A stretch of DNA of 32,261 nt from Saprospiraceae bacterium. GTDB lineage: Bacteria > Bacteroidota > Bacteroidia > Chitinophagales > Saprospiraceae. Positions 1-32,261 of this stretch are shown here, one piece after another. Numbering within the stretch: position 1 is the first letter of the stretch; every line of letters starts with the position of its first letter. The notes under the pieces are model-generated. The model did no database searches, was not told the origin of the DNA, and worked only from the letters and a program-made list of their open reading frames with translations. The stretch lies in assembly GCA_020627825.1 (NCBI GenBank), contig JAHDGD010000034.1:1-32261 (forward strand), written 5' to 3'. Made by a program: the position numbers and the translations under genes.

Positions 1-949
1 AGAGCCTTAACCAATGTTCTATATATTTTTTTGTACAAACAAAAGATGAAACTGGGTTTCCAGGAAGAGCAAAAATCGTGGTTTTATCCTTGTATCCAAA
101 CCAGAAAGGTTTGCCTGGTCTTTGTTTGATTTTATGAAATTCTTTTTGAACGCCTAGCTCAGATAAGATTTCAGGTATGTAATCAAATTTTCCTTTGGAT
201 ACTCCTCCGGACAAAATGATCACATCATATGATTCAATGATTTCTGATAATGTATGTCGAATTGCCTCTTTTTCATCCACTAAATGATACATACTCGCCT
301 TTATTCCATAAAATTCTAGTCTGGACTTTATTGTATAAACATTGGATTTTCGAATTTGGTAGGGTAGAGGTGTTTGATCTATATCTACTAACTCATCACC
401 TGTTGATATGATCGCTGTTTTTGGAGTAGCCTTTACTTCTATTTCATAACAACCTAAACTAGCTGCAATTCCTATGTTAGAAGGTTTTAAAATGGTGTTT
501 TTTTCCAGTAATTCGGTATTTGCTTTGTGATCACTTCCTTTGAAATGGACGTTTTGCTTATTTGAAATATGAATGCCATCTAAAAGAGTGGCTTTCTTAG
601 TTTCGCGATCAATGTGTAGATCTTCATAACGTACCACTGTATCTGTGTTACTTGGTATTCCTGCTCCTGTCATCACTTCGATACAATTCATATCGCCTTG
701 TAAAGTCTTAAATGGAGCCCCTGCTGGTGCTATATCTTCTATAAGAAATGAGCGCGTCCCTTGGTTATACATTTCATATTGAATAGCAATACCATCCATT
801 GTTACACGATCAAACGGTGGGTAATCTCTATCCGATACCAATGCGGTATGTAGTATACGGCCCGTTGCTTTTTCCAGTTCTATGCATTCTGATCCAAAAG
901 ATGCAGCATGCTTAGAGATAATTTGAATTGCCTCTTGTACTGTAATCAT
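1..949 (-). CDS. moeA: Molybdopterin molybdenumtransferase MoeA, C-terminus cut by window edge
   Basis: MoeA inserts molybdenum into adenylylated molybdopterin, the last common step of Mo-cofactor synthesis, in the cytoplasm. The frame is open from the ATG at 949 to the window edge, giving about 316 of the roughly 390-400 residues normal for the family. Translating the minus strand shows PPFDRVTMDGIAI near residue 45, STGDEL in the central MoCF-like domain, SGGVSKGKFDYIPEIL, RPGKPFWFG and LPGNPVSSFVC close to the edge; all are MoeA hallmarks. The start ATG overlaps the TGA stop of moaA (ATGA), so the two genes are translationally coupled. The C-terminal domain IV lies outside the window, so intactness cannot be judged. 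Confidence 0.95.
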   Translation of the reverse strand, partial: MITVQEAIQIISKHAASFGSECIELEKATGRILHTALVSDRDYPPFDRVTMDGIAIQYEMYNQGTRSFLIEDIAPAGAPFKTLQGDMNCIEVMTGAGIPSNTDTVVRYEDLHIDRETKKATLLDGIHISNKQNVHFKGSDHKANTELLEKNTILKPSNIGIAASLGCYEIEVKATPKTAIISTGDELVDIDQTPLPYQIRKSNVYTIKSRLEFYGIKASMYHLVDEKEAIRHTLSEIIESYDVIILSGGVSKGKFDYIPEILSELGVQKEFHKIKQRPGKPFWFGYKDKTTIFALPGNPVSSFVCTKKYIEHWLRL

Positions 950-1944
950 CCCCCTATCTGTGCCATTGATAATAAAGTAGAATTTCCTCCCCTCCTTTTT
1001 TTATCTGCTTCAAACCCATCTTTTGACTTATAACGAATGGCTTCTTGGATTGCAGTTAAAACTTCTGCATCTGTTGCTCCTGCTCGCATCATGTTCTTTA
1101 CATTAAATGTTCCCTTATCGTATAAACACGTTTTGATAAGTCCAGTAGGTGTCATGCGTAAACGATTGCATGTTCCACAAAAGGATCGTGTAAAAGCTGG
1201 AATAATGCCAAAACTTCCTTTAAAGTCTTGAATTTGATAGTTGAATGAGGTACTGTTTTGAGGATCTGGGATTTTGTTTACATGATTGAAATATTCGGTG
1301 ATGTGCCATAGGATTTTCTTGTGATCCCATACTAGTTCTGCTTGTTCATTACCTGACCCATTAAATGGCATTTCTTCTATAAATCGTACAGAAAGTGAAT
1401 GATTTTGTGTTAATTCAACAAGTGGAATGATGTCATCAATGTTATGTTGTTTCATCACAACAGTATTCAACTTGAGCTTAATTCTTGGGTCAGCTTTCAG
1501 ATAATTTATGCAATCAATAACTGTCTCATATTCATCTCTTCTAGTAATCGTTTCAAATCGCTTTTTATCCAAAGAGTCTATACTTACATTCCAATCTGTG
1601 AGTCCATATGGAATAAGATCATCAACATATTTTATGCAAATTGTTGCATTCGTAGTAATGGCTAATTTTTCAATTCCTTCGATTTTACTAATCGATTTTA
1701 TCAAGTAGCTTAAATCTTTTCTTAAAAAGGGTTCACCTCCTGTAAAACGTATTTTTCGGACTCCTTCTTTTGCTAGTACGCTAACAATCCGTTCTATTTC
1801 TTCATAACTCAAAAGCTCGGATTGCTTGATGTAATCAATACCATTTGCAGGCATACAGTACTGGCATCTAAGATTACACTTATCTGTAACCGCAATGCGT
1901 AAATAATCAATTTGTCTGTTGAATGAATCTTGTAACACAATCAA
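946..1944 (-). CDS. moaA: GTP 3',8-cyclase MoaA
   Basis: Radical-SAM enzyme that, followed by MoaC, turns GTP into cyclic pyranopterin monophosphate, the first step of molybdopterin synthesis. The 332-residue protein has the radical-SAM cysteines C23, C27 and C30 (CNLRCQYC), the SAM-contacting GGEP motif, and the second cluster ligands C256, C259 and C273 in CGTCNRLRMTPTGLIKTC. It ends in the conserved Gly-Gly tail. Length and both cluster motifs are complete, so it should be active. It is the first gene of a minus-strand unit with moeA. A TAnnTTTG-type box on the minus strand (2010 down to 2003) lies about 60 bp upstream of the start. The partner moaC is in the same window on a separate minus-strand unit. 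Confidence 0.97.
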   Translation of the reverse strand: MIVLQDSFNRQIDYLRIAVTDKCNLRCQYCMPANGIDYIKQSELLSYEEIERIVSVLAKEGVRKIRFTGGEPFLRKDLSYLIKSISKIEGIEKLAITTNATICIKYVDDLIPYGLTDWNVSIDSLDKKRFETITRRDEYETVIDCINYLKADPRIKLKLNTVVMKQHNIDDIIPLVELTQNHSLSVRFIEEMPFNGSGNEQAELVWDHKKILWHITEYFNHVNKIPDPQNSTSFNYQIQDFKGSFGIIPAFTRSFCGTCNRLRMTPTGLIKTCLYDKGTFNVKNMMRAGATDAEVLTAIQEAIRYKSKDGFEADKKRRGGNSTLLSMAQIGG

Positions 1945-2002
1945 AGTTTTACAACACTTTTAAAATACTAAAGATGATAAATTGTTTTTGCCCTCTTCAA
2001 TT

Positions 2003-2038
2003 CAAAGATAGCGATTCCTATTTTATTCAATATATTTG
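2003..2038. promoter_or_regulatory. Divergent moaA / tauE-moaDE promoter region
   Basis: The 114-bp gap between the divergent genes holds two back-to-back matches to the Bacteroidota -7 element TAnnTTTG: TATCTTTG on the minus strand (2010-2003), with a TTG at 2030-2028 after a 17-bp spacer, and TATATTTG on the plus strand (2031-2038), 20 bp before the tauE ATG. The two core promoters abut, so a single regulator or RNA polymerase competition could affect both units. No clear TTG partner was found for the plus box. Confidence 0.55.
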
Positions 2039-2058
2039 GTTTCCAACTAACCTATAAT

Positions 2059-2799
2059 ATGGGACAAGAAATCTTCTTCTTATGTAGTGTGTTTTTTCTT
2101 ATTGCGATCGTTTATTCGTCAGCTGGTTTTGGAGGAGGTTCTAGTTATTTGGCTGTATTGTCTTTTACGTCGCTGGAATTTACTGATGTAAGAATCATTG
2201 CATTATGCTGTAATATCATTGTTGTATTGGGTTCTACTATTTTGTTTTCTAAGTATTTGGACATCAACTGGAGAAGGATTTTACCCTTAATCATATTGAG
2301 TGTGCCTTTAGCATATTTTGGTGGTCGGTTTCCCATATCCCAAGAATTATTTTTTATCGTGTTGGCATGTTGCCTTCTAGTAGCCTCTTTCTTAATGCTT
2401 GTCGAAAAAGTACAAGAAGTAAAACAATTTCCTAAATTTTCAAATGCTTTGCTTGGAGGGGGAATAGGGTTTTTATCTGGTATTGTAGGAATAGGAGGTG
2501 GCATCTTTTTGTCCCCTTTACTTCATATTAGTCGATGGGGTAGACCAAAGATCATTGCAGCCACAGCTGCACTTTTTATATTAGTTAATAGCATTGCGGG
2601 ATTAATTGGTCAACTTTCTACTAACGAAATAAATTTCAAATGGAATATACTTTTGCCCTTGCTCTTATGTGTTTTTATGGGAGGGCAGATAGGTGTTAGA
2701 ACGTCTATTCTAAAATTTTCTCCTAGATTAGTTAAACAAATTACAGCAATTGTTATTTTAGTTGTCGCTGTCCGTATTTTAATAAAATATCTATTTTAA
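2059..2799 (+). CDS. TSUP (TauE/SafE) family membrane anion exporter
   Basis: A 246-residue, strongly hydrophobic protein with the duplicated TauE/SafE signature: GFGGGSSYLAVLS near residue 25 and GGGIGFLSGIVGIGGGIFLSPLL around 132-154, each beginning a set of membrane helices; about eight helices can be seen. Family members move small sulfur-containing anions or organic acids (sulfite, sulfoacetate, possibly sulfate) across the inner membrane. Its TAA stop overlaps the moaD ATG (TAATG), so it is co-translated with molybdopterin synthase. That placement suggests a sulfur or oxyanion role tied to Moco or a molybdoenzyme such as sulfite dehydrogenase, but the substrate is inference. Family assignment is firm. 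Confidence 0.88.
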   Translation: MGQEIFFLCSVFFLIAIVYSSAGFGGGSSYLAVLSFTSLEFTDVRIIALCCNIIVVLGSTILFSKYLDINWRRILPLIILSVPLAYFGGRFPISQELFFIVLACCLLVASFLMLVEKVQEVKQFPKFSNALLGGGIGFLSGIVGIGGGIFLSPLLHISRWGRPKIIAATAALFILVNSIAGLIGQLSTNEINFKWNILLPLLLCVFMGGQIGVRTSILKFSPRLVKQITAIVILVVAVRILIKYLF

Positions 2800-3035
2800 T
2801 GACTGTATTGTGCTTCGGAATCGCTAGAGATATTGTTGGTCAATCAAAACTGACCATCGACAGGGAGGGAATTAATTCTGTTGAAGGTTTAAGACATTTT
2901 TTAATCGAAACATTTCCAAAATTTAAAGAATATACTTCCTTTAGGATAGCTGTTAATCAAGCTTTTGCGTCAGAGAAAGATGAAGTAACTAATTCTGATG
3001 AAATCGCTATAATACCACCAGTTAGTGGAGGATAA
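2799..3035 (+). CDS. moaD: Molybdopterin synthase small subunit MoaD
   Basis: Ubiquitin-like sulfur carrier of molybdopterin synthase. At 78 residues it has the usual length. Its C-terminus reads IIPPVSGG; the terminal Gly-Gly is the site that is adenylylated by MoeB and then thiocarboxylated to carry sulfur to MoaE. The ATG shares a base with the upstream tauE stop, and the 3' end overlaps or abuts moaE, so tauE-moaD-moaE form a tightly coupled plus-strand unit. The GGAGGA at its 3' end (3027-3032) doubles as a ribosome binding site for moaE. Confidence 0.95.
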   Translation: MTVLCFGIARDIVGQSKLTIDREGINSVEGLRHFLIETFPKFKEYTSFRIAVNQAFASEKDEVTNSDEIAIIPPVSGG

Positions 3036-3039
3036 TAAA

Positions 3040-3453
3040 TTGAATATCAAGTTAACGAATGATCCACTAAATCTTTCAGAATGCTACCGTTTTGTGGTTG
3101 AACCTTCGTGCGGAGGGATTAATGCCTTCGTGGGGACTGTAAGACAATGGAATAAAGGGGAAGAAATTACACATTTGGATTTTGAAAGTTACGAACCTAT
3201 GGCGATTGCAGAACTTGAAAAAATTGCAAAAAAAGCCAAAGATCAATTCAATACTCAAAAAATATGTATTCATCATCGTTTAGGGAAAGTTGCAATAACT
3301 GAAATCGCCGTGATCATTACTGTTTCTTGTAAACATAGGAAAGCTGCCTTTCAAGCATGTGAATTCATTATTGATCAACTGAAAAAAGATGTTCCCATAT
3401 GGAAGAAAGAATTTCTTTCCAATGGCAGCTATTGGGTTAATGCTCGACCATAA
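3040..3453 (+). CDS. moaE: Molybdopterin synthase catalytic subunit MoaE
   Basis: MoaE transfers two sulfurs from thiocarboxylated MoaD to cyclic pyranopterin monophosphate to make molybdopterin. The protein shows GGINAFVGTVRQWNKG, the YEPMA segment, HRLGKVAITE and the C-terminal VPIWKKEFL with the conserved lysines that help form the active site at the MoaD tail. I place the start at TTG 3040, giving 137 residues: a GGAGGA Shine-Dalgarno (3027-3032) sits 7 bases upstream, and the protein then begins (M)NIKLTNDPL like other MoaE. An in-frame GTG at 3025, inside the moaD end, would add five residues. The gene ends seven bases before the convergent moeB-rhodanese gene. Confidence 0.94.
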   Translation: MNIKLTNDPLNLSECYRFVVEPSCGGINAFVGTVRQWNKGEEITHLDFESYEPMAIAELEKIAKKAKDQFNTQKICIHHRLGKVAITEIAVIITVSCKHRKAAFQACEFIIDQLKKDVPIWKKEFLSNGSYWVNARP

Positions 3454-3459
3454 GTGTAA

Positions 3460-4530
3460 TCACTTTGGGCTCGAGCCCAAAATTTCTTCTTTCTGATATT
3501 GTACATATCCTCCCGCCAAATTGTAGAGTTCTAAATAGGGATATTCAAGTAATAGACTGCTTATTAATGATCGTGACATTGCGCCAGTTCTACAATAAAC
3601 AATCGTCGGCGTATCTTGTGCAAAGTCTGCAATTTCTTTTTTTTGTAAAGAGGAAAAATAACATGTTGAAGCAGTAATTCCAGATACTTCAGAAGCTGGA
3701 AGTAATGAAATCCACTTAAATGCTGAAACGTTATGTTGAGCATCAGACCATTTTATTTCCATTACGTTCATGCAGTCCAATGGCGTATATTCAGTTGTTT
3801 CCCATATATCTTCAAGGTCTTGCATCCATGTTTTTGAAATTTTTAGCACGAATTGATCGTAAGTAAGCGCATTATACGTCAGTAATTTACCTGTTAAATT
3901 TGTCCCAAAACCAACAATGTATTTGATGGCCTCATTCGCTTGAAGCATGCCAATGATTCCAGCTATTGTATTTAAAACGCCAACTTCAGAACAAGTTGGG
4001 ATGTTCAGGTCAGGTTGTGGAAAGACATCACGTAAATGGACCTGAGATTCATCGCTATTGGTAAATAAAGATACATAGCCTTCGTACTTATGGATAGCTC
4101 CATAAACTAACGGAATATTCTCAATGACACAATAATCGTTCACCAGATATTTGCAGATCGGATCATCGGTACATTCCAATACCAAGTCCGCTTGAGATAA
4201 GATGTCTTCGCAATTCTTTTTAGACAAGCGAACTTCCTTAATTGTATATGTAATCTCAGGATTCAGTACCGCTAATTTTTCTGCAAGTACTTTTGATTTT
4301 GTATTGTTTTCATTTCCAGAATAAAAAATTTGACGATGCACATTCGAAACATCAGGGACATCGCCATCCACTAAGATCAAATGTCCAATTCCTGCACCTG
4401 CTAGGTAGGCTGCCGCTATATTCCCAAGTCCACCACAACCTATAACCGCCACAGTGGATTCTGACAATAGTTTTTGACCTTCTTTGCCTATTTCTTTAAG
4501 GAGAGTATGTCTGGAATATCTTTTACTCAT
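3460..4530 (-). CDS. MoeB/ThiF-type adenylyltransferase with C-terminal rhodanese domain
   Basis: E1-like enzyme that adenylylates the C-terminal glycine of MoaD (or ThiS-like) so that sulfur can be added. Residues 1-245 form the ThiF/MoeB domain: nucleotide loop GCGGLG (31-36), LVDGD (53-57), SNVHRQ (62-67) and PTCSEVGVL with C180. Residues about 255-350 are a rhodanese domain with active-site loop CRTGAMSRS, catalytic C313. Such fusions (MoeZ/MOCS3 type) activate MoaD and deliver sulfur in one protein. Unusually, the two CxxC pairs that bind zinc in E. coli MoeB are missing: the first region reads VHLRDVF and the later one has no Cys pair. The start overlaps the mocA stop by 8 bases. A palindrome lies over the last codons. 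Confidence 0.9.
   Translation of the reverse strand: MSKRYSRHTLLKEIGKEGQKLLSESTVAVIGCGGLGNIAAAYLAGAGIGHLILVDGDVPDVSNVHRQIFYSGNENNTKSKVLAEKLAVLNPEITYTIKEVRLSKKNCEDILSQADLVLECTDDPICKYLVNDYCVIENIPLVYGAIHKYEGYVSLFTNSDESQVHLRDVFPQPDLNIPTCSEVGVLNTIAGIIGMLQANEAIKYIVGFGTNLTGKLLTYNALTYDQFVLKISKTWMQDLEDIWETTEYTPLDCMNVMEIKWSDAQHNVSAFKWISLLPASEVSGITASTCYFSSLQKKEIADFAQDTPTIVYCRTGAMSRSLISSLLLEYPYLELYNLAGGYVQYQKEEILGSSPK
3464..3481. terminator. Convergent palindrome between moaE and the moeB-rhodanese gene
   Basis: A perfect 18-bp palindrome, TTTGGGCTCGAGCCCAAA, 11 bases after the moaE stop and inside the final codons of the convergent moeB-rhodanese gene. It can fold as a 7-bp stem with a TCGA loop on either strand and is the only hairpin at this gene junction. 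It lacks a long U-tract, so termination activity is inferred from position only. Confidence 0.45.
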
Positions 4531-5107
4531 GTTCTTTTAATAAAGTATGGTAATCTTCATCAGTGTCTATGTCTATTCCTGCTTCAGCACAAAAAACTGT
4601 TTTCAAGTTTGAAACATTGTTTTTTATAATGTGCTTTGCAGATTTTCCTTTTGCCTTCAAAATTTCTTTAAAATGACAAGCTTTAAATACAACTGGAGGG
4701 CCAAAAGTTTCATTGAAAGCCGAACTAACTATTGAAAAATCTTCACTTTGGCTTTCTTTTATGAGATGTGAATAGTGGTCTGTTGCAATTAATGGCTGAT
4801 CTGTTAAACAGACTAGAACAGCTTCAAAATCATTGTTTTGTAGTATTTCTAAACCGCATTGCAAGCTCGAAAGCATACCGTTCTCGTATCGTTCGTTATG
4901 CGCAAAAATAATACCATCATGGGGTAATATATCTTTTATTTCTTTCTCAAGTTTTCCAGTTACGCATATAATTTTATCGATGTTCAATGATTGAAGTTGA
5001 TGCACTAGTCGTAGGATCAGTGGTTGCCCTTGATAAGAAAGTAATTGTTTAAATCCAGTCATTCGCGATGACTTTCCAGCTGACAATATGATAGCTGCAA
5101 TTTTCAT
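4523..5107 (-). CDS. MocA-like molybdenum cofactor nucleotidyltransferase
   Basis: NTP-transferase fold protein (194 residues) that probably attaches a nucleotide, CMP in the MocA family, to the Mo cofactor. The nucleotide-binding loop is LSAGKSSRM (8-16) followed by K20 in the conserved FKQLL; the metal-binding motif reads CLTDQPLI (DQP as in MocA, where MobA usually has D-x-P), and the substrate-loop region is GPPVVF. The N-terminal NERYENGMLSSL segment also matches the MocA pattern (N-x(4)-GM-x-SSL). MobA, which adds GMP, is the alternative, but the motifs favour MocA. The gene abuts moaC directly and overlaps the downstream moeB-like gene by 8 bases, so the three are one transcription unit. 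No xanthine dehydrogenase-type client is in view. Confidence 0.8.
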   Translation of the reverse strand: MKIAAIILSAGKSSRMTGFKQLLSYQGQPLILRLVHQLQSLNIDKIICVTGKLEKEIKDILPHDGIIFAHNERYENGMLSSLQCGLEILQNNDFEAVLVCLTDQPLIATDHYSHLIKESQSEDFSIVSSAFNETFGPPVVFKACHFKEILKAKGKSAKHIIKNNVSNLKTVFCAEAGIDIDTDEDYHTLLKEHE

Positions 5108-5584
5108 TTAGCCTCTATTGTAATCAGATTTACCGCCCGATTTGTGGACGAGTTGAGTTTGTGAGATGACGATGTCATGGGAATGCGCTTTACACATATC
5201 ATATATAGTGAGAGCTGCAACACTAGCCCCAGTTAATGCTTCCATTTCAACTCCTGTTTTACCTTCAACTTTCGCCGTACATTCTATTAAAATAGTGTAA
5301 TCTTTTCCAGTTTTAATATCAACAGTACATTTACTCAAAGGTAGAGGATGGCAAAGCGGTATAAGTTGTGATGTATTTTTAACTGCCATGATCCCCGCGA
5401 GAATAGCTGTTTGAAAAACGGAGCCTTTTTTTGTTGTGAAATCTTGAGCTTGTAATTTTTCAAAAACCTCTTTGGGCAAGATGACGCGACTTTCTGCTAT
5501 TGCTGTTCGCGTCGTATTGTTTTTGTTGGAAACATCCACCATCTGTGGATTACCGTCTTCATTTAAATGATTCCATTTGGACAT
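5108..5584 (-). CDS. moaC: Cyclic pyranopterin monophosphate synthase MoaC
   Basis: MoaC converts the MoaA product (3',8-cyclo-GTP) to cyclic pyranopterin monophosphate. The sequence carries PQMVDVSNK near the N-terminus, the LIPLCHPLPLSK motif, TGVEMEALTGASVAALTIYDMCKA and the C-terminal KSGGKSDY, all hallmarks of the family. I chose the ATG at 5584 (158 residues, beginning MSKWNHLNEDG); a second ATG six bases upstream at 5590 is possible. Its TAA stop is immediately followed by the mocA ATG. It leads the minus-strand unit moaC-mocA-moeB. I could not find a TAnnTTTG box close upstream, where a dispersed repeat begins 28 bp away. Confidence 0.96.
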   Translation of the reverse strand: MSKWNHLNEDGNPQMVDVSNKNNTTRTAIAESRVILPKEVFEKLQAQDFTTKKGSVFQTAILAGIMAVKNTSQLIPLCHPLPLSKCTVDIKTGKDYTILIECTAKVEGKTGVEMEALTGASVAALTIYDMCKAHSHDIVISQTQLVHKSGGKSDYNRG

Positions 5585-5611
5585 ATGCATCTTTTAGAGT
5601 GTTAAAGCCGA

Positions 5612-5767
5612 ATTATGTAATAGATTATCTATTATGACCTAAATTGTCTTTGAAATAAAGGCTATGCCAACTTTTGTTTACTCAATATAGTGGTGACCGT
5701 GATTCATTCACAAAAGTTGTTATTTCTTCGGCATTTCAGAATTCATAGCGAAGTTCTTTTACGTAAT
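5612..5767 (+). repeat. Diverged copy of a MITE-like dispersed repeat (copy A)
   Basis: A 156-bp stretch bounded by imperfect inverted ends, ATTATGTAATAGAT (5612-5625) and, read on the other strand, ATTACGTAAAAGAA (5767-5754). Its interior, 5653-5741, aligns with the reverse complement of 23123-23211 at about 83 percent identity with a single one-base gap. The first 35 bases also match the reverse complement of about 23390-23422. No gene of useful length lies in it. The copies behave like ends and body of a small non-autonomous element; no target duplication is visible. Confidence 0.7.
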
Positions 5768-5831
5768 TCGGGTTAAATATATGCTTTCCTTTTGACAAGA
5801 TACGAGTAAAAATGTTCATGGAAAGTAGTAA

Positions 5832-5960
5832 GTGGGCGTTCATCCACAACCAAAAGGTGGTGGATGCCCTACGTTCGCAACTCCCTATGGTCGGTCCTTT
5901 GCTGCGCTATATGCAGTCGCACGGACTTGCGCTGTTGCGCAATCGCTACCATCGGTAACG
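5832..5960. repeat. Run of small palindromes in the moaC-crotonase intergenic region
   Basis: This 130-bp stretch is more GC-rich than its surroundings and is almost entirely made of small inverted repeats: CATCCAC/GTGGATG (5841-5847 with 5860-5866) extended by GGG/CCC; GTCC/GGAC enclosing CTGC/GCAG (about 5894-5926); TTGCGC-TGTT-GCGCAA (5927-5942); and TACC-ATC-GGTA (5947-5957). It is non-coding. Whether it is a structured RNA, a terminator cluster or a genome-wide palindromic repeat cannot be told from one copy. Confidence 0.5.
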
Positions 5961-6066
5961 CACATGTAATTGTTTTCTGAATCCTGATATGAATTTTCTA
6001 TTCTTTCATAAAGCCTATTTAAGAATTATTTCATTTGACTTCCACTGGGTCTCTATGAAATTCGTC

Positions 6067-6074
6067 TATCTTTG
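6067..6074 (+). promoter_or_regulatory. Promoter -7 box of the crotonase gene
   Basis: TATCTTTG matches the Bacteroidota TAnnTTTG element and ends 21 bases before the ATG at 6096. No TTG at the preferred distance was found (the nearest, 6035-6037, is 29 bases away), so only the -7 element is supported. Confidence 0.45.
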
Positions 6075-6095
6075 TGACCAAAAAATAAATAGAAT

Positions 6096-6866
6096 ATGGA
6101 GACTCCTTTATTGATTGATTTTAAAGATAGAATTGCTCACATCACGATCAATAGACCAAAAGCTTTGAATGCTATAAATGCACCTGTGATGGAAGGATTA
6201 CATGATTTTTTCTTTGAAGGATTTAAAGCATATGATGATTTAAAAGGGGTCATCATAACGGGAAGTGGTGAAAAAGCTTTTGCCGCTGGTGCCGATATTA
6301 CTCAATTCCCTTCTTTGACGGTTGAAGATGGTCTTAATTTATCTCTTTTTGGTCAGAAAACCTATGCGCGCATTGAAGAATTCATTGTACCAGTAATCGC
6401 GCTAGTTAATGGTTTTTCTTTAGGGGGAGGAAATGAATTGGCGATGGCTTGTCATCTAAGAATTGCAACTCCCAATGCAAAATTTAGCCAACCTGAAGTC
6501 AATTTGGGTTTAATACCTGGGTATGGAGGAACGCAAAGGCTGATTGAATTGATAGGGAAATCCAAAGCAATGGAATTACTTCTTACTGGAGATATGATTG
6601 ATGCTTCAGAAGCTTTTACTTATGGTCTTGTAAATTATGTATTGGAGCCAGAAGCAGCACTTGAAAAGTGTGTGTCAATTATTCAGAAAACAGCTAAAAA
6701 AGGACCGTTAGCAATTGAAGAAACAATCCGATGTGTACGGGCTCATTTTGATGAAAAAATGGATGGGTTTTTATACGAAGCGCAGGCGTTTGGAAGAACA
6801 ATGGGAAGTCCAGAAAGCAAGGAAGGTGTGCAAGCGTTTTTAGAAAAAAGAAAGCCTAACTTCTAG
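6096..6866 (+). CDS. Enoyl-CoA hydratase/isomerase family protein (crotonase)
   Basis: Crotonase-fold enzyme of 256 residues, the usual length of single-domain enoyl-CoA hydratases in fatty-acid beta-oxidation and related CoA pathways. The oxyanion-hole loop is FAAGADI (62-68), and both catalytic acids of the hydratase family are present: E114 in GGGNELAM and E134 in QPEVNLGLIPGYGGTQRL. The C-terminus is the typical FLEKRKPNF. Having both glutamates favours hydration over isomerisation only, but the acyl-CoA substrate cannot be read from sequence. It is a single-gene unit with its own TAnnTTTG box and is convergent with, and overlaps by 11 bases, a small membrane protein gene. It is distinct from the MenB paralogue at 20.3-21.2 kb. 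Confidence 0.9.
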   Translation: METPLLIDFKDRIAHITINRPKALNAINAPVMEGLHDFFFEGFKAYDDLKGVIITGSGEKAFAAGADITQFPSLTVEDGLNLSLFGQKTYARIEEFIVPVIALVNGFSLGGGNELAMACHLRIATPNAKFSQPEVNLGLIPGYGGTQRLIELIGKSKAMELLLTGDMIDASEAFTYGLVNYVLEPEAALEKCVSIIQKTAKKGPLAIEETIRCVRAHFDEKMDGFLYEAQAFGRTMGSPESKEGVQAFLEKRKPNF

Positions 6867-7074
6867 TGTCGCTTTTTACCTCAACTTTGGAGATGTAGAT
6901 CATAACAATTCCTGCAATGATTAATAAGATCTTAAGTAAAAATGGCATAGGACTTGGCAATAATTCAAATACAGAAAAGATCTTTAGGTTTAACCCTACT
7001 AGGGATAAGCTTAACGCGATAAACCCTAACAGAAAAAGTAAAAAACCTATAAGTGTACTTAAATCTTTATTCAT
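6856..7074 (-). CDS. Small two-helix membrane protein, function unknown
   Basis: A 72-residue protein with two hydrophobic stretches, about residues 8-32 (IGFLLFLLGFIALSLSLVGL) and 44-62 (PFLLKILLIIAGIVMIYIS), separated by a short loop, with charged ends. This looks like a genuine small inner-membrane protein rather than a chance frame: the hydrophobic pattern is clean and the only competing frame on the plus strand (6917-7108) reads as a low-complexity basic peptide. It ends inside the 3' end of the crotonase gene. No function can be assigned. Confidence 0.65.
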   Translation of the reverse strand: MNKDLSTLIGFLLFLLGFIALSLSLVGLNLKIFSVFELLPSPMPFLLKILLIIAGIVMIYISKVEVKSDTRS

Positions 7075-7194
7075 TTTTTTTCAAATTCAATTGTTGAAAA
7101 CAAAATAACATAGAATATTCTATTCTGTTGACAAAAAGCGCTTAAATATGCAGATTAGTATGTTTATTTATTATTATAGGCTAATTTTACACCT

Positions 7195-8046
7195 ATGCTA
7201 GAAATTGTTGAATGTCCTAGAGATGCCATGCAAGGAATACATGAGTTTATTCCTACAGAAAAGAAATTGGCTTATCTACAGCAACTTTTAAGAGTAGGAT
7301 TTGATGTTATAGATTGTGGCTCATTTGTTTCTCACAAAGCGATTCCACAAATGCGCGACACACATGAATTGATCCAGCGGGTAAATTTGGACGAAAGTCC
7401 CACAAAATTACTGACAATTGCTGCTAATGAAAGAGGGGCGAATGATGCCACTCAATATGATAAGATTTCCTACATAGGGTATCCGTTTTCAATATCGGAA
7501 ACATTTCAACTTCGTAATACAAATTCTACTATAGCAGAGTCTCTTGAACGTGTAAAGAAGATTCAAGAAATTACGGTAAAAGCTGATAAGGAATTGGTTA
7601 TCTATATTTCTATGGGCTTTGGTAATCCTTATGGCGATCCTTGGAATGCAGAGATTGTCTTTGAATGGGTAGATAAACTTAAAGAATTAGATATAGGTAT
7701 TTTTGCATTAAGTGATACTATTGGTGTAGCTAATGCTACAAGTATTTATTATTTATTTTCGAAATTGATTCCACAATATGAAGAGTTAGTTTTCGGAGCT
7801 CATTTGCATACTAGACCAGATAATTGGCAAAAGAAAATTATTGCAGCATATGAGGCTGGGTGTCGAAGATTTGATGGCGCTATAAAAGGATTTGGCGGGT
7901 GTCCCATGGCTAAAGATGAGCTTGTAGGGAATATGGCTACAGAGAATCTTGTAGAATATTTTGGAAAAAAAGAGGAAATTCCGAATTTTAAGCTTCACGA
8001 ATTCGAAGAAGCCATGAAAATGTCAACTTCAGTATTCCTTACTTAA
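7195..8046 (+). CDS. Hydroxymethylglutaryl-CoA lyase-like protein
   Basis: HMGL-like TIM-barrel protein of 283 residues, related to enzymes that split HMG-CoA into acetoacetate and acetyl-CoA. Catalytic landmarks are kept: R9-D10 (ECPRDAMQG, where canonical lyases have GPRDGLQ), the metal-binding H203-x-H205 (GAHLHTRPD), C236 in GFGGCP and N246 in GNMATE. The spacing between that Cys and Asn is one residue longer than in the human enzyme as I remember it, and the AMQG start motif is also divergent, so a related Claisen-type lyase is possible. It would fit leucine catabolism. An ECF sigma gene follows within 20 bases and may even overlap its end, so the two are probably co-transcribed. Confidence 0.82.
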   Translation: MLEIVECPRDAMQGIHEFIPTEKKLAYLQQLLRVGFDVIDCGSFVSHKAIPQMRDTHELIQRVNLDESPTKLLTIAANERGANDATQYDKISYIGYPFSISETFQLRNTNSTIAESLERVKKIQEITVKADKELVIYISMGFGNPYGDPWNAEIVFEWVDKLKELDIGIFALSDTIGVANATSIYYLFSKLIPQYEELVFGAHLHTRPDNWQKKIIAAYEAGCRRFDGAIKGFGGCPMAKDELVGNMATENLVEYFGKKEEIPNFKLHEFEEAMKMSTSVFLT

Positions 8047-8057
8047 ACAAAACGACT

Positions 8058-8549
8058 ATTTTTTCGAAAGAAGCATATCAAGAGCTGTTTCGACAGTATT
8101 TTAATCCATTAACTAACTTTGCCTTTAATTACGTTAAAGATGACGATGTAGCGCAAGATGTTGTACAAGATGTATTTTTTAATTTGTGGCGTAATAGGAA
8201 AAAAATTGAAATAGGAGTAGGTATAAAATCTTATTTATTTACGTCTACGAAGAATAAAGTGCTGGAATATATTCGAAGAAATAAAATGATGGACGATCAT
8301 GCAGATAAAGTTCGGATTAATGAGCTTTTGCGCTATGATGTAGATGATGAAGCAGAAAAATATGTCCGCATAGAGAAAATACACCGTGCAATAAACCAAT
8401 TACCCCCCAAATGTCGTCAAATTTTCATGTTGAGTAAGATGAATGGGCTATCTTACATCGAAATTGCTGAACATTTAAAGATTTCACCAAAAACTGTAGA
8501 AAACCAAGTGATACGAGGACTAAAATTACTAAGAGATAAATTAAATTAA
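8058..8549 (+). CDS. ECF-type RNA polymerase sigma-70 factor
   Basis: Region 2 reads FSKEAYQELFRQYFNPLTNFAFNYVKDDDVAQDVVQDVFFNLW and region 4 is the helix-turn-helix LPPKCRQIFMLSKMNGLSYIEIAEHLKISPKTVENQV near the C-terminus, so this is a complete Bacteroidota ECF sigma. The start is the odd part: the frame is open back to a TAA at 7989 but has no ATG, GTG or TTG before the conserved region-2 helix. The first usable codons are ATT at 8058 (chosen, 163 residues) or ATT at 8034 inside the lyase gene; the TTG at 8184 would delete region 2. Its TAA overlaps the ATG of the FecR gene by one base, which ties it to the anti-sigma factor. Confidence 0.88.
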   Translation: MFSKEAYQELFRQYFNPLTNFAFNYVKDDDVAQDVVQDVFFNLWRNRKKIEIGVGIKSYLFTSTKNKVLEYIRRNKMMDDHADKVRINELLRYDVDDEAEKYVRIEKIHRAINQLPPKCRQIFMLSKMNGLSYIEIAEHLKISPKTVENQVIRGLKLLRDKLN

Positions 8550-9433
8550 TGACAGTACATGATTTCCTTTCCAAGCTATTTGGCACCGCTTCTTCTGAAG
8601 AAGAATTCGGTCACCTAGAGCAATGGAAAAAAGAGGGGATAGATAATGCAAAAGTGCTTCAAGAGATGCTTGATATTCATGATCATTCTAATGAACTTCA
8701 ACACTATAAGTCATATGATGTAGAACAAGCACTTTCTGCAAACTTAAATCGTATTCAAGACCGTCAGGTAACGAATAGTAAACCATTGAAATATGTTCTT
8801 TACGTTCTTCTTGGTCTTTTATTAGCAGCAGGTGTTTATATAGGTTTAAAGCCTAAAGCAGAACATACTTCATATTATGCAGAGACCCAGAAGCAATTGT
8901 CTATCGAAAATGGCACCCAGATTTCTATGAATGAAGAGACGCACATCACCTATCACAATAAAGAGAATTATCTAAAACTAGAAGGTGAAGCATTCTTCGA
9001 TGTAGAAAAACAAAAAACTCCATTTATAATCGAGACCCATCATGGTGAAATCACTGTTTTAGGGACGTCGTTTAATGTTAAGACATCAGATTTAAAAACA
9101 ACCATTTACATGCACGAAGGCACTATTCGCTTTGACAAGGATGGAAAAGAAACGAAGTTAACTGCTGGGCAGCTCTGTGAAGTAACGGATGAGATAAGTG
9201 TAAAGGTTCAAGAAGATAGTCAGCTTATCGATTATTGGAGAACTCATGCATTGACTTATAAAAATACACCTTTGACCAACGTTTTAGCTGATGTGAATCG
9301 TTTACATGGTACAAGCCTAAGGATCGATGGTGAAAATACTTCTGATATTCTGATTACAAGTTCATTTGAAAACAACAGTTTAGAAGAAATTGTAGAAATT
9401 TTAGAAGCTATTACGAATGTCGATATAAAGTAA
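8549..9433 (+). CDS. FecR family anti-sigma factor (first of two)
   Basis: A 294-residue inner-membrane regulator. An N-terminal cytoplasmic part (about 1-78) would bind the ECF sigma factor; one membrane helix lies at about 81-100 (KYVLYVLLGLLLAAGVYIGL); the periplasmic FecR domain follows, with GEAFFDVEKQKTPFIIET and TVLGTSFNV, and a C-terminal DUF4974-like domain (LTYKNTPLTNVLADVNRLHG onward). FecR proteins receive a signal from the N-terminal domain of a TonB-dependent transducer and release or activate the cognate sigma factor. It overlaps the sigma gene by one base and is followed 40 bases later by a transducer-type receptor, so all three parts of a cell-surface signalling system are adjacent. 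Confidence 0.93.
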   Translation: MTVHDFLSKLFGTASSEEEFGHLEQWKKEGIDNAKVLQEMLDIHDHSNELQHYKSYDVEQALSANLNRIQDRQVTNSKPLKYVLYVLLGLLLAAGVYIGLKPKAEHTSYYAETQKQLSIENGTQISMNEETHITYHNKENYLKLEGEAFFDVEKQKTPFIIETHHGEITVLGTSFNVKTSDLKTTIYMHEGTIRFDKDGKETKLTAGQLCEVTDEISVKVQEDSQLIDYWRTHALTYKNTPLTNVLADVNRLHGTSLRIDGENTSDILITSSFENNSLEEIVEILEAITNVDIK

Positions 9434-9473
9434 CTATTTTAGGCTTTTGTTTTTTTATAACGAGACCTGAAAA

Positions 9474-12095
9474 GTGAAAAAAATCGTCCTCATATTTTTA
9501 TTTAATCTCCTTTTCTTTGGGCTTCAAGCCCAAAAAGGAATAGACTTTGATCAAGTCTTAATTTTAAATGAAAAAACTGGAACCGTTCAATCCTTATTAG
9601 CTAATGTTCAAGAAATAAGCCAAGTCTCTTTCAGTTATTCGTCATCTGCTATTGATGCAAATGCTGTTGTTTACCTCTCTTCTAAGAATCTCACATTCAA
9701 GCAATTCATGAATGAATTGCAAGAACAATTAGAAATTGATTATATAGAGTTTAATAATAAAATTCTTTTAATTCCGTCCAAAAGTGAGGAAGTGGATTTT
9801 TGGATTGATGGCTATATAAGAGATAAAAGCAATGGAGAATCATTGATAGGAGCAACAATTTATAATGCTTCTAGAAATACGGTTACAGAAACGAATGAAT
9901 TCGGATATTATTCCATTAAAGTTACATCGAAAAATCAACTTATTCGAGTTTCCTACATAGGATATGAAGCTGAGATTATTACGGGATTTTCAGAAAATAA
10001 GAGAAGGATCAATCTTGATTTAGTACAGTCATTTAAACTGCCCAATATTGTCATAAAACCTTCTGATTCACTATCTTCTATTAGGCAAATAGATGGGGAA
10101 GTTGAAAAATCCTTAATGGTATCTAATCCTGGTATTTTAGGTGAAAATAACATTCTGCAATCCATCAAGTTGCTTTCAGAAATTCAATCGGGCGGAGAAG
10201 TACAAGGTAATATACTCGTTCAAGGTGGAGGTCCCGACCAAAATCTCATATTAATGGACGGAGTCCCTATTTATGAAGCGAATCACCTTCTAGGTTTAAC
10301 TAGTATTTTTAGCAGCGACGCAGTAAATTCTGTTGATTTAGAAACAAGTGCATTTTCTAGTAAATATGCCGGAAGATTATCTTCCGTTATCAATGTAAAA
10401 ACAAAAGATGGTAACAAATTCAAACACCAAGCAAGTGCGACGATGGGATTGTTGGGTGCAAGTTTTCATGTAGAGGGCCCTATTTCTAAAGGTAGAACCA
10501 GCTATCTATTATCGAGCAGGACATCGTATATCAATAGAATTCTAGAACCGATAGTCCAAAATTATTTTGATATATTAAATACAGAATTTAGATACGCCGA
10601 TCTTAAATTAAAATTGCATCATAATCTCACGAAGAACAGTTCTATTTCTGTAGGAGCATTTTTAGGAAATGATAAATTAGGATTTGGAAATCAACTGGAA
10701 ACAACGATTGAAGATGAAAATATCCAAGCATTTACCGATAATTCAATTCAATGGAGAAACCGATTATACAATATGCTGTTTAATCAAGTCGTAAATGAAA
10801 AATTGCAATTTTCGATTTCAGTCAGTACAGTAGAATATGATTTAAGTTCACTTTCTTCTAATCAGCTGTTAACAACAACAATAGACACTTCTATTTTTAG
10901 TTCTTTAGATGTGTTATCAGTTTCTACAATTGATGATGATAATCTAAGAACAGACTGGGAATACAAAGCAAGTGAAACCCAAAAAATATCGTTTGGAGGA
11001 GGAAGGTCTTGGCATGAATATTCCCCAAGTATAATCTCTCGAGATTCGATTATTGATGATATTAATCTGAATTTTACTGAAGGAATAAATGCTGTAGAAA
11101 CCTTTATTTATTTACAAGATGAAATTGATTTATCTCAATATTTTAAGTTAACTGCGGGATTTCATTTCTCAAGATTTGTAGTAGAGGATGTTGATTTTAA
11201 TTCTTTTCAACCTCGATTGAGTGCAGATATTTATTTGTCTGATCGAACAGACATTAAGCTATCCTACAGTGAAATGACTCAATTTGTCCATTTGTTGGTT
11301 AATCCTGGAACAGGTTTGCCAACTGATTTATGGCTTCCCTCAACGGAAAAAATTCAACCTGAAGAAAGTACTAATTACAATATTAGTGTGCGGCACAAAT
11401 GGAATAAACATTTCATAACAAGTAGTAATATGTACTATAGACAATTTAATAATTTAATAGATTATACAAGCGCATCACCTTTGTTTAATCCGGTTATAAC
11501 GAAGGCTACTTTTATTCCTATAATTAATAATGTACGAGACTGGGAAGATCGAGTAGAGTTGGGAAAAGGAGAGTCCTATGGTCTGAATGTTTTTGGATCT
11601 TACATTTCTCCACAATTTCGTCTATCTGCATCGTATGCTTATGGATTCTCGAATAGGCAATTTGATAATATTAACAGAGGGAATCCATTTCCTTACAGAT
11701 ACGACAGAAGACATGATGTGAATATTTTACTTCAGTACAGATTACGAGAAAATTGGACAGTAGGAGGTAATTGGATTTATGGAACTGGTCAAGCGACAAC
11801 TTTTGCAATTACAGAGTTTCTTACGATAGATGGTGAACCTGTTCTTGATTTTTCTCAACGCAATAATTTTAGAATGCCAGATTATCACCGTTTGGATTTA
11901 AGTGCCACCTATAAAAAGGAGATTTCAGATGATATAAAAATAACTATCGATATGGGGCTTTACAATGTCTATAATCGTTTGAATCCATATATCGTTTATT
12001 TACAAAATGATGAGGCAAATAATGAGTTTGAAGCAAGGCAAATTGGATTATTTCCAATATTGCCTTTTTTAAATGTAAAATTTAACTTTAACTAG
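9474..12095 (+). CDS. TonB-dependent outer-membrane receptor, transducer type with STN domain
   Basis: An 873-residue receptor starting at GTG 9474. After a signal peptide (about 1-19, ending LQAQ) comes an STN-like secretin/TonB N-terminal domain (about 28-100), the part that signals to FecR; then a carboxypeptidase-regulatory-like beta domain (about 110-185, IDGYIRDKSNGESLIGATI), a plug (about 205-310, with VQGGGPDQNLILMDGVPIYE) and a long beta-barrel ending in aromatic-rich strands (LPFLNVKFNFN). It imports an unknown ligand using TonB energy. It lies between two FecR genes and upstream of a DUF4249 lipoprotein. A perfect short palindrome at about 9507-9525 falls in the signal peptide codons and I do not read it as regulatory. 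Confidence 0.93.
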   Translation: MKKIVLIFLFNLLFFGLQAQKGIDFDQVLILNEKTGTVQSLLANVQEISQVSFSYSSSAIDANAVVYLSSKNLTFKQFMNELQEQLEIDYIEFNNKILLIPSKSEEVDFWIDGYIRDKSNGESLIGATIYNASRNTVTETNEFGYYSIKVTSKNQLIRVSYIGYEAEIITGFSENKRRINLDLVQSFKLPNIVIKPSDSLSSIRQIDGEVEKSLMVSNPGILGENNILQSIKLLSEIQSGGEVQGNILVQGGGPDQNLILMDGVPIYEANHLLGLTSIFSSDAVNSVDLETSAFSSKYAGRLSSVINVKTKDGNKFKHQASATMGLLGASFHVEGPISKGRTSYLLSSRTSYINRILEPIVQNYFDILNTEFRYADLKLKLHHNLTKNSSISVGAFLGNDKLGFGNQLETTIEDENIQAFTDNSIQWRNRLYNMLFNQVVNEKLQFSISVSTVEYDLSSLSSNQLLTTTIDTSIFSSLDVLSVSTIDDDNLRTDWEYKASETQKISFGGGRSWHEYSPSIISRDSIIDDINLNFTEGINAVETFIYLQDEIDLSQYFKLTAGFHFSRFVVEDVDFNSFQPRLSADIYLSDRTDIKLSYSEMTQFVHLLVNPGTGLPTDLWLPSTEKIQPEESTNYNISVRHKWNKHFITSSNMYYRQFNNLIDYTSASPLFNPVITKATFIPIINNVRDWEDRVELGKGESYGLNVFGSYISPQFRLSASYAYGFSNRQFDNINRGNPFPYRYDRRHDVNILLQYRLRENWTVGGNWIYGTGQATTFAITEFLTIDGEPVLDFSQRNNFRMPDYHRLDLSATYKKEISDDIKITIDMGLYNVYNRLNPYIVYLQNDEANNEFEARQIGLFPILPFLNVKFNFN

Positions 12096-12167
12096 GCCTA
12101 TTCTTGTGCCTATTATGACAATTTGCAGGTATTCAATATTTTTTTGACTTTGAGTTTTATTTTTTTT

Positions 12168-12194
12168 GGGGGTATAGAGAAAATGATACGTTTA
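12168..12194 (+). promoter_or_regulatory. Candidate alternative-sigma promoter before the second FecR gene
   Basis: The 122-bp gap after the receptor contains a T-tract running into GGGGGTA (12168-12174), a 14-base spacer, and CGTTTA (12189-12194), 24 bases before the FecR start. It differs from the housekeeping TAnnTTTG boxes elsewhere in the window, and its two-part form and position suggest an ECF-dependent promoter, possibly read by the sigma factor of this locus. This is inference from one site. Confidence 0.35.
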
Positions 12195-12217
12195 GTTAAT
12201 GGAACTAGACATGAATA

Positions 12218-13114
12218 GTGGAAAATAGAATTTTTAAGTTGTTGGCTGAGAAGCCATTTTCGAAATTAACGGTTTCCGAAAAAAAGGAAATAGAGACTTT
12301 TTTAACGGAGGAATCTGGACATACGTCATTTATAGCTGATCTACAATTTTTAGAGCAGAACACACCAGCATTTGAACAATACAAATCCTTTGATGGGGAG
12401 CTTCCAGAATCGACTTTTGATCAAGTTGATAAAAAGGAAAGAACCTATAAACTGCTGGTTCTTTCAACTGTATTTATAGCCCTTATGGTTGTTTTGATTT
12501 ATGTTTTCACAAAGAATCCTACCTCTACGTATCAATATGCTTTTTTACCTGATGGAACAGAAGTAAGATTAGAGGATAATGCCTCTATAAAGTATTCTGA
12601 AAATACTTTTTCAAACGAACGAACAGTAGCATTGAATGGGAATGCATTTTTTGATATACATCATGATGAACTGCATCCATTCAAAGTTCAGTTTGACCAA
12701 TATGAAATAACTGTTCTTGGAACCTCTTTCTATGTACAACAAGATGAAAAAGAAATATGGGTTCGAGATGGGAAAGTTAAAGTTTCTAATGGTGATCTAT
12801 CAATAGTGCTGACTAAAGGCGAAATGTTATCTTTCAGAAATAATGCACTAAAGAAAGTTGAATCTTCACCTTCTAAAGTTGCTCTTTTTAATAAGAAGTA
12901 CGAAAACAAAAAAGTGAAAGAAGTGATTCATGATCTTGCAGCTTACGCTGGGCTAACTGTTCATCTGAATGCATCTGTTTCCTCTTGTAAATATACAGGC
13001 CAATTCCGGGATGCATCATTGAAAGAAGCATTAGAAGAGTTGGTGGTATTGTTTTCTTTAGAATACCGTATAGAAGATCAACAACTTTACATTGAAGATA
13101 TTCAATGTAAGTAA
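12218..13114 (+). CDS. Second FecR family anti-sigma factor, without its own sigma factor
   Basis: A 298-residue protein with the same plan as the FecR at 8.5 kb: cytoplasmic N-terminus, one membrane helix at about 78-97 (KLLVLSTVFIALMVVLIYVF), FecR domain with GNAFFDIHHDELHPFKVQF and TVLGTSFYV, and a C-terminal DUF4974-like part (KKVKEVIHDLAAYAGLTVHL). It starts at GTG 12218. Its sequence differs clearly from the first FecR, so it is not a recent duplication. No sigma gene precedes it; instead it follows the receptor, with a G-rich promoter-like box in the gap. It may be a second brake on the sigma factor at 8.06 kb, or serve one encoded elsewhere. Confidence 0.9.
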   Translation: MENRIFKLLAEKPFSKLTVSEKKEIETFLTEESGHTSFIADLQFLEQNTPAFEQYKSFDGELPESTFDQVDKKERTYKLLVLSTVFIALMVVLIYVFTKNPTSTYQYAFLPDGTEVRLEDNASIKYSENTFSNERTVALNGNAFFDIHHDELHPFKVQFDQYEITVLGTSFYVQQDEKEIWVRDGKVKVSNGDLSIVLTKGEMLSFRNNALKKVESSPSKVALFNKKYENKKVKEVIHDLAAYAGLTVHLNASVSSCKYTGQFRDASLKEALEELVVLFSLEYRIEDQQLYIEDIQCK

Positions 13115-13229
13115 TTGATACTTATTGAATAGTAAACGTTTTTACAGTTTCCTTAAAAAACAACTTTTTTCTCAAATTTGATGGTAATAATCGTTGCGAA
13201 GACAATTATTTATTTGTAGATTTGGGAAG

Positions 13230-14075
13230 ATGAAGTTATCACCCCCTATATATTTTGTTTTTTTGACGTTTGTTGCGTTTTTGTCTTGTGACAGCTCGTT
13301 GAAAGTTGATGCGAATAGCAAAACAAAAATGGTGATGAATGGCATTCTTTTGGTCAATGACACGATAGAAGTAGAACTTAGCACGACTCGGAATTTATTT
13401 GATAAAGAAGACCAAATAGATTGGGTAAGAAATGCTGATGTCTACCTAATTTGTCCTGAATTTGTACTTCCTGAAAAACTAGTGTATAAAGGAAACGGTA
13501 TGTATGCTTCTCAAAAGCATATAGCAAAGTATGGTGGAGAATATTCTATAGAAGTCATTCATAATACATATGATAATATTTCTGCTACGGCATATATGCC
13601 AAAGGCAATAAGAGGAGAAGTTGTTTTTACGGGAACTACTGATGACGAGTCGAATTTTGAAATCAATATTGATAATGAAGATGATAATAGTTACTTTATC
13701 TGGGAAATGCTTAGAAGAAATTCTTCTGGAATATTAAGTAATGTCGAAATTACAAGTAAAGACAGTAGAACAGACAATATACTTCCTGAAGAGACACAAG
13801 TTCAAGAAAAGATTTTTCTTGAAGATTCTAATAACCTTAGTGGAAATATAAACTCAACTTTCAGTACATCAGATATTTCTCAAGATGATTTTGAAAATGC
13901 TGAAATTCGTTTGATTACGGTCAATGAAGATATGTATAAATATTTCCGTTCTATTGAATTGTATAAAAATTCATCTAGAAACTTTATCAAACCCGTCGAA
14001 ATTTATTCTAATGTAGACAATGGTCTTGGAATTTTTGGTGCAATCAGTGAAAGTGTTATTCCCATCGTTCAATAA
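13230..14075 (+). CDS. DUF4249 lipoprotein paired with the transducer receptor
   Basis: A 281-residue lipoprotein: MKLSPPIYFVFLTFVAFLSC is a lipoprotein signal peptide with its lipid-accepting Cys, which is why I start at ATG 13230; an in-frame TTG at 13194 would add a basic stretch before the signal. The rest is a beta-rich secreted domain ending in the family's YSNVDNGLGIFGA motif. DUF4249 proteins in Bacteroidota are regularly encoded right after TonB-dependent receptors, as here and again at 28.3 kb, and probably work with them at the outer membrane, but no biochemical role is established that I know of. It is the last gene of the sigma-FecR-receptor-FecR locus. Confidence 0.85.
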   Translation: MKLSPPIYFVFLTFVAFLSCDSSLKVDANSKTKMVMNGILLVNDTIEVELSTTRNLFDKEDQIDWVRNADVYLICPEFVLPEKLVYKGNGMYASQKHIAKYGGEYSIEVIHNTYDNISATAYMPKAIRGEVVFTGTTDDESNFEINIDNEDDNSYFIWEMLRRNSSGILSNVEITSKDSRTDNILPEETQVQEKIFLEDSNNLSGNINSTFSTSDISQDDFENAEIRLITVNEDMYKYFRSIELYKNSSRNFIKPVEIYSNVDNGLGIFGAISESVIPIVQ

Positions 14076-14083
14076 CAAGTCAT

Positions 14084-14120
14084 AAAAAAACGAGATTAAA
14101 AACCTTTGTCTTTAATCTCG
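14084..14120 (-). terminator. Rho-independent terminator oriented for a minus-strand transcript
   Basis: CGAGATTAAA (14091-14100) and TTTAATCTCG (14111-14120) form a 10-bp stem with a 10-base loop. The plus-strand A7 run is on the left (14084-14090) and nothing T-rich follows on the right, so the U-tract exists only on minus-strand RNA. It lies just after the plus-strand DUF4249 gene but points the wrong way for it. Confidence 0.6.
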
Positions 14121-14288
14121 CTAAAACTCTCACTTAATTTGTTTGTATATGCTTATTACATACTTACACCTATATGACGAAATATAGGAATAAGTTGTTG
14201 CAATACATCTGTTAAGTCTTTCTTAATGTTTGTTAACTTTCTTAACTCATATATTTTTTTACATTGCCATGTAATTTCTTCCTTTTAG

Positions 14289-14328
14289 AATTTCGAAGTA
14301 GCTAAGGTTATTCTTTTATTTTAGATGT
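14289..14328 (+). repeat. 40-bp direct repeat, copy 1
   Basis: Identical over 40 bases to 14717-14756, beginning AATTTCGAAGTAGCTAAGG and ending TTTTAGATGT. Similarity fades gradually on both sides (CTTTACCTATTTAT here against TAACCTATCTATTTGT at copy 2), so the ancestral unit was longer, perhaps 70 bp. Confidence 0.85.
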
Positions 14329-14716
14329 TACTTTACCTATTTATAATTTGGATGTAGCACCAACAGTTTAATTGATATTATTCATATTCTCTTTATCTAA
14401 AAAGGGATTCGCCCGAAATAATTGTCCGAGCAGTAAAATAACCGAAATTTGCGGCTAATGCGGGTAGATTTAGAGCAAATTTCGAGGGACTGAAAACGAA
14501 TGATTAGACTGACGAAAACACCAAGTTAAGTGAATAACTTAGACGATTTTTATGCAAGGTTAGACCTTTTGAAACTTTTTACGGCAATAGTAAAAAAGTA
14601 CCAATGATATACTTACTGAAATAAAATATTGCATCAACCCACCCAACGTTAAATACCTTTTAATTTCTAAATTGTTGTATAAATTCTTCATACAATAAAT
14701 TATTTTTTTCTTGGAA

Positions 14717-14756
14717 AATTTCGAAGTAGCTAAGGTTATTCTTTTATTTTAGATGT
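14717..14756 (+). repeat. 40-bp direct repeat, copy 2
   Basis: Second exact copy, 428 bp downstream of the first and in the same orientation. The pair brackets 388 bp that hold the 10-bp inverted repeat and the relic-like short frames. Confidence 0.85.
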
Positions 14757-15025
14757 CTAACCTATCTATTTGTGAATAGAATATATAACCGAAATTCTAG
14801 AATTGAAATGGTATTAAACGTGAAAAGACTTTTGATTACAAATCGATATTTTCTAACAGCAACATTATCAGCAGTGTATTGATTTCTATCCTTACGAAAT
14901 TTAAAACAAGAAACAAACATTCAATAATAGGCTATTCGGATGCTCACAATAACAACTGCTATAATTTATTAGTCAATTTTAATAACTAGATATACTATAA
15001 GTCCGCTAAAGGAATATACTTTTCT

Positions 15026-15033
15026 TACGTTTG
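15026..15033 (+). promoter_or_regulatory. Promoter -7 box of the GNAT gene
   Basis: TACGTTTG matches TAnnTTTG and ends 15 bases before the ATG at 15049. No clear TTG partner upstream. Confidence 0.4.
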
Positions 15034-15048
15034 TAAAAAAAATCTGTA

Positions 15049-15486
15049 ATGAAGATATCTTATTTTTTAGTAGATTTTGCAAGTCCATTGTATGATGTGT
15101 CCATTCAATTGAGAACTAAAGTGTTAAGAGAACCATTGGGGCTGTCATTTACAACAGAGGATTTAAGTAAGGAATGGAATCAGAAACATTTAGTAGGTGT
15201 AAATGAAAATGGTGATTTGGTTGCAGTATTGGTATTAAAACAAGTGGATAATAAAGTTGTGAAGATGCGTCAAGTAGCAGTAGATCCTAGTTTACAGGGA
15301 AAGGGAATAGGGAAGATGTTAGTTGAACACAGTGAGGGCTTAGCAAGGCAAATGGGCTTTGAGAAGATGGAATTAAGTGCAAGGGAAGTTGCAGTTGATT
15401 TTTATTTGAAATTGGGGTACAAGAAAGTAGGGAAGAAGTTTGAGGAAGTAGGAATTCCTCATTTTAAGATGACAAAAGTGATGTGA
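15049..15486 (+). CDS. GNAT family N-acetyltransferase
   Basis: A 145-residue acetyl-CoA-dependent acyltransferase. The acetyl-CoA loop of motif A is VAVDPSLQGKGIGKMLVEHSE (the Q-x-x-G-x-G pattern), and the last strand carries FYLKLGYKKVGKKF as in motif B. The N-terminus (LRTKVLREPLGL) resembles ElaA/YjcF-like members. The substrate is unknown; small-molecule amines or protein N-termini are both possible. It stands alone: a gene-free region is upstream with a TAnnTTTG box, and a strong bidirectional terminator separates it from the convergent lpdA. Confidence 0.88.
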   Translation: MKISYFLVDFASPLYDVSIQLRTKVLREPLGLSFTTEDLSKEWNQKHLVGVNENGDLVAVLVLKQVDNKVVKMRQVAVDPSLQGKGIGKMLVEHSEGLARQMGFEKMELSAREVAVDFYLKLGYKKVGKKFEEVGIPHFKMTKVM

Positions 15487-15516
15487 TATATCGTGTATAG
15501 GAGCAAAAGATGGAAT

Positions 15517-15553
15517 AAAAAAAGGGGTGTTCTTGAAAGAACGCCCCTTTTTT
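15517..15553. terminator. Bidirectional terminator between GNAT and lpdA
   Basis: A7 run, stem GGGGTGTTCTT (15524-15534), loop GAA, stem AGAACGCCCC (15538-15547) with one G-T wobble, then T6. It ends transcription on both strands between convergent genes. Confidence 0.9.
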
Positions 15554-15572
15554 ATGGAGAAGTTATGTATTT

Positions 15573-16967
15573 TTATAAATGGATAACTTCGCCGTAAGCT
15601 GCAGCTGCAGCTTCCATAACAGCTTCACTCATAGTAGGGTGAGGGTGCACAGTTTTAATAATTTCATGGCCGGTTGTTTCTAAACGTCTAGCTGCAACAA
15701 CTTCAGCAATCATTTCGGTTACATTTGCTCCTATAAAGTGAGCGCCTAAAAATTCTCCATACTTCGCGTCAAATATGACTTTTACAAATCCCTCTTTTGC
15801 CCCAGCAGCACTAGCTTTACCAGAAGCGGAGAATGGGAATTTTCCAACTTTTAAAGTGTATCCAGCTTCTTTTGCTGCTTTTTCAGTCATACCTACACTA
15901 GCGACTTCAGGAGAACAATAGGTGCATGATGGTATATTACCATAATCAAGAGGTTCAGGATTTTCACCAGCTATTTTTTCTACACAGATGATTCCTTCTG
16001 CACTTGCTACGTGAGCCAAGGCTGCACCTGGAACTACATCACCTATGGCATAAATGCCTTTAACATTGGTTTCATAATATGCATTCACTTGGATCAAACC
16101 TCTATCTGTTTTGATTCCCAAAGTTTCAAGCCCTATGTTTTCAATATTAGCTGTTACTCCTGCGGCAGAAAGTACTACATCGCAATCTATTTCCTGCATT
16201 TTGCCATCCTTCCTACTTTTTACAGACACTTTGCATCCTTTTCCACTTGTTTTAACTTCTTCAACGGAAGAATTAGATAGAACATTAATACCTGATTTTT
16301 TGAATATTTTTGTCAACTCTTTTGAAACATCAGCATCTTCTCTTGGCAATAAACCTTGGTCCATGTATTCTACAATTGTGACTTCAGTTCCTATTGAGTT
16401 ATAGAAATAAGCAAATTCAACACCAATTGCACCAGCTCCCACTACTACCATTTTCTTTGGCATTTTTTCAAGTGTCATAGCTTCTCTATATCCTATAATC
16501 TTTTTACCATCAATTTTAAGATTAGGTAATTCTCTTGCTCTTCCTCCTGTTGCAATTATTATCGCATCAGCATCATATACCGTCTTCTTTCCTTTAAGCT
16601 CAACTTCTACTTTTTTACCACGAAGTAACTTACCATATCCATCTAAAACGTCAATTTTATTCTTTCTACAAAGAAACTGAACTCCTTTACTCATGCCTGC
16701 TGCCACGTCTCTTGAACGTTTTACCATATTGGAAAATTCAGCTTTTGGCTTCCCAACTTTTATTCCATAATCCGATGCATGTGAAACATATTCGAATACT
16801 TGAGCACTTTTTAATAAGGCTTTTGTCGGTATACATCCCCAGTTTAAGCATACACCTCCTAGATTTTCTTTTTCAACTACTGCAACTTTCTTCCCAAGCT
16901 GTGATGCTCTTATTGCTGCAACATATCCACCAGGTCCACTTCCTACAACTATGATGTCATATTTCAT
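15573..16967 (-). CDS. lpdA: Dihydrolipoyl dehydrogenase (E3)
   Basis: FAD-dependent E3 subunit shared by 2-oxoacid dehydrogenase complexes; it reoxidises dihydrolipoyl groups and passes electrons to NAD+. The 464-residue protein has the FAD-binding GSGPGG (9-14), the redox-active disulfide C40/C45 in GGVCLNWGCIPTK, the NAD-binding VVGAGAIGVEF, the second FAD contact YAIGDVV, and the catalytic H443/E448 pair in HPHPTMSE. Length and all motifs are complete. It is a single-gene unit with its own minus-strand TATCTTTG box 38 bases upstream of the start and a shared terminator downstream. The E1 and E2 genes are not in this window. Confidence 0.97.
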   Translation of the reverse strand: MKYDIIVVGSGPGGYVAAIRASQLGKKVAVVEKENLGGVCLNWGCIPTKALLKSAQVFEYVSHASDYGIKVGKPKAEFSNMVKRSRDVAAGMSKGVQFLCRKNKIDVLDGYGKLLRGKKVEVELKGKKTVYDADAIIIATGGRARELPNLKIDGKKIIGYREAMTLEKMPKKMVVVGAGAIGVEFAYFYNSIGTEVTIVEYMDQGLLPREDADVSKELTKIFKKSGINVLSNSSVEEVKTSGKGCKVSVKSRKDGKMQEIDCDVVLSAAGVTANIENIGLETLGIKTDRGLIQVNAYYETNVKGIYAIGDVVPGAALAHVASAEGIICVEKIAGENPEPLDYGNIPSCTYCSPEVASVGMTEKAAKEAGYTLKVGKFPFSASGKASAAGAKEGFVKVIFDAKYGEFLGAHFIGANVTEMIAEVVAARRLETTGHEIIKTVHPHPTMSEAVMEAAAAAYGEVIHL

Positions 16968-17004
16968 ATTTCTTTATTTTAATTTTGATTTTATTTTTGC
17001 TCCG

Positions 17005-17012
17005 CAAAGATA
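17005..17012 (-). promoter_or_regulatory. Promoter -7 box of lpdA
   Basis: On the minus strand TATCTTTG (17012 to 17005), 38 bases before the lpdA ATG. The nearest upstream TTG (17041-17039) is 26 bases away, a little far. Confidence 0.5.
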
Positions 17013-17049
17013 CTGTTTTAAGGGAGTTATATTAGAATCAAGTTGAGTA

Positions 17050-18192
17050 TTATTGCACATGTGCTAAGCCCTCAGAAAAATTATGAGCGTCAATAAATCC
17101 TTCGTCAAACGCTAATTTCATTTCTTTATTAATGTATCCTATGTATCCTTTATGAATGACGCGTGCAAATCCTTCATTAAACTCCCATGCTAATGGTAAA
17201 ACTGGATCTTTTATGACCGATCCTTCTTCGTTTAAATACCCCCACTTTCCATACTTCTCAAATGGCGCATACCCGTCATTAAATTCGTAGATCATGTCAT
17301 ACGGTTCTGATGTCATTAGCTTTCCGCTCATGTCATAAAGGCTATATTTTTTTTCTTTAATTACTATCCACTTTTCATTTCCAGCATATTTAACTTTATC
17401 TGCAGACACTTCAAACAATTGATTGAATTCCTTATCTACGATACTCCACATGCCCTCCTTCTCTTGAATTGCAGTCAAGTCATCTTTAAAATCAATGGCA
17501 TTAGTTAATCCATCAAGAACAACTTTATTAGTTTGTAAATCATAAAATCTATACTTCCCATTTTTCTTTGCTCGTATATAGGAACCTTCAGAAGCCCACA
17601 TTTTTTCATTTCCATCTTCAAACGGTATTTCAAATTGCCCTTCTTCATTTATAACACCGACTTTACCATATTGATATACCCTTGCTACACCATTTTCGAA
17701 ATTGGAACATTTTTTAAATTTCGCATCTATAACCCACTTACCTTTTGTATCTATATAGCCGTAAATCCCATCTTTTTTCGCCCTAGCACGCCCGCTATTA
17801 AAATCAAATACCAAATCAAATGTATCTGGAATGATCATTTTTCCACTTTTATCAATGAAGCCATATTCCTTTTCAAAATTTTGAATTCGTGCCAAGTCTT
17901 CTTTAAAAGGGTAGGTGCCTCTGTATTCATGCGCTATAATTGCACTACCTGTTTTGTCAATAAACCCCCATTTCCCATTTAAATTGGCCCTTGCAAGCCC
18001 ATTCTTGAACGGTCTTAAATCATCAAACTTCTTTTCTATAACTATATTGCCTGATGGATCAATGTATCCCCACTTATTGGAGGGGGAAACATAATCTTCG
18101 AAATATTCTTCTTCTCCAGTTTGGGAAGAATCTATAGTGTCAGACTTACATGAAAAAAGGAATAGGAAAAGGCATAAATAGTAGATTCTCAT
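17050..18192 (-). CDS. WG-repeat lipoprotein
   Basis: A 380-residue protein that is almost wholly WG repeats (pattern KWGYIDPSGNIVIEKKFDDLRPFKNGLA): about eight or nine units can be counted to the C-terminus, which ends HNFSEGLAHVQ. The N-terminus MRIYYLCLFLFLFSC is a lipoprotein signal, so it should be anchored in the envelope. I start at 18192, because the longer start at 18216 would lie inside a TATGTTTG promoter box. WG-repeat proteins form beta-propeller-like or rod-like folds and probably bind partners; no enzymatic role is known to me. Its promoter region is divergent with that of the secreted protein at 18.3 kb. Confidence 0.88.
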   Translation of the reverse strand: MRIYYLCLFLFLFSCKSDTIDSSQTGEEEYFEDYVSPSNKWGYIDPSGNIVIEKKFDDLRPFKNGLARANLNGKWGFIDKTGSAIIAHEYRGTYPFKEDLARIQNFEKEYGFIDKSGKMIIPDTFDLVFDFNSGRARAKKDGIYGYIDTKGKWVIDAKFKKCSNFENGVARVYQYGKVGVINEEGQFEIPFEDGNEKMWASEGSYIRAKKNGKYRFYDLQTNKVVLDGLTNAIDFKDDLTAIQEKEGMWSIVDKEFNQLFEVSADKVKYAGNEKWIVIKEKKYSLYDMSGKLMTSEPYDMIYEFNDGYAPFEKYGKWGYLNEEGSVIKDPVLPLAWEFNEGFARVIHKGYIGYINKEMKLAFDEGFIDAHNFSEGLAHVQ

Positions 18193-18209
18193 TTGACTTG
18201 TTATTTTTA

Positions 18210-18217
18210 CAAACATA
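18210..18217 (-). promoter_or_regulatory. Promoter -7 box of the WG-repeat gene
   Basis: Minus-strand TATGTTTG (18217 to 18210) with a TTG at 18236-18234, 16 bases upstream. It ends 17 bases before the ATG at 18192 and so decides the start of that gene. Confidence 0.55.
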
Positions 18218-18287
18218 TCATTTTTTACGTCATCAAATTTACTAACATGTAAATTCTTCTAGCCACATATTTAAATGCTAAAATAAA

Positions 18288-18295
18288 TACATTTG
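18288..18295 (+). promoter_or_regulatory. Promoter -7 box of the secreted-protein gene
   Basis: TACATTTG matches TAnnTTTG, 40 bases before the ATG at 18336; no clear TTG partner. Confidence 0.4.
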
Positions 18296-18335
18296 TTGTG
18301 TGACATTTCGATAAAAAATCACGTTATCTAACTAT

Positions 18336-18866
18336 ATGAAATACGTCTTTATCTTTTTTGCTCTTCCTCTTTTCTGTTTCAGTCAAGAATGGAAGTCTTT
18401 TACCGTTGATTCACTGGGGTTTACTGTTGAAACTCCTTATCCATTAGTCAATAAGAATAATGAAGCTATGACTGATATAGGCTTACAACGTATTATTTCA
18501 TATGGAATTTTAGCCCCAGAAAAACATCACAATTACTTATATCAAATATTAGTTATTCCTTATCCTGAAAACACTTTTCATTCAGATAGTATCGCTCTGC
18601 AAAAAGAGGTTTTACAAGGATTTATTGACGCTTCTCATGTAGAAAATGCTGCTGAAAAAATTTACCAAACATCCTTTATTCATAATGGAGAGGATTTTGA
18701 ACAATGGGTGATTCACATAGGTGAAGATTATTCCATAAAATCCAGAGCAATTATAAAATCTGATCGATTGTATATGATACAGGTAATGACTGAATTTGAA
18801 CATTCCGTCAATACAGATATAGATAAATTTTTAAACAGCTTTGTTTTTTTATATAAAGCAGGTTAA
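18336..18866 (+). CDS. Secreted protein of unknown function
   Basis: A 176-residue protein with a clear signal peptide (MKYVFIFFALPLFCFSQE, cleavage probably after FS or SQ) and a compact soluble domain beginning WKSFTVDSLGFTVETPYPL. I do not recognise a family. The opening 'F-x-V...GF-x-V-x-x-P-x-P' and the ending (SDRLYMIQVMTEFEH...IDKFLNSFVFL) recall small lipid- or ligand-binding periplasmic proteins with a PsbP/LpqN-like layout, but that is only an impression. It has its own upstream box and is convergent with the decarboxylase gene, overlapping it by four bases. Confidence 0.75.
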   Translation: MKYVFIFFALPLFCFSQEWKSFTVDSLGFTVETPYPLVNKNNEAMTDIGLQRIISYGILAPEKHHNYLYQILVIPYPENTFHSDSIALQKEVLQGFIDASHVENAAEKIYQTSFIHNGEDFEQWVIHIGEDYSIKSRAIIKSDRLYMIQVMTEFEHSVNTDIDKFLNSFVFLYKAG

Positions 18867-20308
18867 AGCCGTTTTTTAACGCGCAATACACAATCTGCTA
18901 ACATGTCAAGACAAAGATCAATTGTCCGCTTGTGCGTTCGAAAACTTAAGATTGCTGCGCGCATCCATTCCTCTCCATTAAGAGTGGTTGATGAAAGGAA
19001 TACGCGTCCATCTTTGTGAATTTCTTCCGTTAATAATTTATTGAATTTGTTTTTATCAGTTGTGTTTTTATATCGATAGAGGACAACACTTAATTCGGGT
19101 TCTCCTCCTGTTTCAAAACCTATTTTTTGTACTTCTTTTTCGAAATAGAGCGCTAAGGCATATTTTTCTTCAAGACATTTTTTAAATGGGTCAAGCCCAA
19201 AAAGTCTTAGTGAAAGCCACAATCTTAATCCTCGGTAGTGTTTGGTTAACTCAGGGCTTACATCTGCTGGAGAGATTTCATCAAAACGTTCTTGAGCATC
19301 TTGCATATAAGATGCTTTATAGAAGTGGGTGTCATACATTGCTTTTTTATCTTTTATCAAAATAACGCCTAGTCCGTAGGATAGGAATAAACCTTTATGT
19401 GGATCTATTGCTACACTATCTGCCCGTTCCATTCCTTTGAATCGATCTTTGAGCTCATCTATCATGACAAAAAAACCGCCATATGCTGCATCAACATGAA
19501 ACCAACAATTATATATTCTTGCAAGATCAGCCATTTTATCCAAGGGATCTATTGATCCAGTATCAGTTGTTCCTGCCGAACCAACAATTAAGAACGGAAT
19601 GAGACCTTTTTCTTTATCTTCTTTTAGTAAAGATTCTAAAACCTCTATATCCATTTTAAACCGATCATCCATTGGAACATATCGCAGTATGGATTCATTA
19701 AGTCCCGCAATCCGAATAGCTTTTTGAACGCAATGATGTGTTTGATCCGTTACATATATAACACTTTGATCGACTTTTTTTGATGTGATGCCTTTTTTAT
19801 CTCGAGCAGTTGTAATAGCAATCAAATTAGCAATAGAGCCACCTGAGCACAAATTGCCATGAGCATTTTGGGGAAACCCAATTAATTGACATAACCATCT
19901 TATCAAACTATTCTCGAGTCTTACAGCACCCGGTCCCCCAAAGAATATCCCAGCATATCGATTGGTAATTGCAGCAAGAAAATCGCCCATAGCTGTAGGA
20001 TAAATTCCACCACCAGGAATATATCCTATGTGACCACCACTAGCAGGATTTAAACCAATTGAATCAACATGTTGATCCAGAAATTGTAGCGCTTCTTCCA
20101 TAGAGATTTTCTCCTTAAAATCAATCTCCTCAAATGCGTTATCCGTTTGATATTCTTCAATAAACGCTTTTTCATTTTCCATTCGATCAATAAATCGATG
20201 GGCATATGTCAAGACCTCTTCCATCCAAGCTTCTCTTGTTGAAGCTGTTGGTTCAAGTACTGAAGAGGCTTCTTCTAACCTTAAAATTCTTTTGGTTAAA
20301 TCTTCCAT
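18863..20308 (-). CDS. Pyridoxal-phosphate-dependent group II amino-acid decarboxylase
   Basis: Fold-type I PLP decarboxylase of 481 residues, in the family of aromatic-L-amino-acid, glutamate and related decarboxylases. The Schiff-base lysine is K305 in IDPHKGLFLSYGLG, preceded by H304; the aspartate pairing with the PLP ring nitrogen is D273 in HVDAAYGGFF; H191 in TDQTHHCVQKA stacks on the ring; LNPASGGHIGYIPGGG (86-101) forms the substrate side. The motifs look closest to the aromatic amino-acid branch, but substrate cannot be fixed. It starts five bases after the end of menB on the same strand, so the two are co-transcribed though functionally unrelated as far as I can see. Confidence 0.9.
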   Translation of the reverse strand: MEDLTKRILRLEEASSVLEPTASTREAWMEEVLTYAHRFIDRMENEKAFIEEYQTDNAFEEIDFKEKISMEEALQFLDQHVDSIGLNPASGGHIGYIPGGGIYPTAMGDFLAAITNRYAGIFFGGPGAVRLENSLIRWLCQLIGFPQNAHGNLCSGGSIANLIAITTARDKKGITSKKVDQSVIYVTDQTHHCVQKAIRIAGLNESILRYVPMDDRFKMDIEVLESLLKEDKEKGLIPFLIVGSAGTTDTGSIDPLDKMADLARIYNCWFHVDAAYGGFFVMIDELKDRFKGMERADSVAIDPHKGLFLSYGLGVILIKDKKAMYDTHFYKASYMQDAQERFDEISPADVSPELTKHYRGLRLWLSLRLFGLDPFKKCLEEKYALALYFEKEVQKIGFETGGEPELSVVLYRYKNTTDKNKFNKLLTEEIHKDGRVFLSSTTLNGEEWMRAAILSFRTHKRTIDLCLDMLADCVLRVKKRL

Positions 20309-20313
20309 ATTGA

Positions 20314-21171
20314 CTAAGGAAATCTTTTTACGGTATTAAAATCAGGTCTTCTTTTCTCAAGAAATGCATTTCGTCCTTCTTCAGCTTCAGGCGTGCCATA
20401 TGCCAGTCTAGTTGCTTCACCTGCAAAAATCTGCTGACCAATAAGACCGTCATCAATTAAGTTGAAGGCATATTTTAACATTTTGATCGCTGTAGGTGAT
20501 TTCCATAAAATTTCTTGCGACCATTCATAGGCCACTTTCTCCAGTTCAGCATGCGGAACAACTGCATTCACCATGCCCATTTCATATGCCTCTTGTGCAG
20601 AATAGTTTCTTCCAACGAAAAATATTTCTCTTGCTCTTTTCTGTCCAATTTGTCTCGCAAGATATGCTGACCCCATACCACCATCAAAACTTGCAACATC
20701 TGCATCAGTTTGCTTGAATATGGCATGTTCTTCACTTGCAATTGTCATGTCGCACACTACATGTAAGCTGTGTCCTCCTCCTACAGCCCATCCTGGAACC
20801 ACAGCAATAACTACTTTATTCATAAATCGTATCAAGCGCTGAACTTCTAAAATATTCAAACGATGAACACCATCTTTCCCCCGATATCCTGCTTTATCTC
20901 TTACTCTTTGATCGCCACCTGAACAAAAAGCCCAACCACCATCTTTCGGAGAAGGCCCTTCACCTGATAAAAGAATGACTCCTATCTCCTCATCTTGACG
21001 CGCATCTTCCAAGGCTTCATACAATTCAAAAACCGTTGTAGGACGAAAGGCATTTCGAACCTCTGGTCGATTAAATGCAATCCTTGCTACTCCATTGCAT
21101 TTTCGGTAAGTAATATCTTCATATTCTTTGATGGTATTCCACTTCAGTTGATTAAACGCTTCTAATGTCAT
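20314..21171 (-). CDS. menB: 1,4-dihydroxy-2-naphthoyl-CoA synthase MenB
   Basis: Crotonase-fold enzyme that closes the second ring of the naphthoquinone nucleus in menaquinone synthesis, from o-succinylbenzoyl-CoA. The 285 residues show WAFCSGGDQ (80-88), VGGGHSLHVVCDM (130-142), SFDGGMGSAYLARQIGQKRAREIFF (161-185) and the terminal FLEKRRPDF. The segment QTDADVASFDGG has an Asp (D156) where E. coli MenB has Gly (QTGPKVGSFDGG); in this family that Asp replaces the bicarbonate cofactor, so this should be the bicarbonate-independent type, as in Mycobacterium. No other men genes are adjacent. Menaquinone is the normal respiratory quinone of the Bacteroidota. Confidence 0.96.
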   Translation of the reverse strand: MTLEAFNQLKWNTIKEYEDITYRKCNGVARIAFNRPEVRNAFRPTTVFELYEALEDARQDEEIGVILLSGEGPSPKDGGWAFCSGGDQRVRDKAGYRGKDGVHRLNILEVQRLIRFMNKVVIAVVPGWAVGGGHSLHVVCDMTIASEEHAIFKQTDADVASFDGGMGSAYLARQIGQKRAREIFFVGRNYSAQEAYEMGMVNAVVPHAELEKVAYEWSQEILWKSPTAIKMLKYAFNLIDDGLIGQQIFAGEATRLAYGTPEAEEGRNAFLEKRRPDFNTVKRFP

Positions 21172-21262
21172 GTTTTTCTTTTGCAGTCAAAATAAAAAAA
21201 ATAAACTTTCTCTTAATAGAAAAGTTTCTTAGAAATTGATATAAATGTTTCGAGATCTTTTA

Positions 21263-21775
21263 TCAAGTAGTTTTCCTACTATTTAATTGGATCTCTTGGA
21301 TAAACGTTTTTAGTTGTTCTTGGTGATTCTTATCTTCATAAGTATGAATAGATGAAAGAAAGTTCATCCCTAGATATTCTGCTGAATGTTCGAATGGAAG
21401 CCAGAATGCATCTCCCAGATTGCTGCTATTCGAATTAGATAATACAGCCATGTTTTTTTCACGGAGTCGACGACCAATTGACTTATGCGTTTTTAATAGA
21501 TCGGTTATTCTATCAAAGTATATTTTCATAAGTCCGCTCATTGCATACCAGTATACTGGTGTGGCAAAAATAAAAGTATCATATAAACGTGTGCATTCAT
21601 CCATAAGTGCGATGTATTCGTCATCAGAACTATACGTTCCTTCATAGTTGTAACGAGCTATATTATAATCAAGCAGATCAATTATAGGACAATCGAGCTG
21701 GGTCGATAAGTCTTTAACCACAGTATATGTATTTCCTTGTTTTCGTTCACTACCCAATATAATGACTGGTTTCAT
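21263..21775 (-). CDS. Flavodoxin-fold NAD(P)H-dependent oxidoreductase
   Basis: A 170-residue FMN-binding reductase of the NADPH-dependent FMN reductase/flavodoxin-like superfamily. The phosphate-binding loop is GSERKQGNTYTVV (8-20), and the segment ATPVYWYAMSGLMKIYFDRI around 91-110 is the second FMN contact typical of this group. Length fits single-domain members. The electron acceptor is unknown; quinone, flavin or iron-chelate reduction are the usual roles. It sits between menB and the TPR gene on the same strand but with about 90-bp gaps, so it may be transcribed alone. Confidence 0.85.
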   Translation of the reverse strand: MKPVIILGSERKQGNTYTVVKDLSTQLDCPIIDLLDYNIARYNYEGTYSSDDEYIALMDECTRLYDTFIFATPVYWYAMSGLMKIYFDRITDLLKTHKSIGRRLREKNMAVLSNSNSSNLGDAFWLPFEHSAEYLGMNFLSSIHTYEDKNHQEQLKTFIQEIQLNSRKTT

Positions 21776-21794
21776 TTTATGTATGGATTTTGCA

Positions 21795-21828
21795 TAAAAA
21801 AGCCCAATTGCGAAAGCAATTGAGCTTT
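21795..21828 (-). terminator. Terminator of the TPR gene
   Basis: AAAGCCCAATTGC (21799-21811), loop GAAA, GCAATTGAGCTTT (21816-21828): a 13-bp stem with one mismatch. The A-run on the plus-strand left becomes the U-tract on the minus strand, 25 bases after the TPR gene stop. Confidence 0.75.
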
Positions 21829-21852
21829 ATAAATATATTTTTTTCTAAGTAA

Positions 21853-22695
21853 TTACCCTTTAAGTTGCCCAATCTGGTATTGCGCTTGCTCAAGGTATTT
21901 TTCACCCGTTACTTTTTCGTATGCTGCAATTGCTTCGGCTTTTTTTCCTAAGGCAGCATATGCTTTTGCTTGTGCGATATAGTATTTATCTTCGATTTTC
22001 TCTTCTTTCGTCCCTATTTCCACAGCCTTACTAGCTAATTCTAAAGCTTTTTCTTTATCTCCCTTTTCTAGGTAACATCTTGAAAGATAATATGAAATAG
22101 AAGCATGCTCTCCAACAGCTAAAGCTTTTTCACCAATCATAATTGCTTCGTCAAACTTATCTGTTGTATAGGCTTTTCCAGTCATCGAATTCAAGGACTT
22201 CATTGTATTATCAACTCGTTGAGTTTTCCCTTTTTCTTTGTACATCATTGCGGATTGGACTAAATAATCTGTAGCTTCAAGTGCTTTGCCTTGTTTTTTT
22301 AACACAGCTCCCATACCTGCAATGTTACTTACGTTTAAGCTATCATAACCTAATCCTTCTTTGTATAAAGCCATTGCTTCATCATATGCTTTTGCTTTAT
22401 ATTTAGCTTTACCTAGGCTATAACTTGCCTTAGATGCATTCTTCTTTGCTAATTTAAGAACCTTTTCATTCTCTTCTGTAGTAGCTAATTCAATCGCTTG
22501 TTTCATTAAAGGTAACCCCGCTTCGAAATCTTTTGCTTTTAAAAGTGCTAATGCCTCATTGTAAACAGAAGTTGCTGTGATTTTCTTTTCTCCTTCTGCT
22601 TCTTGTGCATGAACAACTGTAAAAGAAAGGAATAAAGCAACAATTAAACTAGTGAATACTTTTGTTGTAGATACGTTTAACGTAAATAATTTCAT
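21853..22695 (-). CDS. Secreted TPR-repeat protein
   Basis: A protein of 280 residues with a signal peptide (MKLFTLNVSTTKVFTSLIVALFLSFTVVHAQ, cut after AHA or HAQ) and then tetratricopeptide-like helical repeats: SVYNEALALLKAKDFEAGLPLMKQAIELA, GKAKYKAKAYDEAMALYKEGL, GKAYTTDKFDEAIMIGEKALAV, SRCYLEKGDKEKALELASKAVEIG and AKAYAALGKKAEAIAAYEKVTG. I start at ATG 22695 because this Met begins a clean signal peptide; the upstream Mets (22725, 22767) add a 24-residue stretch without sense. TPR proteins are scaffolds for protein-protein contacts; here probably periplasmic. Partner unknown. Upstream lies an 800-bp gene-free region. Confidence 0.85.
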   Translation of the reverse strand: MKLFTLNVSTTKVFTSLIVALFLSFTVVHAQEAEGEKKITATSVYNEALALLKAKDFEAGLPLMKQAIELATTEENEKVLKLAKKNASKASYSLGKAKYKAKAYDEAMALYKEGLGYDSLNVSNIAGMGAVLKKQGKALEATDYLVQSAMMYKEKGKTQRVDNTMKSLNSMTGKAYTTDKFDEAIMIGEKALAVGEHASISYYLSRCYLEKGDKEKALELASKAVEIGTKEEKIEDKYYIAQAKAYAALGKKAEAIAAYEKVTGEKYLEQAQYQIGQLKG

Positions 22696-23094
22696 TGGAT
22701 CTATTTTTAATTTAAGTGATTTCATAAAAAACGATGCGCAAAATACTAAAAATGGCGCACTCAACATGAAAATAACCGATTTTTGAAATCAAAATGTTTC
22801 ATGTGAAAAATGTTTTAACGAAATCTTAGCATTTTTTCTCTTATACTTATTTGTATTTCAAAACGTCGCTTTTAACAACGTTAATAAAATGATTAACTTC
22901 ATGGCGGAAAACCCAGTCAAATCCAAAGATGTAACGAATGAATAATTGTTCTTTCCTATTCAAGAATTTCGAGCTTGAAGTTGAAATAAGTTGTGAACCG
23001 AAACTTGATGTTTCGGATGGGATGCAACGCAGAAATTAATCATTTTAGTAGATAGATATGCGGCATTTTGGAGTGCAAATAGTAATTGATCCAT
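22696..23094. other. Gene-free flank of the MITE-like element
   Basis: Between the TPR start and the element at 23095 I see no gene, RNA or terminator. A 70-codon frame on the minus strand (22960-23172) crosses the element boundary and has no recognisable features, so I do not call it. The stretch 22773-22860 is A/T-rich and probably carries the TPR gene promoter; the best candidate, TATTTTG on the minus strand at about 22739-22745, is one base short of TAnnTTTG. Confidence 0.4.
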
Positions 23095-23422
23095 ATTATG
23101 CAATAGAATTTGGCGATTAGACCTGAAATGTAGAAGAAATAATAACTTTTGTGAATGCATCATAATCACCACCGTGATGAGTGAACAAAAAGTTGACGTA
23201 GCCTTTATGTTAACATGAAGTATGCAGTAGACAATCTATTACGTGCATAAACTACGTCAAAATCAATGCTTCGCTGGCGTTTTCAGATGAACTATAGTGA
23301 TGCTATGTTAAATCTTTCAAATCGCCCGATTTATAGTATGTTTAGCCCTCATTGCAAAGCTCATATGCATGATGCGGGTTTAAAGAGGTGTTTAGGTCAT
23401 AAAAGATTTTCTATTGCATAAT
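23095..23422 (-). repeat. MITE-like element with inverted ends (copy B)
   Basis: 328 bp bounded by exact 14-bp inverted repeats: ATTATGCAATAGAA at 23095-23108 and its complement at 23409-23422; both ends continue imperfectly to a shared GACCT about 10-12 bases further in. The part 23123-23211, read on the minus strand, aligns at about 83 percent with 5653-5741. A second end-like sequence (TTATGCACGTAATAGATTGTC on the minus strand, 23250-23230) lies inside, so it looks like a short element interrupted by about 170 bp. A short plus-strand frame (23251-23424) occupies that insert; I do not call it a gene. Confidence 0.7.
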
Positions 23423-23528
23423 GTGAGTTTAACTAAATACATACAAAGAAAAAAAGTTTAAAAAAGATACTGGTATAGTCGGGATTCAAACGTCTTCTTT
23501 TTTAAGTTAGGTATTCCCATAATAATGC

Positions 23529-23561
23529 TTGCGTATCATTCTAATCTTAATACTATATTTG
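23529..23561 (+). promoter_or_regulatory. coaD promoter
   Basis: TTG (23529-23531), a 22-bp spacer and TATATTTG (23554-23561), the Bacteroidota -33/-7 pair, 19 bases before the coaD ATG. This is the most complete housekeeping promoter in the window. Confidence 0.65.
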
Positions 23562-23580
23562 CGGTAAATTCATTTAAACT

Positions 23581-24039
23581 ATGAAAATTGCTGTATTTCC
23601 TGGTTCCTTTGATCCTATTACATCTGGTCATGAAGATCTGATTAGAAGAGCAGCACGAATGTTTGATAAGCTCATTGTGGCTATTGGAGTTAATTCGCAA
23701 AAGAAATATCTTTTCGATTTAGAACAAAGAATCAAATGGCTAGAAGCAGTTTTTGCAGATGATGATTCAATTGAAGTTGCGCATTATGAAGGATTAACCG
23801 TTCGTTTTTGCAAAGAAGTAGGGTCATCTTTTATTGTAAGAGGTTTGAGAAACTCTAGTGATTTCGAATATGAAAAACAGATTTCTCAGTTGAACAATAT
23901 TTTAGGTGAAGGTATAGAGACTATGTTTTTAGTAAGTCAGCCTTCATTGTCTCACATCAGTTCTTCTATTGTTCGTGAAATTTTGAAAAATAATGGAGAC
24001 GCCAGCGCATTATTGCCAAAACAAGTCGTCATTACTTAA
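23581..24039 (+). CDS. coaD: Phosphopantetheine adenylyltransferase CoaD
   Basis: CoaD transfers AMP from ATP to 4'-phosphopantetheine to give dephospho-CoA, the second-last step of coenzyme A synthesis. The 152-residue protein has the nucleotidyltransferase motif FPGSFDPITSGHEDL (T-x-GH variant T-S-GH, H17), IVRGLRNSSDFEYE in the middle, and the C-terminal ISSSIVREI loop that closes over ATP. Length is normal for the family. It has its own TTG/TATATTTG promoter. pruA follows 44 bases later on the same strand, with only a tiny GGGC-GAAA-GCCC hairpin (24048-24059) between, so read-through is likely. Confidence 0.97.
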   Translation: MKIAVFPGSFDPITSGHEDLIRRAARMFDKLIVAIGVNSQKKYLFDLEQRIKWLEAVFADDDSIEVAHYEGLTVRFCKEVGSSFIVRGLRNSSDFEYEKQISQLNNILGEGIETMFLVSQPSLSHISSSIVREILKNNGDASALLPKQVVIT

Positions 24040-24083
24040 TATTTTTTGGGCGAAAGCCCTTAACCGAAAATAAACATAAAGAT

Positions 24084-25709
24084 ATGTCAAACGCAATATT
24101 TGATATTCCAGTACCTGTTAATGAACCCGTATTGTCTTATGCCCCTGGATCACCTGAGAAAGAAGCTTTAGTTGCTGCTTTAAAGGAGTTGAAAGGCAAA
24201 GAAATTGATGCTCCTATGTGGATCGGTGGGAAGAAAATCACCACATCTCATAAAATTGCAATGCATCCTCCACATGAAAAGGATCATGTATTGGGACATT
24301 TTAATCAAGGTGAAAAGTCACATGTCACGCAAGCAATAAACTCGGCTCTTGCGGCTAAAGCAGATTGGGAAGCAATGCCATATCAAGATAGAGCTGCAAT
24401 ATTTTTGAAAGCGGCAGATTTAATTGCTGGGCCTTTCAGAGCTAAAATGAATGCTGCTACAATGCTAGCTCAATCGAAAAATGCATTTCAAGCTGAAATT
24501 GATGCCGTATGCGAAATGGCTGATTTTTTTCGATTTAATGCAAAATTCGCCGAAGAACTATATGTTCAACAACCTTATTCACCTGAAGGTATTTGGAATC
24601 GATTAGAATATCGAGCACTTGAAGGATTCGTTTTTGCGATAACACCTTTTAATTTTACTTCTATTGCAGCTAATTTACCTGCAGCTCCGGCTTTAATGGG
24701 CAATACTGTTGTGTGGAAACCAGCTGATACACAAATCTATTCTGCTCAGGTTATTATGGAAGTTTTTGAAGCAGCAGGACTTCCTGCTGGTGTTATAAAT
24801 TTAGTGTATGTTGATGGCCCAGAAGCAGGTGAAGTCGTCTTTAAGCATAGAGAATTTGCGGGATTACACTTTACTGGATCTACTGCTGTGTTTAAGCATC
24901 TTTGGAAAACAATAAGTAATAATTTGGATCACTATCGTTCTTATCCTAGGATTGTTGGTGAAACGGGTGGAAAAGATTTTGTTGTTGCACATGAATCAGC
25001 AGATCCAAAAGTAGTAGCAACTGCACTGGTAAGAGGAGCTTTTGAATTTCAAGGACAAAAGTGTAGTGCGGCATCAAGAGCTTATGTTCCTAAAAGTATG
25101 TGGCAAGAAGTGAAGGACTATATGGAAGCTGACCTAGATGAAATTTCTATGGGAACTGTGGAGGATTTCGGCAATTTTGTTAATGCAGTAATTGATGAAA
25201 AGTCTTATGATAAAATAGCAGCTTACATCGAGCAAGCAAGTCAAGATTCAGATGCAGAAATAGTATTTGGAGGAATATGCGATAAGTCTACGGGATATTT
25301 TATTCAACCAACTGTTATATTAGCGAAGAAACCTGATTACAGAACGATGTGCGAGGAAATCTTCGGACCTGTATTAACGATTTATGTATATGATGAAGAT
25401 CAATATGAAGAGACATTGAAGTTAGTTGATGAAACTTCTCCATATGCATTAACAGGAGCAATTTTTGCAAAAGATAGAGGTGTTATTGTAAAAACAGCAG
25501 ATGCGTTGAAAAATGCAGCTGGTAATTTTTATATTAACGATAAGCCAACAGGCGCAGTTGTTGGGCAACAGCCTTTTGGAGGAGCTCGAGGGTCAGGAAC
25601 CAATGATAAAGCGGGTTCTATAATTAACTTGTATAGATGGGTTTCTCCACGAACAATCAAGGAGAATTTTAATCCTCCTACTAATTATCGTTATCCTTTT
25701 TTAGGGTAA
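24084..25709 (+). CDS. pruA: L-glutamate gamma-semialdehyde (1-pyrroline-5-carboxylate) dehydrogenase
   Basis: Aldehyde dehydrogenase that oxidises glutamate semialdehyde to glutamate, the second step of proline degradation. The 541 residues match the stand-alone P5C dehydrogenase length. Catalytic C327 is in FEFQGQKCSAASRAY and the general base E293 in IVGETGGKDFVV; the cofactor region shows TPFNFTSIAANLPAAPALMGN (187-207) and FTGSTAVF. FGPVLTIYVY and NFYINDKPTGAVVGQQPFGG are also family features. No proline dehydrogenase gene is in the window. Transcription ends at the strong hairpin at 25773-25820, which separates it from the TonB receptor. Confidence 0.95.
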   Translation: MSNAIFDIPVPVNEPVLSYAPGSPEKEALVAALKELKGKEIDAPMWIGGKKITTSHKIAMHPPHEKDHVLGHFNQGEKSHVTQAINSALAAKADWEAMPYQDRAAIFLKAADLIAGPFRAKMNAATMLAQSKNAFQAEIDAVCEMADFFRFNAKFAEELYVQQPYSPEGIWNRLEYRALEGFVFAITPFNFTSIAANLPAAPALMGNTVVWKPADTQIYSAQVIMEVFEAAGLPAGVINLVYVDGPEAGEVVFKHREFAGLHFTGSTAVFKHLWKTISNNLDHYRSYPRIVGETGGKDFVVAHESADPKVVATALVRGAFEFQGQKCSAASRAYVPKSMWQEVKDYMEADLDEISMGTVEDFGNFVNAVIDEKSYDKIAAYIEQASQDSDAEIVFGGICDKSTGYFIQPTVILAKKPDYRTMCEEIFGPVLTIYVYDEDQYEETLKLVDETSPYALTGAIFAKDRGVIVKTADALKNAAGNFYINDKPTGAVVGQQPFGGARGSGTNDKAGSIINLYRWVSPRTIKENFNPPTNYRYPFLG

Positions 25710-25772
25710 GACTAATTAAACTATAACCTCTAAAATTTTAATGGGTTAAAACCCAAAAAAAACAAAATTTAT

Positions 25773-25820
25773 AAAGGAGATGTCGGTAAAAACATACCGT
25801 TCATCTCTTTTATTTTTTTT
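25773..25820 (+). terminator. pruA terminator
   Basis: AAAGGAGATG...CGGT (25773-25787) pairs with ACCG...CATCTCTTTT (25796-25811), followed by TATTTTTTTT. The in-frame ATG at 25780 of the downstream receptor frame lies inside the left arm, which argues against that as the receptor start. Confidence 0.85.
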
Positions 25821-25878
25821 CAGTGAATTTTCGACCTATTTTCGATTTAGCTCTCGTTATAGAACAAACAATTATGAT

Positions 25879-28296
25879 ATGACAAACAAATGCTTATTGT
25901 CTGTGCTTTTTCTATGTATGGTTCATATTGCTTTTTCGCAAGAAAAATATACCATCAGTGGATATATTACAGATAAGAACACAGGTGAAGGGCTCATTGC
26001 TGCAAATGTTGCTGATTTGCGGACTGGAAAAGGTACAGTTACCAATACCTATGGATTTTATTCTTTAACAGTTCCTGGTGACTCACTTTTTCTTGGTGTC
26101 TCCTATGTAGGGTACCAAACACAGGTCATTCCACTTTTTCTCAGAGAAGATATGACGCTAGATATTACCATGAGTGATGAGACTGCACTTCAAACTGTAG
26201 AAATTGTTGCTACAAAATCAGAAGAGCTCATTGAAGAAAAAACTCAAATGAGTTCTATTAAAGTACCTGTTGCACAATTAAAAAAGTTGCCAGCTTTTTT
26301 GGGAGAAGTAGATATCTTAAAGGCCATACAGTTACTTCCTGGTGTGCAAAGCGGAGGCGAAGGGCAAAGTGGTTTTTATGTTCGAGGTGGTTCTCAGGAT
26401 CAAAATTTAATCTTACTCGATGGAACACCCGTTTATAACGCATCACACCTTTTCGGTTTCTTCTCCGTGTTTAATGCAGATGCGATAAAAGATGTTACCT
26501 TAATAAAAGGTGGGTTTCCAGCTCGATACGGGGGACGATTATCTTCTGTACTCGATATTTCTATGAAAGAAGGAAACATGAAGAAATTCCAAGGTTCAGG
26601 CACTATCGGTCTTGTCGCTTCTAAGCTAACACTGGAAGGGCCAATATGGAAAGATAAAGCAGCTTTTATCATTTCGGGAAGACGTACCTATATTGATGTG
26701 CTTGCTCGGCCTTTAATCGCTTATTCTTTTGCTCAACAAGAAGGTAGTACGGGTACTCTTGGTTACTACTTTTATGATTTGAATGCTAAAATGAATTGGA
26801 AAATCAGTTCGAAGGACCGTATTTATTTATCGGCATATTCAGGTGATGATCAATTTTATACTCGATTCACTGATGAACAAGAAAGGGGTGGAGAGAAAGT
26901 GTCAGAAGGAGTTCAAGTTGGACTTGGCTGGGGAAATCTTACATCGACATTGCGTTGGAATCATTTGTGGACAGATAAATTGTTCTCCAATACGGCGATC
27001 ACTTATTCAAGATATCGGTTTTTAACCGAGAATTCTTTTACATCGGAAGAATTTGTCAACGATGTATTAGAGAATGGCACAAACGTAGGATTCGGTTATG
27101 TCAGCGGAATAAATGATGTGTCGGCAAAAATTGATTTTGATTACATTCCTGTTCCCAATCATTTTATACGATTTGGAGCAAATACCACACGTCATGTTTT
27201 TATTCCAGGTGAAAATTTCTTCAATTTTGAACTGATTTCAGAAGGAGAAGAGGTTTTTAAATTAGACAGTATTATAGGACAAGACACTACTTATGCTTGG
27301 GAAAACTATGTATATATAGAGGACGATTTTGAGATAACGTCAAGATTAAAAGCTAATATCGGCTTGCATTATTCTAATTTTTTGGTTGACAAACAACAAT
27401 ATCATTCCATTCAGCCAAGAATCTCCTTAAGATATCTTTTTGGTAATAAATTGTCGGTTAAAGCCAGTTTTGCAACCATGCAACAAAATATTCAATTCTT
27501 GACAAATGAGAATCTTGGATTACCTTGGGATCAATGGTTGCCTTCAACTGATGCCATTTCACCTCAAACGAGTTGGCAAATCGCTGCAGGTGCAGCTAAA
27601 ACATTTAAAGGAGGGTATGAAGTCAGTATAGAAGGGTATTACAAAAAAATGAATAATGTTTCAGCGTATAAAGAGGGTGCTTCTAATTTCGACGGAGTTG
27701 ATTGGCAAGAACAGATCACTCAAGGAGAGGGATTATCCTATGGTGCTGAATTATTCGTTCAAAAGAAAGTCGGGAAATTAAGTGGATGGATAGGGTATAC
27801 ATTAAGTTGGAGCTGGAGAAGATTCGATGATAAGAATTTCGGGGAGTGGTATCCATTTACTTTCGATAGACGTCATGACATATCAATAGTAGGTGTTTAT
27901 GAACTATCGGATCGATGGAATTTTAGTGCCACATGGGTTTACGGAACAGGGAATAGTTATACCTTTCCTACTAGTTTGTCTTACTATATTCAAGATTTTG
28001 GATTTGGAGGATTTCCTACACCAATCAACAATGTTACAGAACGAAGTAATTATAGATTAGCACCTTATCATAGAGCAGATATTAATGCAGATTATTCATG
28101 GGGGAAGAAAAGATGGAAAAATAAAATAAGCGTAGGCGCATATAATGCCTATAACCGCAAAAATCCATTCTTCGTAAATCCAGAAACAGAATTCACTTTT
28201 AACGAAGAAACAGGAGAATTTGAAAGTAGACAAGTTTTACGTCAATACTCTCTATTTCGCTTGATTCCTGCGATTTCTTATTCTTTTACTTTTTAA
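25879..28296 (+). CDS. TonB-dependent outer-membrane receptor without STN domain
   Basis: An 805-residue receptor. I start at ATG 25879, where a signal peptide begins (MTNKCLLSVLFLCMVHIAFSQ); the frame runs back to 25780 but that part overlaps the pruA terminator and reads as a basic, non-signal stretch. After the signal come a carboxypeptidase-regulatory-like domain (YTISGYITDKNTGEGLIAANV), a plug with FYVRGGSQDQNLILLDGTPVYNASHLFG, and a beta-barrel ending FRLIPAISYSFTF. Unlike the receptor at 9.5 kb there is no STN domain, and no sigma/FecR genes are near, so it is probably a non-signalling importer. The DUF4249 lipoprotein gene follows after 12 bases. Confidence 0.93.
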   Translation: MTNKCLLSVLFLCMVHIAFSQEKYTISGYITDKNTGEGLIAANVADLRTGKGTVTNTYGFYSLTVPGDSLFLGVSYVGYQTQVIPLFLREDMTLDITMSDETALQTVEIVATKSEELIEEKTQMSSIKVPVAQLKKLPAFLGEVDILKAIQLLPGVQSGGEGQSGFYVRGGSQDQNLILLDGTPVYNASHLFGFFSVFNADAIKDVTLIKGGFPARYGGRLSSVLDISMKEGNMKKFQGSGTIGLVASKLTLEGPIWKDKAAFIISGRRTYIDVLARPLIAYSFAQQEGSTGTLGYYFYDLNAKMNWKISSKDRIYLSAYSGDDQFYTRFTDEQERGGEKVSEGVQVGLGWGNLTSTLRWNHLWTDKLFSNTAITYSRYRFLTENSFTSEEFVNDVLENGTNVGFGYVSGINDVSAKIDFDYIPVPNHFIRFGANTTRHVFIPGENFFNFELISEGEEVFKLDSIIGQDTTYAWENYVYIEDDFEITSRLKANIGLHYSNFLVDKQQYHSIQPRISLRYLFGNKLSVKASFATMQQNIQFLTNENLGLPWDQWLPSTDAISPQTSWQIAAGAAKTFKGGYEVSIEGYYKKMNNVSAYKEGASNFDGVDWQEQITQGEGLSYGAELFVQKKVGKLSGWIGYTLSWSWRRFDDKNFGEWYPFTFDRRHDISIVGVYELSDRWNFSATWVYGTGNSYTFPTSLSYYIQDFGFGGFPTPINNVTERSNYRLAPYHRADINADYSWGKKRWKNKISVGAYNAYNRKNPFFVNPETEFTFNEETGEFESRQVLRQYSLFRLIPAISYSFTF

Positions 28297-28308
28297 AATA
28301 TACGAACG

Positions 28309-29190
28309 ATGAAATTTAATACTATATATATTGTCTTAGCTATCCTTCTGATTGGTTCTTCATGTCAAGATTATTTAACTAAAACCATCGAATTTGAAGA
28401 TGTAGGATTCGAACCACAAATGGTTGTGAATTTTAAGATTACAGATTCCATTGAAGTTTTCAATATTTCAATAAGCAAAAACGTAAATTACGCCAATAAT
28501 GCCAATCCTGAGTATCAATTCGTTGAGGGTGCTGTTGTGAAACTATTCATTGATGGCGAAACTTTTACAGCTGAAGAGCAAACTGGGGTTGATCCGACGA
28601 TCAATGTTTACAACCATATATTGACATTGCCTGATGGGTTTAGTTTGACGAATAAACAATACGAACTAGAAGTTACACATCCTGATTATCCTACCGTTCG
28701 ATCTTCAACCTATATACCATTATCTCCTACTATAGAAGACATTGAATTCGAGAAAGAAGCTCGAACTTCTACTGAATTTGGATATGTAAATGTACAAGAT
28801 GCGGTACGATTTAGAATTAATGACAATACGGAAGAAACGAATTATTATGTTCTTCAGGTGCTAAATAATGGGTTTTTCTTAAGCTCTGAAATGGATGATC
28901 CTTTAGCAGAACCCACTTTCTTGTCAGGTTTTTTGATAAGTGATGCTGATTATCCTGTAGATGATCCGGAATTCACGATTTATTTTCAAAGTTTCGAAGA
29001 TACTGAGATGGAACTGGTATTGCAGATTAAGAATATTTCGGAAAGCGAATACCTTTTTCTTCAATCATATGAACAATATAGAAGTTCTCAAAACTTTGGC
29101 TTTTTTGCAGAACCCGTGACCTTGTTTTCAAACATAGAAGGAGGATTGGGTATTTTTTCAGCAGAACAAGTCCAAGAATTTGAATTGTAA
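28309..29190 (+). CDS. DUF4249 lipoprotein paired with the second receptor
   Basis: A 293-residue lipoprotein: MKFNTIYIVLAILLIGSSC is the signal with the lipidated Cys at 19. The mature part is beta-rich (FEPQMVVNFKITDSIEVFNISISK...) and ends in FSNIEGGLGIFSAEQVQEFEL, the same GLGIF-type tail as the DUF4249 protein at 13.2 kb. It begins 12 bases after the receptor stop, so the two are one transcription unit and probably act together at the outer membrane. It is convergent with the rhomboid gene, 33 bases away; I see no clear terminator in that gap. Confidence 0.87.
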   Translation: MKFNTIYIVLAILLIGSSCQDYLTKTIEFEDVGFEPQMVVNFKITDSIEVFNISISKNVNYANNANPEYQFVEGAVVKLFIDGETFTAEEQTGVDPTINVYNHILTLPDGFSLTNKQYELEVTHPDYPTVRSSTYIPLSPTIEDIEFEKEARTSTEFGYVNVQDAVRFRINDNTEETNYYVLQVLNNGFFLSSEMDDPLAEPTFLSGFLISDADYPVDDPEFTIYFQSFEDTEMELVLQIKNISESEYLFLQSYEQYRSSQNFGFFAEPVTLFSNIEGGLGIFSAEQVQEFEL

Positions 29191-29223
29191 AAATGGTTTT
29201 ATACGTGTAGCCGATTGGTACAA

Positions 29224-29871
29224 CTAGTTGAATAAAGGAAAATCATTGATAAGCGTCGTAAAAAACTCCCTTATTGTGTGAGGACGTGTGATCCATAAAA
29301 AGGCAATACCAAACAGTGCGCCATAAAAATGGGCAACGTGATCTATTCTGGAATTTGCTTTTTTAGCGGCATAAGAACTATAGATCAGATACCCTATGCC
29401 CATTAAAATTGCAGGGAAAGAGATGTTTTCTAAAAATATAAACCCTATTCCTTGATAGGGGAATAATGCAATGTAAATAAAAACAAGTCCACTTACTGCG
29501 CCACTGGCTCCTACACTGGCAAAGCCATAATTGTCTTTGTGTTTTAACAAGGTAGGAATAGATGCTGCCACCACATTTAGAAGATACAATATGATAAAAA
29601 CGATTCTACCTAAAAAAGGCCCATACATGCTTTCTTTAGTAAACGTATATTCTACAATACTACCGAAACTATACAAAACATACATGTTTACTGCAAGGTG
29701 GATATAATCTCCATGAACGAAGCCTGCACTTAAAAGACGATAATACTCTTTATTCCGAATTTCTTGGTAAGGATAATGCTTCAACTTTTCAAATCGATCT
29801 CTGTGATTGAATGCGTTATAACTTATTAAACACGTAAAAATGATAAGGAGTATCGTAATAGGTTCGATCAT
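29224..29871 (-). CDS. Rhomboid family intramembrane serine protease
   Basis: A 215-residue, six-helix membrane protein. The catalytic dyad of rhomboid proteases is present: S123 in SVGASGAVSG and H181 in DHVAHFYGALFG. N62 in HLAVNMYVLYSFG matches the HxxxN oxyanion-side motif of loop L1/helix 2. The usual rhomboid length is 180-280 residues. It should cleave transmembrane substrates within the inner membrane; targets cannot be predicted. It lies 12 bases after rlmH and shares the minus-strand unit glycosyltransferase-rlmH-rhomboid. Confidence 0.9.
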   Translation of the reverse strand: MIEPITILLIIFTCLISYNAFNHRDRFEKLKHYPYQEIRNKEYYRLLSAGFVHGDYIHLAVNMYVLYSFGSIVEYTFTKESMYGPFLGRIVFIILYLLNVVAASIPTLLKHKDNYGFASVGASGAVSGLVFIYIALFPYQGIGFIFLENISFPAILMGIGYLIYSSYAAKKANSRIDHVAHFYGALFGIAFLWITRPHTIREFFTTLINDFPLFN

Positions 29872-29883
29872 AGTGTAAATGTA

Positions 29884-30357
29884 TTAATTGTTATGGTATT
29901 TTTCACCTTTGATGATGGTGCAAGCTCTGTACAGCTGTTCCATAAACATGATGCGAATGATTTGGTGTGAATAGGTTGCTTTTCCTAAGGCAATTTTAAA
30001 TTTGGCTTCCGCCAAAAGGTCTTGATGGATTCCATATGCTCCTCCTACAAGGAAAATAAGGTTTCCAGAGTAGGTCGCCATCCAGTTCTCTAGTTTTTCG
30101 CTGAATTGAATAGATGTAAAGTCTTTACCATGTTCGTCAAGCGCAATTAAGATGTCTTGTGATTTTAGATGTTGCTTGATCAGAACTGCTTCCGCCTTTT
30201 TTAATTGGGTAGGCGGAAGTTTGGCTGCATTTTTCACAGGTGGGAAAGTTTTGATTTCAAATGGAATATAACGCTTTATGCGTTTTTCATATGCTGAAAT
30301 TCCATCTATAACAAACTGTGGAGTAGACTTGCCAATTACCCAAAAATATACCTTCAT
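29884..30357 (-). CDS. rlmH: 23S rRNA (pseudouridine(1915)-N(3))-methyltransferase RlmH
   Basis: SPOUT-class methyltransferase acting on pseudouridine 1915 in helix 69 of 23S rRNA on the assembled 70S ribosome. The 157-residue protein has LIALDEHGKDFTS near the middle, the SAM-binding knot FLVGGAYGIHQDLL, and the C-terminal HQIIRIMFMEQLYRACTIIKGEKYHN that forms the active site at the dimer interface; the family normally ends in YHN or YH plus one residue, as here (YHNN). It begins two bases after the stop of the upstream glycosyltransferase gene. Confidence 0.97.
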   Translation of the reverse strand: MKVYFWVIGKSTPQFVIDGISAYEKRIKRYIPFEIKTFPPVKNAAKLPPTQLKKAEAVLIKQHLKSQDILIALDEHGKDFTSIQFSEKLENWMATYSGNLIFLVGGAYGIHQDLLAEAKFKIALGKATYSHQIIRIMFMEQLYRACTIIKGEKYHNN

Positions 30358-30359
30358 AA

Positions 30360-31934
30360 CTATTCTTTTGAAACGGCACTATAATGTTCTAGAATAAAAG
30401 AAACCTCACCCGATTTGAATGTTTTTATATGGGTTTTACGTCTACCTTTTTTTTGATCTGCATTAGTATATTCACCTTCAAAAGAAGAAATAATGTTGTA
30501 AAAATCATGATCCGGAGATGGCCAATAAGGAACATGTTTAAATCGAGTTTCGTTGGACCGATGACCAGCATGGATCTTTTTTAAGGATTCATGCACAAGG
30601 AAAGGTGCAAGAAAAACTTCCTCATATAAAGCTTCTTCCTCTAGGTATTCAAAAAGCGCTTTTTGGGCTTGACCCACCTCGATAAAAGACTGATTTACAT
30701 CCGAAATAGGATGCCTTTTCAGCCCTAGAATCAAGCAAACTATGCTTATTGCGATGGCAGAAAGTGGAACCCATACATGATTAGCGTGTTTTTCAAGTGC
30801 TTTGAATCCTATTAAGATACTCAATGGAATGAGACACAGAATATAGCGAGAAGAATAAAAGTTAAGTGCTGTGAAAATAAGATATAAAATAAAAAAGATG
30901 CCAATTGTCAGATAGATTTTATATTGCTTCTGATAAGCAGATACTATGTATGGAAGAAAAAGTATGACTGAAATGAGACTGATGATACTATAAGCAGCTA
31001 AGATAAGCCATGTTGACATAGGGAATACAAGCCATATGGTTACATGAAGTAGGCTTACGCCCAAAATGAATAGAGCTAATCTATTGGTTTTAAAGTGCTT
31101 GATATAGGAGAAAATGGCAAGAAAAGTGAGTAGGATTCTTCCTTGAGCATAGAATATATAGTGCAGAGCTGAAATAAATTGAGCTTGAAATTTTTGAACG
31201 GTGTTTACTTGAAGGTCTAAGTGATTGGGGTAAAAATACCAATCAAATCGCGCTTTTTGAATTACAAGAAAACAGACATAGGGAAGTACGCCGAGTATTA
31301 ACTTGAATAAAAGAATGAAGCTTTCTTTCCATGAGAAGCTGGAAGTCAGTAGCTTATGGGCTAAAAAACTGAGCCCAAGAGTAGGGAAGAGTACAGCACC
31401 GGATTCCTTGGTTAACAAACAACATGCTGCAAAAAATATTGCGATGTTGATCTTGTTTTTTGCAAAGTAGCATAACGATAAGAGAACAAATAAACTGACC
31501 AGCATTTCGGGAAGCACCATAGCAGATTGAGCAAGGAAAATACCTTGGAAGCATAAAAATGCGACTGCAAAATAGGAAAGCCGAGGCAAGAATTCATGTG
31601 CAAATTTCCAATAAATTAAAAGAAATAGAGAGCTTATGGATAAAGCAAAAATATGAAGGCTTGTAACGGAAATCCCGAATATTTTCCCCCATAGTCCACC
31701 CAGGAAGTGAAACAGCATAGGGTGACCTCTAGATAAGTCAATATCAATTGAACCAGGTAACAAAGATGGGGTTGTTAATCCCATAGCACTTACAGCAGGT
31801 CCATACACCCATGATTCATCCCAAAAGAAAGGGATATGCAAGGCTTTTATTTTTATAAATAAAAATACAGCCAAGCTTACAGCAAGAAAAAGAAAAGAGA
31901 ATTTATGGACTTTATTAAATTGTGTTGTAAGCAT
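30360..31934 (-). CDS. GT-C type membrane glycosyltransferase (ArnT/PMT-like)
   Basis: A 524-residue integral membrane protein with about 11-12 hydrophobic segments between residues 14 and 410 and a soluble tail of about 110 residues. The first extracytoplasmic loop carries FFWDESWVYGP, with the acidic pair D39-E40 that GT-C enzymes use for catalysis. Such enzymes take a sugar from a polyprenyl-phosphate donor and transfer it to lipid A, protein or another acceptor at the periplasmic face. No cell-wall or LPS genes are adjacent, so donor and acceptor are unknown. It leads a minus-strand unit with rlmH and a rhomboid protease. Confidence 0.82.
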   Translation of the reverse strand: MLTTQFNKVHKFSFLFLAVSLAVFLFIKIKALHIPFFWDESWVYGPAVSAMGLTTPSLLPGSIDIDLSRGHPMLFHFLGGLWGKIFGISVTSLHIFALSISSLFLLIYWKFAHEFLPRLSYFAVAFLCFQGIFLAQSAMVLPEMLVSLFVLLSLCYFAKNKINIAIFFAACCLLTKESGAVLFPTLGLSFLAHKLLTSSFSWKESFILLFKLILGVLPYVCFLVIQKARFDWYFYPNHLDLQVNTVQKFQAQFISALHYIFYAQGRILLTFLAIFSYIKHFKTNRLALFILGVSLLHVTIWLVFPMSTWLILAAYSIISLISVILFLPYIVSAYQKQYKIYLTIGIFFILYLIFTALNFYSSRYILCLIPLSILIGFKALEKHANHVWVPLSAIAISIVCLILGLKRHPISDVNQSFIEVGQAQKALFEYLEEEALYEEVFLAPFLVHESLKKIHAGHRSNETRFKHVPYWPSPDHDFYNIISSFEGEYTNADQKKGRRKTHIKTFKSGEVSFILEHYSAVSKE

Positions 31935-32003
31935 TTATGAAAGTTAAAGAAAAGTCTCTTAAAAAAAACAAGGTAAAACTATTTATATTATGTAAATAAC
32001 CCT

Positions 32004-32011
32004 TAATTTTG
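32004..32011 (+). promoter_or_regulatory. Promoter -7 box of tRNA-His
   Basis: TAATTTTG matches TAnnTTTG and lies 14 bases before the tRNA 5' end; no TTG partner at good distance. Confidence 0.4.
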
Positions 32012-32025
32012 CCGTCCTAATTTAT

Positions 32026-32100
32026 GGTGATTGTAGCTCAGTTGGTTAGAGCACCGGTTTGTGGTTCCGGGGGCCGTGGGTTCGAATCCCATCTTTCACC
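32026..32100 (+). tRNA. tRNA-His (anticodon GTG)
   Basis: Cloverleaf elements in order: G(-1) as required for histidyl-tRNA synthetase, acceptor GTGATTG, D-arm GCTC...GAGC, anticodon loop TTGTGGT with GTG, T-arm GTGGG-TTCGAAT-CCCAT, acceptor 3' CTTTCAC and C73. CCA is not encoded (CAA follows). The acceptor stem has two adjacent U-U mismatches (5-68 and 6-67), and a third U-U at 31-39 in the anticodon stem, so its pairing is weaker than usual. The identity elements G-1 and C73 are intact. Confidence 0.9.
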
Positions 32101-32106
32101 CAAATG

Positions 32107-32137
32107 AAAGCTCAGCACGAAGTGCTGAGCTTTTTTT
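32107..32137 (+). terminator. Terminator after tRNA-His
   Basis: AAAGCTCAGCAC (32107-32118), loop GAA, GTGCTGAGCTTT (32122-32133), continuing as a T-run to 32137: a 12-bp perfect stem right after the tRNA. Confidence 0.88.
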
Positions 32138-32192
32138 ATGCACCACCCCAAAAGCGAGTTCACTCGCTATTTTAGGGTGGTGCATAAAAAAA
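32131..32192. repeat. Long inverted repeat with terminator form on both strands
   Basis: Perfect 18-bp arms TTTTTTTATGCACCACCC (32131-32148) and GGGTGGTGCATAAAAAAA (32175-32192) around an inner hairpin GCGAG-TTCA-CTCGC. The T-run on one side and A-run on the other make it look like a terminator hairpin read from the outside in. It sits directly against the tRNA terminator and shares its T-run. Confidence 0.8.
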
Positions 32193-32234
32193 GGCGCAAG
32201 AAGTGCGCTTTCATTTGAGGCTTCCCCCGTACAG

Positions 32235-32261
32235 GGATCGACGAGCGAAGCGAGTCAATCC
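32235..32261. repeat. Palindrome at the window edge
   Basis: GGATCGAC (32235-32242) and GTCAATCC (32254-32261) pair at seven of eight positions around GAGCGAAGCGA. Only its presence can be stated, since the window ends here. Confidence 0.45.

Follow-up and report, generated by a model that had tools for sequence, protein, structure and literature searches.

Introduction

Cell-surface signalling is usually described in terms of one sigma factor, one regulator and one receptor. In the FecI-FecR-FecA and PupI-PupR-PupB systems an ECF sigma factor is paired with a membrane regulator, made up of anti-sigma, transmembrane (TM), beta and STN-like domains, and with an STN-type TonB receptor. The cell-surface signalling systems tabled in PMC9249621 have one regulator each, and the same source describes FpvR of P. 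aeruginosa as one regulator for two sigma factors, FpvI and PvdS. Class I anti-sigma factors bind sigma 4 with a three-helix bundle and sigma 2 with helix 4, which probably blocks contact with RNA polymerase (PMC7406223). Residues 1-59 of E. coli FecR suffice to act on FecI (PMC9249621). Binding by the receptor STN domain shields the anti-sigma factor from proteolysis (PMC11637429), and a C-terminal fragment of HasS lowers induction (PMC9249621). PupR touches its receptor through its linker, beta17 and alpha2 and requires both of its periplasmic subdomains (PMC7186176).

Here we describe a locus of a Saprospiraceae bacterium, located in a stretch of 32,261 nucleotides that was analysed whole (the window). 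It shares the ECF sigma factor, the regulator architecture and the STN-type receptor with the FecI and PupI systems but, where those have a single regulator, it has two diverged ones around one receptor, together with a DUF4249 gene. Like FpvR it departs from the ratio of one sigma factor to one regulator, although there one regulator serves two sigma factors whereas here one sigma gene adjoins two regulators. A receptor-DUF4249 pair is also found in the BT2172/BT2173-type receptor subfamily, which nearly always adjoins DUF4249 (PMC11003636); in contrast to the present locus, FecR is mentioned 0 times in the main text of that paper.

Results

One sigma gene and two FecR genes around a single receptor gene

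Open reading frames (ORFs) and domain profiles gave the order HMGL-like, ECF sigma, FecR1, STN-type TonB receptor, FecR2 and DUF4249 over positions 7195-14075 of the window, all on the + strand:

7195..8046, + strand: HMGL-like (hydroxymethylglutaryl-CoA lyase family) gene (PF00682, E 6.2e-18)
8058..8549, + strand: ECF sigma factor, FecI-like (Pfam sigma r2, E 9.8e-14; r4_2, E 1.8e-16)
8549..9433, + strand: FecR1, the sigma regulator adjoining the sigma gene (PF04773, 59.6 bits; PF16344, 30.7 bits)
8720..8761, + strand: FecR1 anti-sigma helix 4, residues 58-71 (AlphaFold2 model and alignment)
9474..12095, + strand: TonB-dependent receptor with N-terminal STN-type signalling domain (Pfam; HHalign)
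12096..12217, + strand: receptor-FecR2 gap of 122 bp (ORF inspection)
12218..13114, + strand: FecR2, the second FecR, with a GTG start (PF04773, 50.8 bits; PF16344, 30.8 bits)
12986..12988, + strand: FecR2 Cys257 codon, STN-like domain (possible partner Cys297, codon 13106-13108)
13230..14075, + strand: DUF4249 lipoprotein (PF14054, 99.2 bits)

The sigma factor is of the Bacteroidota FecI-like type (TIGR02985, 159.5 bits, above the curated cut-off of 126.4) and its stop codon overlaps the ATG of FecR1 (TAATG). FecR1 and FecR2 both scored above the cut-offs of PF04773 and PF16344 (FecR_C), placing them in the FecR type. An earlier sequence-only reading had described this locus as one ECF sigma factor with two FecRs around a single receptor, the second clearly diverged and following the receptor with no sigma gene of its own. 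The ORFs and Pfam domains agree with this description, FecR1 and FecR2 being 22% identical and the ORFs of the 122-bp gap including no sigma gene.

In the receptor, CarbopepD_reg_2 scored above its Pfam cut-off and the plug domain just below (21.9 against 23.9). Its N-terminus matched the FecR STN-like domains with an HHalign probability of 93.9%, identifying an N-terminal STN domain; the match to Pfam STN alone was below cut-off (E 0.082). The DUF4249 ORF was listed at 13194-14075, and a lipoprotein signal fits the ATG at 13230, the probable start. The HMGL-like gene ends 11 nt upstream of the sigma start and scored 165.5 bits with NCBIfam PRK05692, under the cut-off of 246. It adjoins the locus in two further genomes of the genus (G002 and G003) and in part of the other loci, and served as a synteny anchor.

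The Bacteroidota promoter consensus is TTTG-N17..23-TAnnTTTG. The window had 0 matches to this pattern against 2.9 expected, so no operon boundary was placed, and a sigma-70 promoter scan of the window found 37 against 40 by chance. FecR2 would be co-transcribed with the receptor.

The two-FecR arrangement is apparently rare

A FecR without its own sigma gene is unusual within the genome of the window (G000), where each of the other six of the 8 FecR genes has a sigma gene no more than about 0.5 kb away, in one case with a 155-codon ORF in between. In annotated loci, one of 48 receptors, that of the window, has a second FecR behind it; the count took receptors of at least 600 codons located behind a FecR and followed by 1 kb or more of sequence, and it misses G002, whose receptor is divided between two contigs, and G003, whose second FecR is broken. 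Across 31 genomes of the phylum, our own included, reading the listed matches by eye gave no same-strand neighbouring FecR pair besides that of the window. A divergent FecR pair about 3 kb apart was seen in one genome of this sample (G079). The titles and abstract openings returned by literature searches described no two-FecR receptor operon, and Saprospiraceae with FecR returned 0 papers. The rule of one regulator per sigma factor does not hold here, with two FecR genes in the same order in 6 genomes. The arrangement is genuine and conserved, an apparently rare form of cell-surface signalling in which known parts are divided in an unusual way.

FecR2 is a conserved lineage

The sequence-only reading had proposed a synteny search for the sigma-FecR1-receptor-FecR2-DUF4249 order in relatives. 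A sigma alignment was searched against 398 genomes of the family and 60 of the 74 best rows were fetched, nine of the rest being already in the set and five left out. The order recurs, so that it is now known from 6 genomes of two genera: G000, G002 and G003 of the window's own genus and L162, L163 and L164 of a second. In the last three the order is complete and the FecR2 frame measures 316-317 codons. In G002 it is spread over two contigs, both ending inside the receptor, with lyase, sigma, FecR1 and receptor on one and receptor, FecR2 and DUF4249 on the other. G003 has the same order, with sigma and FecR1 intact, one frameshift in the receptor and several indels breaking FecR2 and DUF4249; these losses are known from one metagenome-assembled genome. 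In G001, the fourth genome of the genus (51% complete), no such locus was found, and a search for further members of genera g41 and g20 found no additional genome. Among the 60 fetched loci, 38 have a receptor followed by a recognised DUF4249, 3 with FecR2 and 35 without.

The two genera with FecR2 are sisters in a tree of sigma and receptor from 46 loci (SH-aLRT 82). On this tree full-length FecR2 needs one change, or five if full FecR2 and the short ORFs found in the same position in relatives are scored as one state. A further tree, built from 53 selected FecRs, groups all five intact FecR2s in a single clade (bootstrap 95, SH-aLRT 89), separate from the FecR1s and the relatives' single FecRs. 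In the best tree the FecR1s of the two genera are close without being monophyletic, although their monophyly is not rejected (p-AU 0.19). Since the FecR2s form a single clade and the full-length form needs one change, the simplest reading is that all descend from an ancient duplicate of the operon's own FecR that was retained in the common ancestor of the two sister genera. The same order in the sister genus overturned the idea of an insertion confined to one genus.

In a 90-row tree FecR2 falls within a 14-row group of FecRs from this operon type (SH-aLRT 89), which speaks against recent capture from another sigma-FecR locus. This also bears on the suggestion that FecR2 serves a sigma factor encoded elsewhere. 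The genome has 35 sigma-region-2 matches and only seven of its sigma genes adjoin a FecR, leaving candidates for such a partner, but all six FecR2 genes found lie within this operon type and FecR2 does not group with paralogues of other sigma-FecR loci. We consider a distant sigma partner very unlikely.

The sequence-only reading had also allowed that FecR2 is what remained when a sigma gene was lost from the gap at 12.1-12.2 kb. No sigma gene lies between receptor and FecR2 in any of the 6 loci, and the FecR2 lineage is common to two genera, which speaks against this history. More broadly, FecR2 could be decaying, whether as the remains of a sigma-FecR unit or as a spare copy: it is the least alike of four genes between G000 and G002 (31% identity, against 39% for FecR1, 49% for DUF4249 and 53% for sigma) and is broken in G003. 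Yet FecR2 is open and full length in five of six genomes, with both C-terminal cysteines kept in those five, and its differences per codon position between G000 and G002 (0.56/0.43/0.64) show conserved second positions. FecR2 is under coding constraint between these genomes and changes as a coding sequence does; decay is thus a highly doubtful explanation.

FecR1 and FecR2 have lost different parts

AlphaFold2 monomer models were built from 57-row alignments (mean pLDDT 89.2 for FecR1 and 85.4 for FecR2). Both proteins consist of a helical domain at the N-terminus, a single TM helix (a long helix whose role is read from sequence and model), a periplasmic beta domain and an STN-like end. The best Foldseek matches of both were the PupR periplasmic domain 6ovk (E about 1e-11) and the Parabacteroides putative anti-sigma factor 4m0h/4m0n. 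The FecR1 model has a fourth cytoplasmic helix at residues 58-71, and its STN-like domain ends after the second helix (278-289) with the last hairpin missing. The FecR2 model has no helix over residues 57-71 and thus lacks helix 4, and its STN-like domain is complete, with two further strands (282-286 and 289-294).

These differences recur in the alignments. Both C-terminal cysteines are present in 5/5 intact FecR2s, 0/6 FecR1s and 53/61 single FecRs of sigma-related loci, the remaining single FecRs having neither (7/61) or one (1/61). In FecR2, Cys257 and Cys297 may form a disulfide. All six FecR1s retain a Trp-containing linker between the beta and STN-like domains, which in the FecR2s is shortened or missing. 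A crude regular expression for the linker Trp found it in 3/6 FecR1s, 0/5 FecR2s and 54/61 single FecRs; it missed three shortened FecR1s of the window's genus, which have the Trp in the alignment. A regular expression for the helix-4 motif matched 6/6 FecR1s, 45/61 single FecRs and 3/5 FecR2s. It is absent from the FecR2s of G000 and G002 and present in 3/3 of the sister genus, and so helix loss is not general.

The divergence is milder in the sister genus, where the FecR1s, apart from the cysteines, have lost just a few residues at the end and the FecR2s keep helix 4. Cysteine loss in FecR1 may have been a single event, so the six FecR1s are not six independent cases. FecR1 and FecR2 have diverged complementarily, each losing a different ancestral piece, which suggests that the two copies now do different parts of the job.

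Of the elements through which PupR contacts its receptor, FecR1 keeps all three (linker, beta17 and alpha2). The linker motif is gone from FecR2, which counts against this protein as the main receptor contact, and by analogy with PupR the main receptor partner may still be FecR1. The idea that FecR1 is wholly without sensing was weakened by single FecRs with a shortened end elsewhere; those of the Bacteroidales L082, L085 and L098 lack the C-terminal end and presumably still work.

Relatives carry anti-sigma-like ORFs in the FecR2 position

We scanned 19 receptor-DUF4249 gaps (slots) of about 0.1 kb or more with a FecR anti-sigma domain profile. Anti-sigma-like plus-strand ORFs were found in seven, from four lineages (L064, L074, L076, L077, L133, L165 and L166). 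They scored 8.3-15.9 bits, against 4.2 for the next real match and 6.7 for the best in 20 block-shuffled sets. The helix-4 motif (Y/W..FD...A[WFL]) occurs in L074, L077, L133 and L165, in a near form in L166 and L076, and is absent from L064. Between L077 and L133 the 59-codon ORFs show 27/16/30 differences in codon positions 1/2/3, with a substitution score of 125 against a null of 45 (sd 18) that was reached by none of 5000 uniform-substitution simulations. These two ORFs diverge as coding sequence does. The L076 ORF is frameshifted, as seen in its sequence, and congeners of L165 and L166 have no ORF or no gap. The slot ORFs may encode small anti-sigma proteins or be what is left of an ancestral FecR2. 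The gaps of L187 and L190 hold an ORF of 319-332 codons, which from its motifs we take to be a probable sulfotransferase.

The slot ORFs bear on the leading rival to a division of labour, in which FecR2 too is a true anti-sigma factor acting on this sigma factor, giving two-input control or negative feedback proportional to the receptor. An anti-sigma domain without a receptor domain in this position, in 7/19 slots and with a coding signature in L077/L133, fits feedback on sigma, and the sister-genus FecR2s, with helix 4 in all three, may still bind it. Against this, helix 4 is missing from FecR2 of the window and of G002, and the slot ORFs are patchy within genera and frameshifted in L076, and so may be remnants. 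Since residues 1-59 of E. coli FecR act on FecI, a FecR could lose helix 4 and still bind sigma. On balance we regard that of a second anti-sigma factor as a possible but rather unlikely role for FecR2.

The sigma gene probably starts at a non-AUG codon

The sigma start at 8058 is ATT, with no in-frame ATG, GTG or TTG before 8184, which itself lies inside region 2. In G000, G002 and G003 the whole stretch from the upstream in-frame stop to region 2 is free of these codons; in G000 this stretch includes the overlapping end of the lyase gene. The aligned codon is ATT in G000 and G002 and ATC in G003, two codons further in than a TTG common among relatives. From the alignment, sigma probably starts at ATT 8058. 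Expression by frameshift or read-through from the lyase gene was judged unlikely because G002 and G003 have in-frame stops two or three codons upstream of the aligned start.

Among the fetched sigma orthologues, ATG was available in 7/44 anchored cases (35 only GTG/TTG, 2 none) or, with another anchor, in 10/48 (36 only GTG/TTG, 2 none). In the same loci it was available in 51/56 FecR genes and 11/16 lyase genes, the stretches searched differing in length between the three kinds of gene. In a wider set ATG was available in 34/63 sigma ORFs and none of the three codons in 4, three of them from the window's genus. In genus g96, at the position of the TTG in L167, its congeners L166 and L169 have ATA and CTG.

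The Streptomyces sigma factor SigR has a GTC start that is repressed by IF3, keeping the anti-sigma factor in excess (PMC5472188). Both sigma genes have a non-canonical start, but here the codon is ATT/ATC, the organism belongs to the Bacteroidota, the sigma factor is of FecI type and control by IF3 is only proposed. By analogy, the start perhaps acts as a second brake on sigma.

Discussion

Our reading, tentative and put at a little under an even chance, is that FecR1 and FecR2 divide the job of an ancestral regulator, FecR1 holding sigma and FecR2 acting as a receptor-linked co-regulator that tunes the signal. The sigma-holding role is inferred from the complete four-helix anti-sigma domain of FecR1, a FecR domain that we liken to class I by its fourth helix, with sigma-2 binding and class I status assumed. 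FecR1, whose gene overlaps that of sigma, would clamp sigma and have a labile, unstapled end. FecR2 would present a full, stapled STN-like domain with both cysteines to the receptor, in whose half of the operon it sits. The state of G003, with sigma and FecR1 intact, the receptor frameshifted and FecR2 and DUF4249 broken, pairs FecR2 with the receptor side.

FecR2 would share or compete for the receptor STN domain, or pair with FecR1, and would thereby tune how the state of the receptor is passed to FecR1 and sigma. As FecR2 would be made together with the receptor, this would amount to output-coupled feedback. Its sign could go either way: competition might strip FecR1 of its protection and release more sigma, or FecR2 might dampen induction as the HasS fragment does. 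The interpretation given by the sequence-only reading is supported in part; on its suggestion of two inputs on one sigma factor, specialised copies are favoured over two equal anti-sigma factors.

A more elaborate version of this division of labour, which we think improbable, would split the relay between the two FecRs and add two brakes. FecR1 would be the sigma clamp and FecR2 the stapled receptor sensor, the pair doing the work of a single FecR elsewhere. The FecR2 slot would be an old place for a second, output-coupled anti-sigma factor, reduced in relatives to a stand-alone anti-sigma microprotein of 40-70 residues; sigma would be kept scarce by its non-AUG start under initiation-factor control. 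If true, a conserved non-AUG start would carry the SigR precedent over to sigma factors of FecI type, and gene finders accepting only ATG, GTG or TTG would truncate or miss such a sigma factor.

A conserved regulator pair with complementary losses is a natural experiment in which the holding of sigma and the sensing of the receptor come apart. With it one can ask by experiment which FecR parts touch the receptor, what part the C-terminal cysteine pair plays in resisting proteolysis and whether receptor operons can carry a built-in feedback anti-sigma factor.

Gene content of related loci

Short ORFs resembling the FecR anti-sigma domain were found between the receptor and DUF4249 genes of loci L074, L076, L077, L133, L064, L165 and L166, the position held by FecR2 in the window. 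These ORFs were about 40-90 codons in size, that of L076 being a fragment, and four carried the helix-4 motif of the domain. In L187 and L190 the same slot contained an inserted ORF of 319-332 codons, presumably sulfotransferase-like judging from its motifs, and the receptor-DUF4249 gap measured ~1.2-1.3 kb.

The single FecRs of Bacteroidales loci L082, L085 and L098, which are of the sigma-FecR-receptor-DUF4249 type, stop early, as does FecR1 of the window. Loci L185 and L182 (genomes G134 and G278) had the order lyase-sigma-receptor with sigma-receptor spacing of only ~80-100 bp, and no FecR was found between these two genes. Their ECF sigma factor apparently lacks an adjacent regulator. In L061, the locus of congeneric genome G003, the region 6579-11030 held a receptor with one frameshift, and both FecR2 and DUF4249 were disrupted by several indels, whilst sigma and FecR1 were still intact.

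Other features of the window

Downstream of the operon, a stretch without long ORFs contained a 55-nt direct repeat (14274-14328 and 14702-14756; 91% identical). Another receptor-DUF4249 pair was located at 25780-29190 with neither sigma nor FecR adjoining; alignment of its receptor with the operon receptor starts only at the carboxypeptidase-regulatory-like domain.

Start codon of the sigma gene

The ECF sigma gene lacked an ATG, GTG or TTG start (window 8058-8060; L063:3159; L061:5173), the aligned codon being ATT, ATT and ATC in the three genomes of the window's genus. Relatives mostly used TTG or GTG, with ATA in L166 and CTG in L169. By analogy with Streptomyces SigR, such a start could possibly act as an IF3-type translational brake.
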